This document shows, one piece after another, positions 1 through 49,916 of a DNA stretch of 49,916 bases. Location of the stretch: positions 1 to 49,916 of the forward strand of contig JAJPWY010000069.1 in the NCBI GenBank assembly GCA_021205725.1, written 5' to 3'. The notes below the pieces were generated by a model. It was not told the origin of the DNA, made no database searches, and saw nothing but the letters and a program-made list of their open reading frames with translations. A program made the translations under genes and the position numbers. The stretch is from Clostridiales bacterium (GTDB lineage: Bacteria > Bacillota > Clostridia > Oscillospirales > Oscillospiraceae). Numbering within the stretch: the stretch's first letter is position 1; the number at the start of each line of letters is the position of its first letter.

Positions 1-563
1 ATTTCAATCAATTTTTTCTTCAATTTCCTACTTGACTTCATACCATTGGACTCCCGGGTGGGGCGGTCGGTCCGCTGCGGGGCCGACGCAGACGCAGACG
101 GGTCGTTCCTCTCTCCCGCTGTGGCGGGGAGATGCCCGGCCCCGGTATCGGTATCGGTATCGGCTTCGGCTTTGGGATTGGGTTTGGGTTTGGTTTCGGC
201 TTTGGCTTTGGCTTCGGCTTCGGCTTTGGTATTGTCATCTCCCGCATGCGATGGCATACCGGCCCCGTCCGACGGCACGGGCTCGCTGTCCTCTCCGGTC
301 GCCTCTTTCCCCCACCGGGCTGCGGCGGCCTTTTTTCCTGCCCGGGACAGCTTTTGCCGCTGGGCCTCGTAGCTCTCCTGGAACCGATCCTCCCGGCCCA
401 TGACCCGCCGGGTGAAAAACCGCAGATTGCCCTCCGACCGGATGGGCTCTCCCTCCCTGCTGTACCGGAGCAGCCCTCTGCACAGCCGGCCGAACTCCTC
501 GTCGGTGAGGGCCTCCATCTCCTCCAGATATTCATAGGGGAGGGCCGCATAGCTTCTGGTCAT
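1..563 (-). CDS. DUF6291-type protein, 3' end outside window
   Basis: Open from ATG 563 to the window edge with no stop (187 codons seen). The first 60 residues (MTRSYAALPYEYLEEM, then LTDEEFGRLCRGLLRYS and FFTRRVMGREDRFQESYE) match my memory of the DUF6291 domain, a small conserved domain of unknown function common in Clostridia and often near phage or plasmid replication genes. Residues about 76-86 carry the basic GKKAAAARWG segment typical of the family. The following 60 or so residues are low complexity: alternating KA/EA, then KP/NP, then DT dipeptides encoded by GCC-GAA/AAA and ACC-GAT hexamer repeats (about 138-240 on the plus strand). The start is supported by AAGGAGAA eight bases upstream and by a promoter at 608-636. 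Function unknown. The family assignment is from memory. Confidence 0.75.
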   Translation of the reverse strand, partial: MTRSYAALPYEYLEEMEALTDEEFGRLCRGLLRYSREGEPIRSEGNLRFFTRRVMGREDRFQESYEAQRQKLSRAGKKAAAARWGKEATGEDSEPVPSDGAGMPSHAGDDNTKAEAEAKAKAETKPKPNPKAEADTDTDTGAGHLPATAGERNDPSASASAPQRTDRPTRESNGMKSSRKLKKKLIE

Positions 564-607
564 TTCTCCTTACCACCTTTCCTGTTGGGTTTCCGTCTCC
601 TGTAGAG

Positions 608-636
608 AGTATAGCACAAATGTTCGATTCTCGCAA
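608..636 (-). promoter_or_regulatory. Promoter of the DUF6291 gene
   Basis: On the minus strand TTGCGA (636-631), a 17-base spacer and TATACT (613-608) form a good sigma-A-type promoter about 45 bases before the start codon. It fires away from the rpmG promoter. Confidence 0.6.
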
Positions 637-691
637 TGCAACAAACGGATTTTCTCTCTCCGAAAAAAAGAAAAAAGCTCCTAAATTTTCC

Positions 692-720
692 TTGACGGGG
701 GAGGAAAACTGTGTTATTCT
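692..720 (+). promoter_or_regulatory. Promoter of rpmG-secE-nusG-rplK-rplA
   Basis: TTGACG (692-697), a 17-base spacer and TATTCT (715-720), with TG at 712-713 making an extended -10. It gives a leader of about 230 bases before rpmG. The 564-957 interval holds this promoter, its divergent partner and the leader; no gene was seen in it. Confidence 0.7.
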
Positions 721-884
721 ATCCCTACCTGTGGAAGCGGGCTTTGTTGTGTTGCGTTTTTTAGCGCAGCCGCCCCCGCTCACGGCGGTCTCTCCGCCAC
801 GCAGGGAGGCAGAAGCCCTCTGTCGAAGGATTTTGGTACAGTCTGCGGTGTGGACTGGCCGGTGCTTTGGCGGAAGTTTGCCCC

Positions 885-927
885 GTTTCGGGCCTGCCGG
901 AGAACCGGCATTTTTTGTGCCCGAAAC
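885..927 (+). promoter_or_regulatory. Attenuator-like nested hairpin in rpmG leader
   Basis: TGCCGG (895-900), loop AGAA and CCGGCA (905-910) are followed at once by six T (911-916), the form of an intrinsic terminator. It is wrapped in an outer perfect 9-bp inverted repeat, GTTTCGGGC (885-893) and GCCCGAAAC (919-927). A smaller hairpin CAGTC/GACTG lies at 839-857. Its position between promoter and rpmG suggests control of read-through into the ribosomal operon; that is inference. Confidence 0.5.
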
Positions 928-957
928 ATCCATCAACAAACTAAGGAGGTGCCGAAT

Positions 958-1122
958 ATGGCGAAAGCCGGCGCACGGGTGAAGATCACCCTGAGATGCT
1001 CTGAGTGCAAGCAGAGAAACTACAACACCAACAAGAACAAGAAGAACACCACTGAAAAGCTGAAGCTGAATAAGTATTGTCCCTTCTGCCGCAAGCACAC
1101 TGAACACGTTGAGACGAAGTAA
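958..1122 (+). CDS. rpmG: 50S ribosomal protein L33
   Basis: A 54-residue protein of the large ribosomal subunit. It has the L33 pattern of a basic N-terminus ([12 protein letters not shown]), CSEC near residue 14 and CPFC near residue 41, so it is the zinc-binding (C+) form with four cysteines. The ATG at 958 follows AAGGAGGT at a normal distance; in-frame codons further upstream lack such a site and lie in the structured leader. It heads the rpmG-secE-nusG-rplK-rplA operon, and secE follows after 23 bases. Confidence 0.97.
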
Positions 1123-1145
1123 TCGGAAAGGGTGAGTGTGTTTCA

Positions 1146-1478
1146 ATGGCTGAGAAAAATACCATGAAGGAAAAGGACGCCGTGCAGGAGTCCGCTCCGG
1201 AGAACAAGCCGGAGAAGAAGGCCGATGCCAAGGCGGAAAAGAAGCCCGCCAAGAAGGAGAAGAAGCCCAACTGGTTCGTCCGCACCGGGAAGAGGATCGG
1301 CAAGTGGCTCCACGAGCTCCGTCTGGAGCTGAAAAAGGTGATCTGGCCTACCGGGAAGGAAGTGCTCCACAACACCCTGGTGGTCATCGCCTGCGTCCTG
1401 GTGGTGGGCGTGTGCATTTGGGTGTTCGACTGGCTGAGCGCCGCCATCGTCCGTGCCCTTATTGACCTCTTTGCGTGA
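1146..1478 (+). CDS. secE: Preprotein translocase subunit SecE
   Basis: Small essential subunit of the SecYEG channel in the cytoplasmic membrane. The 110-residue protein starts with about 45 residues rich in Lys, Glu and Ala, a common extension in Clostridia. The conserved amphipathic segment follows (FVRTGKRIGKWLHELRLELK, then KKVIWPTGKEV), then one C-terminal membrane helix at about 80-102 (TLVVIACVLVVGVCIWVF). Single-span SecE is the usual form outside Proteobacteria. Its stop codon lies 11 bases before nusG. Confidence 0.96.
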   Translation: MAEKNTMKEKDAVQESAPENKPEKKADAKAEKKPAKKEKKPNWFVRTGKRIGKWLHELRLELKKVIWPTGKEVLHNTLVVIACVLVVGVCIWVFDWLSAAIVRALIDLFA

Positions 1479-1489
1479 GGATACAGGAA

Positions 1490-2014
1490 ATGGCTGAGAA
1501 TGCGAAATGGTATGTGGTTCACACCTATTCCGGCTATGAGAACGCTGTGGCCAGCGCCATCATGAAGAACGTGGACAACCGCAACCTGCACGACCTGATC
1601 TCTGAGGTCACCATCCCCATGGAGACGGTGACGGAGATCACGGACAACGGCCCCAAGACGGTGGAGCGCAAGGTTTTCCCCGGCTATGTGCTGGTGAAAA
1701 TGGTGCTCGACGACGAGAGCTGGCACGTCATCCGGAACATCCGGGGCGTCACGGGCTTCGTCGGCTCCGGCAACAATGCGATCGCCCTCACCGATGAGGA
1801 GATCGCCGCCCTGGGCGTGGAGAAATACGAGGTAAACGTGTCCTACGCTCCGGGAGACAATGTGAAAATCGTGGACGGCGCACTGACCTCCTCCATCGGC
1901 GTGGTGGAGAAGATCGACCTGGAACGCAGCAAGGTCTGCGTCATCGTGTCCCTGTTCGGCCGGGAGACCCCGGTGGAGCTGGATCTGAACCAGGTGGAGC
2001 CCGTCAAACTGTAA
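1490..2014 (+). CDS. nusG: Transcription termination/antitermination protein NusG
   Basis: Binds RNA polymerase and modulates pausing, termination and coupling to translation. The 174 residues contain the NGN domain (WYVVHTYSGYENAV near the N-terminus, VFPGYVLVKM near 65-75, VRGVTGFVG-like motif near 85) and a C-terminal KOW domain from about 120 (PGDNVKIVDGALTSSIGVV). ATG 1490 is chosen over an in-frame GTG at 1475, which overlaps the secE stop. It gives the canonical MAENAKWYVVH start and has AGGA about nine bases upstream. Confidence 0.96.
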   Translation: MAENAKWYVVHTYSGYENAVASAIMKNVDNRNLHDLISEVTIPMETVTEITDNGPKTVERKVFPGYVLVKMVLDDESWHVIRNIRGVTGFVGSGNNAIALTDEEIAALGVEKYEVNVSYAPGDNVKIVDGALTSSIGVVEKIDLERSKVCVIVSLFGRETPVELDLNQVEPVKL

Positions 2015-2061
2015 GAATGGGACAGAACCATTCGGCTGAAGAATTTTAGGAGGTGCTCTTC

Positions 2062-2496
2062 GTGGCAGCTAAAAATAAGAAAATCACCGGCTATGTCAAG
2101 CTGCAGATCCCCGCAGGCAAGGCGACTCCCGCTCCCCCTGTGGGCCCTGCTCTGGGTCAGCACGGCGTCAACATCGCCGCCTTTACCAAGGAATTCAACG
2201 AGCGTACCAAGAAGGATGTGGGCCTGATCATCCCCGTGGTCATCACCGTCTATGCCGACCGCTCCTTCACCTTTATCTGCAAGACTCCTCCCGCAGCGGT
2301 GCTGCTGAAGAAGGCCTGCAACATCGAGACCGCCTCCGGCGTGCCCAACAAGAACAAGGTCGCCACCATCAGCAAGGCGGATCTGCAGAAGATCGCCGAG
2401 ACGAAGATGCCTGATCTGAACGCCGCCTCTCTGGAGGCCGCCATGTCCATGATCGCCGGCACTGCCCGTTCCATGGGCATCGTCGTCGGGGAGTAA
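2062..2496 (+). CDS. rplK: 50S ribosomal protein L11
   Basis: Protein of the GTPase-associated centre of the large subunit. The 144 residues show the proline-rich N-terminal signature ([20 protein letters not shown]) and the C-terminal 23S-binding domain ([19 protein letters not shown]). The GTG at 2062 is chosen as start because TTTTAGGAGGT ends eight bases upstream and the product then begins [13 protein letters not shown] as in other L11 proteins. An in-frame codon at 2053 lies inside that ribosome-binding site. rplA follows after 14 bases. Confidence 0.96.
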
Positions 2497-2510
2497 GGAG
2501 GTAGGAAACA

Positions 2511-3203
2511 GTGTTTAAGGGTAAGAAATATCAGGACAGCGCAAAGCTGATCGTTAAGGGCAACCAGTACGAGCCCGCCGAGGCCATGGAGCTCATCGGC
2601 AAGACCGCCAAGGCCAAGTTCGACGAGACGGTAGAGGTTCACCTCCGCCTGGGCGTGGATGGCCGTCACGCCGACCAGCAGGTTCGTGGCGCCATCGTCC
2701 TCCCCAACGGCACCGGCAAGAGCGTCCGGGTGCTGGTGTTCGCCAAGGGCGAGCAGGCCGAGGCTGCCAAGGCCGCCGGCGCAGAGTACGTGGGCGAGAT
2801 GGATCTGGTGGACAAGATTATGAAGGAGAACTGGTTCGACTTCGACGTGGTCATCGCCACCCCCGACATGATGCGGTTCGTGGGCCGTCTGGGCCGTGTG
2901 CTGGGCCCCAAGGGTCTGATGCCCTCCCCCAAGTCCGGCACCGTCACCCCCGACGCAGGCCGTGCCGTCACCGAGGCCAAGGCCGGTAAAGTGGAGTATC
3001 GTCTGGACAAGACCAACATCATCCACTGCCCCATCGGCAAGGTGTCCTTCGGCGCTGAGAAGCTGGAGGAGAACTTCAACGCCCTGGTGGGCGCGGTCAT
3101 CAAGGCCAAGCCCTCCGCCGCCAAGGGCCAGTATATCCGCTCCTGCACCGTGGCCTCCACCATGGGCCCCGGCATCCGGGTGAACACCGCCAAGCTGATG
3201 TAA
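2511..3203 (+). CDS. rplA: 50S ribosomal protein L1
   Basis: L1 binds 23S rRNA at the E-site stalk and in many bacteria represses its own operon mRNA. The 230-residue protein is full length, with the family signature [19 protein letters not shown] at about 127-145 and [19 protein letters not shown] after it. The start is GTG, preceded by TAAGGAGGT that overlaps the rplK stop. It ends the first transcription unit: the next genes have their own promoter inside the inverted repeat at 3237-3281. Confidence 0.96.
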
Positions 3204-3236
3204 GGCTTGCCGATTTCATCGGAAAAATGTGTCAAT

Positions 3237-3281
3237 CAGAGGGGAAACGGGTTGACAAAGCCCGTTCCCCTCTGGTACAAT
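3237..3281 (+). promoter_or_regulatory. rplJ promoter embedded in an inverted repeat
   Basis: TTGACA (3252-3257), an 18-base spacer and TACAAT (3276-3281), with TG at 3273-3274. The -35 box is the loop of a near-perfect inverted repeat, CAGAGGGGAAACGGG (3236-3250) and CCCGTTCCCCTCTG (3261-3274), with one bulged A. The hairpin could end rplA transcription although it has no T run. Nothing else was seen between rplA and the rplJ leader. Confidence 0.7.
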
Positions 3282-3287
3282 ATCAGT

Positions 3288-3427
3288 TGCGTTCAAAGAC
3301 AGCAGGATCCCCCGGGATAACTGGCGTCAGCCATCCTGCCGAGAGTGCATGAGCTGAAAATCGCTTTTGTACTGTCCTCCTGTCCTTTGGATGCGGAGGA
3401 TTTTTTCTGTAGTGAGGTGAAAACAAT
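3288..3427 (+). promoter_or_regulatory. L10-type leader with intrinsic attenuator
   Basis: Leader of about 140 bases before rplJ. It ends in a terminator-like hairpin: TCCTCC (3375-3380), a nested TCC/GGA, GGAGGA (3395-3400) and six T (3401-3406). L10(L12)4 autoregulation by binding such a leader is established for Firmicutes (L10 leader family). The assignment here rests on position and the hairpin, not on a covariance-model match. Confidence 0.65.
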
Positions 3428-3949
3428 ATGCCTAACGCAAAGGTTCTGGAGTCCAAAAAGGCCGTGGTGGCCGCTCTGGAGGATCAGCTGAAGAACGCTC
3501 AGGCGGGCGTCCTGGTGGATTACTCCGGCATCACCGTGGAGCAGGATACCGAGCTGCGGAACACTGCCCGCAAGGCCGGTATCCACTACTCGGTCGTGAA
3601 GAACACCATGGTTCGCCGGGCGCTGGACGATGCGGGCCTGTCCGAGCTGGACAGCGTGCTCAACGGGAACACGTCTCTGGCCACCGGTGACGAGGATCCC
3701 ATCGCCCCCATCAAGGTGATCTCCGATTACGCCACCCAGATGGGCAACGACAAGTTCCACATCAAGGCCGCCTTCATGGAGGGCAAGGTGCTCTCCCAGG
3801 AGGAGATCGCTCAGCTGGCTACCCTTTCTTCCAAGAAGGATCTGTATGCCCAGCTGGTGGGCGTGCTCATCGCTCCTGTGGCAAACCTGGCCGCCGTCGT
3901 GTCCGCCATCGCCGACAAGGACAACGCCGGAGAAGCTGCCGCCGAATAA
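3428..3949 (+). CDS. rplJ: 50S ribosomal protein L10
   Basis: Base of the ribosomal stalk, carrying the L7/L12 dimers. The 173 residues match the family: MPNAKVLESKKAVVAALEDQ at the start, VDYSGITVEQDTELRNTARK near 35-54 and VVKNTMVRRAL near 62. A C-terminal helix (about 145-170) offers L12-binding sites. The ATG follows AGTGAGGTGAAAACAAT, a modest ribosome-binding site. rplL follows after 54 bases with a stronger one, which fits the excess of L12 over L10 that the stalk needs. Confidence 0.96.
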   Translation: MPNAKVLESKKAVVAALEDQLKNAQAGVLVDYSGITVEQDTELRNTARKAGIHYSVVKNTMVRRALDDAGLSELDSVLNGNTSLATGDEDPIAPIKVISDYATQMGNDKFHIKAAFMEGKVLSQEEIAQLATLSSKKDLYAQLVGVLIAPVANLAAVVSAIADKDNAGEAAAE

Positions 3950-4003
3950 GGGCAGCGAACCATTCAAAATCTGACTGTTATTCTATTTTAGGAGGTTATT
4001 ACC

Positions 4004-4381
4004 ATGTCTGAGAAGATCAATGCGATCGTAGAGGAGATCAAGGGCCTGTCTCTCCTGGAGGTTAAGGAGCTGACCGACGCCCTGAAGGAGACCTTTGGTG
4101 TTGAGGCCGTCGCCATGGCCGGCCCTGCCGGTGGCGCTGCCGCTGCCGCTCCCGAGGTGGAGGAGAAGACCGAGTTTGACGTCGTCCTGGCCAGCTTCGA
4201 CGCCGCTGCCAAGATCAAGGTCATCAAGGCTGTCCGTGAGGCCACCGGTCTGGGCCTGGCCGACGCCAAGAAGGCTGTCGAGGGCGCTCCCTACACCCTG
4301 AAGGAGGCCGCCACCAAGGAGGAGGCCGACGCTCTCAAGGAGAAGATCGAGGCCGTTGGCGGCAAGGTCGAGCTGAAGTAA
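4004..4381 (+). CDS. rplL: 50S ribosomal protein L7/L12
   Basis: Multicopy acidic stalk protein that recruits translation GTPases. The 125 residues have the usual plan: N-terminal dimerisation domain (about 1-35), a flexible Ala/Gly-rich hinge ([16 protein letters not shown], about 40-56), and the C-terminal factor-binding domain with [20 protein letters not shown] and a final GGKVELK. The ribosome-binding site TTAGGAGGT is strong. A perfect terminator follows 24 bases after the stop. Confidence 0.97.
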
Positions 4382-4404
4382 TTCAGTCCCTTCTCACGTC
4401 ACCC

Positions 4405-4448
4405 AAGCTGCCCTGTGCGTTTGCACGGGGCAGCTTTCACTTTTTTTC
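4405..4448 (+). terminator. Terminator of rplJ-rplL
   Basis: AAGCTGCCCTGTGC (4405-4418) pairs with GCACGGGGCAGCTT (4423-4436) over a four-base loop, followed by TCAC and seven T. A classic strong intrinsic terminator. Confidence 0.9.
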
Positions 4449-4487
4449 TTCAAATGTGAAATTGTGGTAGCGGAATGGGAGAATCTA

Positions 4488-4496
4488 TGATATACT
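4488..4496 (+). promoter_or_regulatory. Extended -10 promoter of uxuA
   Basis: TG-A-TATACT (TG 4488-4489, hexamer 4491-4496). No good -35 lies at 16-18 bases, so it would depend on the extended -10 or on an activator. A TTGTGG at 4463 is too distant. Confidence 0.45.
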
Positions 4497-4605
4497 ATTA
4501 TGAAGGGGAGATTGTGCAAAGATTTTCTCCCTGTACCACACCGTGATCGCCGTCCCTCCCGGCAGGAGGGAGCGAGGACATTCTTACAAAAGGGGGAGCT
4601 TCCCA

Positions 4606-5694
4606 ATGAAAATGACATTTCGCTGGTATGGCGAGGGCCGTGACTCCGTCACCCTGAAGCAGATCCGTCAGATTCCCGGCATGAGCGGGCTGATGGGCGT
4701 GCTGGACGAGAAGGCAGCGGGCGAGGTCTGGACCTACGAGGAGTGCAAGGCCTACGTTGACCACGTCCACGAGGCCGGTCTGGAGTGCGAGGTCATCGAG
4801 AGCGTCAACGTTCACGAGGACATCAAGCTGGGCCTGCCCACCCGGGATCAGTACATCGCCAACTACTGCGAGAGCATCCGCAATCTGGCCAAGGTAGGCG
4901 TCAAGGTCATCGTCTACAACTTCATGCCCGTGCTGGACTGGCTGCGCACCGACCTGGCCCGGGTCATCCCTGAGGATGGCTCCAACAGCCTGTACTACGA
5001 CGAGGAAGAGCTGGGCAACATGACCCCCATGGAGATCGTGGAGAACACCGCCAAGAACTCCAACGGCTTCACCCTCCCCGGCTGGGAGCCGGAGCGTCTG
5101 GCCGAGCTGGAGCACACCCTGGAGCTGTACAAGAGCGTGGACGAGGACAAGCTGTTTGAGAACTTCAAGTACTTCCTGGACGGCATCATCCCCACCTGCG
5201 AGGAGGTAGGCGTCCGCATGGCCTGCCACCCGGACGATCCCGGCTGGCCCATCTTCGGCCTGCCCCGCATCACCCACGATCAGGCGGGCTTTGACCGGAT
5301 GGTCAAGCTCCATGACAGCCCCTGCAACACCCTCTGCCTCTGCACCGGCTCTCTGGGCTCCAACGTGAACAACGACATCCCCGCCATCATCCGTCACTTC
5401 GGCGAGATGGATCGGATCGGCTGCCTCCACGTCCGCAACGTGAAGCACCTGGGCAGCGACCGGAGATTCCGTGAGTCCAGCCACCTGTCCGCCGACGGCG
5501 ATCTGGATATGTACGCCATCATGAAGGCTATCTACGACACCTGCCCGGACACCTATATCCGTCCCGACCACGGCCGGATGATCTGGGACGAGGTGGGTCG
5601 TCCCGGCTATGGCCTGTATGACCGGGCCCTGGGCGTCTGCTACCTCAACGGCCTGTGGGAGGCCATCTGCAAGAGCGAGGCCGCCAAGAAGTAA
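4606..5694 (+). CDS. uxuA: Mannonate dehydratase
   Basis: Dehydrates D-mannonate to 2-keto-3-deoxygluconate (EC 4.2.1.8) in the cytosol, the third step of glucuronate breakdown. The 362-residue length matches Firmicutes UxuA. Landmarks are [20 protein letters not shown] at the start, [14 protein letters not shown] near 105, [18 protein letters not shown] near 207 and [19 protein letters not shown] near 275. ATG 4606 follows AGGGGGAG; in-frame codons upstream overlap the promoter. uxuB and uxaC are not beside it. Its product is also that of KduD (19585-20388), so it probably serves glucuronate released by the beta-glucuronidase at 15640. Confidence 0.95.
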
Positions 5695-5725
5695 GCCGCC
5701 TCTCAGCAACAACCCAACCAACTGC

Positions 5726-5765
5726 ACAGACCGGCATCCTCTCCGGGCGCCGGTCTGTGTTTCTA
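5726..5765 (+). terminator. Probable terminator after uxuA
   Basis: ACAGACCGGC (5726-5735) pairs with GCCGGTCTGT (5749-5758) over a 13-base loop, followed by GTTTCTATC. The T run is short. No separate promoter was found between it and luxS, so partial read-through into luxS is likely. Confidence 0.6.
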
Positions 5766-5792
5766 TCAAAAAACAGAAAGGAAACCGCACAC

Positions 5793-6251
5793 ATGGAGCG
5801 CATCACCAGCTTTACCGTGAACCACGACCTGTTGGAGCCGGGGATCTACCTCTCCCGCATCGACGGGGACGTGACCACCTACGACCTGCGCACCCGCACC
5901 CCCAACGGGGGCGATTACATGGACGATCTGACCATGCACTCGGTGGAGCATATGTTCGCCACTTTTATCCGCAACTCCCCCCTCCGGGAGGATGTGATCT
6001 ACTTTGGCCCCATGGGATGTCAGACCGGGTTCTACCTGCTCATCCGCAACGGGGACAATGAGCGGGTGTTGGAGACGGTGAAGCAGGTGCTCCGGGACAT
6101 CCTGGCCTACGACGGCCCGGTGTTCGGGGCCAGCCGCCAGGAGTGCGGCAACTATCGCAACCTGAGCCTGGCGGCGGCAAAGGCAGAGTGCCGGGCCTAT
6201 CTGAACGTGCTGGAGGGAAAGACGAATGATTTCAAGTACCGGGAGGAGTGA
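5793..6251 (+). CDS. luxS: S-ribosylhomocysteine lyase LuxS
   Basis: Cleaves S-ribosylhomocysteine to homocysteine and DPD, the precursor of autoinducer-2 (EC 4.4.1.21). The 152 residues keep all the key residues I know for the family: metal ligands in HSVEH near residue 50-54 and the later Cys in QECGNY, and the catalytic Cys in MGCQTGFYL. The start at 5793 gives the usual N-terminus (ITSFTVNHDLL); AGAAAGGAAA lies upstream. mtnN starts four bases after the stop, so the two steps from S-adenosylhomocysteine are translated together. The role may be methyl-cycle detoxification, signalling or both. Confidence 0.94.
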   Translation: MERITSFTVNHDLLEPGIYLSRIDGDVTTYDLRTRTPNGGDYMDDLTMHSVEHMFATFIRNSPLREDVIYFGPMGCQTGFYLLIRNGDNERVLETVKQVLRDILAYDGPVFGASRQECGNYRNLSLAAAKAECRAYLNVLEGKTNDFKYREE

Positions 6252-6255
6252 GCCC

Positions 6256-6963
6256 ATGATCGGCGTCATCGGAGCCATGCAGGTGGAGATCGAGGGCCTC
6301 CGGGCCATGCTGGAGGATGCGGAGACGGTCACGGTCAGCGGCATCGAGTTCGTCACCGGCCGCCTGGAGGGACAGCCGGTGGTCATGGCGGTCTGCGGCA
6401 TCGGCAAGGTGTTCGCCGCCATCTGCGCCCAGACCATGATTTTGCGCTTCCCCGTCCGGGCCATCATCAACACCGGCTGCGCCGGTACCCTGTGCCGGGA
6501 GCTGGGCATCGGGGACGTGGCGGTGGCCAGCGACGTGGTGCAACACGACGTGGACACCGCCGGTCTGGGGGATCCCCTGGGGATGCTCTCCGGCCCGAAC
6601 ATCATCCACATCCCCGCCGGAGGCCGCCTGTCCGCCCTGGTGGAGGAGGCGGTGGCGGAGACGGGCCACAAATGCGTCACCGGTACCATCGCCACGGGAG
6701 ATCAGTTCCTCTGCCAGCGGGAGCGGAAGCAGTGGATCCATGACACCTTCGGCGGCATCGCCGGGGAGATGGAGGGGGGCAGCATCGGGCAGGTATGTTA
6801 TGTAAACCATATCCCCTTCGCCGTCATCCGCACCATCTCGGACGACGCAGACGGCAACGCCCCGGCGGACTTCCCCGCCTTCGCTGCACAGGCAGCCCAG
6901 ACATCCATACAGATCACAGCGTCGGTGCTGCGGAGGGCTCAACATGAAGAACGACTGGATTGA
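6256..6963 (+). CDS. mtnN: 5'-methylthioadenosine/S-adenosylhomocysteine nucleosidase
   Basis: Hydrolyses adenine from S-adenosylhomocysteine, methylthioadenosine and 5'-deoxyadenosine (EC 3.2.2.9), supplying LuxS with its substrate. The 235-residue protein has the PNP/UDP fold. MIGVIGAMQVEIEGL contains the early catalytic Glu (E11), GEMEGGSIGQV the substrate-binding Glu, and TISDDADG the catalytic Asp. ATG 6256 is chosen because GGGAGGAG sits just upstream inside the luxS end. The 3' end overlaps the next gene by 20 bases, indicating translational coupling. Confidence 0.94.
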   Translation: MIGVIGAMQVEIEGLRAMLEDAETVTVSGIEFVTGRLEGQPVVMAVCGIGKVFAAICAQTMILRFPVRAIINTGCAGTLCRELGIGDVAVASDVVQHDVDTAGLGDPLGMLSGPNIIHIPAGGRLSALVEEAVAETGHKCVTGTIATGDQFLCQRERKQWIHDTFGGIAGEMEGGSIGQVCYVNHIPFAVIRTISDDADGNAPADFPAFAAQAAQTSIQITASVLRRAQHEERLD

Positions 6964-7951
6964 CCGGCTCCCCAAGGTGGAGCTGCACTGTCACCTGGAC
7001 GGCAGCATCCGCCCTCAGCGGATGACAGACTATCTCCGGAGCGTGGGAGAGCCTGTCCCGGCAGACCTGGAGAACCAGATTTTCGCCGGTGAGGAGTGCG
7101 AAAGCCTGACAGCCTATCTCCGGTGCTTCGCCCTGCCCGTCCGTCTCCTCCAGACGGAGGCGGGACTGGAGCGGGCGGTGATCGACCTGCTGGAGGACGC
7201 CAGACGGGACAACATCCGCTATCTGGAGATCCGGTTCGCCCCCAACCTGCACCTGGCAGGCGGTCTGACCTATGACCGGGTGTTCCAGGCGGTGGAGCGG
7301 GGCCGCCGGGCGGGGATGGCCGCCACCGGGGTCTACTGCCGGTTCATCGCCTGCGGCCTGCGGACGGACAGTGAGGAGCACAACCTGACCATGCTGGAGG
7401 CGGCAAAGGACTGGTTCCCCCGGCTGTTCTGCGCCGCAGACCTGGCGGGTGACGAGAACGGACACCCCATGGAGGAATCCAAACGCTATTTCCAGCAGGT
7501 GAACCGGCTGGGCATCCCCTTCACCGTCCACGCCGGAGAGACCGGCGTTCGGGAGAACGTCCGCCTGGCCCTGGACTACGGGGCCGCCCGCATCGGTCAC
7601 GGCATCGCCATGTCCGGCGACCGGGCACTGCAACGCCGCTGCCGGGAGGCGGGAGTGGGCATCGAGCTGTGTCCCACCAGCAACTTCCAGACCCGGGCCG
7701 CCCGGAGCTGGGCGGGCTACCCCATCCGGGAGTACCTGGACGCCGGAGTGCCGGTGACGCTGAACACGGACAACCGGACGGTGAGCCGCACTACCCTCAC
7801 CCGGGAGTACCGCCGGGCGGTGGAGGAGGGCGGCTGCACCCGGGAGGACGCCATCGCCCTGGTGCGGGGCGGCGTGGCCATGTCCTTCGCCCCGGAGACG
7901 GTGAAAGCCGCCATTTTGAGGGAGCTGGACGGGATGGAGCAGAGCGACTGA
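6944..7951 (+). CDS. add: Adenosine deaminase family protein
   Basis: Zinc amidohydrolase that deaminates adenosine to inosine (EC 3.5.4.4). The 335 residues show the family metal and catalytic motifs: HCH at residues 15-17 (VELHCHLDGS), HAGE near 198, GHGIAM near 222, and LNTDNRTVS near 277, the NTDNR variant of the NTDD motif found in many bacterial members. It overlaps mtnN by 20 bases. Together the three genes would turn the nucleoside products of SAM metabolism into homocysteine, adenine and inosine. Family is certain; adenosine as substrate is likely, and a modified adenosine cannot be excluded. Confidence 0.9.
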   Translation: MKNDWIDRLPKVELHCHLDGSIRPQRMTDYLRSVGEPVPADLENQIFAGEECESLTAYLRCFALPVRLLQTEAGLERAVIDLLEDARRDNIRYLEIRFAPNLHLAGGLTYDRVFQAVERGRRAGMAATGVYCRFIACGLRTDSEEHNLTMLEAAKDWFPRLFCAADLAGDENGHPMEESKRYFQQVNRLGIPFTVHAGETGVRENVRLALDYGAARIGHGIAMSGDRALQRRCREAGVGIELCPTSNFQTRAARSWAGYPIREYLDAGVPVTLNTDNRTVSRTTLTREYRRAVEEGGCTREDAIALVRGGVAMSFAPETVKAAILRELDGMEQSD

Positions 7952-7976
7952 CCGCAATACAACACCATACCGCCGT

Positions 7977-8020
7977 AGCAGGGGCCTGCTTGTCAGAGAG
8001 CAGGCCCCTGCTGTGCTGTT
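7977..8020 (+). terminator. Terminator of luxS-mtnN-add
   Basis: AGCAGGGGCCTGCT (7977-7990) pairs perfectly with AGCAGGCCCCTGCT (7999-8012) over an eight-base loop. The following T run (GTGCTGTTT) is weak. Confidence 0.75.
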
Positions 8021-8037
8021 TGGGGGGTGCACAGACC

Positions 8038-8340
8038 TCTTGGCTCCCTCTCTGAGGGTGCCGAAAAGCAACGCACCCTTCTTGGCTCCCTCTGTGAGGC
8101 GAAGTGCCGCCGCAGGCGGTAGAGCTGTCGCCGCTAGGCGACTGAGGGAGAGCGGTAGGCACTACCGACACGCTAAAAACTCCCGGCGAATTCGTACCAG
8201 CTCCCTGCGAATTCGCCGACAGTGCCTATCTTGTCGTGGGTGCCTGCCGCTCTCCCTTCGTCACGGCTTCGCCGTGCCACCTCCCTCAGAGAGGGAGGCA
8301 AGGGGCTGCTGCAACCCCTCGGCTCCCTCAAGGAGGGCAC
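8038..8340. repeat. Palindromic repeat element (MITE-like)
   Basis: Non-coding stretch between add and the ABC exporter. Its core is a long imperfect palindrome centred on 8201: GGGAGAGCGGTAGGCAC (8146-8162) against GTGCCTGCCGCTCTCCC (8240-8256), one mismatch in 17, and inside it GGCGAATTCG (8185-8194) against CGAATTCGCC (8208-8217). The flanks carry copies of a GGCTCCCTCTnTGAGG hairpin unit (8038-8058, 8081-8099) and related forms at 8281-8330. The same unit recurs at 34471-34496. Similar units are scattered through Oscillospiraceae genomes as I recall. No transposase gene is present and no coding region was seen. Confidence 0.7.
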
Positions 8341-8371
8341 CAAGAACCCGTTTTTCTCCCCCAAAACCCAT

Positions 8372-8400
8372 TTGAAATCCCCCCGTTTTCATGCTACAAT
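8372..8400 (+). promoter_or_regulatory. Promoter of the ABC exporter operon
   Basis: TTGAAA (8372-8377), a 17-base spacer and TACAAT (8395-8400) with TG at 8392-8393. An in-frame ATG at 8391 overlaps the -10, which is why the later ATG at 8448 is taken as start. Confidence 0.75.
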
Positions 8401-8447
8401 ATCATGATTTTACACAGGCGCAAAATCCAAATCAGAGGAATGAGAAG

Positions 8448-10196
8448 ATGAGGAGTATCTGGAAGTACATCAAGCGCTACTGGATCTGGGCGGTACTGGC
8501 CCCCATCGCCATGGTGGGGGAGGTAGCTATGGACCTGATCCAGCCCCAGCTCATGGCGGAGATCGTGGACGAGGGGGTGCTGGGCCTCTCCAACGGCGGG
8601 GTCAGCAACCTGAACATCGTGCTGACCACCGGGCGGGACATGATTTTGTGGTGCGTCTTCGGGGCCACCTGTGGGGTGCTCTCCGGGGTGTTCGCCAATC
8701 TGTGCTGTCAGCCCCTGGGCGGCGACCTCCGGGAGGAGGCCTTCCGGCGGATCATGTCCCTGTCCTTCGCCCAGACCAACCGGTTCTCCACCGGCTCTCT
8801 GGTGACCCGTATCACCAACGACATCACCCAGATTCAGAACATGGTCATGCAGTGCATCCGGGGCAGCTTCCGGACGCTGCTGCTCTTTCTGGGGGGCATC
8901 GGCTGTATGCTGATGCTGGATCTGAGCTTCGGCGTGGTCATCGCCTGCGCCCTGCCCCTGGTGGCGGGCTGCTCCTGGTATTTCCTGCGAAAGACCGCCC
9001 CCCTGTTCACCGTCCTCCAGGAGCGGCTGGATCGGGTGAACAGCGTCATGCAGGAGAACGTCACCGGGGCACGGGTGGTCAAGGCCTACGTCCGGGAGGG
9101 CTATGAGGAGGAGCGGTTCGACGCCGCCAACGAGGAGCTCATCGGCACCCAGCTGCACATCCTGGAGCTGTTTGCCACCATGACCCCCCTGCTGAACATC
9201 GTGCTCAACGTGTCGGTGGTGGCGGTCATCTACGTGGGCGGCCTTCGGGTGCAGTCCGGCGGGGCCACGCCGGGGACGGTGATGGCTGCTATCACCTATG
9301 TCTCCCAGATCATGAACGCCGTCCTGCGGATGGCCATGATCTTCCAGACCCTGAGCCGGGGCTTTGCCTCCGCCCGGCGGGTGGAGGAGGTCATCAACTG
9401 CACCCCCTCCATCGAGAGCGGTGCCTTTGACGGAAAAACCGACCTCCGGGGCCAGGTGGAGCTCCGGGACGTGTCCTTCGCCTACCCGGACGGCAGCGGG
9501 GAGCCGGTGCTCCGGCACGTCAGCCTGACCGTTCGCCCGGGGGAGACCCTGGGCATTATGGGGGCCACCGGCTGCGGCAAGAGCAGCCTGGTGCAGCTCA
9601 TCCCCCGGTTCTACGACGCCACCGAGGGTTCCGTCCTGGTGGACGGGGTGGACGTGCGGGAGTATGACCTCCACGCCCTCCGGGACAAGGTGGCCATCGC
9701 CCTGCAAAAGAGCGAGCTGTTCAGCACCACCCTGGGGGAGAACATCCGCTGGGGCAGAGAGGACGCCACCCGGGAGGAACTGGAGGAGGCGGCGGAGGTG
9801 GCCCAGGCCGCCGAGTTCATCCACCGGAAGTCGGACGGCTTCGACACCCCGGTGGCGGAGAAGGGCATGAGCCTCTCCGGAGGCCAGAAGCAGCGCATCG
9901 CCATTAGCCGGGCGGTGCTGAAGGATGCGGAAATCCTCATCTTTGACGACGCCACCAGCGCACTGGATTTAAAGACGGAGGCGGAGCTCTACGCCGCCCT
10001 GAACCGGAAAAAGGGGAACGTCACCAAGATCATCGTGGCCCAGCGGGTGGCCTCGGTGCAGAATGCAGACCGGATCGCCGTGCTGGAGGAGGGCAGGCTC
10101 ATCGCCTGCGCCTCCCATCGGGAGCTGCTGCGCACCTGCCCGGTGTACCGGGACATCTGCCGCTCCCAGGGAAAGGAGGGTGAGCAGGTTGGCTGA
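8448..10196 (+). CDS. ABC exporter half-transporter, degenerate-site subunit
   Basis: A 582-residue fusion of a six-helix membrane domain (about 1-310) and an ATPase domain. Walker A is GATGCGKSS near 371 and the signature LSGGQ near 480. Walker B ends IFDDATS, with Asp where the catalytic Glu is normal, and the switch His is replaced by Gln (IVAQRVAS). That pairing of defects marks the non-catalytic site of heterodimeric exporters such as BmrC/BmrD and TM287/TM288. The partner overlaps its 3' end by 8 bases. The pair probably exports drugs or other amphipathic compounds; the substrate cannot be told from sequence. Confidence 0.92.
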   Translation: MRSIWKYIKRYWIWAVLAPIAMVGEVAMDLIQPQLMAEIVDEGVLGLSNGGVSNLNIVLTTGRDMILWCVFGATCGVLSGVFANLCCQPLGGDLREEAFRRIMSLSFAQTNRFSTGSLVTRITNDITQIQNMVMQCIRGSFRTLLLFLGGIGCMLMLDLSFGVVIACALPLVAGCSWYFLRKTAPLFTVLQERLDRVNSVMQENVTGARVVKAYVREGYEEERFDAANEELIGTQLHILELFATMTPLLNIVLNVSVVAVIYVGGLRVQSGGATPGTVMAAITYVSQIMNAVLRMAMIFQTLSRGFASARRVEEVINCTPSIESGAFDGKTDLRGQVELRDVSFAYPDGSGEPVLRHVSLTVRPGETLGIMGATGCGKSSLVQLIPRFYDATEGSVLVDGVDVREYDLHALRDKVAIALQKSELFSTTLGENIRWGREDATREELEEAAEVAQAAEFIHRKSDGFDTPVAEKGMSLSGGQKQRIAISRAVLKDAEILIFDDATSALDLKTEAELYAALNRKKGNVTKIIVAQRVASVQNADRIAVLEEGRLIACASHRELLRTCPVYRDICRSQGKEGEQVG

Positions 10197-12003
10197 GCAG
10201 AAAAAGCAGGCCCCCGTCGTCGCCCCGCCCGGTATGCGCCGGGGCAACCGGAACCAGGAGGTGGAAAAGCCCCAGTCCGCCGGGGAGACCCTCCGTCGTC
10301 TGATGGGCTATTTCGGCCACGAGACAAAGACACTGGTCATTCTGCTGACCTCGGTGGCGGTGACGGTGCTATGTACCGTCTGGGCCCCCAAGCTCCAGAG
10401 CAGCGCCATCGACCGCATCACCGAGGGCGCCTTTGACCGGCTCCCCGGCATCCTGGAGATGATGCTGGTGCTCTACGCCGTCCACAGCGTGGCCACCTAT
10501 TCCCAGAGCCTCCTCTCCGCCCGGCTGAGCCAGAGCGTGGTGCGGAAAATGCGCCGGGATCTGTTCCGGAGGATCGTCCACCTCCCGGTGAGGTATCTGG
10601 ACAACCACTCCCACGGCGACGTCATGAGCCGCATGACCAACGACGTGGAGAACATCTCCAACACCATCTCCCAGTCCCTCAGCTCCCTGGTCTCCGGGGT
10701 GCTGACCCTGCTGGGGACGGTCATTATGATGCTGACCCTGTGCTGGCAGCTGGCGCTGCTGTCCTGCGTGACGGTGATTCTGACGGTGCTGGCCACGAAA
10801 TACCTCTCCCGGGCCATGAAGCACTTTTTCCGCAAGCGGCAGGTGTTGCTGGGCCAGCTCAACGGCAACGTGGAGGAGATGGTCACGGGCTACCGAACCA
10901 TCGTGGCCTACAACCGCCAGGAGAGCGCCGTGGCGGAGTTCGAGGCCCTCTCCAAACAGCTGACCCGAACCGGCATCTTTGCCGAGAGTCTGGGCGGCTC
11001 CATGGGGCCGGTGATGAACGTCATCGGCAACATCGGCTTTGTCATCATCGCCGCCTTCGGCGGGTGGTTTGCCATCAACGGCACCATCTCCGTGGGCGTC
11101 ATCTCCGCCTTTATCGTCTACGCCAAGCAGTTCAGCCGCCCCATTGAGGAGATCGCCCAGCTGTACGGACAGATCGAGACGGCTCTGGCGGGAGCCGAGC
11201 GGGTGTTCGCCGTCATGGACGAGGAGCCGGAGCAGCAGACCGGCCTGCTCCCCATGGGCAACGCCGGAGGCACCGTCCAGTTCAGCCATGTGGACTTCTC
11301 CTACTACCCCGGCAAGCAGGTGCTCTTTGACTTCGACCTGGAGGTCCGGGCCGGGCAGAAGGTGGCCCTGGTGGGAGCCACTGGCAGCGGCAAGACCACG
11401 GTGGTCAACCTGCTCATGCGGTTCTACGACATCGACGGCGGAGCCATCCGCATCGACGGCACCGACATCCGGGACATGGATCGGGACGAGCTCCGCCGGG
11501 GCACCGCCATCGTGCTACAGGATACCGTCCTGTTCTCCGACACGGTGCGCAACAACCTGAAATACGCCAACCCTGCCGCCAGTGACCAGGCGGTGGAGCA
11601 GGCTGCCCGGATGAGCAACTGCCACGAGATGATTTGCCGTCTCCCAGAGGGGTATGACACCCGGCTCAGCGAGTCCGGGGCCAACCTGTCCCAGGGCCAG
11701 CGGCAGCTGCTGGCCATCGGCCGGGCATTTCTGGCGAACCCGAAGATTCTCATCCTGGACGAGGCCACCTCCAGCGTGGACACCCGGACGGAGCAGAAGA
11801 TTCAGGACGCCATGACCAACCTGATGCACGACCGCACCAGCATTATCATCGCCCACCGGCTGTCCACCATCCGGGACGCCGACCTGATCGTGGTGCTGGA
11901 TCACGGGCGCATCGTGGAGCAGGGCAACCACGACCAGCTCCTGGCCCAAAAGGGCCGGTATGCCCAGCTGTACGAGACCCAGTTCGCCGGAAAAGCGACC
12001 TGA
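10189..12003 (+). CDS. ABC exporter half-transporter, catalytic-site subunit
   Basis: A 604-residue partner of the preceding gene. It has a hydrophilic N-terminal extension of about 40 residues, a membrane domain to about 340, then an ATPase domain. Walker A is GATGSGKTT near 396; Walker B is complete (ILILDEATS) and so is the switch (IIAHRLSTI). Its own signature is LSQGQ instead of LSGGQ, and that signature would face the degenerate Walker site of the partner, as expected for a heterodimer. The TTG at 10189 is the likely start because AAAGGAGGG ends eight bases upstream. A GTG at 10180 is in frame but too close to that site. Confidence 0.9.
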   Translation: MAEQKKQAPVVAPPGMRRGNRNQEVEKPQSAGETLRRLMGYFGHETKTLVILLTSVAVTVLCTVWAPKLQSSAIDRITEGAFDRLPGILEMMLVLYAVHSVATYSQSLLSARLSQSVVRKMRRDLFRRIVHLPVRYLDNHSHGDVMSRMTNDVENISNTISQSLSSLVSGVLTLLGTVIMMLTLCWQLALLSCVTVILTVLATKYLSRAMKHFFRKRQVLLGQLNGNVEEMVTGYRTIVAYNRQESAVAEFEALSKQLTRTGIFAESLGGSMGPVMNVIGNIGFVIIAAFGGWFAINGTISVGVISAFIVYAKQFSRPIEEIAQLYGQIETALAGAERVFAVMDEEPEQQTGLLPMGNAGGTVQFSHVDFSYYPGKQVLFDFDLEVRAGQKVALVGATGSGKTTVVNLLMRFYDIDGGAIRIDGTDIRDMDRDELRRGTAIVLQDTVLFSDTVRNNLKYANPAASDQAVEQAARMSNCHEMICRLPEGYDTRLSESGANLSQGQRQLLAIGRAFLANPKILILDEATSSVDTRTEQKIQDAMTNLMHDRTSIIIAHRLSTIRDADLIVVLDHGRIVEQGNHDQLLAQKGRYAQLYETQFAGKAT

Positions 12004-12016
12004 GCGTAAAAGAATA

Positions 12017-12060
12017 CCCCCGGCTTCCGGTGGAGGGTTCCACGGAGGCCGGGGGCTTAT
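12017..12060. terminator. Bidirectional terminator between ABC exporter and MATE gene
   Basis: CCCCCGGCTTCCGGTGGA (12017-12034) pairs with TCCACGGAGGCCGGGGG (12039-12055), with minor mismatches. CTTATTAT follows on the plus strand. It lies between two converging genes. Confidence 0.75.
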
Positions 12061-12072
12061 TATGTGTTACGC

Positions 12073-13509
12073 TCAGTGGGCGGCGACGTGGGCTACGCCG
12101 TGGCCCAGGGTCTCCGGGTCGTCCCGGAGGCTGCGGTAGGTGTAGACCAGCACGACGGCGGAGATGACGCCGGTGAGCACGTCGGAGACGGGCATGGAGT
12201 ACAGCACCCCGTCCAGGCCGAAGAACATCGGCAGCAGCAGGGCCAGGCCCACGCCAAAGACCACCTCACGCACCATGGACAGCATGGTGGACAGGCCCGC
12301 CTTGCCCAAGGCCTGGAGGAAGATGAAGGTGCCCTTGTTCACGCAGGCCAGAATCAGCATGCACAGATAGGTGCGGAAGGCTTTGATGGCGAACTCGGTG
12401 TAGTAGGCGCTCTCGTTGGCAGCGCCGAAGATGCCGATGAGCTGGGCGGGGAAGATCTCCACGATGAGCATGGCGATCAGGCCCACAATGGCCTCCGCCG
12501 CCAGCAGGTGGGTGAGCAGGCTCCGGACACGATCCTTCCGGCCTGCGCCGATGTTGTAGCCCACCACGGGGATGCACCCGGCGGCCAGACCGATGGCGAT
12601 GGAGATGACCACCTGGAACACCTTCATGACGATGCCCACCACCGCCATGGGGATCTGGGCGTACTCCGCCTGACCAAAGACGGCGTCCAGAGCGCCGTAC
12701 TTCTGGATCATGTTGTTGACGGCGGCCATGGACAGCACCATGGACACCTGGGACAGGAAGCTGCAAATGCCCAGAGGCAGGAACCGGCCCATGAGCCGTC
12801 CGCTGAGACGGAAGCTGCTCTTCTCCAGTTTGACTGCCTTCAGGTGGAACAGATACCACACGGAGGCGGCGGCGGTGATGATCTGCCCGGCCACGGTAGC
12901 CACGGCAGCGCCCATCATGCCCCAGCGAAGGACGTAGATGCAGATGGGGTCAAGGACGATGTTGGCGGCGCAGCCGGCCAGGGTGGCGGCCATGGCGAAG
13001 TTGGGGCTGCCGTCAGAGCGGATGATGGGGTTCAGGGTCTGGCCGAACATATAGAAGGGGATGCCCAGGGCGATCCAGAAGAAATACTCCTGGGCCAGGG
13101 CGAAGGTCTCGTCGTTGACCGTGCCGCCGAACATGGCGATGATCTGGTCGGCGAAGATCAGATAGACGGCAGTGACCACAATACTGGCCAGGATGGTCAG
13201 GATGATGGAGTTGCCGATGCTCCGGTGGGCGTTCTCCTTCTGGTTGCTGCCCAGGCAAATGCTGACAAAGGCGCAGCAGCCGTCGCCGATCATCACCGCA
13301 ATGGCCAGGGCCACCACCGTCAGGGGAAAGACCACCGTGTTGGCGGCGTTGCCATAGGAGCCCAGATAGTCCGCATTGGAGATGAAGATCTGGTCTACGA
13401 TGTTATACAGGGCTGCCACCAGCAGAGAAATGATGCAGGGGATGGCGTAGCTGCGCATCAGACTGCCCACAGGCTTCGTCTCAAGATAGGCGTTCGATTT
13501 TTCTTCCAT
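12073..13509 (-). CDS. MATE family multidrug efflux protein
   Basis: Membrane antiporter of 478 residues with about 12 hydrophobic segments in two related halves, the MATE (MatE) pattern: N-terminal VGSLMRSYAIPCIISLLVAALYN, IDQIFI-like VDQIFISN near 42, and VVGYNIGAGRKDRVRSLL near 323 in the second half. It probably exports cationic drugs or metabolites using Na+ or H+. Start ATG 13509 follows AAAGGAGAA. The leader (13510-13663) carries a perfect terminator and a small leader ORF, so expression may be induced by relief of attenuation. Confidence 0.93.
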   Translation of the reverse strand: MEEKSNAYLETKPVGSLMRSYAIPCIISLLVAALYNIVDQIFISNADYLGSYGNAANTVVFPLTVVALAIAVMIGDGCCAFVSICLGSNQKENAHRSIGNSIILTILASIVVTAVYLIFADQIIAMFGGTVNDETFALAQEYFFWIALGIPFYMFGQTLNPIIRSDGSPNFAMAATLAGCAANIVLDPICIYVLRWGMMGAAVATVAGQIITAAASVWYLFHLKAVKLEKSSFRLSGRLMGRFLPLGICSFLSQVSMVLSMAAVNNMIQKYGALDAVFGQAEYAQIPMAVVGIVMKVFQVVISIAIGLAAGCIPVVGYNIGAGRKDRVRSLLTHLLAAEAIVGLIAMLIVEIFPAQLIGIFGAANESAYYTEFAIKAFRTYLCMLILACVNKGTFIFLQALGKAGLSTMLSMVREVVFGVGLALLLPMFFGLDGVLYSMPVSDVLTGVISAVVLVYTYRSLRDDPETLGHGVAHVAAH

Positions 13510-13533
13510 GATTGCTTCTCCTTTACAAAAAAA

Positions 13534-13647
13534 TCAGATAACAGCGTCTCTTTTCCCCCGTCGCCGTCTGCCGGTGCGACCCGTCTCTGCGCAGAGCGGC
13601 GGAAAGGGCGAAAAAAATGCGTAAGCCCGTGGCCCGGACTTACGCAT
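13534..13647 (-). CDS. Possible 37-codon leader ORF of the MATE gene
   Basis: Its ATG (13647-13645) lies in the 5' arm of the terminator hairpin, and it ends with TGA 24 bases before the MATE start. The peptide begins MRKSGPRAYAFFSPFPPLCA and ends in an Arg-rich run (GRRRRGKRDAVI). Ribosome-mediated attenuation through such leader peptides is established for several Firmicutes resistance genes, for example bmrB-bmrCD. There is no strong ribosome-binding site, so translation is uncertain. Confidence 0.3.
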   Translation of the reverse strand: MRKSGPRAYAFFSPFPPLCAETGRTGRRRRGKRDAVI

Positions 13648-13649
13648 TT
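13611..13649 (-). terminator. Intrinsic attenuator in the MATE leader
   Basis: On the minus strand AAATGCGTAAG (13649-13639) pairs perfectly with CTTACGCATTT (13625-13615), running into seven T (13617-13611). It lies 20-60 bases after the promoter and 100 bases before the gene, so it should stop most transcripts unless disrupted. A CTCTGCGCAGAG palindrome follows. Confidence 0.7.
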
Positions 13650-13669
13650 GCTGCAACTCAGCGTTACAT

Positions 13670-13697
13670 ATTATAGCGGTTTTTTCGGGGAAGTCAA
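13670..13697 (-). promoter_or_regulatory. Promoter of the MATE gene
   Basis: Minus strand TTGACT (13697-13692), a 16-base spacer and consensus TATAAT (13675-13670). The gap 13510-13822 holds this promoter, the attenuator, the leader ORF and the promoter of the next gene. Confidence 0.75.
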
Positions 13698-13759
13698 TGT
13701 TTTTTCTCACAAAAAAGAGGGGGTGCAGCCCTGGGCAAAATGGGCAGGACTTCCCGGCC

Positions 13760-13788
13760 TTGCCGTTACCCGGCAAACCGGCTATAAT
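13760..13788 (+). promoter_or_regulatory. Promoter of the Ntn-hydrolase-like gene
   Basis: TTGCCG (13760-13765), a 17-base spacer and consensus TATAAT (13783-13788). The transcript would start about 28 bases before the ATG at 13823. Confidence 0.7.
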
Positions 13789-13822
13789 AGGGAGACGATC
13801 ATTCACGAAGGGAGACGTCTCC

Positions 13823-14452
13823 ATGTCCTACATCTGTCTCATGGTCAACCCCAACGGCGCCGTCGCCGCCGCAGACAGCCGGTTGACCTTTCCCGGTCAC
13901 ATCCATATGGACGGGCATAAAAAGTGCTTTGCCCTGCCGAAGCGGCAGCTCATCTGGGCCTCCTGCGGCCCTGTCTTGCAGTTCGGGGTGAGCCTTCCCC
14001 GGGCCATCCGCCGTATCCTGAACAGCGACCGGCCCATGGAGGCAAAGCTGGATCAGGTAGCCCGGGTGGTGGAGGGAGTGACCCGGGTGGGGCCCGACCC
14101 CGGGCCCTTCTGCCTGATGGTCGCCCAGTGGGAGGACGGGGGCTTCACCGTCTGGGACTTCCGCCAGGTGCGGGACGCATCCGGTAAACGGTACACCTTC
14201 CGTCGCCGCCGGTGGCGGGTCTGTGACAGTGGGGCTGTCTTTCTCCAGGCCGGGGCAAACCATCATCTGTTGCCCCTGGTGGAGGCGGATTCCCTCAAGG
14301 CCCTGCCCTACCCGCAGCTCCACGCCGCTGCCCGGGAGCGAGCGGCACTGGCCGTTCGGGTGGACAGGCAGCGCAAGGCGGCGGATCGCCGCTACAACCA
14401 GACCGTGGGAGGGCAGGTTCTGACGGTGCGGCTTCGGGTGAAGAACCGCTAA
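13823..14452 (+). CDS. Unrecognised 209-residue protein, Ntn-hydrolase-like N-terminus
   Basis: I do not recognise the family with certainty. The N-terminus (MSYICLMVNPNGAVAAADSR, then LTF) resembles the first strands of proteasome/HslV-type Ntn hydrolases, where a short strand is followed by GAVxAADSR. Removal of Met would expose Ser2 as a possible nucleophile. The rest has no motif I can name, and the last 50 residues are Arg-rich. AAGGGAGACGTCTCC precedes the ATG, giving a plausible ribosome-binding site. It is a single-gene unit with a good promoter and converges on the FliB-like gene, their stop codons overlapping at 14449-14452. Peptidase activity is a guess. Confidence 0.6.
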   Translation: MSYICLMVNPNGAVAAADSRLTFPGHIHMDGHKKCFALPKRQLIWASCGPVLQFGVSLPRAIRRILNSDRPMEAKLDQVARVVEGVTRVGPDPGPFCLMVAQWEDGGFTVWDFRQVRDASGKRYTFRRRRWRVCDSGAVFLQAGANHHLLPLVEADSLKALPYPQLHAAARERAALAVRVDRQRKAADRRYNQTVGGQVLTVRLRVKNR

Positions 14453-15528
14453 CCCTCCAGCAGCCCCAGGAGACAGGGCAGGCGCAGCGCCTCCTCAAAG
14501 AGGAACGCCTCCGCCAGCGTCTCCATATTGTCGTCGGAGTACTCCACCTCCTTGGAGTACTGCCGGGCCACCTCGATCTGGTCAGTCAGAGAGAACGTCC
14601 CCGTCCGCTGCCACCGCCAGGCCCCCAGGGCGGCGACGGTCAACACCATGCCCACCGCCTGCGTCAGCCTTCCCAGGGCGTCCCCGTCAAAGGACGCCTT
14701 CAAAAAGTACCGAAACATCAGGTAAACGGTGAGGTGCTCATACTCATAGACCCGCTCGCCCAGGGCGGCCGAAAAGCCCTGCCAGTCCAGGGCCTCCAGA
14801 TTTTCCCGCAGCTCCCCCAGCGTCCGGCTCCACTCCGGCTCCAGTGCCTCCATCTCCAGATGGGCGTCCAGCAGGGCGGCCAGGACAGACTGCCAGGGGG
14901 TGGGCGCTGCCGCCAGGTCGTCCGGCCCGCACGCCGGGTCGGGGAGACGGTTTTCATTCATCTCCCCCTGGGCCGCCCGGGTCAGCCGCAGGGCCTCCGC
15001 CCATCGGAGTGTCAGGGGCCGGGTGCGATCCTGGACGATTTCAAACAGCCGGTCTCTCATCTCCAGCAGCGGCGGATACAGGGGCAGAGGCTCCTCGTCC
15101 TCCTCTGCGTCGGTGAGATAGCTGACAAACTCGCAGGGCTCCGGGTCAGACAGGATGAGCCGGGCAGCCTCCTCACAGCACAGGCCCACGCCGATCTCCA
15201 TCCGGTCAGGGAACCACTCCCGGTAGCGGGGGTGGAGGGCGCAGATCTCGCCGATGTGCTCCTCCCCCAGCTCCAGCACCAGACCGCACAGGCCCGCCTC
15301 CGTCAGAAAGGGACACTGACCGTTTTCCGGGCGGATGCAGGCGTCTCCCTCCTCATCCCGGCCCAGGGCGGACAGGATCCGTTGGCTCTGGGGCTCCGGG
15401 AGGGAGCGGTAGTAATCCACCGTCCTCTCGTCCACCACGATCTCCCATCCGGTGCGGCAGCAGTTGTCCCGGCAGGCCGAGGCCAGGCACCGAAACTGTT
15501 CATAATATCCGGGCATGGTGACTACCAT
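14449..15528 (-). CDS. fliB: FliB-like flagellin lysine N-methylase family protein
   Basis: The 359 residues carry the cysteine pattern of the FliB/lysine-N-methylase family: CLASACRDNCCRTGW near residue 14, CPFL and LCGL near 80-90, EICALHPRYREWF near 103 and GVGLCCEEAARLIL near 122. Enterobacterial FliB methylates flagellin lysines and its cysteines bind an iron-sulfur cluster. No flagellar gene is near, so the target here is unknown. ATG 15528 is preferred over ATG 15543 because the promoter places the transcript start only a few bases before the latter. GGGGGAA precedes it. Confidence 0.82.
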   Translation of the reverse strand: MVVTMPGYYEQFRCLASACRDNCCRTGWEIVVDERTVDYYRSLPEPQSQRILSALGRDEEGDACIRPENGQCPFLTEAGLCGLVLELGEEHIGEICALHPRYREWFPDRMEIGVGLCCEEAARLILSDPEPCEFVSYLTDAEEDEEPLPLYPPLLEMRDRLFEIVQDRTRPLTLRWAEALRLTRAAQGEMNENRLPDPACGPDDLAAAPTPWQSVLAALLDAHLEMEALEPEWSRTLGELRENLEALDWQGFSAALGERVYEYEHLTVYLMFRYFLKASFDGDALGRLTQAVGMVLTVAALGAWRWQRTGTFSLTDQIEVARQYSKEVEYSDDNMETLAEAFLFEEALRLPCLLGLLEG

Positions 15529-15553
15529 GACGCATTCCCCCATTTCTCCCCTG

Positions 15554-15582
15554 ATTGTACCAGAATCGCCGCCGGATGAAAA
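15554..15582 (-). promoter_or_regulatory. Promoter of the FliB-like gene
   Basis: Minus strand TTTTCA (15582-15577), a 17-base spacer and TACAAT (15559-15554), preceded by TGG (extended -10). Confidence 0.5.
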
Positions 15583-15586
15583 GGGC

Positions 15587-15628
15587 AAAACAGACGCACG
15601 AGGGCCCGCCTCTGTGCGTCTGTTTTTT
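15587..15628. terminator. Bidirectional terminator ending the glycan operon
   Basis: AAAACAGACGCAC (15587-15599) pairs perfectly with GTGCGTCTGTTTT (15614-15626); an inner GAGG/CCTC extends it. T runs exist on both strands. It ends the leftward operon 15640-27592. Confidence 0.85.
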
Positions 15629-15639
15629 GCGTTCTGGCC

Positions 15640-17433
15640 TCAGCCCTTGTAGCCGAAATCCGGTATCTCCTTCCACCGCTGGCGGAAGAAGTGGGCGGCC
15701 AGCTTGGGGCGGCGATCCCGGGTCAGAAGGCCCTTTTTGTTCCCGTCCACCCGCATGGGGCCCTGAATGGTGGCAAAGTCCGCAAAGTTCCAGATGTGCT
15801 CCCCGATGAAGAAGGGCCGTTTGTCGAACTCCGCGTTCAGCCGGGCGTAATAGTCCCGCTGGTACTCCTCGCTGAACATCTCCCCGTTGGTGTTGTGGAT
15901 GCCCGGGTAGGTGTCCGCCCCATACTCGGTGAACATCACCGGCTTGCCCTGCTCCGCCCAGAAGTCCAGCTCGGTGTTGAGCGCATCACAGGCGGCGTCC
16001 AGGTCGCCGCACAGGTTGTACCAGCCGTAATACCGGTTCAGGCACACCACGTCCATGGTGCGGGTGACGATGTCCTTTTCGTAGTTGTTCTGGCAGCAGA
16101 CCAGGGTGACCGGCCGGTTCTGGGGGTCCTGGGCGTGGGCCTGGTCATAGAGAGGCCGGAAATAGTCATAGGCGGACTGGGGAAAGTGCTCCGTGTCCGG
16201 CTCGTTGGCGACAGACCACATGACCACACAGGGATGGTTCTTGTCCCGTTCGATCATGTCCCGGAGTACATCCCGGTGGTGCTGATGGATGCGCATGACC
16301 TGGTAGGGATTCTCGCTGCCGCCGGCGTTGATGCCCACGGCGGGGGTCTCGTCGATGACCACGATGCCCTCCCGGTCGCACAGGTCGTACATCTCCTCAG
16401 CGTAGGGGTAATGGCTGGTACGGAAGGAGTTGGCTCCCAGCCAGCGGATGAGGGAGAGGTCCTTCACGTTCAGGCAGGAGTCCGTCCCCCGGCCGTGAAA
16501 GGCGCTGTCCTCATGCTTGCCGAAGCCCTTGAAGTAGAAGGGCTGGCCGTTGATGAGAAATTGCGTGCCCCGCACCTCCACGGTGCGCACGCCAAAGGTC
16601 TGCTCGTACACATCCTCTCCGAAGGTGACCCGGGCGGTGTAGAGATAGGCCTTGCCCGGCTGCCACAGGACAGCGTCCGGGATACGGCAGCGGCCCTCGG
16701 GGCCGTCCGCCTCCGATACCACATTCCGCCCCTCATCCAGGACAGTCACATGGACGCTGCCCGTTCCGGCAGTCTCCACCCGCCAGTCCACCAGGCCGTC
16801 CGCCCCGTCGATGGCGGTCACCAGGCTGATGTCCCGGATGTAATCCTTTGGGGTGGTATAGAGATACACCGGGCGGATGATGCCCGCATAGTTGAAGAAG
16901 TCGAAGTTGGGCTTGTTGGCGGGTCTGCAACGGGTCTTGGCCAGCTCGATGGAGGGGATGCCGGGGTTGTCCGAGCCGAAGAAGGCCACGGTGCTCTCGT
17001 TGCCCACAGGCAGGGTGGCGTAATTCACCCGGTTGTCCACCGCCACGGTGAGCAGGTTTTCCCCGCACACCAGGGCGTCGTTCACCTCAAACTCGAAGGG
17101 CAGGAAGCCGCCCCGGTGACTGCCCAGCCGCCTGCCGTTCAGGTACACGTCGGCGGTGTGGGTCACTGCCCCGAAGCGGAGGACGATGCGCTCTCCCAGC
17201 AGGCTCCTGGGGACGGAAAACCGCCACTGATACACCGCCCAGCCGTAGTGGCTGCGCAGGTTCACGTCGTCCTTCTGGTCATTGTAGGAGGCGGGCACCG
17301 CCATGGTCAGGGCGTTCTCCAGGGGAGACGCCGTCCATTCATGGGGATAGTCCTCCGCCCCCGCCGTCCGGAAGGCCCAGATATCGTTTAATCCCATCAG
17401 CGTGCGGGCCTCGTTCAGTTTTGGGTAAAGCAT
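15640..17433 (-). CDS. uidA: Beta-glucuronidase, GH2
   Basis: Retaining exo-hydrolase that frees D-glucuronate from beta-glucuronides (EC 3.2.1.31). The 597 residues match E. coli GUS (603) end to end: jelly-roll domain, Ig-like domain, then a TIM barrel. The acid/base Glu is E411 in SVANEPDTE and the nucleophile E503 in FTEYGADT. The glucuronate-specific N-x-K motif is N565/K567 in GNKKGLLTRD, which distinguishes it from beta-galactosidases. No signal peptide, so it acts on imported substrate. The loop before RDKNHPC is about 13 residues shorter than E. coli Loop 1. It overlaps the rhamnosidase gene by 19 bases and is the last gene of the operon. Confidence 0.95.
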   Translation of the reverse strand: MLYPKLNEARTLMGLNDIWAFRTAGAEDYPHEWTASPLENALTMAVPASYNDQKDDVNLRSHYGWAVYQWRFSVPRSLLGERIVLRFGAVTHTADVYLNGRRLGSHRGGFLPFEFEVNDALVCGENLLTVAVDNRVNYATLPVGNESTVAFFGSDNPGIPSIELAKTRCRPANKPNFDFFNYAGIIRPVYLYTTPKDYIRDISLVTAIDGADGLVDWRVETAGTGSVHVTVLDEGRNVVSEADGPEGRCRIPDAVLWQPGKAYLYTARVTFGEDVYEQTFGVRTVEVRGTQFLINGQPFYFKGFGKHEDSAFHGRGTDSCLNVKDLSLIRWLGANSFRTSHYPYAEEMYDLCDREGIVVIDETPAVGINAGGSENPYQVMRIHQHHRDVLRDMIERDKNHPCVVMWSVANEPDTEHFPQSAYDYFRPLYDQAHAQDPQNRPVTLVCCQNNYEKDIVTRTMDVVCLNRYYGWYNLCGDLDAACDALNTELDFWAEQGKPVMFTEYGADTYPGIHNTNGEMFSEEYQRDYYARLNAEFDKRPFFIGEHIWNFADFATIQGPMRVDGNKKGLLTRDRRPKLAAHFFRQRWKEIPDFGYKG

Positions 17434-19559
17434 ACAAGCTCCATCCTTTCCAGTGCGGGCAGCTCCCCCGCCCGTTTTGTCACATTCAGCAGGCTCCCCC
17501 GGAAGGGCACCTGTAAGGTGAACCCGTCCAGTCCCTCCGGCAGATGGGGTTCAAACCGGAACCCCTCTGCGTTGTCCGGGTCGGGCCGCAGCCCTGCCAG
17601 CTCCTCCACGATGAGAGGGATGGCTCCGCTGGCCCAGGGGTGGCACAGACTGGTGTTCCATTTCTGCTCCTTTCCCCAGGCCTCAAAGCAGGCGGTAGCC
17701 CCCTCCCGGAGCATATTCCGCCAGCCGTACTCGTCCGTCCGGGTCACCAGGCGGTAGAGCGTCTCATATTTTCCCATGCGCCCCAGCCCCCGGAGGGCAA
17801 AGTACATGGGCAACACTCCGCACACCCGCCCCGGGGTGCAGAGCAATCGCTCATAGGCCTCCCACCCCTCCTCCGGCAGCAGGCCGAAGCAGGCGGCATA
17901 GAGGTTGGCGTGGAGAGAGCAGTGGTCGCTGGTCTCGCTGTCGGCGAACAGCCGTTGCCCCGGGCGGTAAAAGGTGTGCAGAAACGCCTCTCTCGCCCGG
18001 TCTGAGCGGTTTTTCTCCGGCAGGCCCAGCACAGAGCGCATCCGCTCCTCGGCGGTCAGCGCCCCGTACCACAGGGCGTTGATGACGTTGTGGACCCCCG
18101 GGCCCACAATGGGCCGGGTCAGGGGAAAGTCGTAGCCGTCCCGGAGGTTGTCCGGCCAGTCCACCAGGTTCCACAGCTCATCCACCCGCTCCAGCAGGCC
18201 GTCGGGCCGCTGCCATTTGGCGACAAAGGCGTCCAGCATGGCGGAGATGGCGGGCAGGCACTCCCCCAGGAACGCTCTGTCTCCGGTAAACTCCCAGTCC
18301 GTCCACACCAGCTGCGGGAACAGCAGGGAGTAATCCCCGATCTCCTGCATGAGAGAGCCGGGAGCCACCGCCATCAGGGTGGGGGAAACCCGGGCGGAGG
18401 CCAGAAAGTCCCGGATGCACTTGCGGAGCATGGCCGCATCCCCGGTGAGCCACAGGTGAGAGCGGGCGGTGATGACCGCATCCCCCAGGTACTGCCCCTT
18501 CTCCCGGGTGCAGCAGTCCACAAAGCCCTCCTGAGTGCAGCAGCGGACGGCGTTTTTACAGATGGTGAAGATATCTCCCAGCTCGTCCGTGGGACAGCGG
18601 AGGGTGGACAGGCGCTCGTCCATGGGATAGTGCCGCTCCCGGGCGTGGAGGTGGCCCACCTCCACATCCTCCGGGTACAGCACCTCCGCATAGCGGAACG
18701 CCTTATAGTCGTAGGGGTGGAGGGTGTTGTCCCCCTCGTCCAAGGTCCACCGCTCCTCATAGCGGCAGTTGCACCGCAGCTCGTACCGCACCCGGCCGTT
18801 TTCCAGCTCCTCCCCCAGACGGAGGGTGACGATCTGTCCCGCGTGTCCTCTGGCGGAGAGGTGCAGCGTCCCGGCGATCTCCCGGCCAAAGTCCAGCAGC
18901 AGGCCCCCGGGGATGGGGCGAACCTCCGTCGGCTCTGTCTCCCCCTCCCAGAGAGGCTCCGTCTCCTGGGGGATGAGGTGATAGTCCGCCCACAGCGCAG
19001 GAACCAGGCGGCCCCAGGCCGAATCGTCGTAGCCGGGTTGCTCCCAGCCCTCCGGATAGCGCCGGGAGTCGAAGTCCTCTAAGAGCTGGGTGTCGTACCC
19101 CAGCGGCGCACCGGAATAGGCGGTGCAGATCTGATAGCGCCAGTCGATGGAGCAGATCTCCCCCGCCGGGCCGGTCAGCTCCGCCCACAGGCCGAAGCGC
19201 CCGTCGCCGCTGTTCCACACCCGGTTCACTAATCCCTGGTAGTACAGGTGGAGGGCCACCGTCACCGTCTGCCCGCCTGTCAGGGGGTAGGTCAGCCAGG
19301 GATACCGCTCCGGATAGGCGGGGGCGGGGCCCTGACCCGTGTACACGCCGTTCAGCCACAGCTGATAGTGGTCATCGGCAGTGAGACGGAGCCGGTAGTC
19401 TCCCTCCCCCAGGGTCACAACCCCCCGGGCCAGCACATGGAGGTTGTCAGGCGCACCCGTGGGTGGCAACGGGGAGAAATCCTGCTCCCGGCGGCGCACC
19501 TCGATTTGACGGACAGCGGCCCACTCCGGGACGGTCAGCCAGCCGGTATGCGGGGACAT
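17415..19559 (-). CDS. Alpha-L-rhamnosidase, GH78
   Basis: Inverting hydrolase that removes terminal alpha-L-rhamnose (EC 3.2.1.40). The 714 residues have N-terminal beta-domains with a lectin-like D/W-rich segment (VNRVWNSGDGRFGLWAEL near 130). The (alpha/alpha)6 barrel bears the GH78 signature VDCCTREKGQYLGDA near 350, where the Asp and Glu are the expected catalytic pair. A C-terminal beta-domain begins at SLCHPWASGAIPLI near 630. ATG 19559 follows AAAGGAGGG; codons upstream run into the kduD end. No signal peptide. Its presence beside uronate enzymes suggests substrates that join rhamnose and glucuronate. Confidence 0.9.
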   Translation of the reverse strand: MSPHTGWLTVPEWAAVRQIEVRRREQDFSPLPPTGAPDNLHVLARGVVTLGEGDYRLRLTADDHYQLWLNGVYTGQGPAPAYPERYPWLTYPLTGGQTVTVALHLYYQGLVNRVWNSGDGRFGLWAELTGPAGEICSIDWRYQICTAYSGAPLGYDTQLLEDFDSRRYPEGWEQPGYDDSAWGRLVPALWADYHLIPQETEPLWEGETEPTEVRPIPGGLLLDFGREIAGTLHLSARGHAGQIVTLRLGEELENGRVRYELRCNCRYEERWTLDEGDNTLHPYDYKAFRYAEVLYPEDVEVGHLHARERHYPMDERLSTLRCPTDELGDIFTICKNAVRCCTQEGFVDCCTREKGQYLGDAVITARSHLWLTGDAAMLRKCIRDFLASARVSPTLMAVAPGSLMQEIGDYSLLFPQLVWTDWEFTGDRAFLGECLPAISAMLDAFVAKWQRPDGLLERVDELWNLVDWPDNLRDGYDFPLTRPIVGPGVHNVINALWYGALTAEERMRSVLGLPEKNRSDRAREAFLHTFYRPGQRLFADSETSDHCSLHANLYAACFGLLPEEGWEAYERLLCTPGRVCGVLPMYFALRGLGRMGKYETLYRLVTRTDEYGWRNMLREGATACFEAWGKEQKWNTSLCHPWASGAIPLIVEELAGLRPDPDNAEGFRFEPHLPEGLDGFTLQVPFRGSLLNVTKRAGELPALERMELVCFTQN

Positions 19560-19584
19560 GGCAGTTCCCTCCTTTGGTCGGTTG

Positions 19585-20388
19585 TTATGGCTGCTTGCCG
19601 ATATAGGCCAGGATACCACCGTCCACGTACAAAATCTGTCCGTTGACAAAGTTGGACGCGTCGGAGGCCAGGAACACCGCCGGGCCGGTCAGGTCGTCCA
19701 CCGTCCCCCAGCGCTCCGCCGGGGTCTTGGCGCAGATGAACTGGTCGAAGGGGTGACGGCTGCCGTCGGGCTGGGGTTCCCGGAGAGGGGCGGTCTGAGG
19801 CGTGGCGATGTACCCCGGGCCGATGCCGTTGCACTGGATGTTGCGCCCGCCGTACTCGGAGCAGATGTTTTTCGTCAGCATTTTCAGCCCGCCCTTGGCG
19901 GCGGCGTAGGCGGAGACGGTCTCCCGACCCAGCTCGCTCATCATGGAGCAGATGTTGATGATCTTGCCGTGGCCCTTGTCGATCATGCCGGGGATCACCG
20001 CCTTGGAGACGATAAACGGGGCGTTCAGGTCCAGATCCACCACCTGGCGGAAGTCGGCGGCGGACATCTCGCACATGGGGATGCGCTTAATCATCCCGGC
20101 GTTGTTCACCAGAATGTCGATGACGCCCACCTCCCGGGCGATCTGGGCCACCATGGTCTGCACCTGTTCCTCGTCGGTGACGTCACACAGGTAGCCCTTG
20201 GCGTCCACACCGGCCTTCCGGTAGCGGGCCTCGGCCTCCCGGAGACGGCCCTCGTTGTGGCCGTTAAAAACCACCTTTGCCCCCGCCTCGCCGAAGGCTT
20301 TTGCAATGGCGAAGCCGATGCCGTAGGTGCCGCCGGTGATCAGGGCCACCTTGCCCTCCAGGGAGAAGGACTTCAAAATATCGCTCAT
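19585..20388 (-). CDS. kduD: 2-dehydro-3-deoxy-D-gluconate 5-dehydrogenase, SDR family
   Basis: NAD(P)-dependent reductase that turns 2,5-diketo-3-deoxygluconate into 2-keto-3-deoxygluconate. The 267 residues are a classical SDR: GGTYGIG cofactor motif near 20, NNAG near 97, and the catalytic Ser...YAAAK (YxxxK) near 160. The NGIGPGYIATPQTAPLRE segment is typical of KduD and gluconate 5-dehydrogenases. The assignment to KduD rests on the adjacent kduI. ATG 20388 is chosen over an overlapping GTG at 20397; GAGGTGAG lies before it and contains the kduI stop codon. Confidence 0.88.
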   Translation of the reverse strand: MSDILKSFSLEGKVALITGGTYGIGFAIAKAFGEAGAKVVFNGHNEGRLREAEARYRKAGVDAKGYLCDVTDEEQVQTMVAQIAREVGVIDILVNNAGMIKRIPMCEMSAADFRQVVDLDLNAPFIVSKAVIPGMIDKGHGKIINICSMMSELGRETVSAYAAAKGGLKMLTKNICSEYGGRNIQCNGIGPGYIATPQTAPLREPQPDGSRHPFDQFICAKTPAERWGTVDDLTGPAVFLASDASNFVNGQILYVDGGILAYIGKQP

Positions 20389-20393
20389 GCCGC

Positions 20394-21236
20394 TCACCTC
20401 AAATCGGGGATGTCGATGTTGTCCATGTCGTCAAAGGCCTGGTTCTCGCCGCCCATGGCCCAGATGAAGGTGTAGCTACTGGTGCCCGCTCCGGCGTGGA
20501 TGGACCAGGAGGGGGAGATGACCGCCTCTTCGTTGTGCATGACGATGTGACGGGTCTCCTGCCCTTCGCCCATCATGTGGAAAACCACGTTGCCCTCGGG
20601 GATGTCGAAGTAGGTGTAAATCTCCATCCGCCGCTCGTGGGTGTGGGCGGGCATGGTGTTCCAGACGCTGCCCGGCTCCAGGACGGTCATGCCCATGGAG
20701 AGCTGACAGGTGGGCAGCACGTCCGGGTGGATGAACTGGTTGATGACCCGCTTGTTGGAGGTCTCCATGGATCCCAGGGGCCGCTTGGCGGCGTCCGCCA
20801 GCTTGATGAGCCTCGTCTCATAGGAGCAGTGGGCCGGGGCGGAGACCATGTAGAACTTGGCCGGAGCCTCCGGCTTGTCGCTGGCAAACAGTACCTCCTT
20901 CGCCCCACGGGTGATGTACAGGCAGTCCTTGTTCCCCATGGGATAGGTCTTGCCGTCCACCTGAATGGAGCCGGGGGCTCCGATGTTGAAAATGCCGATC
21001 TCCCGGCGCTCCAGGAAGTAGCTCGTGCCGAAGCTGCCCCAGACGTCGATGCCCTTGTCGATGGAGACGGTCTCATTCACCGGCATACAGCCCAGAGTGA
21101 CCATCCGGTCCACGTGGCTGTAGACCGCCACCACCTGGTCAGGCTGGTAGAGGTTTTGAATCAGGAACTCGTCTCTCAGCTCCTGAGTGGTGTAGCGCTT
21201 CACATCGCGCTGGTTAGCGGAATAACGGATGTCCAT
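20394..21236 (-). CDS. kduI: 5-dehydro-4-deoxy-D-glucuronate isomerase
   Basis: Zinc isomerase (EC 5.3.1.17) converting 5-keto-4-deoxyuronate, the open form of unsaturated uronic acid, to 2,5-diketo-3-deoxygluconate. The 280 residues match E. coli KduI (278) along the whole length. MDIRYSANQRDVKRYTTQEL opens the protein, TLGCMPVNETVSIDKGIDVW follows, and the cupin metal site is PAHTHERRMEIYTYF with a last His in SIHAGAGTSSYTFIW. ATG 21236 has AAAGGAG upstream. It sits directly before kduD, giving the two steps in order. Confidence 0.95.
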   Translation of the reverse strand: MDIRYSANQRDVKRYTTQELRDEFLIQNLYQPDQVVAVYSHVDRMVTLGCMPVNETVSIDKGIDVWGSFGTSYFLERREIGIFNIGAPGSIQVDGKTYPMGNKDCLYITRGAKEVLFASDKPEAPAKFYMVSAPAHCSYETRLIKLADAAKRPLGSMETSNKRVINQFIHPDVLPTCQLSMGMTVLEPGSVWNTMPAHTHERRMEIYTYFDIPEGNVVFHMMGEGQETRHIVMHNEEAVISPSWSIHAGAGTSSYTFIWAMGGENQAFDDMDNIDIPDLR

Positions 21237-21264
21237 AATCGCATTTCTCCTTTGCAACGATTTT

Positions 21265-23025
21265 TCAAAGATAATCCACCTGAGTTTGGATGGTCTGCGT
21301 CCCCTTATGGATGACGTACACCGCCATGGGGATGGAGGTCTTGGTGGCAATCAGGTTGGTGTTGGGGTCGGGGATGAGCACCTCTCCCCTGCCGTCCCCC
21401 GCCAGGGAGGTGACGGCGCAGCGGTCGCTCTGGCTGACCACCTGGGCCATGGGGCCCTCCGCCCTCCGGGAGAAGGGGATACGGTCGTCGGTGGAGAGGG
21501 CGAAGCCGCAGTCGTAGGCGGTGCAGTCGTACTCGCTCTCGATAGTGTGGATGCGCAGGTGTCCCCCTTCGTTGGGGACAAGGCGGGTACGCACCCGGAT
21601 GCCCTCCAGGGGCGACCAACGGAAGTCCAGCCCGTCCTCCCCGATGTGGTAGCCCGGCTCCGCCAGGTCTTTTACGTAGAAATAGCCCCCCACCTGGAAG
21701 CAGAGCATGCTGTCCGGGGCCATCTCTCCCAGGGTCACCGGCGTCCGGGAGATGCTGAACCCGAACCGGCTGGAGTAGGCGAATTTGCTGTACTTCTCCA
21801 CCGTATGGCTGTGGCCGTCGGCCTGTAACCGTCCCGGCACCAGGGCCACCACGTTGTTCCGTCCCCGCTGGAGGAACATCCCGGCGTGGGCCAGGTAGTG
21901 CTGCTTTTCCAGAGGCGGCATGGGAGCGGCCTCCACCCGCCAGAAGGGGTGCTCGTCCGGCAGGGCCAGAAAAGCGAAGGCCTTTAGCGCCCAATAGGGG
22001 GAGCCGGGGGCGTTGTAGCTCTCCGACATCTGGAGGTTGGGGTAGGCGTAGCCGATGGTCAGCACCCCGGCGTTGTCGTACAGGGGTTGATTCAGCCACC
22101 AGGTCAGGTGACGGGCGATGATGCCCTTCATCACCGGCAGGGGCAGCACCTCCTCCCCCGCCAGCAGCGCCACGGAGAAAAAGGCCACCTGCGCAAACCG
22201 GTAGGTCATGGAGCGTCCGTAGGCGATGGAGGCCCCGTCGTCGGCAAACCAGTAGATGTAGTCCTTGGCAAACATCCTGGCCCGCTGGCGGAAGGCCCGG
22301 CACCGCTCGGGCTCCTCGTCCTCCATGAACATGGCGTAGAGCAGGCCGTAGGACACCATGACGAAGGGATTGTAATAGTCCTTGTCGCCCCCGTTGCCGT
22401 CCCGATACCAGCCGCCCTCGTCGTAGTAGTCCTCCAGCATGGCAAGGCCGGAGTCGATGCGCTCCTGGCTGAACGGTCTGCCCCGCACCTTTAAGGCCAG
22501 ATTGGTGAGGATGGCGAACCATTGCCAGTTGCAGGCACAGCACTCGTGGCGGTTGATCTCCCACAGCCATTCCGTCAGGTTCGCTTTCGCCTGCTCGGAC
22601 AGGGGCTCCCACAGCCGTTCCGGGGCCAGCAGCATCCCGTAGGAGATGGCCGCCATCTCGCAGAACTTCTGGTCGAAGTCCCGGCAGGTATGCCAGTATT
22701 CCGGGTTTGCCGGGTCTGCCCCGGCCGCCATGCCCCGGGGATACAGCTCCTCAAAGACAGGGAGGCACGAAGTGCCGGAAGTGCCGCTTGACGGCAAGGC
22801 CTCCCGGCCGCCGCCCCGCCAGAAGGGAATCAGCCCCCACAGGGGCCGGGCGAAGGACTCCATCTCGATGGAGTCGTTTTCATAGTGGGTGCTGGTGACC
22901 CCCAGCTCCAGCCGTGCGCCCTCCTCGCTGTAGAAGGGCTTCAGTGGTTGGAGCAGCCGCATCAGTGCGGCCTGGGCCGCCGGTTTGGTGGAGAAGTCCT
23001 CCACCGTGTAGTGATAGCGTTTCAT
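21265..23025 (-). CDS. DUF2264 protein, probable glycoside hydrolase
   Basis: The 586 residues match the DUF2264 pattern as I know it: an N-terminal alpha/alpha barrel with MESFARPLWGLIPFWRGGG near 55, NRHECCACNWQWFAILTNLA near 160, WYRDGNGGDKDYYNPFVMVS near 207 and SYNAPGSPYWALKAFAFLAL near 315, then a C-terminal beta-domain. DUF2264 members occur in uronate-oligosaccharide loci. I recall some being placed in CAZy GH154 as beta-glucuronidases, but I am not certain. No signal peptide. The ATG follows GGAGGAGAG and the gene is 13 bases from the GH88 gene. It may cut a glucuronide that the GH2 enzyme cannot reach. Confidence 0.8.
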   Translation of the reverse strand: MKRYHYTVEDFSTKPAAQAALMRLLQPLKPFYSEEGARLELGVTSTHYENDSIEMESFARPLWGLIPFWRGGGREALPSSGTSGTSCLPVFEELYPRGMAAGADPANPEYWHTCRDFDQKFCEMAAISYGMLLAPERLWEPLSEQAKANLTEWLWEINRHECCACNWQWFAILTNLALKVRGRPFSQERIDSGLAMLEDYYDEGGWYRDGNGGDKDYYNPFVMVSYGLLYAMFMEDEEPERCRAFRQRARMFAKDYIYWFADDGASIAYGRSMTYRFAQVAFFSVALLAGEEVLPLPVMKGIIARHLTWWLNQPLYDNAGVLTIGYAYPNLQMSESYNAPGSPYWALKAFAFLALPDEHPFWRVEAAPMPPLEKQHYLAHAGMFLQRGRNNVVALVPGRLQADGHSHTVEKYSKFAYSSRFGFSISRTPVTLGEMAPDSMLCFQVGGYFYVKDLAEPGYHIGEDGLDFRWSPLEGIRVRTRLVPNEGGHLRIHTIESEYDCTAYDCGFALSTDDRIPFSRRAEGPMAQVVSQSDRCAVTSLAGDGRGEVLIPDPNTNLIATKTSIPMAVYVIHKGTQTIQTQVDYL

Positions 23026-23038
23026 CTCTCTCCTCCTG

Positions 23039-24196
23039 TCACCAGTAAGGATACCAGTCTCTGGTCAGCCGTGTCAACGCCTCCAGATAGAAATAATCTC
23101 CCCAGCCGGTACACTCGTCCACCCCCTCCGGGGTGCAGGTGTTGTAAGGGCTCTTTTTGCTGTAGGTGCCATGGAGCAGCAGCCCGGTTCCCGGGACGAT
23201 CTCCGGCACGGCATAGCCCTGGGCCAGACTGCCCAGCATCTCCCGGGCCAGGCTCTCGCACCGGGCGGCCTCCCGCTCCGAAAGCCAGCGTCTGGCCTCC
23301 AGCAGGCCGCAGGCCACCACCGCCGCAGCGGAGGAATCTCTGGGCTCCCCGCTGCCGTCGGAGAAGATCATGTCCCAGTAGGGCACCCGGTCGTCGGGCA
23401 GGCGGGTCAGGTAGAAGCCCAGGGCCTTGCGGAAGGTGGTCAGATAGGCGGGATCCCTGGTGTACCGGAAGCTCAAAATGCTACCGTAGACCCCCCAGGC
23501 CTGACCTCTGGCCCAAAAGCTGTCGTCCCGGTAGCCCTGACAGGTCTCCCCGTGGGAGGGGGCGCCGTCGGCGTTCATGAAGAAGGTGTGGTAGGTGGAG
23601 CCGTCCGGCCGGAAGGAGTGGGCCAGACAGGTTTTGGCATGGCGTCCGGCGATGTCGGCGTATTTGGGATTTCCCGTCTCCCGACCGGCCCAGTAGAGCA
23701 GGGGGATGTTCAGCAGACAGTCGATGATAAACCGCCGGTTCTCCGCCGCTCCCATGGGGCCCCAGGCCTGGAGGAACTCTCCGTTGGGCTGGAACCGGGT
23801 CAACAGCTGGTCTGCCGCCAGAAGCGCCGCCTCCTTTGCCCTCTCGCTCCCGGTGAGCCGCCAGGCCGCCACGCAGGAGGGACTGTAGAGAAAGCCCATA
23901 TCGTGGTGGTCTACCTCCACCTTTCGCACGATGCGGTCATAGAAGCTGTCCACCAGGGTCAGCCCCGCCTCCCGGAGCCGCTCCTCCCCGGTGCGCTCAT
24001 AGGCCAGCCAGATCTCCCCCGGCCAGAAGCCGCAGGTCCACTGGACGTTGTCGCAGGCGGGATAAATGCCGTCCACGCTGGTATGGTTCTGGCACCGGTT
24101 CGTATAGAGAGGCAGATTGCACCGCACCTGGCGGACGCACCGATCCAGGGCAGCCAGAGCCTGCTCATCCGTCAGGGGCGTGTATTTGCTGCGCAT
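23039..24196 (-). CDS. Unsaturated glucuronyl hydrolase, GH88
   Basis: Hydrates and so cleaves delta-4,5-unsaturated glucuronate from the non-reducing end of oligosaccharides made by polysaccharide lyases (EC 3.2.1.- / 3.2.1.179). The 385 residues show the GH88 (alpha/alpha)6 signatures with two essential Asp: DHHDMGFLYSPSC (D96-D99) and FIIDCLLN (D159). Further motifs are GYRDDSFWARGQAWGVYG near 225 and TCTPEGVDECTGWGDYFYLE near the end. GH105 is the main alternative, but DHHDMGF favours GH88. No signal peptide. Its product, the 5-keto uronate, is the substrate of KduI three genes later. Confidence 0.9.
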   Translation of the reverse strand: MRSKYTPLTDEQALAALDRCVRQVRCNLPLYTNRCQNHTSVDGIYPACDNVQWTCGFWPGEIWLAYERTGEERLREAGLTLVDSFYDRIVRKVEVDHHDMGFLYSPSCVAAWRLTGSERAKEAALLAADQLLTRFQPNGEFLQAWGPMGAAENRRFIIDCLLNIPLLYWAGRETGNPKYADIAGRHAKTCLAHSFRPDGSTYHTFFMNADGAPSHGETCQGYRDDSFWARGQAWGVYGSILSFRYTRDPAYLTTFRKALGFYLTRLPDDRVPYWDMIFSDGSGEPRDSSAAAVVACGLLEARRWLSEREAARCESLAREMLGSLAQGYAVPEIVPGTGLLLHGTYSKKSPYNTCTPEGVDECTGWGDYFYLEALTRLTRDWYPYW

Positions 24197-24208
24197 AGGC
24201 GTCTCCTC

Positions 24209-24253
24209 TAAAAAGAATCGGCAGGGCCAGGGGCAAATCCCCTGCCCCTGCCG
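24209..24253 (-). terminator. Intercistronic hairpin between permease and GH88 gene
   Basis: CGGCAGGGCCAGGGG (24219-24233) pairs with CCCCTGCCCCTGCCG (24239-24253), one bulge per arm. ATTCTTTTT follows on the minus strand. It could partly terminate and lower enzyme-gene expression relative to the transporter genes, or protect the upstream mRNA. Confidence 0.65.
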
Positions 24254-24293
24254 GAGTGTGGTGTATTGGTTCAGATATGCAGTTTGGTCAGGC

Positions 24294-25151
24294 TCAGCCC
24301 TTCAAGCCGGAGGAGGCCACGCCCTGGACGAAGTACTTTTGCAGCGCCAGGAACACGATCAGCACCGGGATTAGGGCCACCACCGAGGCCGCCATGATGA
24401 GGCCGTACTCGGCGGAGTACTGGCTGATGAACATTCGCAGGCCGATCTGGATGGTTTTCAGCTCCGTCTTGGTCAGATAGATCAGGGGCCCCAGGAAGTC
24501 GTTCCAGGTGTTCACCGCCGTGATGATGACCAGGGTGGACAGAGCCGGCTTGGACAGCGGCAGCATAATCCTCGCCCAGATGCCGTATTCCGAGAGGCCG
24601 TCTATTCGGGCCGCCTCGCACAGCTCGGAGGGCACGCCCTCATAGAACTGCTTCATCAGGAACACGCCGAAGGCGCTGAACGCCTGTAGACAGATGATGG
24701 CCAGATGGGTGTTATTCAGGTTCCAGGAGCGCATCATCATGAACTGAGGCACCATGTATGCCTGCCAGGGCACGGCGATGGTGGCGATGTAGCCCAGGAA
24801 CAGGGTCTTTCTGCCCTTAAACTCCATCTTGGCAAAGGCGTAGGCCGCAAAGCTGGAGGTGAACAGCTGGAGCAGGGTTACGATGACGGTCAGCTTGGCG
24901 CTGTTCTTGATGAAGGTGAGCAGGGGGATTTTCGTCCAGATGTCCTGGTAGTTCTGCCACCGGGGGTTGGACGGGATCCACTCGATGGGGAAGGTGAACA
25001 CGTCCTTGTTCAGCTTCAGGGAGGCGGAGATCATCCAGACGAAGGGGATGAGCATGATAACCGCCACCAGAATGAGGATCAGGTAGATAAAGACCATCAT
25101 AATCGTATGCTGGGCCTTTGCAGAATGGGTTTTCACCGCTTGCGTTGCCAT
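24294..25151 (-). CDS. Carbohydrate ABC transporter permease, MalG/CUT1 type
   Basis: One of two channel subunits of an oligosaccharide importer. The 285 residues have six predicted membrane helices, the first at about 17-40. The EAA loop that contacts the ATPase is present: CEAARIDGLSEYGIWARIML near 195, with G-x(9)-LP spacing. The last residues (YFVQGVASSGLKG) are typical of this family. It starts 12 bases after the MalF-type permease. No ATPase gene is present in the locus, so a shared MsmK-like ATPase elsewhere probably powers it. Confidence 0.94.
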   Translation of the reverse strand: MATQAVKTHSAKAQHTIMMVFIYLILILVAVIMLIPFVWMISASLKLNKDVFTFPIEWIPSNPRWQNYQDIWTKIPLLTFIKNSAKLTVIVTLLQLFTSSFAAYAFAKMEFKGRKTLFLGYIATIAVPWQAYMVPQFMMMRSWNLNNTHLAIICLQAFSAFGVFLMKQFYEGVPSELCEAARIDGLSEYGIWARIMLPLSKPALSTLVIITAVNTWNDFLGPLIYLTKTELKTIQIGLRMFISQYSAEYGLIMAASVVALIPVLIVFLALQKYFVQGVASSGLKG

Positions 25152-25163
25152 AATCCCACCCCC

Positions 25164-26081
25164 TTAATCGTTGTTGGAGGAGCCGCGGAACTGGATGATC
25201 GTCACAATCAGAACCAGTACGAACAGCACCATAGCAACTGCGCTGGCATAGCCATATTTGGGTGTGTTGACAAACGCCACGTTGTAGATGTAGTACACCA
25301 GCGTGATGGTGGCGTTGCCCGGGCCGCCCTGGGTGATCATGTACATCTGGTCATACACCTTGAAGGAGGCGATGGTCAGGGTGATGACCACCAGGAAGGT
25401 GGTGGGCTGGAGCTGGGGCAGGGTGACGTGCCAGAAGATCTGCCACTTGTTGGCGCCGTCCAGCTCGGCGGCCTCCTCCAGCTCGGGGTTGGTGCCCTGG
25501 AGACCGGCCAGATAGATGACCATGTAATAGCCCATGTTCTTCCAGACGCTGAACAGGACGACGGTGAGCATAGCGGTCTCTGTACCGGCTGCCCAGCGGG
25601 GGAGATCCTCCACGCCCAGAGCGGACAGGAGCATGTTCACAGGGCCCATGCTGGGGCTGAAAATCATGTTCCACACGGCGGCGCAGGCCACCAGAGAGGC
25701 CACATAGGGGAAGAAGGCCACCGTCCGGAAGAAGCCCCGGGCGACAATCTTCTGGTTGAGCAAAATGGCCAGGGCCAGGGCGCAGATCATAGTCAGGGGA
25801 ACCACCGCCACGGAGTAGACGATGGTGTTCTGGAAGGCCGCCAGGAAGGTCTTGTCGCTGAGCAGGTCGATGAAGTTCTGGACGCCGACAAAGGTGATAT
25901 CGTTGACGCCGTCCCAGCTGCAGAAGGCCAGGGCGATGGCGAACACCACGGGAACCAGCGTAAAGACGCAGAACCCGATAAAGTTAGGAGCGATAAAGGA
26001 ATAGGCGATCAGATTGTTGCGCGTCTCTTTTTTCATCACGTGAGGCTGTTTTTTCGGCTGCGCAACTGCTTGGACTGCCAT
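25164..26081 (-). CDS. Sugar ABC transporter permease, MalF/CUT1 type
   Basis: Second channel subunit of the importer. The 305 residues start with a hydrophilic segment (about 1-25, Lys-rich), then six membrane helices (first AYSFIAPNFIGFCVFTLVPV). The EAA loop ELEEAAELDGANKWQIFWHV lies near 215, and DQMYMITQGGPGNATITLVY near 255 is characteristic. ATG 26081 is used because AAAGGAGAA lies upstream; an in-frame codon at 26156 lies in the preceding hairpin. Confidence 0.93.
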   Translation of the reverse strand: MAVQAVAQPKKQPHVMKKETRNNLIAYSFIAPNFIGFCVFTLVPVVFAIALAFCSWDGVNDITFVGVQNFIDLLSDKTFLAAFQNTIVYSVAVVPLTMICALALAILLNQKIVARGFFRTVAFFPYVASLVACAAVWNMIFSPSMGPVNMLLSALGVEDLPRWAAGTETAMLTVVLFSVWKNMGYYMVIYLAGLQGTNPELEEAAELDGANKWQIFWHVTLPQLQPTTFLVVITLTIASFKVYDQMYMITQGGPGNATITLVYYIYNVAFVNTPKYGYASAVAMVLFVLVLIVTIIQFRGSSNND

Positions 26082-26126
26082 CTCGACACATTCTCCTTTC
26101 TCGTAAACGGTCGATTTTGCGTAAAG

Positions 26127-26158
26127 CAATGGGGCGGGCGACACAGCCCGCCCCATTG
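26127..26158 (-). terminator. Perfect hairpin between binding-protein and permease genes
   Basis: CAATGGGGCGGGC (26127-26139) pairs perfectly with GCCCGCCCCATTG (26146-26158) over six bases, with no T run. Such structures after binding-protein genes commonly stabilise that mRNA, so the binding protein exceeds the permeases. Confidence 0.65.
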
Positions 26159-26194
26159 TCCGTCAGTTCATGGAAGGAAAGGAATCGCTCAGTC

Positions 26195-27592
26195 TCAGCC
26201 GGCCAGGATCGCCTGAACCTGCTCGTTCATGTTGGCAATGCCTTCCTCGATGGTCTCGGAGCCGGTCATGATGGCGTCATGCTCGGTGTTCAGCACGGTC
26301 TCGATCTCAGAGGCATAGGAGGACAGAGGCATCTCCAGATAGACGGCCACGGTGTTCAGAGCCTCCAGGGAGTTCTCGTCGGTGGGGAAGCCCTCGGTGG
26401 AGGAGATGATGGAGACGGTGTCGTCGGTGGAGACGGCGGGGAAGGAACCGGTGGAGGCCATGATGTCGGCGCCCTCAGCGGAAGCACACCAGTTGACGAA
26501 GTCGATGGCGGCGTCCTTCTTCTCGGAGTTGACGTTGACGCCCAGGGAGGTCACGGTGCCCAGAGTGGTGCCGGCCTCAACGCCGTCGGGATGAGGATAC
26601 TTGACGATGCCGAAGTTGACCTCGTCCACGCCGTTGGCCTCGGCCTCAGCGTTGTAGGTCTGCAGGGTGGCGATGAACCAGCTGCCCATGGGGCACATGG
26701 CGGCCTGGCCGTTCTCGAAGGCGGCGGAGTAGTGGAGGCCGGAGGTCTTCAGCTCGCCGTAGTCCATGCAGATGCCGTCCTCCTGCTCGGAGAGAACCAG
26801 CTCATAGTACTCGGTCAGGAAGTCGTACTCACCGTCAATGATAGTGTGCTCGCCGTCCAGGATGCCGAACAGGGTGACATCGGAACGCCAGGTGTGGTAG
26901 TGCGTGCCATAGACCTTCTCGGAGCCCTCGCCGCTGGTGAGCTGGCGGGCCAGAGCGTCGTACTCCTCCATAGTCAGGTCGTTGGAGGGATACTCGACGC
27001 CGGCGGCATCAAAGAGATCCTTGTTGTAGAACAGTACCCAGAAGTCAGACCGGAAGGGAACGGCATAGAAGTTGCCGTCGTCAGCGGTCAGCTGCTCCAG
27101 AACGCCGTTGAAGTCGGCCTCGTCGATGGTCAGGTTGTCGTTCATGGGCTCCAGCAGGCCCAGGTTGATCAGGTTGGAGTAGCCGGGGATGTCCTTGATG
27201 GAGACAACGTCCAGCTCGCTGTTGCCGCCGGCCAGCTGCGTGGCCAGCTGCGTCATGTAGTCGGTGGAGCCAAGGTCGATGACCTCGATGGTCACGCCCT
27301 CGTGGGTGGACTCATAGCCCTCCTTCAGGGCGGCCCAGTAAGCGGTGCTCTCATAGTCCCAGAGGGCCCAGGTGATGGTGACGGCCTCAGCGGAGCTGCT
27401 GTCGTCGCTGGTCTCCTCCGTGTCGGCGTCGGCGTCAGCGGTGTCGTCGGTGGAGGTGTCAGCGTCCGAGGTGGAGCTGTCGTCGGTGGAGCTGGAGCTG
27501 CTGGTGTCGTCCGAGGAGCCGCCGCAGGCGGCCAGGGCGAAGCACATCGCCAGAGCCAGGAGCAGAGCCAGCAGTTTGCGCAGATTCTTCAT
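26195..27592 (-). CDS. Extracellular solute-binding lipoprotein of sugar importer
   Basis: Captures the sugar outside the membrane and delivers it to the two permeases. The 465 residues begin with a lipoprotein signal peptide ending in the lipobox LAAC (C23). An acidic Ser/Thr/Asp-rich linker follows at about 24-68. The family-1 binding fold then shows TITWALWDYESTAYW near 72, GNFYAVPFRSDFWVLFYNKD near 155 and GQAAMCPMGSWFIATL near 295. The ligand cannot be read from sequence; the locus suggests an oligosaccharide with rhamnose and/or glucuronate. It is first in the leftward operon and has the best ribosome-binding site (TAGGAGG). Confidence 0.94.
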   Translation of the reverse strand: MKNLRKLLALLLALAMCFALAACGGSSDDTSSSSSTDDSSTSDADTSTDDTADADADTEETSDDSSSAEAVTITWALWDYESTAYWAALKEGYESTHEGVTIEVIDLGSTDYMTQLATQLAGGNSELDVVSIKDIPGYSNLINLGLLEPMNDNLTIDEADFNGVLEQLTADDGNFYAVPFRSDFWVLFYNKDLFDAAGVEYPSNDLTMEEYDALARQLTSGEGSEKVYGTHYHTWRSDVTLFGILDGEHTIIDGEYDFLTEYYELVLSEQEDGICMDYGELKTSGLHYSAAFENGQAAMCPMGSWFIATLQTYNAEAEANGVDEVNFGIVKYPHPDGVEAGTTLGTVTSLGVNVNSEKKDAAIDFVNWCASAEGADIMASTGSFPAVSTDDTVSIISSTEGFPTDENSLEALNTVAVYLEMPLSSYASEIETVLNTEHDAIMTGSETIEEGIANMNEQVQAILAG

Positions 27593-27672
27593 GGTTCATC
27601 TTCCTCCTAATATTTTTTGGTTGATTTGCTCAACCGATACAGGGGAGCCTTGTCTCCCCCTTAGTGATTTTC

Positions 27673-27700
27673 ATGATAACCCATTCCGTCAGACTTTCAA
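27673..27700 (-). promoter_or_regulatory. Promoter of the transport and enzyme operon
   Basis: Minus strand TTGAAA (27700-27695), a 16-base spacer and TATCAT (27678-27673). The leader of about 75 bases contains two small inverted repeats, GGTTGA/TCAACC (27631-27650) and GGGGAG/CTCCCC. The TTGTAA repeats lie directly upstream of the -35. Confidence 0.6.
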
Positions 27701-27721
27701 ATGGATTTTTTATAGAAGTAT

Positions 27722-27825
27722 TTGTAAATTTCGTCGCCCGCCCCTCTGTAACTTGTAATTTCTTGCGTTCTTGCAAACTTCTTCTTGTAATTTCTGTAGA
27801 TACCTCACAAAAATTCGATTTACAA
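27722..27825. promoter_or_regulatory. Operator array: TTGTAA repeats at three-helical-turn spacing
   Basis: TTGTAAATTTC starts at 27722, TTGTAATTTCT at 27753 and TTGTAATTTCT at 27785, in the same orientation and 31 and 32 bases apart. A related TTGCAA is at 27771, and an inverted copy (TTACAA, 27820-27825) overlaps the -35 of the kinase promoter. The array lies between two divergent promoters, upstream of the leftward -35, where an AraC-type activator would bind. The link to the response regulator at 29789 is inference. Confidence 0.6.
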
Positions 27826-27847
27826 CCCCCGTATCTTCGTGTAATAT
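27820..27847 (+). promoter_or_regulatory. Probable promoter of the sensor-regulator operon
   Basis: TTACAA (27820-27825), a 16-base spacer and TAATAT (27842-27847), about 88 bases before the kinase start. It is weaker than the other promoters here. The 343-base gap 27593-27935 holds the two promoters and the repeat array, no gene. Confidence 0.45.
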
Positions 27848-27935
27848 ATGAAATGAGAGAGAATCAGCAGACGCAGGGGGCGTTTTCTGATATCATATAC
27901 GCACAGATCCCACACAGAGGAAGCGAGGGCAATGC

Positions 27936-29792
27936 ATGGCGCCAAAGGGAAAGGGAAACACAACACGGCGGCGTTTTGGCATTTTCGCCCGACTGGTGAC
28001 GCTGACGGTGCTGTTCACCGTGGTCATCGCCGCCATCGTCCTGTGCAGCAGCGTCTCCTATCTCTCCGTCCAGACCCGGCAGACCAGCCTCCAGGCGGCG
28101 GAGTACCAGCTGGAGACCGCCGCCACCTCCCTGTCCCAGCGGGTGACGGAGGTGGACGATCTGGTCAACTGGTGTACGGTGAACACCACCGTGCGCACCT
28201 ATCTGCTCACCAGCATCTCCGGCAATCTGGCCAACACCCTCTATACCACCGTTCAGGATCAGTATAACTCCGTCAGCGTGTCCAGCTATATCCAGCGGCT
28301 GCTGCTCTACAGCAGCGACGGGAACGGCGACAGCAAGTTCATCATGCTGGGCACCGCCATCTCCCAGTCCGTCTATCTGACTGAGGAGAAGCTGCTCCTG
28401 CTCCCCGGCCTGGACGGGGAGGACACCGCCTGGGCCGCCGTCCTGGAGGATCCGCTGATGCAGCCGGGAACCGTCATGCTGGGCATCCCCGTGACCGCCA
28501 CCGCCTCCAGCACCAGCGGCAGCTATACCTTAAAGGTCTACCTCTCCGTCTCCCCCGCCATCATCACCGACGTGCTCCGGCAGTTCTCTCTGGAGGACGG
28601 GGCCAGCCTCTACTGGGTGATGGGGGACACCGCCTATCTGGTGGAGGGAGACAGCCTGACCGCCATCTCCGTCGATGAGATCCGGATGGAGGCGGACGAG
28701 GAATCCGGCGCCACCCTGGACGAGGGCACCCTGCTCTACCGGGCAGACATCGACGGCGTCCGCTGCTCGGTGATCGCCTGTCCTATCGGCGTCCACGGCC
28801 TCTATCTGGCGGAATCCATTCCGGACGTTCCCTTTGGTCAGCTGCTGCTCCAGCTTCTCAAGACCATGGCCTTCCTGGTCATCGCCATCCTGTTCTTCGG
28901 CCTGCTGCTGATGCTGCTGCTCCGCCGCCTGGTGCGCCGCCCCATTCTGGCCCTCCAGCGGCAGATCGACACCCTGGCCCAGGGAGATTTCTCCGTCAAC
29001 CCTGACATCGAGTGGAATCACGAGCTGGGAGACGTGGGCCGGGGCATCAACCACCTGTCCCAGAGCATCACCACCCTGATGGACAAGCGGGTGGAGGACG
29101 AGAAAAAGCGGATGGATCTGGAATATCAGATGCTCCAGAGCCAGATCAACCCTCATTTTATCTATAACACCCTCAACAGCGTCAAGTGGATGGCCACCAT
29201 CCAGCACGCACCGGGTATTGTGGAGATGGTCACCGCCCTGGCCAGGCTGCTGAAAAGCGTCTCCAAGAGCACCCAGCGGCTGGTGCCTCTGGAGCGGGAG
29301 CTGTCTCTCCTGGGCGACTACTTCACCATCCAGCGCTACCGCTACGGCGGCACCATCGTCACCGAGGTCAAGTGTGAGACGGAGGAGCGGGTGCTTACCG
29401 ACTGCCTCATCCCCCAGTTCACCCTCCAGCCTCTGGCGGAAAACGCCATCTTCCACGGCATCGAGCCTAAGGGCTGCGCCGGTCAGCTCACCGTCACCGT
29501 CTGTCGGGACGGCGCTACGGAAGATATCCTCATCCATCTGACGGACGACGGGGTGGGGATGCCCCCTGAGGTGGCGGCCAACGCCCTCCGGGAGCCCTCT
29601 GAGGAGGAAACCCAGGCCCAGTTCCGTCACGTGGGGCTGTGGAACGTCCATCGTCGGCTGCAATACAGCTTCGGGCCCTGCTTCGGTCTGACGGTGGAGA
29701 GCACCCTGGGGGTGGGCACCACCGTCACCGTCCGCCTGCCCGGGCCCCGGGCAGACCAGAAAAATCTACCGGAAGGAGGAACCGACTCATGA
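27936..29792 (+). CDS. Sensor histidine kinase, YesM type
   Basis: Membrane sensor of a two-component system of the LytS/YesM class. The 618 residues have a first membrane helix at about 17-40, an extracytoplasmic sensing domain at about 41-300, and a second helix at about 303-327. A HAMP linker follows (RRPILALQRQIDTLAQGDFS). The His_kinase domain has the phospho-acceptor His in SQINPHFIYNTLNS near 406, and the ATPase domain has N-box QPLAENAIFHG near 500. The ATG follows AGGAAGCGAGGG. It overlaps its regulator by four bases (ATGA). The ligand is probably a bound sugar or the binding protein. Confidence 0.93.
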   Translation: MAPKGKGNTTRRRFGIFARLVTLTVLFTVVIAAIVLCSSVSYLSVQTRQTSLQAAEYQLETAATSLSQRVTEVDDLVNWCTVNTTVRTYLLTSISGNLANTLYTTVQDQYNSVSVSSYIQRLLLYSSDGNGDSKFIMLGTAISQSVYLTEEKLLLLPGLDGEDTAWAAVLEDPLMQPGTVMLGIPVTATASSTSGSYTLKVYLSVSPAIITDVLRQFSLEDGASLYWVMGDTAYLVEGDSLTAISVDEIRMEADEESGATLDEGTLLYRADIDGVRCSVIACPIGVHGLYLAESIPDVPFGQLLLQLLKTMAFLVIAILFFGLLLMLLLRRLVRRPILALQRQIDTLAQGDFSVNPDIEWNHELGDVGRGINHLSQSITTLMDKRVEDEKKRMDLEYQMLQSQINPHFIYNTLNSVKWMATIQHAPGIVEMVTALARLLKSVSKSTQRLVPLERELSLLGDYFTIQRYRYGGTIVTEVKCETEERVLTDCLIPQFTLQPLAENAIFHGIEPKGCAGQLTVTVCRDGATEDILIHLTDDGVGMPPEVAANALREPSEEETQAQFRHVGLWNVHRRLQYSFGPCFGLTVESTLGVGTTVTVRLPGPRADQKNLPEGGTDS

Positions 29793-31057
29793 TGAAGGTG
29801 CTGTTGGTAGACGACGAGCCGCTGGTGCTCATCGGGATGCAGAGCATGCTCAGCTGGGCAAAGCTGGGCCTGGAGATCGCAGGCACCGCCCGCAACGGCG
29901 CAGACGCCTGGGCCATCGTCCAGAGCCAGCACCCGGACATCATCATCTGCGACGTGATGATGCCCGTCATGGGCGGTCTCGACCTGGCGGAGAAATGCCG
30001 GGAGGTGGACACCACCCTGCCGGTGTTCATCATGCTCACCAGCTACGAGGAGTTCGAGTACGCCAAGCGTAGCCTCCGGCTGGGGGCAGTGGAGTATCTG
30101 GTGAAGATGGATCTGACTCCGGAGCTGCTGGAAAACGCCCTCCACCGGGCCATTGAGCGGGTGAAAAAGGAGCGTGTCCTCCGCACGCCGGAGGCCACTG
30201 CCGCCGTCAGCGGCCTGGAGCAATACCGGGATCGGCTGTTCATCCAGCTCTACGGCGGCCTGTTCCGGGAGCGGGGCTACTTTGACAGCCTGTGCGACCA
30301 GCTGGGGCTGCAATTTGACGCTCCCTGGTACGTGGTGGCGGTGGCGGAGCTGGCCCATCGGGAGCTGCCCACGGAACGCCTGGTCACGCTCAGCGCCGGG
30401 GTAGCGAACATGGCGGCGGACATCCTGCCCAAGTACCGTCCCTGCACCGTCACCGCCAGCAATCTCAGCCACTTCAACGTCCTGTTTCCCCTGGACTCCC
30501 CCGCCGGGCTGGAGCAGCAGCTGGACGAGGTGCTGAAAAAGACGGGGCAGATCCTCTTTAACTATTTCAGCACTCCCATCCACTGGGCGGTGGGCCAGCC
30601 CATTCAGGACATTTTACAGGCCCACCAGAGCCAACGCTCCGCCCTCTCCGTCCTCACCCAGGTCACCGACGCTCAGCCGGTCATGTTCTATCTGCCCCAG
30701 GCCACCACCCCGGTGGCCCACCGGGCCCAGACGGTGGCCCAGATCCAGGACTACATCTGTCACAACCTCTCCAAGCCCCTCTCTCTGAACGATGTGGCGG
30801 CGGTGTTCAATTTCAGCCCCAACTATCTCAGCCAGCTCTTTTCTAAAAACGGGGAGTCCAGCTTTGTGGAGTTCGTCACCGCCACCCGCATCAGCACCGC
30901 CAAGGAGCTCATCGCCACCACCGATCTGAAGATCTACGAGATCAGCGACCGGGTGGGCTTTGAAAGCCCCTCCTATTTCAGCAAGGTGTTCAAAAAGCTG
31001 GAGGGGGTCAGTCCCCGGGAGTATATGCAGCGGCTCCAGGGAGAGAGCGCCGAGTAA
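29789..31057 (+). CDS. Response regulator, YesN type, with AraC DNA-binding domain
   Basis: Partner of the preceding kinase. The 422 residues have a receiver domain with acidic pocket VDDEP, phospho-acceptor D55 in IIICDVMMPVMGG and conserved Lys in YLVKMDL. A linker of about 170 residues follows, then an AraC/XylS double helix-turn-helix: SLNDVAAVFNFSPNYLSQLF near 335 and KIYEISDRVGFESPSYFSKV near 385. It probably activates the divergent glycan operon through the TTGTAA repeats. In B. subtilis, YesMN-type systems sit with rhamnogalacturonan genes. The ribosome-binding site GGAAGGAGG is strong. Confidence 0.93.
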   Translation: MMKVLLVDDEPLVLIGMQSMLSWAKLGLEIAGTARNGADAWAIVQSQHPDIIICDVMMPVMGGLDLAEKCREVDTTLPVFIMLTSYEEFEYAKRSLRLGAVEYLVKMDLTPELLENALHRAIERVKKERVLRTPEATAAVSGLEQYRDRLFIQLYGGLFRERGYFDSLCDQLGLQFDAPWYVVAVAELAHRELPTERLVTLSAGVANMAADILPKYRPCTVTASNLSHFNVLFPLDSPAGLEQQLDEVLKKTGQILFNYFSTPIHWAVGQPIQDILQAHQSQRSALSVLTQVTDAQPVMFYLPQATTPVAHRAQTVAQIQDYICHNLSKPLSLNDVAAVFNFSPNYLSQLFSKNGESSFVEFVTATRISTAKELIATTDLKIYEISDRVGFESPSYFSKVFKKLEGVSPREYMQRLQGESAE

Positions 31058-31078
31058 GCTGCCATGGAGGAATCGGAA

Positions 31079-31885
31079 ATGGAAACCATCAAGCTCAAGG
31101 TTCTGGACGACGTGGGCCACACCCTGATGACCTGCGACGCCGACCGCCAGGTCTGTCTGGTCTACACCGCCGCCTACCGCCCGGGAGACCGGGTGGCCCT
31201 GGAGATTCGCACCCCGGGGCGGTTCTGCATTGTCCAGTTTGAGGACACCATGCCCCCTGCCCTGGTCTACGTCCAAAAGCGGGAGATCAACTTCCACATC
31301 CCCTTCGGGGAGCAGGCCATCACCTACAGCCCCAAGAGCTTCACCGGCCAGCGCCACGTCATCCGTGCCCGGCTGGCCACAGAGGAGGAGGTGGCCGGGC
31401 GGCGGAATCTGGCCTTCAACCCCTACGACGAGCACGGGGACACCGGCTTTTTCCCTCACGCCAGCGCCAACGTGGAGACCCGGGGTGAGGCGGTGTTCGC
31501 CGCCCGGAACGCCATCGACGGCATTTTTGAAAACAGCGCCCACGGGGAGTACCCCTACCAGAGCTGGGGCATCAACCGGGATCCCAACGCCGCCCTGACC
31601 CTGGCCTTTGGCCGCAGGGTGGTGCTGGACGAGCTGCGGCTCACCCTCCGGGGCGACTACCCCCACGACAACTACTGGACGGCAGCCACGGTGGAGTTTT
31701 CCGACGGCAGCACTCTCTCCCTGTCTCTGACGGACAGCCGCCTCCCCCAGTCCTTCCCCTTCGAGGCAAAGACGGTGGAGTGGCTGGTGCTGAAGGAGCT
31801 GATCCAGGCGGAGGGCCCCTCCCCCTTCCCGGCTCTGACCCAGATCGAGGCCTGGGGCACTGAGGCCGGGCTGCCCGAGGAGTGA
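31079..31885 (+). CDS. Unrecognised protein with a carbohydrate-binding-like domain
   Basis: 268 residues with no signal peptide or membrane helix. The C-terminal half (about 125-235: NVETRGEAVFAARNAIDGIF, then a YQSWGINRDPNAALTLAF segment and VVLDELRLTLRGDYPHD) resembles discoidin/F5-8-type or NPCBM-like beta-sandwich domains. I cannot name the family. The N-terminal half is beta-rich without motifs. ATG 31079 is preferred over 31064 because GGAGGAA precedes it. It lies 21 bases after the regulator and four before the YesL-like gene, so it belongs to the sensor operon. It may act as a cytosolic sugar-sensing or -binding protein. Confidence 0.7.
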   Translation: METIKLKVLDDVGHTLMTCDADRQVCLVYTAAYRPGDRVALEIRTPGRFCIVQFEDTMPPALVYVQKREINFHIPFGEQAITYSPKSFTGQRHVIRARLATEEEVAGRRNLAFNPYDEHGDTGFFPHASANVETRGEAVFAARNAIDGIFENSAHGEYPYQSWGINRDPNAALTLAFGRRVVLDELRLTLRGDYPHDNYWTAATVEFSDGSTLSLSLTDSRLPQSFPFEAKTVEWLVLKELIQAEGPSPFPALTQIEAWGTEAGLPEE

Positions 31886-31889
31886 ACCC

Positions 31890-33278
31890 ATGGCATTTCA
31901 GTTTAACTTTTTCGGTCTGGGGGACATGAGAAACGCTCCCCAGGAGGACAGGCCCCAGCGCACCGGCATTGTCCGCTACTTCCAGGTGTTCTGGGACAAT
32001 CTGGGCAAGCTGCTGCTGGGCAACCTGCTGTGCTTTGCGGGCTTTCTCCCCGCCGCCCTGGGCATCAGTCTGGGGCTGGTATTTGAGAATTTCTGGCTCA
32101 CTCTTTTCGGCGGCATTGTGGGAGGCGCTGTGGCCGGGCCCTTCTGGACGGCCATGGTCGATCTCTCCCTCCGCTGCTTCAGCGGACGGGTGGACGGCTG
32201 GTTTGCCGCCTTCCGGCACACCCTGGCCACCGTCTGGAGGCCCGCCGCCCTCCAGGGGCTGGTGCTGGGGCTGCTGGTGTCCGGGTTCCTCCTGGTGGGC
32301 AGCTTCGCCTCCGGGATGATGGAGGACGGCTCCCTCCCCGCCCTGGGGCTGTGGGTCATTCTGGCCCTGGACTTCTTTTTGATGGCCCTGGCCGCCGCCA
32401 TTCTCTTTCCGCCCCTGTGCTTTGAGCAGAAGCCCTTCCTCCAGCGGGCCCAGGAGGGCCTTACCCTGCTGCTGGACGCCCCTCTGCGGACGCTGGGGGC
32501 CACGCTGGGGATCCTCCTGTGGTGCGCCCTGCTCATCGGGCTCTTTCCCGTCAGCGTGCCGTTGGGAGCGGTGCTGGGCTTCTGGCCCCTGTCCCTGTTC
32601 ACCGCCCAGCTCCAGCGGCCCGGCCTGCTGGATCGGTACGGCCCTCAGGAGGAGCCGCCCGAGGCGGAGCTGCCTCACGGCGACCCCGGGCGGTACACCC
32701 TGGGCCAGCGCACCGAGATCTGGTGGCGGCTCCACTGGGGAGTGGTGCTGGCGGTGGTGGGCTGCATCTGCCTGGTGCTGGGCGTGGTGCAGACCTTCCT
32801 GGGCATCCAGGAGCCGGATCTCCAGGTGGCCTTCGTCCACGCCGACTCCCTCCCGGACGAGGTGATCTCCGCCCTGGAGACCTCTCTGGGCCAGATCGTG
32901 GGCGACGTGAACGGAGACGGGGAGGTAGTGGTTCAGATCAACGACTATCAGCTGGTCTTTGACGGCACCGCCACCGACACCGACGTACAGACCGCTGGCT
33001 CCACCCTGCTGGTCACAGACGTGGCTGGAGGGGTGAGCAGTCTGTTCATCGTAGAGGACGCCGACGGCTTTGCCTCACTGTACGCCGACCAGATGGAGAG
33101 CGCCGACCCCCTGACCTGGGCGGACTATCCCGTCCTCGCCAGCCTGGACGCCGGAACGTATACCGCAGTGGAGGATATCGACGCCGACCTCACCGGTCAG
33201 GAGCTGCTGGCCGATTATGCCGTCTACGTCGCCGCCAAAGCGGACAGCGACACGGTGGCCCTGCTGCTGGGAGAATAA
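31890..33278 (+). CDS. YesL-like (DUF624) membrane protein with C-terminal extracytoplasmic domain
   Basis: The first 260 of 462 residues form about six membrane helices in the YesL/DUF624 manner (FQVFWDNLGKLLLGNLLCFA near 30 and WTAMVDLSLRCFSGRVDGWF near 88). DUF624 proteins are regularly encoded with YesMN systems; their role is unknown. Unlike plain YesL (about 200 residues), it continues with a further helix at about 283-307. A soluble domain of about 150 residues follows (VAFVHADSLPDEVISALETS) with an EF-hand-like DVNGDGEVVVQ loop. It is the last gene of the sensor operon and could help the kinase sense the ligand. Confidence 0.8.
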   Translation: MAFQFNFFGLGDMRNAPQEDRPQRTGIVRYFQVFWDNLGKLLLGNLLCFAGFLPAALGISLGLVFENFWLTLFGGIVGGAVAGPFWTAMVDLSLRCFSGRVDGWFAAFRHTLATVWRPAALQGLVLGLLVSGFLLVGSFASGMMEDGSLPALGLWVILALDFFLMALAAAILFPPLCFEQKPFLQRAQEGLTLLLDAPLRTLGATLGILLWCALLIGLFPVSVPLGAVLGFWPLSLFTAQLQRPGLLDRYGPQEEPPEAELPHGDPGRYTLGQRTEIWWRLHWGVVLAVVGCICLVLGVVQTFLGIQEPDLQVAFVHADSLPDEVISALETSLGQIVGDVNGDGEVVVQINDYQLVFDGTATDTDVQTAGSTLLVTDVAGGVSSLFIVEDADGFASLYADQMESADPLTWADYPVLASLDAGTYTAVEDIDADLTGQELLADYAVYVAAKADSDTVALLLGE

Positions 33279-33290
33279 GACACAAAAAGC

Positions 33291-33331
33291 ACTCCGCCGA
33301 AGCCCATTGATGGGCTTCGGCGGAGTATTTT
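33291..33331. terminator. Bidirectional terminator after the sensor operon
   Basis: ACTCCGCCGAAGCCCAT (33291-33307) pairs perfectly with ATGGGCTTCGGCGGAGT (33310-33326), flanked by AAAAAGC and ATTTTACT. It also serves the converging bioY unit. Confidence 0.85.
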
Positions 33332-33758
33332 ACTCTGTATCTGTTGTCTCCTCCGCCCACCGGCCGGGGCCGTCGCACAGCTCGCTCCACCGGCAGCCGC
33401 CGCAGATCGACCTCCGCCCGCCGGGAGCCAGGATGTGCCGCTGCACCAGGGCGGTAAAGTCCCGGAAGGGCAGCTCCTCTCCCTCCGCCAGACCGCACTG
33501 TTCCAGCACCGCCCGGTCGTAGCGGGAGGCGTTCCCCGTCCCGGCGCACTCGTCACCCCGGCGGTGGGGGCAGGCGGCACACATCACGTCCGCCGCCACC
33601 GTCAGCCGGATGGTGGGATTTTCCGCCTCCAGCCGGGCCAGCAGCCGGTCTGCCGCCCGGGTGAACGCCGGGCTGTAGCCCTTCCCCTGATAATAGGCCA
33701 GGCACATCCCATGGTGGGGCCGCAGGGGGAGCGCCGCCCCGCTGTTATCCGGGCACAT
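33330..33758 (-). CDS. DUF1284 family protein, probable iron-sulfur binder
   Basis: 142 residues with the DUF1284 signature: LRPHHGMCLAYYQGKGYSPA near residue 12, then MCAACPHRRGDEC near 59. An extra cysteine cluster, ICGGCRWSELC, lies near 118. The spaced Cys motifs suggest an iron-sulfur cluster or zinc; no activity is known to me. The start at 33758 overlaps the bioY end by 14 bases, and the conserved LRPHH motif requires a start this far upstream. Coupling to bioY may mean a role in biotin uptake or only shared transcription. Confidence 0.82.
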   Translation of the reverse strand: MCPDNSGAALPLRPHHGMCLAYYQGKGYSPAFTRAADRLLARLEAENPTIRLTVAADVMCAACPHRRGDECAGTGNASRYDRAVLEQCGLAEGEELPFRDFTALVQRHILAPGGRRSICGGCRWSELCDGPGRWAEETTDTE

Positions 33759-34356
33759 GCTTTCCCAGGGTCATGGTGACCCCCAGGGCCAGGGCAATCT
33801 TCAGCAGGTCAAAGGGGATAAAGGGGAACACACACCAACCCAGCACGGTCATCAGGGCCACCGCTCCGTTGGCGCTGGTGTAGACCGCCATAAACCACAC
33901 CGTCCCGAACAGATAGCACACCAGCAGCCCCAGCACCATGGACAGCACCAGCACGCCGTTGCGTTTGGTGAACAGGCCCTTCCCTGCCTCGTCTCCTCTG
34001 GCGGCGGGAAGGTGGAATAACTTCTCCATCCCCCACATCACCAGGGCGGAGAACAGAAAGCCGATGATATACCCTCCGGAGCTGCCCAGCAGACTGCCCA
34101 GACCGCCGCTGAATCCGGCAAACACCGGCAGACCGATGGCTCCCAGCAGGATGTACACCAGCACCGCCAGCGTCCCCCGCTTCCCCCCCAGCAGCCCTAC
34201 CGTCACAAAGACCGCAAAGGTCTGGAGGGTGAAGGGCACCGTGGTGGGGACGGAGATCCAGGAGCAGATGGCCATCAGCGCCGCAAACAGGGCGATGAGC
34301 ACCATGTCCCGGGTTTTCAGGCCCTTTTTCTTGACTGTTACCGTTCCTTCGCTCAT
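33745..34356 (-). CDS. bioY: Biotin transporter BioY
   Basis: Substrate-binding membrane subunit (S component) for biotin uptake, alone or with ECF transporter subunits. The 203 residues have about six helices. BioY landmarks are TRDMVLIALFAALMAICSWI near the start, FTLQTFAVFVTVGLLGGKRG near 44, AFxGGLGSL-type FAGFSGGLGSLLGSSGGYII near 81 and PFIPFDLLKIALAL near the end. ATG 34356 follows GGGAGGT. A BirA operator overlaps its promoter, so biotin should repress it; this supports the assignment. Confidence 0.94.
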   Translation of the reverse strand: MSEGTVTVKKKGLKTRDMVLIALFAALMAICSWISVPTTVPFTLQTFAVFVTVGLLGGKRGTLAVLVYILLGAIGLPVFAGFSGGLGSLLGSSGGYIIGFLFSALVMWGMEKLFHLPAARGDEAGKGLFTKRNGVLVLSMVLGLLVCYLFGTVWFMAVYTSANGAVALMTVLGWCVFPFIPFDLLKIALALGVTMTLGKHVPG

Positions 34357-34400
34357 TGTAACTACCTCCCTCGTCCGGGCGTCTGCCCGGCTCGACCGTG

Positions 34401-34455
34401 ATGATAGCACATGGAGGCGGTCATTGTCAACCTTTTTATTTTTATCGGTTTACAA
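34401..34455 (-). promoter_or_regulatory. bioY promoter with BirA operator
   Basis: Minus strand TTGACA (34430-34425), an 18-base spacer and TATCAT (34406-34401). Overlapping the -35 is the inverted repeat TTGTCAACC (34424-34432), 14 bases, GGTTTACAA (34447-34455), the known Firmicutes BirA site layout. Confidence 0.85.
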
Positions 34456-34470
34456 TCTGGCGCTCATCTC

Positions 34471-34496
34471 TTGGCTCCCTCTTTGAGGGAGCCAGG
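34471..34496. repeat. Single copy of the GGCTCCCTC palindromic repeat
   Basis: TGGCTCCCTC (34472-34481), TTT and GAGGGAGCCA (34485-34494) form a perfect hairpin. It matches the hairpin unit in the element at 8038-8340. It lies between the divergent bioY and topoisomerase promoters. Confidence 0.65.
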
Positions 34497-34524
34497 GGAC
34501 TGTGTGAACCCTTCCTCCCCTTCC

Positions 34525-34553
34525 TTGACAATTATTCCCCTTACAGGTAAAAT
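34525..34553 (+). promoter_or_regulatory. Promoter of the topoisomerase operon
   Basis: TTGACA (34525-34530), a 17-base spacer and TAAAAT (34548-34553). The transcript would begin some 25 bases before the ATG at 34585. Confidence 0.7.
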
Positions 34554-34584
34554 AAGATGAATTACTGTGGACGAGAGGGATCAT

Positions 34585-36570
34585 ATGGCACCAAGGAAGA
34601 AGAAACAGGAATACGGCAACGAGTCCATCTCCGCCCTCAAGGGAGCGGATCGGGTGCGGAAGCGGCCCAGCGTCATTTTCGGCTCGGACAATCTGGAGGG
34701 CTGCGAGCACGCCGTCTTTGAGATCCTCTCCAACGCCGTGGACGAGGCCAAGGAGGGCCACGGGGACCTGATCATCGTCACCCGGTACGCCGACCACTCC
34801 ATCGAGGTGGAGGACTTTGGCCGGGGCTGTCCCGTGGACTGGAACCCCAAGGAGAACCGGTACAACTGGGAGCTGGTGTTCTGCGAGCTGTACGCCGGAG
34901 GCAAGTACGGGGACGACTACGGCTTCTCCCTGGGCCTGAACGGTCTGGGCTCCTGCGCCACCCAGTACGCCTCGGAGTATTTCGACGCCGTCATCCACCG
35001 GGACGGCAAGCGGTACACCCTCCACTTTGAGAAGGGGGAGAACGTGGGCGGTCTGAAAACGGAGGACTGCCCCCGGCACAAGACCGGCTCCAAATTCCAC
35101 TGGCGGCCCGACCTGGAGGTGTTCACCGACATCGACATCCCCGCCGAGTACTTCGCCGACGTGATGAAGCGGCAGGCGGTGGTCAACGCCGGAGTCACCT
35201 TCCGGTTCCGCAACCAGGTGGACGGCAAATTTGAGACGACGGACTACCGCTACGACCAGGGCATCGCCGACTATGTGGCCGAGCTGGCGGGAGAGAATCC
35301 CCTGACCCAGCCGGTCTTTTTCCAGACCGAGCGCCAGGGCCGGGATCGGGCAGACCGGGAGGAGTATAAGGTCAAGCTGAGTATGGCCTTCTGCTGCTCC
35401 AATACGGTGAACGTGGTGGAGCACTATCACAACTCCTCCTGGCTGGAGCACGGCGGCTCCCCGGAGAAGGCTATGCGCTCCGCCTTCGTCTCGGCGGTGG
35501 ACGCCTATCTGAAAAAACAGGGAAAGTATCAGAAAAACGAGGCCAAGGTGACGTGGAACGACATTCAGGATTGCCTGATCTTCGTCTCCAACAACTTCTC
35601 CACCCAGACCTCCTACGAAAACCAGACGAAAAAGGCCATCAACAACAAGTTCGTCCAGGACGCCATGACGGAGTTCCTCCGGAGCCAGCTGGAGGTCTAC
35701 TTCATTGAGAACCCCTTCGACGCGGAAAAGCTGGCGGGGCAGGTGCTCATCAACAAGCGGAGCCGGGAGACGGCGGAAAAGGCCCGCCTGAACATCAAAA
35801 AGAAGCTCTCCGGCACTCTGGACATCGCCAACCGGGTGCAGAAGTTCGTAGACTGCCGGAGCAAGGACACCGACCGGCGGGAGCTGTATATCGTGGAGGG
35901 CGACTCCGCCATGGGCGCCGTCAAGCTCAGCCGGGATGCGGAGTTCCAGGGCATCATGCCCATCCGTGGGAAAATCCTCAACTGCCTCAAGGCGGATTAC
36001 AACCGCATCTTCAAGAGCGACATCATCACCGACCTCATCAAGGTCATGGGCTGCGGCGTGGAGCTGCCCGCCCACACCAGGGCGAAAAACAAGGAGCTGG
36101 CGGAGTTCGACCTGTCCAATTTCCGTTGGAACAAGGTGGTCATCTGCACCGACGCCGACGTGGACGGCTTCCAAATCCGGACGCTGGTGCTGACCATGCT
36201 CTACCGCCTCACCCCCCAGCTCATCGAGCAGGGTTATGTGTATATCGCCGAGTCCCCTCTCTATGAGATCACCTGGAAGGAAAAAACCTGGTTTGCCTAC
36301 TCCGACAAGGAGAAGAATGACATCGTGGCCGAGAACCCCGGCAAAAAGCTGGAGGTGCAGCGCTCCAAAGGTCTGGGCGAGAATGAGCCGGACATGATGT
36401 GGCTGACCACCATGAACCCGGAGACCCGGCGGCTCATCAAGGTCATGCCGGAGGACGTGGTTCGCACCGCCCAGGTTTTTGACCTGCTGCTGGGAGACAA
36501 TCTGGCCGGGCGGAAGGAGCACATTGCCGACAACGGCTATAAGTATCTCGATTTGGCGGATATTTCGTAA
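34585..36570 (+). CDS. Type IIA topoisomerase B subunit, ParE/GyrB-like paralogue
   Basis: ATPase subunit of a DNA gyrase/topoisomerase IV-like enzyme. The 661 residues have a GHKL ATPase domain (FEILSNAVDEAKEG near 45, VEDFGRGCPVD near 75, GLNGLGSCATQYAS near 115), a transducer domain, then the TOPRIM domain with VEGDSAMGAV near 440 and the metal-binding CTDADVDGFQIRTLVLTMLY near 525. It is divergent from housekeeping GyrB. Such second pairs are common in Clostridia and are usually called topoisomerase IV. ATG 34585 follows GAGAGGG; the in-frame GTG at 34567 has no such site. The A subunit follows after 24 bases. Confidence 0.9.
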   Translation: MAPRKKKQEYGNESISALKGADRVRKRPSVIFGSDNLEGCEHAVFEILSNAVDEAKEGHGDLIIVTRYADHSIEVEDFGRGCPVDWNPKENRYNWELVFCELYAGGKYGDDYGFSLGLNGLGSCATQYASEYFDAVIHRDGKRYTLHFEKGENVGGLKTEDCPRHKTGSKFHWRPDLEVFTDIDIPAEYFADVMKRQAVVNAGVTFRFRNQVDGKFETTDYRYDQGIADYVAELAGENPLTQPVFFQTERQGRDRADREEYKVKLSMAFCCSNTVNVVEHYHNSSWLEHGGSPEKAMRSAFVSAVDAYLKKQGKYQKNEAKVTWNDIQDCLIFVSNNFSTQTSYENQTKKAINNKFVQDAMTEFLRSQLEVYFIENPFDAEKLAGQVLINKRSRETAEKARLNIKKKLSGTLDIANRVQKFVDCRSKDTDRRELYIVEGDSAMGAVKLSRDAEFQGIMPIRGKILNCLKADYNRIFKSDIITDLIKVMGCGVELPAHTRAKNKELAEFDLSNFRWNKVVICTDADVDGFQIRTLVLTMLYRLTPQLIEQGYVYIAESPLYEITWKEKTWFAYSDKEKNDIVAENPGKKLEVQRSKGLGENEPDMMWLTTMNPETRRLIKVMPEDVVRTAQVFDLLLGDNLAGRKEHIADNGYKYLDLADIS

Positions 36571-36594
36571 GAATACGCAGAAGGAAGAAATTTC

Positions 36595-38829
36595 ATGGCT
36601 AAGAAGAAACAGCCCAAGGACAACTCTCACAAGAACAACCCCAACGTCATGGGCCTGCGGCCGGAGGTGCTGGAGCAGCCCATCACCGAGACGCTGGAGA
36701 TCAACTATATGCCCTACGCCATGAGCGTCATCGTCTCCCGGGCCATCCCGGAGATCGACGGGTTCAAGCCCAGCCACCGGAAGCTGCTGTACACCATGTA
36801 CCAGATGCACCTGCTCAATGGGCCGAGAACCAAGTCCGCCAACGTGGTGGGCGCCACCATGAAGCTCAACCCCCACGGAGACGCCTCCATCTATGATACC
36901 ATGGTGCGCCTCTCCCGGGGCTACGGCGCTCTGCTCCACCCCCCGGTGGACTCCAAGGGCAACTTCGGCAAGGTCTATTCCCGGGATATGGCCTACGCCG
37001 CCAGCCGGTACACCGAGGTACGCCTCGACCCCATCTGCAACGAGTTCTTCCGGGACATCGACAAGGACACGGTGGACTTTGTGGACAACTACGACGGCCG
37101 GATGAAGGAGCCGACGCTGCTGCCCACCACCTTCCCCAATGTGCTGGTCTCCGCCAACCAGGGCATCGCCGTGGGCATGGCCTCCAACCTGTGCGGGTTC
37201 AACCTGGGAGAGGTGTGCGACGCCGCCATCGCCCGGATGAAGGATCCCAACGCCGACCTGCTCTCTCTGCTCAAGGCCCCGGACTTCCCCACCGGCGGCG
37301 AGCTGCTCTACAACGAGAGCGAGCTGCGCCAGGTGTACGAGACGGGCCGGGGCTCCTTCCGTGTCCGGGCCAAATGGCGGTATCTCAAGAGCGAGAACAT
37401 CATCGAGGTCTATGAGATCCCCTACACCACCACGGTGGAGGCCATCATCGACAAGGTGGCCGAGCTGGTCAAGGCGGGCAAGGTGCGGGAGATCGCCGAT
37501 ATGCGGGACGAGACAGACCTGTCCGGTCTGAAGCTGGCCATCGACCTGAAACGGGGCACCGACCCGGACAAGCTGATGCAGAAGCTGTTCAAGGCCACTC
37601 CTTTGATGGATTCCGCCTCCTGCAACTTTAACATCCTCATCGCCGGAACGCCAAAGGTCATGGGGGTCGGCGAAATTCTGGAGGAGTGGACTGCCTGGCG
37701 TCTGGAGTGCATTCGCCGCCGGGCCTACTTCGACATGCAGAAGAAGTCGGAAAAGCTCCATCTGCTCCAGGGCCTGCAAAAGATTTTGCTGGACATCGAC
37801 AAAGCCATCCGCATCATCCGGGAGACGGAGTCGGACGCCGAGGTGGTGCCCAACCTGATGGTGGGCTTCGGCATCGACCAGGTGCAGGCGGAGTTCGTGG
37901 CGGAAATCAAGCTGCGCAACATCAACAAGGAGTATATCCTCCGGCGGACGGAGGAGATCGAGGCGCTGACAAAGGAGATCGCCGACCTGGAGGACATCGT
38001 GGCCCACCCTGCCCGGCGGAAGCGGATCATCGCCTCCGAGCTACAGGCGGTAAAGAAGAAGTACGCCGTGCCCCGGCGGACGGATATCCTCTACGACCTC
38101 CCCGAGGAGGAGGAGCCGGTGGAGGAGGAGACCCCCGACTACCCGGTTCACGTCTTTCTCTCCCGCCAGGGGTATTTCAAGAAGATCACCCCCCAGTCCC
38201 TGCGGATGTCCGGGGAGCAGAAATATAAGGAGGGCGACGAGCCGTTTCTCCAATGGCAGGCCAACAACCGGGACGAGATCATGGTGTTCTCCGACCGGCA
38301 GCAGTGCTACAAGGCCCATCTGTCCGATTTCGCCGACGCCAAGGCCAGCGTGCTGGGCAGCTACCTCCCCTCCGCCCTGGGAATGGACGAGGGAGAGGGC
38401 TTCCTCTGGGCCTGTCTCCCCGGGGACTACAGCGGCAGTCTGCTGTTCTTCTTTGAAAACGGCAAGGCCGCCCGGGTGGAGCTGAGCAAATATCAGACCG
38501 TCACCCGGCGCAAAAAGCTCACCGGCGCCTACAGCGACCGGAGCCCGGTGAGGGCCGTCTTCCACCTCCGGGAGGAGATGGAGCTGGCGGTCATCTCCAC
38601 CGAGGGCCGCTGCCTCACCTTCCACACCTCCGCCCTGCTGCCCAAGTCCACCCGGAACACTGTGGGGGTGGCGGTGATGACCCTGAAACCCAAGTACCAG
38701 CTGGACAGGGTGCTCCCCCTGGAGGAGACCCACATTCAGAACAAGACCCGTTACCGGGCCAAAAACCTCCCCGCCGCCGGCGCTCTCTTAAAGCCGGAGG
38801 ATCGGGGGGAGGAGCAGCTCACCCTGTAG
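36595..38829 (+). CDS. Type IIA topoisomerase A subunit, ParC/GyrA-like paralogue
   Basis: DNA-breaking subunit paired with the preceding ATPase. The 744 residues have the winged-helix and tower region with catalytic Tyr Y139 in [27 protein letters not shown] lies near 93-107, and a coiled coil near 390-490 leads to the exit gate. The C-terminal domain (about 510-720) has beta-pinwheel-like repeats but no clear GyrA box, which favours a decatenase over a gyrase. In the quinolone-contact motif the usual Ser after HGD is Ala (A97). The ribosome-binding site is AGAAGGAAG. Confidence 0.9.
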
Positions 38830-38859
38830 CCCCAAAGCGCCGCCCGGAAAGGAGGTTCC

Positions 38860-40047
38860 ATGAAACGCCCCATCGCCGTCCTGCTGCTGGTTTTTTGCCT
38901 GCTTCCCGCCCTTTCCGGGTGCGACACCCTGCTGGAGCGGGACTACCGCTCGGTCAGTCGACACATCTCCCAGACCTCCGACACGGAGGACACCTCTGCT
39001 CTCCGGGCGGAGACCTATTCCGACCTGGTCAACAGCGTCCAGTTCTTCGTCTCCATGGGCGAGACGGAGGGGGTCGTCCACCTCTACCAGTACTCCGGCG
39101 ACGTGGAGCAGGACGTGGAGGACGCCTGCCAGGAGGTGCTGGAGCAGGATCCTCTGGGGGCCTGGGCTCTGGAGGACATCACCTGGAGCTCCAGCCGTAT
39201 CGTCTCCTACTATGAGTGCGTCTTTACCTTCACCTATCGGCACACGGCCACGGAGATTGCCTCGGTGCAGTCCGTCGTCGGCTCCAACGCCATCCGGGAC
39301 GCCCTGGGCGGAGCCATCTCCAACTACGATTCCTCCCTGGTGCTCCAGGTCTCCAGCTACTATGCTCAGAAAGAGCTGTTGCTGGGGCTGGTGCAGGAGG
39401 CATACTACTCCCTGCCCGGCTACGCCCAGGGCTACCCCGACGTAAGCATCTCCGTCTATCCCCAGGAGTCCACCGGGACACAGCGGATCGTGGAGATCTC
39501 CTTCACCTGGTCGGACAGTCAGGAGACCCTCCAGGCCCGGGCGGAGGCGGTCGCCTCGGCTGCGGCTACCCTGGTGGGCACCGACCCGGCTCAGGGAGAG
39601 GTGGGCTATTGGCTGCTCTACTCCCGGCTGGCGGACGGGCTGAGCTACTCCGCCGACAACGGCCGGGCCAGCGTCTACACCGCCCTGGTCACCGGACGGA
39701 CCAACAGCGAGGGTGCGGCCCTGGCCTTCCAATACCTGTGCGACCAGGCGGGGCTGACCTGTCTCACCGTTCAGGGCACCCTGGACGGCTCTCCCCACTG
39801 GTGGAACCTGGTGGAAGTGGATGATGTCTGGCGTCATGTGGACGTGACCGCCGGGGACAGTCAGGAGGACTTTCTCCGCTCGGACAGCCAGGTCTCCGAC
39901 CGCTACACCTGGGACACGGAGCAGTATCCCGCCTGTCTCGACCCGGAGCCGGAGGAGCCTGCCGACGGCGAGGACGTTTCCGACGAGGAGGACGCCGCCC
40001 CGGATGCGAATCCGGAGGAGACCGGAGAGGAATTCCCGTCCGCATGA
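38860..40047 (+). CDS. Lipoprotein with degenerate transglutaminase-like domain
   Basis: 395 residues, exported as a lipoprotein (signal peptide ending LSGC, C21). Residues about 270-345 look like a transglutaminase core: AALAFQYLCDQAGLTCLTVQ, then SPHWWNLVEVDDVWRHVDVT. The His and Asp of the triad are visible, but the Cys position (normally VCEGYA or similar) reads NSEGAA, so the nucleophile appears to be lost. An acidic tail of about 45 residues ends the protein. It lies 30 bases after the topoisomerase subunit behind AAAGGAGG, so it is probably cotranscribed, an odd pairing. A binding role at the cell surface is more likely than catalysis. Confidence 0.75.
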   Translation: MKRPIAVLLLVFCLLPALSGCDTLLERDYRSVSRHISQTSDTEDTSALRAETYSDLVNSVQFFVSMGETEGVVHLYQYSGDVEQDVEDACQEVLEQDPLGAWALEDITWSSSRIVSYYECVFTFTYRHTATEIASVQSVVGSNAIRDALGGAISNYDSSLVLQVSSYYAQKELLLGLVQEAYYSLPGYAQGYPDVSISVYPQESTGTQRIVEISFTWSDSQETLQARAEAVASAAATLVGTDPAQGEVGYWLLYSRLADGLSYSADNGRASVYTALVTGRTNSEGAALAFQYLCDQAGLTCLTVQGTLDGSPHWWNLVEVDDVWRHVDVTAGDSQEDFLRSDSQVSDRYTWDTEQYPACLDPEPEEPADGEDVSDEEDAAPDANPEETGEEFPSA

Positions 40048-40062
40048 GGTGAATACAAAAAA

Positions 40063-40112
40063 GCGCTGAGCCGACGGGCAATCCTGCCTGTCGGCTCAGC
40101 GTTTGTTCTCTT
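40063..40112. terminator. Bidirectional terminator after the topoisomerase operon
   Basis: GCGCTGAGCCGACGGGCA (40063-40080) pairs with TGCCTGTCGGCTCAGCG (40085-40101), one mismatch. GTTTGTTCTC follows on the plus strand and TTTTTTGT on the minus. Confidence 0.8.
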
Positions 40113-40134
40113 ACAGGCCGCCTGCGAAGGGCAG

Positions 40135-41754
40135 TCAGTTTCCCCGGGCGATGACCCTGTTCCGGGCCTTGTAGTAGCTGTAGGCCTCCTCCGTGGAGGA
40201 GATGAGGTTGCCGTCCCCGTCATACAGCTCCCGGTAGGTCTGCACCTTGTAGCCGGTGTAGGGGGTGGTGATGACCTTGCTCGTCCCGGAGGACAGGCTG
40301 CTGTCGGTGGTGTAGGTGGTGGAATAGGGGATGGTCTCCAGGGTCTTGCTGACGATCTTCACCGTGATGTCGTCCGTCTTGGTGCCGTAGATACTCACCG
40401 TCAGCTTGCCGCCGGAGTAGCTGGTGACGATCTTGATGGGATAGTCGGTGTTGTTGGCAAACTCAAACTCCGGGCCGCCCCAGGAGACGGTGGCGTCCAG
40501 ACCCAGGCCGATGTAGCTGGAGGCGTAGGTGTGGTTGGTGCGGGTGACGATCTCCAGGTTGGCGTAGAGACAGGCGGCGTACAGGGTGGAGGAGGTCTGG
40601 CAGATACCGCCTCCCACCTCCTGGACGGTCTCGCCGTTGTTGTAGGCGGGAGCCTCAGAGAATCCCCGGGCGGTGGTGCGCTCTCCCACCGTATCGTTGT
40701 AATTAAAGATTTCTCCCGGCAGCAGGATGGTGCCGTCGCAGAACTGGGCGGAGAGCTTCACATTGCTCACCCGGCCGGAGGAGCCGGTGACGGTGGTGGT
40801 GTAGCTCCCCAGCACGTCGGCAAACAGGTTCTCCTCCAGGTTTTCCGTGGTGATGTCCGGCTCGGTGTAGACCAGCTCTATCGTCACCTGACTGCCCGCC
40901 TCGGCGTCCTCCAGAGCCTGGGCAGCTGCGTCCACGTCAAAGGAGACCCCGTCGGTGGAGGGAACGATGGCATAGTCGTTATCCGGATCCAGGGTGGCGC
41001 TGACCGGTTCCACGTAGATCTGGTCATAGATGGCCTGGATGTCCAGCTCGGCGATCTCGCTGGAGAGGGTGGCGCAGTCCACTGTATGCTCCTCCGGCCA
41101 GCTGCCGGAGTTGACCAGGCTGGCCACCTGGTCGGTCAGGGTGTCCACGTCCGCCGTCACTCCGGCGCTGCCCTTGGTGATGACGACACAGTCGTCCTCA
41201 ATGGTGTAGGTGGTCTCCACGACGGTGTCCACCGCCTCGATGCCGGTGGCCTGGATGAGGGTTTTCAGCGTCTCCGTGTCGGTGAGAACAGGGGAAACGG
41301 TGACGGTCTGCTCCTCCACATTCCCCATCTGCACCTGGAGCCATTCCCAGCCCCGGGTGAGAAAGTCCCCGTGGCCCAGCACCATGGCCTCGTCCAGAGC
41401 GTCGCTGTAGTCCCAGGTCAGGAGGTTCTGCTCCCCGCTCCAGACGGTGACGCTGTAGGTCTCCCCTTCCAGAAGGATGTCCACCGTCCGGCCCTGATAG
41501 GCGTCCGCCAGGGCCGCATCCACGGCGGCAGTGGCCTCATCCCGGGTCATGCCCTGGACGTCCACCCCCTGAATGGTCACGTCCCCGATAATCTCGTCCT
41601 GCTCCACCTGCATACACAGGTAGAGATAGACGGCGAATACCAGGGCGACAAGGAGAAAAATCAAAATCAGAGCCGCCTTGAGCCCGGTGTGCTTTTTCTT
41701 CTTTGATCCGACCTTTTTCGCCCGACTGGGCGCAGGATTTGTCTTGCTTGCCAT
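40135..41754 (-). CDS. VanW / YoaR family cell-wall protein
   Basis: 539 residues anchored by one membrane helix (about 26-49) after a Lys-rich cytoplasmic start. The bulk is outside the cell. Two YoaR-type putative peptidoglycan-binding domains lie at about 55-290. The VanW domain follows at about 325-450 with the signature QEVGGGICQTSSTLYAACLY. The tail of about 80 residues resembles a G5 domain (DGDGNLISSTEE). VanW was first seen in vancomycin-resistance clusters, but most copies, like this one, stand alone without vanA-type genes; the function is not settled. It forms its own unit with a promoter at 41829-41857. Confidence 0.9.
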   Translation of the reverse strand: MASKTNPAPSRAKKVGSKKKKHTGLKAALILIFLLVALVFAVYLYLCMQVEQDEIIGDVTIQGVDVQGMTRDEATAAVDAALADAYQGRTVDILLEGETYSVTVWSGEQNLLTWDYSDALDEAMVLGHGDFLTRGWEWLQVQMGNVEEQTVTVSPVLTDTETLKTLIQATGIEAVDTVVETTYTIEDDCVVITKGSAGVTADVDTLTDQVASLVNSGSWPEEHTVDCATLSSEIAELDIQAIYDQIYVEPVSATLDPDNDYAIVPSTDGVSFDVDAAAQALEDAEAGSQVTIELVYTEPDITTENLEENLFADVLGSYTTTVTGSSGRVSNVKLSAQFCDGTILLPGEIFNYNDTVGERTTARGFSEAPAYNNGETVQEVGGGICQTSSTLYAACLYANLEIVTRTNHTYASSYIGLGLDATVSWGGPEFEFANNTDYPIKIVTSYSGGKLTVSIYGTKTDDITVKIVSKTLETIPYSTTYTTDSSLSSGTSKVITTPYTGYKVQTYRELYDGDGNLISSTEEAYSYYKARNRVIARGN

Positions 41755-41773
41755 GATATGCCTCCCGGGACAG

Positions 41774-41798
41774 ACCGGCCTGCCCGGGGCAGGCCGGT
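41774..41798. promoter_or_regulatory. Hairpin in the vanW leader
   Basis: ACCGGCCTGCC (41774-41784) and GGCAGGCCGGT (41788-41798) form a perfect stem with a three-base loop just upstream of the vanW ribosome-binding site. A CCCGGG in its top could pair with the CCCGGGAGG of that site. On the plus strand it is followed by GTATTTTGTC. Confidence 0.45.
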
Positions 41799-41828
41799 GT
41801 ATTTTGTCGCTGTTTTGGCGTCCTATTC

Positions 41829-41857
41829 AGTATAGCGAATCCGGGGCAAAAATTCAA
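41829..41857 (-). promoter_or_regulatory. Promoter of the vanW-type gene
   Basis: Minus strand TTGAAT (41857-41852), a 17-base spacer and TATACT (41834-41829). The gap 41755-42116 holds this, the divergent promoter at 41880 and the structured leader. Confidence 0.65.
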
Positions 41858-41879
41858 GGCCGATACCCCTGCTGAAACC

Positions 41880-41908
41880 TTGCAAATTCTGAATTTTGTT
41901 GGTATAAT
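41880..41908 (+). promoter_or_regulatory. Strong promoter upstream of the structured leader
   Basis: TTGCAA (41880-41885), a 17-base spacer and consensus TATAAT (41903-41908) with TGG before it (extended -10). Transcription would start near 41915. Confidence 0.8.
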
Positions 41909-41921
41909 ATCGTCAGCGAAA

Positions 41922-42083
41922 AAACGCAGTCCGTTCACCCGGCTGTGCGATGGTTCGAAATGCGCTCAGGGGTAGTTTACCGACTCTGAGGGCAGATGAA
42001 CCATTGTAAGATATTCAGAAACAGGAAACGCTCGCCGCTTCCTGTTTGCTCTGTGTAAGACAAAGGGAAAACGGACGGCGTTT
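41922..42083 (+). ncRNA. Unidentified structured RNA or leader, three-way junction
   Basis: By hand it folds as follows. P1 is AAACGC-A-GTCCGTT (41922-41935) with AACGGAC-G-GCGTTT (42070-42083). P2 is TGCGATGGTTC (41946-41956) with GAACCATTGTA (41998-42008), topped by CTCAG/CTGAG (41965-41969, 41986-41990) and GGTA/TACC. P3 is AAACAGGAA (42019-42027) with TTCCTGTTT (42039-42047). It lies between a strong promoter and the glucokinase start, 33 bases before the ATG. It could be a riboswitch-like leader, a 6S-type RNA or another small RNA. It matches no riboswitch consensus I know. Confidence 0.5.
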
Positions 42084-42116
42084 CAAAAACAAAATATGCC
42101 CTGGAGGGAATGCACT

Positions 42117-43079
42117 ATGCGCTACTTTATCGGAATAGACATTGGCGGAACCAACATTGCCGTGGGCGTTGTGGATGAAGAGAAAAATATGCTGAAAAAG
42201 CTCAGCGTCCCCACCGGGGCAGACCGGAAGGCGGACGCCCTGATCGACGACATGGTGGCCTCCGTCCGGGCGGTGCTGGAGCTGGCGGGGATGACCCTGG
42301 CGGACATCAGCTCCATCGGCATCGGCGTGCCCGGAGCGGTGACGCAGGACGGCAACGTCATCCAGGCGGTGAACCTGGGCTGGAAGAACCTGCCCCTGCA
42401 GGAGATCATGTCCTCCCGGCTGGGTCTGCCCGTCTACCTGGGCAACGACGCCGACTGCGCCGCCCTGGGCGAGGTGGTGGCCGGCAGCGGGGCCAACTGC
42501 AACAGCGCCCTGATGATTACCCTGGGCACTGGCATCGGCGGCGGCTTTATCGTCAACGGCAAGATTTTCAGCGGCTGCACCGGTCAGGGCACCGAGCCGG
42601 GTCACTTCACCTTCTGCTACGGCGGGGAGCTGTGCGGCTGCGGCAAGCGGGGCTGCTTTGAGGCGTACACCTCCGCCACCGCCCTCATCCGTCAGACCCG
42701 CCGGGCCATGGAGAAGAACCCCGACTCCAAAATGTGGGCGCTGGTGGACGGAGACATCGACAAGGTCAACGGCAAGGTGCCCTTCGACGCCGCCAAGCTG
42801 GACGACGGCACCGCCCGGGCGGTGGTGGCCCAGTACATCGACTACCTGGCCATGGGCATTGCGGGCATCGTGGACACCTTCCGGCCGGAGCTGGTCATTA
42901 TGGGCGGCGGCATCTGCAACCAGGGAGACTATCTCATGATCCCCCTCAACGAGGGCATCCGGAAATACTCCTTCGCCGCAGACGAGTTCCCGCCTCCTCC
43001 CGCCGTCCGGGCCACCCTGGGCAACGACGCCGGTATCATCGGTGCAGCGGCTCTCCAGATGTCCATGGAGAAGAAGTAA
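42117..43079 (+). CDS. glcK: ROK family glucokinase
   Basis: Phosphorylates glucose (EC 2.7.1.2) or a related hexose with ATP in the cytosol. The 320 residues show the ROK pattern: phosphate motif GIDIGGTNIAVGVVD at the N-terminus, GVPGAV near 75, GNDADCAALGE near 110, GTGIGGGFIVNG near 142, and the zinc site ELCGCGKRGCFEAYTSA with its preceding PGH. The insertion after that site is typical of Clostridial GlcK. ATG 42117 follows CTGGAGGGAA. It is a single-gene unit behind a 200-base leader. Glucose is the likely substrate; ROK kinases for other sugars look similar. Confidence 0.9.
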   Translation: MRYFIGIDIGGTNIAVGVVDEEKNMLKKLSVPTGADRKADALIDDMVASVRAVLELAGMTLADISSIGIGVPGAVTQDGNVIQAVNLGWKNLPLQEIMSSRLGLPVYLGNDADCAALGEVVAGSGANCNSALMITLGTGIGGGFIVNGKIFSGCTGQGTEPGHFTFCYGGELCGCGKRGCFEAYTSATALIRQTRRAMEKNPDSKMWALVDGDIDKVNGKVPFDAAKLDDGTARAVVAQYIDYLAMGIAGIVDTFRPELVIMGGGICNQGDYLMIPLNEGIRKYSFAADEFPPPPAVRATLGNDAGIIGAAALQMSMEKK

Positions 43080-43093
43080 AACGATGGGTTTTC

Positions 43094-43131
43094 GCAAAAT
43101 GACCCTGTCACAGACAGGGCCATTTTGCTGT
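43094..43131 (+). terminator. Terminator after the glucokinase gene
   Basis: GCAAAATGACCCTGTC (43094-43109) pairs with GACAGGGCCATTTTGC (43113-43128), one mismatch, with a weak T run after it. Confidence 0.7.
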
Positions 43132-43148
43132 TACAGCCTGTTTCTCCC

Positions 43149-43177
43149 TTGCGAAACGGGTAAAATCATACTATAAT
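43149..43177 (+). promoter_or_regulatory. Promoter of metG
   Basis: TTGCGA (43149-43154), a 17-base spacer and consensus TATAAT (43172-43177). The short leader (about 43184-43227) has no room for a T-box, unlike many Firmicutes aminoacyl-tRNA synthetase genes. Confidence 0.7.
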
Positions 43178-43227
43178 AACCCTGTCACAGAATCAATGTA
43201 TTCCACACCGAAAGGAATTGAGGATAG

Positions 43228-44844
43228 ATGAAGAGAAAGATCCTGCTGGGCGGCGCCTGGCCCTATGCCAACTACTCCCTCCATGTGGGCCATCTGGCGG
43301 CCCTGCTCCCCGGGGACATCCTGGCCCGGTATTTCCGGCAGCACGGGGACGAGGTGATCTACGTCTCCGGCTCCGACACCCACGGCACCCCCATCACCCA
43401 GCGGGCCAAAAAGGAGGGCACCACTCCCTCCGCCATCGCCCACAAGTATCATGAGGAGTTCGTCAAGGCGTTTGAGGCCATGGACTTCTCTTACGACCTG
43501 TACACCGCCACCTTCACGGACTACCATGAGGAGCACGTCCGTCAGATGCTGGTGGACATCTACAACAACGGCTACCTCTACGAGAAGGAGAAGCAGCAGG
43601 ACTACTGCGAGACCTGCGGCAAGTTCCTGGCCGACCGGGAGATCACCGGCCTGTGTCCGGTGTGCGGCAAGCCCGCCAAGGGCGACCAGTGCGACCACTG
43701 CCTGACCTCCTTTGACCCGGAGGATTTGAAGGATAAGCACTGCATCACCTGCGGCAATCCCACCGTCCAGCGGCCCAACCATGAGATGGTGTTTGCCCTG
43801 TCCCGGTTCCAGAACAAGCTGGAGGACTACTACAAGAAGAACAGCCCCGCCTGGCGCACCAATGCGGTCAACGAGACGAAGAAGTATCTGGAGCAGGGCC
43901 TCCCCGACCGGGACGCCACCCGGAACCTGGAGTGGGGCGTCAAGGTTCCCTTTGAGGGCTATGAGGACAAGCGCATCTACGTCTGGTTCGAGGCGGTGAT
44001 GGGCTATCTCACCGCCGGGAGAAAGGTGGCTGAGGAGCGGGGCATTGACTTTGACGAGTTCATGCAGGACAGCGACAACCTCATCACCTACTATATCCAC
44101 GGCAAGGACAACATCCCCTTCCACACGGTCATCTTCCCCGCCCTCATCATGGCGTTGGAGAAGGGCTGGCAGTGCCCGAAGATGATCGTCTCCAGCGAGT
44201 ATGTCAAGCTGGGGGAGGACAAGATGTCCAAGAGCAAGGGCAACCTGGTGACCATCCAGGAGCTGGCCGACCAGTTTGACCCGGACAGCATCCGCTTCTT
44301 CTTCACGGTGAACAATCCGGAGCGCCGGGACATCAGCTACAGCGAGGACGAGCTCATCGCCGCCCACAACAAGTTCCTCTGCGGAGCCTTCGGCAACTTC
44401 GTCAACCGGAATGTCTCCTTCCTGAAGAAAAAGTTCAAGGGGGTCGTCCCCGCCGGAACGGTGAACCCGGAGATCGAGGCCCAGACCCAGCGGATGTACG
44501 ACGAGATCGGCGCACATCTGGAGGCGGGCGAGCTGCGGGCTGCCGCCGAGCAGATGCTCCAGTATATCCAGGACGCCAACAAGTACTATGACGCCCAGGC
44601 CCCCTGGACCCAGGTCAAGGCGGAGGACAAGACCGCCTTCAATAACACCACCGCCACCTGCATGTATATCATCGCCAACATGTCCAACCTTCTCAACCCG
44701 GTGCTGACCCGTGGCTGCGCCAAGCTCCGCGCCATGCTGGAGCTGCCGGAAACCCCCACCTGGAGCCCCATCAACATCAAGGAGGGCCTGGTGCTGGGCG
44801 ACTGCCCCATCCTGTATCAGCGGCTGGAAGTCAAGGAGAGCTGA
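43228..44844 (+). CDS. metG: Methionyl-tRNA synthetase
   Basis: Charges initiator and elongator tRNA-Met with methionine (EC 6.1.1.10). The 538 residues are a class I enzyme with HVGH in place of HIGH near 19 (NYSLHVGHLAALLPGD). A four-pair zinc insertion follows (CETC, CPVC, CDHC, CITC between about 127 and 178), then KMSKSKGN near 333 and the anticodon-binding helices. The two-knuckle insertion places it with the E. coli/archaeal-like group and not the B. subtilis type. The C-terminal tRNA-binding domain of longer forms is absent. GAAAGGAATTGAGG precedes the ATG. A second copy elsewhere cannot be excluded. Confidence 0.94.
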   Translation: MKRKILLGGAWPYANYSLHVGHLAALLPGDILARYFRQHGDEVIYVSGSDTHGTPITQRAKKEGTTPSAIAHKYHEEFVKAFEAMDFSYDLYTATFTDYHEEHVRQMLVDIYNNGYLYEKEKQQDYCETCGKFLADREITGLCPVCGKPAKGDQCDHCLTSFDPEDLKDKHCITCGNPTVQRPNHEMVFALSRFQNKLEDYYKKNSPAWRTNAVNETKKYLEQGLPDRDATRNLEWGVKVPFEGYEDKRIYVWFEAVMGYLTAGRKVAEERGIDFDEFMQDSDNLITYYIHGKDNIPFHTVIFPALIMALEKGWQCPKMIVSSEYVKLGEDKMSKSKGNLVTIQELADQFDPDSIRFFFTVNNPERRDISYSEDELIAAHNKFLCGAFGNFVNRNVSFLKKKFKGVVPAGTVNPEIEAQTQRMYDEIGAHLEAGELRAAAEQMLQYIQDANKYYDAQAPWTQVKAEDKTAFNNTTATCMYIIANMSNLLNPVLTRGCAKLRAMLELPETPTWSPINIKEGLVLGDCPILYQRLEVKES

Positions 44845-44862
44845 ATCGACATTCCGAATATC

Positions 44863-44896
44863 AAACGGCCCCGGCAGTCTGCCGGGGCCGTTTTGT
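44863..44896 (+). terminator. Terminator of metG
   Basis: AAACGGCCCCGGCA (44863-44876) pairs perfectly with TGCCGGGGCCGTTT (44880-44893) over three bases, followed by TGTG. Confidence 0.85.
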
Positions 44897-44906
44897 GCCA
44901 AAGGAC

Positions 44907-44944
44907 AAAAAAGAGCGGCGCACCTCGAAGGAGATGCGCCGCTC
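44907..44944 (-). terminator. Terminator of the cstA operon
   Basis: Minus strand GAGCGGCGCA (44944-44935) pairs perfectly with TGCGCCGCTC (44922-44913), followed by six T (44912-44907). Confidence 0.88.
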
Positions 44945-44979
44945 TCATTTGCTTGTCAGCGGTCAGAGAAGGGAAGAAC

Positions 44980-46685
44980 TCAGGCCTGCTGCTTCTTGGC
45001 CTTAGCCTGACTGCTCAGGGTCTGGATGCCCTCGATGGCCAGGATGACGGCCAGCACCACCATCGCAGCGGCGAAGATGAGCTGGAACCAGTCGCCCCAG
45101 GCAGCGCCGCCGGCGCCGATCAGGACGATCTTGTTGTAGACGGTCATGACCAGGCTGGTCAGAGTGGCGATGAGCATAAAGGCCATGGGGATGTAGAACA
45201 TCTTGTTGTTCCGGCCAATGTTGCCCAGCCAGGCAGCCACGGCCAGCAGAGCCAGGCCGGCCAGCAGCTGGTTGGCAGCGCCGAACAGGCCCCAGATCTG
45301 GCTCAGGGACAGGCCGCCCAGGACGCAGCCGATGACGACCATGATCAGAGTGCCGGTCAGAGGATAGGCCAGGAACTTGCGGATGCCGGTGGCGTCACGC
45401 CAGGAGGCCTCGCCCTCCTTCAGGAACAGCTCGGTGAACATGAAGCGGCTCAGACGGGTGCCGGTGTCCAGGCTGGTCAGAGCGAAGACAGAGACGGCCA
45501 GAGTCAGCAGCGCATAAACGGTGTTGTAGACGGAGGACTCCTCAGCGCCGAACATCAGAGCGATACCGGAGGAGAAGGCCACAGCGGGGGAACCGAACTC
45601 GCCGTTGGTGTACTTGGTGAACACCATGCCCACAGCGATCAGGGCAATCAGGGCCAGGGCGGACTCGATGAGCATGGAGCCATAGCCGATGGGCTTGGCG
45701 TCAGCCTCGCTGGACAGCTGCTTGGAGGTAGTGCCGGTGGCGATCAGGCTGTGGAAGCCGGAGCAGGCGCCGCAGGCCACGGTGATGAACAGGGCGGGGA
45801 ACAGGGTGCCGATGCTGGTGCTCCAGCCGGTGAAGGCGGGCAGCTCGAAGGTGGCGGTGCCAGCGAAGGCGGAGAAGAAGATGCCGATAACTGCCACAGC
45901 CATCATAGCGTACAGCAGGAAGCTGGACAGGTAGTCACGGGGCTGGAGCAAAATCCAGACGGGAACCAGAGAGGCGATGGTGATGTAGACGCCGATGAGC
46001 ACGATCCAGGTGGTGCGGCTCAAGGCCAGGCCCACGTTCAGACCCACGAACAGGAAGGCGATGATGCACACGATGCCGATGACGTGGCGACGTTGGTGCT
46101 CAGGCCGGCCCGGTTGGTCAGCAGACCATAGACGATAGCCAGAATGATGAACAGGACGGAGACCATAGCGGTGGTCTCGTTGCCGGTGACGGTACCGGTG
46201 GTGATGCCCCAGTTGTCGGAAGCGAAGGTGCCGGCCACCACGTTCACGAAGGAGGCAATTACGAGAACCAGAACCAACAGAGCGAAGATGCTGAACAGGC
46301 GGGCGGCCCGCTTGCCCATGGTGTCGTGGATGATCTCACCCACGCTCTTGCCCTTGTGACGGACGGAGGCGAACAGGGAGCCGAAGTCCTGGACGCCGCC
46401 GAAGAAGATGCCGCCGATGACGCACCACAGGAAAACGGGTACCCATCCGAATACGGCAGCCTGCACAGGCCCGTTGATGGGGCCGGCGCCGGCGATGGAG
46501 GAATAGTGGTGGCCCATCAGGACAGCCGGCTTGGCAGGCACGTAGTCAACGCCGTCTTCCATTTCATAGGCGGGAGTTTTGCGGGTCGGGTCAACGCCCC
46601 ACTGCTTTGCCAGCCAGGAACCGTAGAACACGTAGCCGCAGACAAGGCAGATGACGCCCACAACGATGATCAGGATTGCAGTCAT
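44980..46685 (-). pseudogene. cstA: Carbon starvation protein A (peptide/pyruvate transporter), frameshifted
   Basis: Membrane transporter for peptides or pyruvate, about 568 residues if the frame is restored, close to Firmicutes CstA. The first part (46685 to about 46084) runs MTAILIIVVGVICLVCGYVF, then MGHHYSSIAGAGPINGPVQA, to TNRAGLSTNVAT. The second part (from about 46083 to 44980) resumes as VIGIVCIIAFLFVGLNVGLA in the next frame and runs to the end (SSQAKAKKQQA). The two join exactly if one base is added between 46083 and 46084. Every other part looks intact, so this is a fresh mutation or an assembly error. AGGAGAG precedes the start. It is last in a three-gene operon. Confidence 0.88.
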
Positions 46686-46702
46686 TCATATCTCTCCTAA
46701 CT

Positions 46703-47239
46703 CTAAGGATTTTTTCGGAGGCCGTCGTCCTGTCCGGCGAGCTCCTTTTTTGTTATATTGCGAAAGAGCTTCCGCAGAGGCCGACCCAACCGGTTACAGG
46801 CCAGCTTCCCTGTGGAGGTCTCCAATGCAATCACCCGGTAATGGCTCCACCCGTTCAGGGTAAAGCGGTAGCTTTTATAATGACGGAGCCGCTTCACCAG
46901 GGCCATGGCCTCCGGTGTGACGGTGTCCGCCAGCAGGATCAGCACCACGTCGGTGCTGCGGTGGTAGGCGTGGGGCTTGACCCGGCTCAGGCCGGTCTCC
47001 CAGGCGACGGCGTCCATCTGCTCCACATCCGGCGCATCCAGCCGGTCGGCGGTGGCAAAAAAGACGTACTCATGGGCCTCCGCCTCGGAGAGCTTGGCCG
47101 TCTTGACGAGGAAAAACTGCTCGTCATGGGAGTGGAATTCCGCCTCGGCGGTAAAGGGAGGAGTCACATCCTCCCGCTTGATATCGTAATATTGGGTATA
47201 GGACTTGAGCAGCGCCTCCAGCGCCTGGTCAACCGTCAT
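46703..47239 (-). CDS. Unrecognised 178-residue protein upstream of cstA
   Basis: I do not recognise the family. It looks soluble and mixed alpha/beta: MTVDQALEALLKSYTQYYDI, FHSHDEQFFLVKTAKLSEAE near 35-54, and a strand-helix region near 95-145 (RSTDVVLILLADTVTPEAMA, then KRLRHYKSYRFTLNGWSHYR). The tail is basic. No signal peptide and no catalytic motif. It lies 24 bases after the 124-residue gene and 17 before cstA, with GGAGAAG upstream, so it is surely translated. Its position suggests a regulatory or accessory role for CstA. Confidence 0.78.
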   Translation of the reverse strand: MTVDQALEALLKSYTQYYDIKREDVTPPFTAEAEFHSHDEQFFLVKTAKLSEAEAHEYVFFATADRLDAPDVEQMDAVAWETGLSRVKPHAYHRSTDVVLILLADTVTPEAMALVKRLRHYKSYRFTLNGWSHYRVIALETSTGKLACNRLGRPLRKLFRNITKKELAGQDDGLRKNP

Positions 47240-47263
47240 AGATGCTTCTCCGTTCTCTCGTAT

Positions 47264-47638
47264 TTAATCGTCTGCCGGGGCATCCTCCGGCTTGTGGAAT
47301 TGGGCGTGAGGGATCAGGGGGCGTAGCCGCTCCAGCAGCACCTTACCCGCCCGGGCGTCCGGCACCTGGATCTTGGCCAGCTGGCCGTCCTCGCCGACGA
47401 GCATCAGGTACTCCGTCTCCAGATTGCCTGCGCCGCAGCACAGCCGGGCAGGGGTGGCCTCGATGCGGCGATAACAGTACCGCACGGCGCTGTAGGGCAC
47501 GCAGACAGTCTCTCCGCCCTCCCGGAAAAAGAGGTGGGACTGGCCTACCCGGAGCTTTCCCACCTGCCAGCCGGACTGGTAATCCGCCAGCAGCTCCTCC
47601 GCCGGGGCGGAGACGGGGACAAGAGGGGTGATATTCAT
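47264..47638 (-). CDS. Unrecognised 124-residue protein, PH-like beta fold possible
   Basis: First gene of the cstA operon. The central part (about 25-100: GKLRVGQSHLFFREGGETVC, VPYSAVRYCYRRIEA, ETEYLMLVGEDGQLAKIQVP) alternates strands and ends in a helix (AGKVLLERLRPLIPHAQFHK). That is the outline of a bacterial PH/GRAM-like domain, though I cannot confirm it. No membrane segment. ATG 47638 follows GGAGAGGAG; in-frame codons further up overlap the promoter. Confidence 0.7.
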   Translation of the reverse strand: MNITPLVPVSAPAEELLADYQSGWQVGKLRVGQSHLFFREGGETVCVPYSAVRYCYRRIEATPARLCCGAGNLETEYLMLVGEDGQLAKIQVPDARAGKVLLERLRPLIPHAQFHKPEDAPADD

Positions 47639-47702
47639 ACTTTGCTCCTCTCCGCAGCAAGCCCAGCGCTTGCAGGAATTATTGCAGTAAACAGATAAAG
47701 TA

Positions 47703-47730
47703 ATTGTACCACGCAAACAAAAAATTGCAA
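47703..47730 (-). promoter_or_regulatory. Promoter of the cstA operon
   Basis: Minus strand TTGCAA (47730-47725), a 16-base spacer and TACAAT (47708-47703) with TGG before it. The gap 47639-48084 also holds a 12-base direct repeat GGCCCGGTTCCG (47826-47837, 47901-47912) and the next promoter; no gene was seen in it. Confidence 0.7.
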
Positions 47731-47942
47731 GAGCAAAGTCTAATTTCAAACATTATACAATTCATAAAAAATTCACAGATGAATTTGTGTAAATCGACAG
47801 ATTTTGATTGCTTTCGCAGGGATTTGGCCCGGTTCCGAAGGGGACAGGAGGAATTTTTGCCGTCAGCTCACAGGCTGCCGAAAGAACGTTTTCCCCTGGC
47901 GGCCCGGTTCCGTAAATTTTGCGGGTAACGGGGAGAATTTCC

Positions 47943-47971
47943 TTGCGTTCAAGGTCTGGCCGTACTATAAT
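47943..47971 (+). promoter_or_regulatory. Promoter of the FIVAR surface protein gene
   Basis: TTGCGT (47943-47948), a 17-base spacer and consensus TATAAT (47966-47971). The leader is about 107 bases. Confidence 0.75.
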
Positions 47972-48084
47972 GAAATGGTATAAACGGGTGGAAAAGATTT
48001 CCTCCCCGCAACAACGGCCTGTATGTCCGCCGGACGGTTCATTCGGGCCGAAAAAAACACCGAACAAGAAACGGAGGTAACCTA

Positions 48085-49916
48085 ATGAGAAACTGGCTGA
48101 AACGAGCGGTCTCCATGGTTCTGTGCCTGAGCATGCTCCTGTCCATGACAGTCATGGCCTCGGCAGAGGACGCATCTTCCGGCTCCGAGGTGTCGGTAGA
48201 GCTGACCGCTCTGCTCCGCACCCAGGGCGAGGACGAGACGTTCAACGACGCATCCGACGGCTCGGAAAAGACCGCCGCCACCTATGACGTCACCGTGGCG
48301 TCCGTCAGCGGCAGCACCGTGACCACCCTTGCCGAGCTGGGCACGATCTGCCAGGCGGACGACAGCGTGGACTACTACGGCGCAGTCACCGCCCAGACCG
48401 GCACCATCTATGCCTGCGGCAATGACGGCGTCATCTACACCCTGGACGGCAGCACCTATGCCGCCACCGACACCGGGCTGCAGAGCGCCACCACCACCAG
48501 CACCTACTATCTGGCGGGCATGACCTACGCACCCATGGGCAACGGCACCCTGGTAGGCGTCAATCCCCAGGGCCGGACAAACCTGTACGCCGTCGATTTG
48601 ACCAACGGCTACGCCAAGAGCGCTCTGCTCAGCAGCAAGGGACTGTCCGGCGACTACGGCGATGCCAAGGTAGCGGCAGTGGCCTACGAGGGAACGGACG
48701 ACGACGGGAACGACCTGTTCTACGTCCTGGCCTATGACAGCACCAACGGCTGCACCATCATCTGGGAGTTCCCCCTGACCTCTAACGGCTCCACAGTCTC
48801 CAACGCCGGGGACAACGGCACCCTGCTGGGCACCTATTCCCTGAGCCTGGCCGCCCAGAAGTATAACTCCATGGTGTACGTGGACGACTATCTGGTCATC
48901 GCCGCCAGCGACAACAGCGGCAACAGCACCCTGTACGCCATCCCGGTCACCGAGAGCGGCCTGGGCGACGCCGTGACCGTGGGCTCCCTGGAGTCTGACG
49001 TGATCGGCATTCTCAGCGCCTCCGTCACCGTCACCGACACGGGAGACACCGGCTCAACGGTGGACAAGACCGCTCTGGCGGCCGCCATCGCCCAGGCGGA
49101 GGCTCTGAGCGAGGACGACTATGAGCAGGACAGCTGGTGGTCTGCCCTCCAGAGCGTGCTGGAGTATGCCAAGGAGCTCTATGCAAATGAGGACGCCACC
49201 CAGGACGAGGTGGATACCTATACCAGCGCCCTGCTGATGTACATGGAGAACCTGACGCCCAAGAGCGCCGCCGATCTGGACTACTCCGCCCTGATCGCCG
49301 CCTATGAGCAGGCGGAGGCCCTCAACGAGAGCGACTACACCTCCGACAGCTGGGTCTATCTGGACGCCGCTATGAACAACGCATGGAGCTATGTGAAAAA
49401 CGGCGCACTGGCCAAGAGCCAGGACGAGATCGACGAGATGACCACCGCCATTCTGAACGCCATCGCCGGGCTGGTGCTCGCCGACAGCGTTGAGACAGAG
49501 CTGGACATGAGCGGACTCCGGGTCTCCGTCGCCAAGGCCCAGGCCCTGAACGAGGACGACTACTGCGCCGATACCTGGACGTACATCCCCATGTATCTGC
49601 AAACGGCCAACAACATCCTCTCCATGACGGCGGAGGAGCTGGCCGCAGAGGAGCTCGACCAGGATTACATTGACACTCTGACCGGCTGGCTGGAGCAGGC
49701 GATCTCCAACCTGGTGGAGCACACCTGGGATGAGGGAACCGTGACCACCGCCGCCACCTGCGACGAGGACGGTGTCATGACCTTTACCTGCACCCGTTGC
49801 GGCGAAACCAAGACTGCGACCATCTCCGCCACCGGCCACAGCTACGAGCTGGAGTCCACCTCCTGGACGGACGATTACGCCACCTGCTACTTCATCATCA
49901 ACTGCTCCGTCTGCGG
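48085..49916 (+). CDS. Secreted FIVAR-repeat surface protein, 3' end outside window
   Basis: Open for 610 codons to the window edge. A signal peptide covers about 1-27 (MRNWLKRAVSMVLCLSMLLS, cut after ASA). Residues about 50-315 are a Thr/Ser/Gly-rich, beta-strand-like domain with propeller-like short repeats (TIYACGNDGVIYTLDGSTYA; LVGVNPQGRTNLYAVDLTNG). Three FIVAR-type helical repeats follow at about 327-390, 397-465 and 471-550, each with a Y/W-rich turn (EALSEDDYEQDSW, EALNESDYTSDSW, QALNEDDYCADTW). From about 553 a HTWDEGTVT...CTRCGETKT segment starts, a cysteine-pair repeat common in Clostridial cell-surface proteins. The start has CGGAGGTAA upstream. It probably acts in adhesion or glycan binding; the anchor is not in view. 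Confidence 0.88.
   Translation, partial: MRNWLKRAVSMVLCLSMLLSMTVMASAEDASSGSEVSVELTALLRTQGEDETFNDASDGSEKTAATYDVTVASVSGSTVTTLAELGTICQADDSVDYYGAVTAQTGTIYACGNDGVIYTLDGSTYAATDTGLQSATTTSTYYLAGMTYAPMGNGTLVGVNPQGRTNLYAVDLTNGYAKSALLSSKGLSGDYGDAKVAAVAYEGTDDDGNDLFYVLAYDSTNGCTIIWEFPLTSNGSTVSNAGDNGTLLGTYSLSLAAQKYNSMVYVDDYLVIAASDNSGNSTLYAIPVTESGLGDAVTVGSLESDVIGILSASVTVTDTGDTGSTVDKTALAAAIAQAEALSEDDYEQDSWWSALQSVLEYAKELYANEDATQDEVDTYTSALLMYMENLTPKSAADLDYSALIAAYEQAEALNESDYTSDSWVYLDAAMNNAWSYVKNGALAKSQDEIDEMTTAILNAIAGLVLADSVETELDMSGLRVSVAKAQALNEDDYCADTWTYIPMYLQTANNILSMTAEELAAEELDQDYIDTLTGWLEQAISNLVEHTWDEGTVTTAATCDEDGVMTFTCTRCGETKTATISATGHSYELESTSWTDDYATCYFIINCSVC

Follow-up and report, generated by a model that had tools for sequence, protein, structure and literature searches.

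The glucokinase gene glcK of this bacterium is preceded by a leader that is predicted to fold into a three-way junction. With confidence a little better than even, we interpret it as a structured 5' untranslated leader of the glcK mRNA, which evolved in one small clade and acts in cis on glcK expression. Conservation of the promoter-like site, of the P1/P2/P3 fold and of the linkage to glcK is shown computationally. The leader is a lineage-specific instance of a general class, the structured mRNA leaders, and is undescribed as far as searched. Because it occurs in only six closely related gut bacteria and belongs to no known family, it is probably a recently evolved, local control element of one gene and not a widespread new RNA class. 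A previous sequence-only reading had proposed an undescribed leader element. That proposal holds for the conserved stems, the lack of an Rfam match and the distinction from 6S RNA, and is narrowed by the confinement of the element to six species of one genus.

The glcK leader and its fold

The window, meaning the whole stretch of 49,916 nucleotides that was analysed, contains the leader region at 41909-42116 on the plus strand, directly before the ROK-family glucokinase gene, whose start ATG lies at 42117. The extended -10 promoter claimed ahead of the leader was located as TTGCAA-17-TATAAT, with a TG preceding the -10 element. The features of the locus are as follows.

41880-41908, plus strand: glcK promoter, -35 TTGCAA, 17-nt spacer, extended -10 TGGTATAAT
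41922-42083, plus strand: structured leader element with three-way junction, 162 nt
41922-41935, plus strand: 5' strand of P1, AAACGCAGTCCGTT, with invariant core GCAGTCCG
41948-41957, plus strand: 5' strand of P2
41969-41987, plus strand: apical hairpin of the P2 arm, 41969-41973 paired with 41983-41987
41997-42006, plus strand: 3' strand of P2
42019-42047, plus strand: P3 hairpin, AAACAGGAA-ACGCTCGCCGC-TTCCTGTTT, within a stretch of about 35 nt that is nearly invariant
42025-42084, plus strand: alternative pairing P3*, 42025-42048 with 42061-42084, which excludes P1 and P3
42070-42083, plus strand: 3' strand of P1, AACGGACGGCGTTT, copy 2 of CGGAC[A/G]GC
42101-42109, plus strand: ribosome-binding site GGAGGG, invariant across the six element-bearing species
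42117-43079, plus strand: glcK, ROK-family glucokinase, 320 aa, TIGR00744 match

The glucokinase matches TIGR00744 with an E-value of 3.7e-76 and 256.4 bits, slightly below the curated cut-off of 260.35. Structurally, the architecture that had been drawn by hand is borne out. The closing stem P1, read from the sequence, has 13 standard pairs and one A-G mismatch and spans 162 nt, and 33 nt separate the end of the element from the glcK ATG. The long arm P2 (41948-41957 with 41997-42006) contains the G-U pairs and the apical hairpin, and the short second arm is P3 (42019-42027 with 42039-42047). Region 41909-42116 folds at -74.8 kcal/mol, compared with -56.1 +/- 4.4 for shuffled sequences (z -4.2; 0 of 200 as low), and the 162-nt core alone reaches z -6.2 against its shuffles. 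The centroid structure of the region is the P1/P2/P3 fold described previously. The minimum-energy fold is an alternative, in which the interior of P3 pairs with 42061-42084 and replaces both P1 and P3.

Conservation across six species and origin

The element is found in 6 of the 32 genomes of the genus (the present genome, G000, together with G005, G007, G015, G021 and G023), each time as a single copy directly before glcK. The glcK proteins of these species form one supported group (97/99). Sister species (G003, G018, G009, G025, G011 and G012) have the same promoter region or a similar one, followed by glcK leaders of 55-114 nt that fold no better than shuffled sequence. The idea that the sister leaders are shorter versions of the element was rejected, with z between -0.4 and +1.9 in six of seven; the seventh, in G030, is cut by a contig end and has z -2.3. 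Since the sisters have a similar promoter, the same gene and a plain short leader, a position on the tree can be assigned to the gain of the folded leader, and this gain can be tested. Single-clade structured leaders of this kind illustrate how cis-regulatory RNAs arise. As a separate observation, three glcK leaders without the element (L077, L078 and L008) have in common a short motif like ATTGTnCTTTTyyCACACAG.

A covariance model search of 400 genomes from the family and 394 from the order returned only members of the element's own clade above noise; the model was built from six close sequences and run with the stricter filters of Infernal, so distant relatives could be missed. Weak matches in G403, G425, G431 and G442 were rejected as distant relatives: all lie at gene ends, and those in G425 and G442 include an ordinary terminator hairpin. 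In the searches of genus, family and order genomes, no copies were found before other sugar genes and none away from glcK. Additionally, a mobile, repeated or dispersed element was rejected on the single copy per genome, and a phage or plasmid origin because no similar DNA was found.

Among the six species, unconstrained RNAalifold recovers P1, P2, the apical hairpin and P3 from the alignment, with compensatory changes, so that the stems are indeed conserved in relatives. The named structure has 96.9% of its cells paired, versus 30-49% when the partners are slid. Five pairs change on both sides: two of the seven core pairs of P2, two of the five pairs of the apical hairpin (none of which is invariant) and one pair of P1. 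The observed covariation score is reached by 10 of 500 shuffles of the 3' letters, a modest signal because only six sequences are available. P1 and P3 scarcely vary, and on the alignment they are backed by conservation, not by covariation.

Column shuffles that preserved conservation and gap patterns were as low as the observed consensus energy in 1 of 500 cases for alignment A3, in 1-2 of 500 for A2 and in 8-32 of 500 when the leaders were taken whole and untrimmed (A1). Without P3 the figure is 2-4 of 500, and for the P2 arm alone 5-8 of 500. The A3 figures lean towards structure because of trimming and copy choice: A3 omits the 14-nt insert that G000 and G007 have before the 3' strand of P1, as well as most of the hairpin-forming insert of G015, and it pairs P1 of G023 with copy 1. 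RNAalifold keeps P2 and P3 and loses P1 on A2, which has no internal trimming, and recovers all three stems on A1. The consensus fold differs from the predicted minimum in G007 and G015.

The 5' strand of P1, GCAGTCCG, does not vary among the six species, and the sequence that pairs with it, CGGAC[A/G]GC, is found at two neighbouring places. Copy 2 is retained in G000 and G007 (copy 1 being decayed, by eye, in G000), copy 1 in G021 and G015 and both in G023, while G005 has a single fused copy left by a deletion. That one copy or the other always provides a partner suggests, on inspection by eye, that the stem is under selection.

These patterns bear on another account, in which a structured sequence entered the leader once and was kept by descent, serving at most as a 5' stabiliser with no regulated switching. 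Such a passive insertion would fit the single origin in one clade, the sister species that manage without the element, and the indels of about 14 and 60 nt that are tolerated inside it. However, P3 with its flanks stays almost unchanged across about 35 nt whereas the P2 loops have strongly diverged, P2 has compensatory changes, and P1 is retained through alternative copies. We consider passive insertion unlikely, while giving it some weight.

Alternatively, P3 could be invariant because it is a DNA operator downstream of the promoter, with a transcription factor binding its 9-nt inverted arms across an 11-nt spacer. The near-perfect invariance of both arms agrees with this. However, the genome has no second exact copy of the arms and only scattered sites with two mismatches, so no regulon is indicated. 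The loop and 3' flank of P3 are as invariant as its arms, and P1 and P2 would be left unexplained. An operator is a very improbable explanation.

Known RNA families and competing pairings

No Rfam 15 family matched the window over its gathering threshold, and the weak matches near the leader are at chance level, in agreement with the earlier reading, which matched the leader to no riboswitch consensus. ARAGORN found neither tRNA nor tmRNA. A leader peptide was rejected: the 19-codon frame from 41950 is cut to ATG-GCC-TAA in G007 and lacks an ATG in G021, and a stop or indels interrupt the frames that run across P3. The open-licence literature yielded no paper describing an RNA leader for the glucokinase of these bacteria.

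The proposed 6S alternative did not survive. The leader resembles 6S RNA (RF00013) in its closing stem, long arm, 3'-side hairpin and length of about 160-200 nt, but it has no covariance-model match and runs into a coding gene. No 6S match appears in 41700-42300 even at E 5. The canonical 6S RNA of this genome is at G000:C39:55994-56188 (locus L001; 75.8 bits), the only 6S match in the whole genome at E <= 0.001. As RF00013 does not fit and 6S RNA lies at another locus, 6S is rejected.

Neither a conserved terminator nor a conserved block of the ribosome-binding site was found in the leaders of the six species. P3 was rejected as a terminator in this species (index -16.4), and a positive index occurs only in G021 (10.3) and G015 (8.0), where a hairpin and TTTT follow P1. 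These hairpins, together with the element's own promoter and its closure by P1, are what a separate small RNA would predict, whether 6S-like or trans-acting, with its gene before glcK by chance. This is quite improbable, because the element is always directly before glcK, never away from it, and in this species no such terminator lies between the two; the 6S results also stand against it. In its own right, the extra hairpin of G021 and G015 (L073, L074) has 12 bp, ends in TTTTC and sits after P1 and before the glcK start. The differences between the two copies preserve base pairing, and its 3' arm is missing in the other four species.

The structured glcK leader may also adopt a second fold. 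This fold, P3*, joins the P3 interior GAAACGCTCGCCGCTTCCTG to the stretch that lies after P3 and ahead of the ribosome-binding site. This pairing beats shuffled segments in five of the six species (0-20 of 500 as good) and fails in G015; four of the five share the same sequence and are close relatives. The partner segment of G021 differs from that of G000 yet pairs even better with the P3 interior. The ensemble energy gap between state A (P1 and P3) and state B (P3*) is 0.6 kcal/mol in G000, 1.3 in G023 and 0.3 in G021, while G005 favours P1 and P3, G007 favours P3* and G015 is mixed. The two near-isoenergetic folds modelled in three species suggest a two-state attenuator. The predicted accessibility of the ribosome-binding site differs little between the states. 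In having its own promoter, a folded leader near the ribosome-binding site and mutually exclusive pairings, the leader is like the structured leaders and attenuators of Firmicutes; it is unlike them in having no strong intrinsic terminator in this species and in being confined to six species.

A possible course of action can be outlined. P2 and P3 would form while the RNA is being transcribed. The stretch immediately ahead of the ribosome-binding site would then either close P1 (state A) or capture the P3 interior (state B). The balance between A and B may, in the manner of an attenuator, alter the amount of full-length, stable or translatable glcK mRNA, and could be tipped by a protein, a metabolite or the speed of transcription or translation. 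In its most specific form, which we regard as a long shot, the leader would be a young clade-specific two-state switch that responds to a sugar-related signal, with P1 and the P3 interior as rivals for a single 3' strand beside the glucokinase ribosome-binding site.

A riboswitch that senses glucose, glucose-6-phosphate or a similar metabolite would accord with the three-way junction, the two competing folds, the position before a sugar kinase and the invariant P3 block. TPP and purine type riboswitches contain a three-way junction, and the glcK leader is like them in placing a closing stem and two arms before a metabolic gene; it is unlike them in lacking an Rfam match and a conserved junction core and in its narrow distribution. 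The confinement to six species, with no copies found ahead of other sugar genes, argues against a classical riboswitch class, and conservation is highest in a plain hairpin rather than in a junction core. A riboswitch is very unlikely. Should the leader indeed switch, this glucokinase gene would be one of the few of its kind under RNA control; should it not, the element would usefully illustrate how a structured insertion, judged by its conservation alone, could be mistaken for a riboswitch.

Genes flanking glcK

Downstream of glcK lies metG. Judging by a terminator-like hairpin 3' of glcK and a promoter-like site ahead of metG, glcK appears to form a transcription unit of its own. The upstream neighbour is a VanW-domain gene (40135-41754, minus strand), whose 5' untranslated region has a perfect 12-bp hairpin at window positions 41774-41798, between a promoter-like site and the start codon. 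Related species retain a hairpin at this place with compensating changes, for example GGCC/GGCC to GTC/GAC. A weak Rfam match to PtaRNA1 (41748-41804, below gathering) overlaps the 12-bp hairpin.
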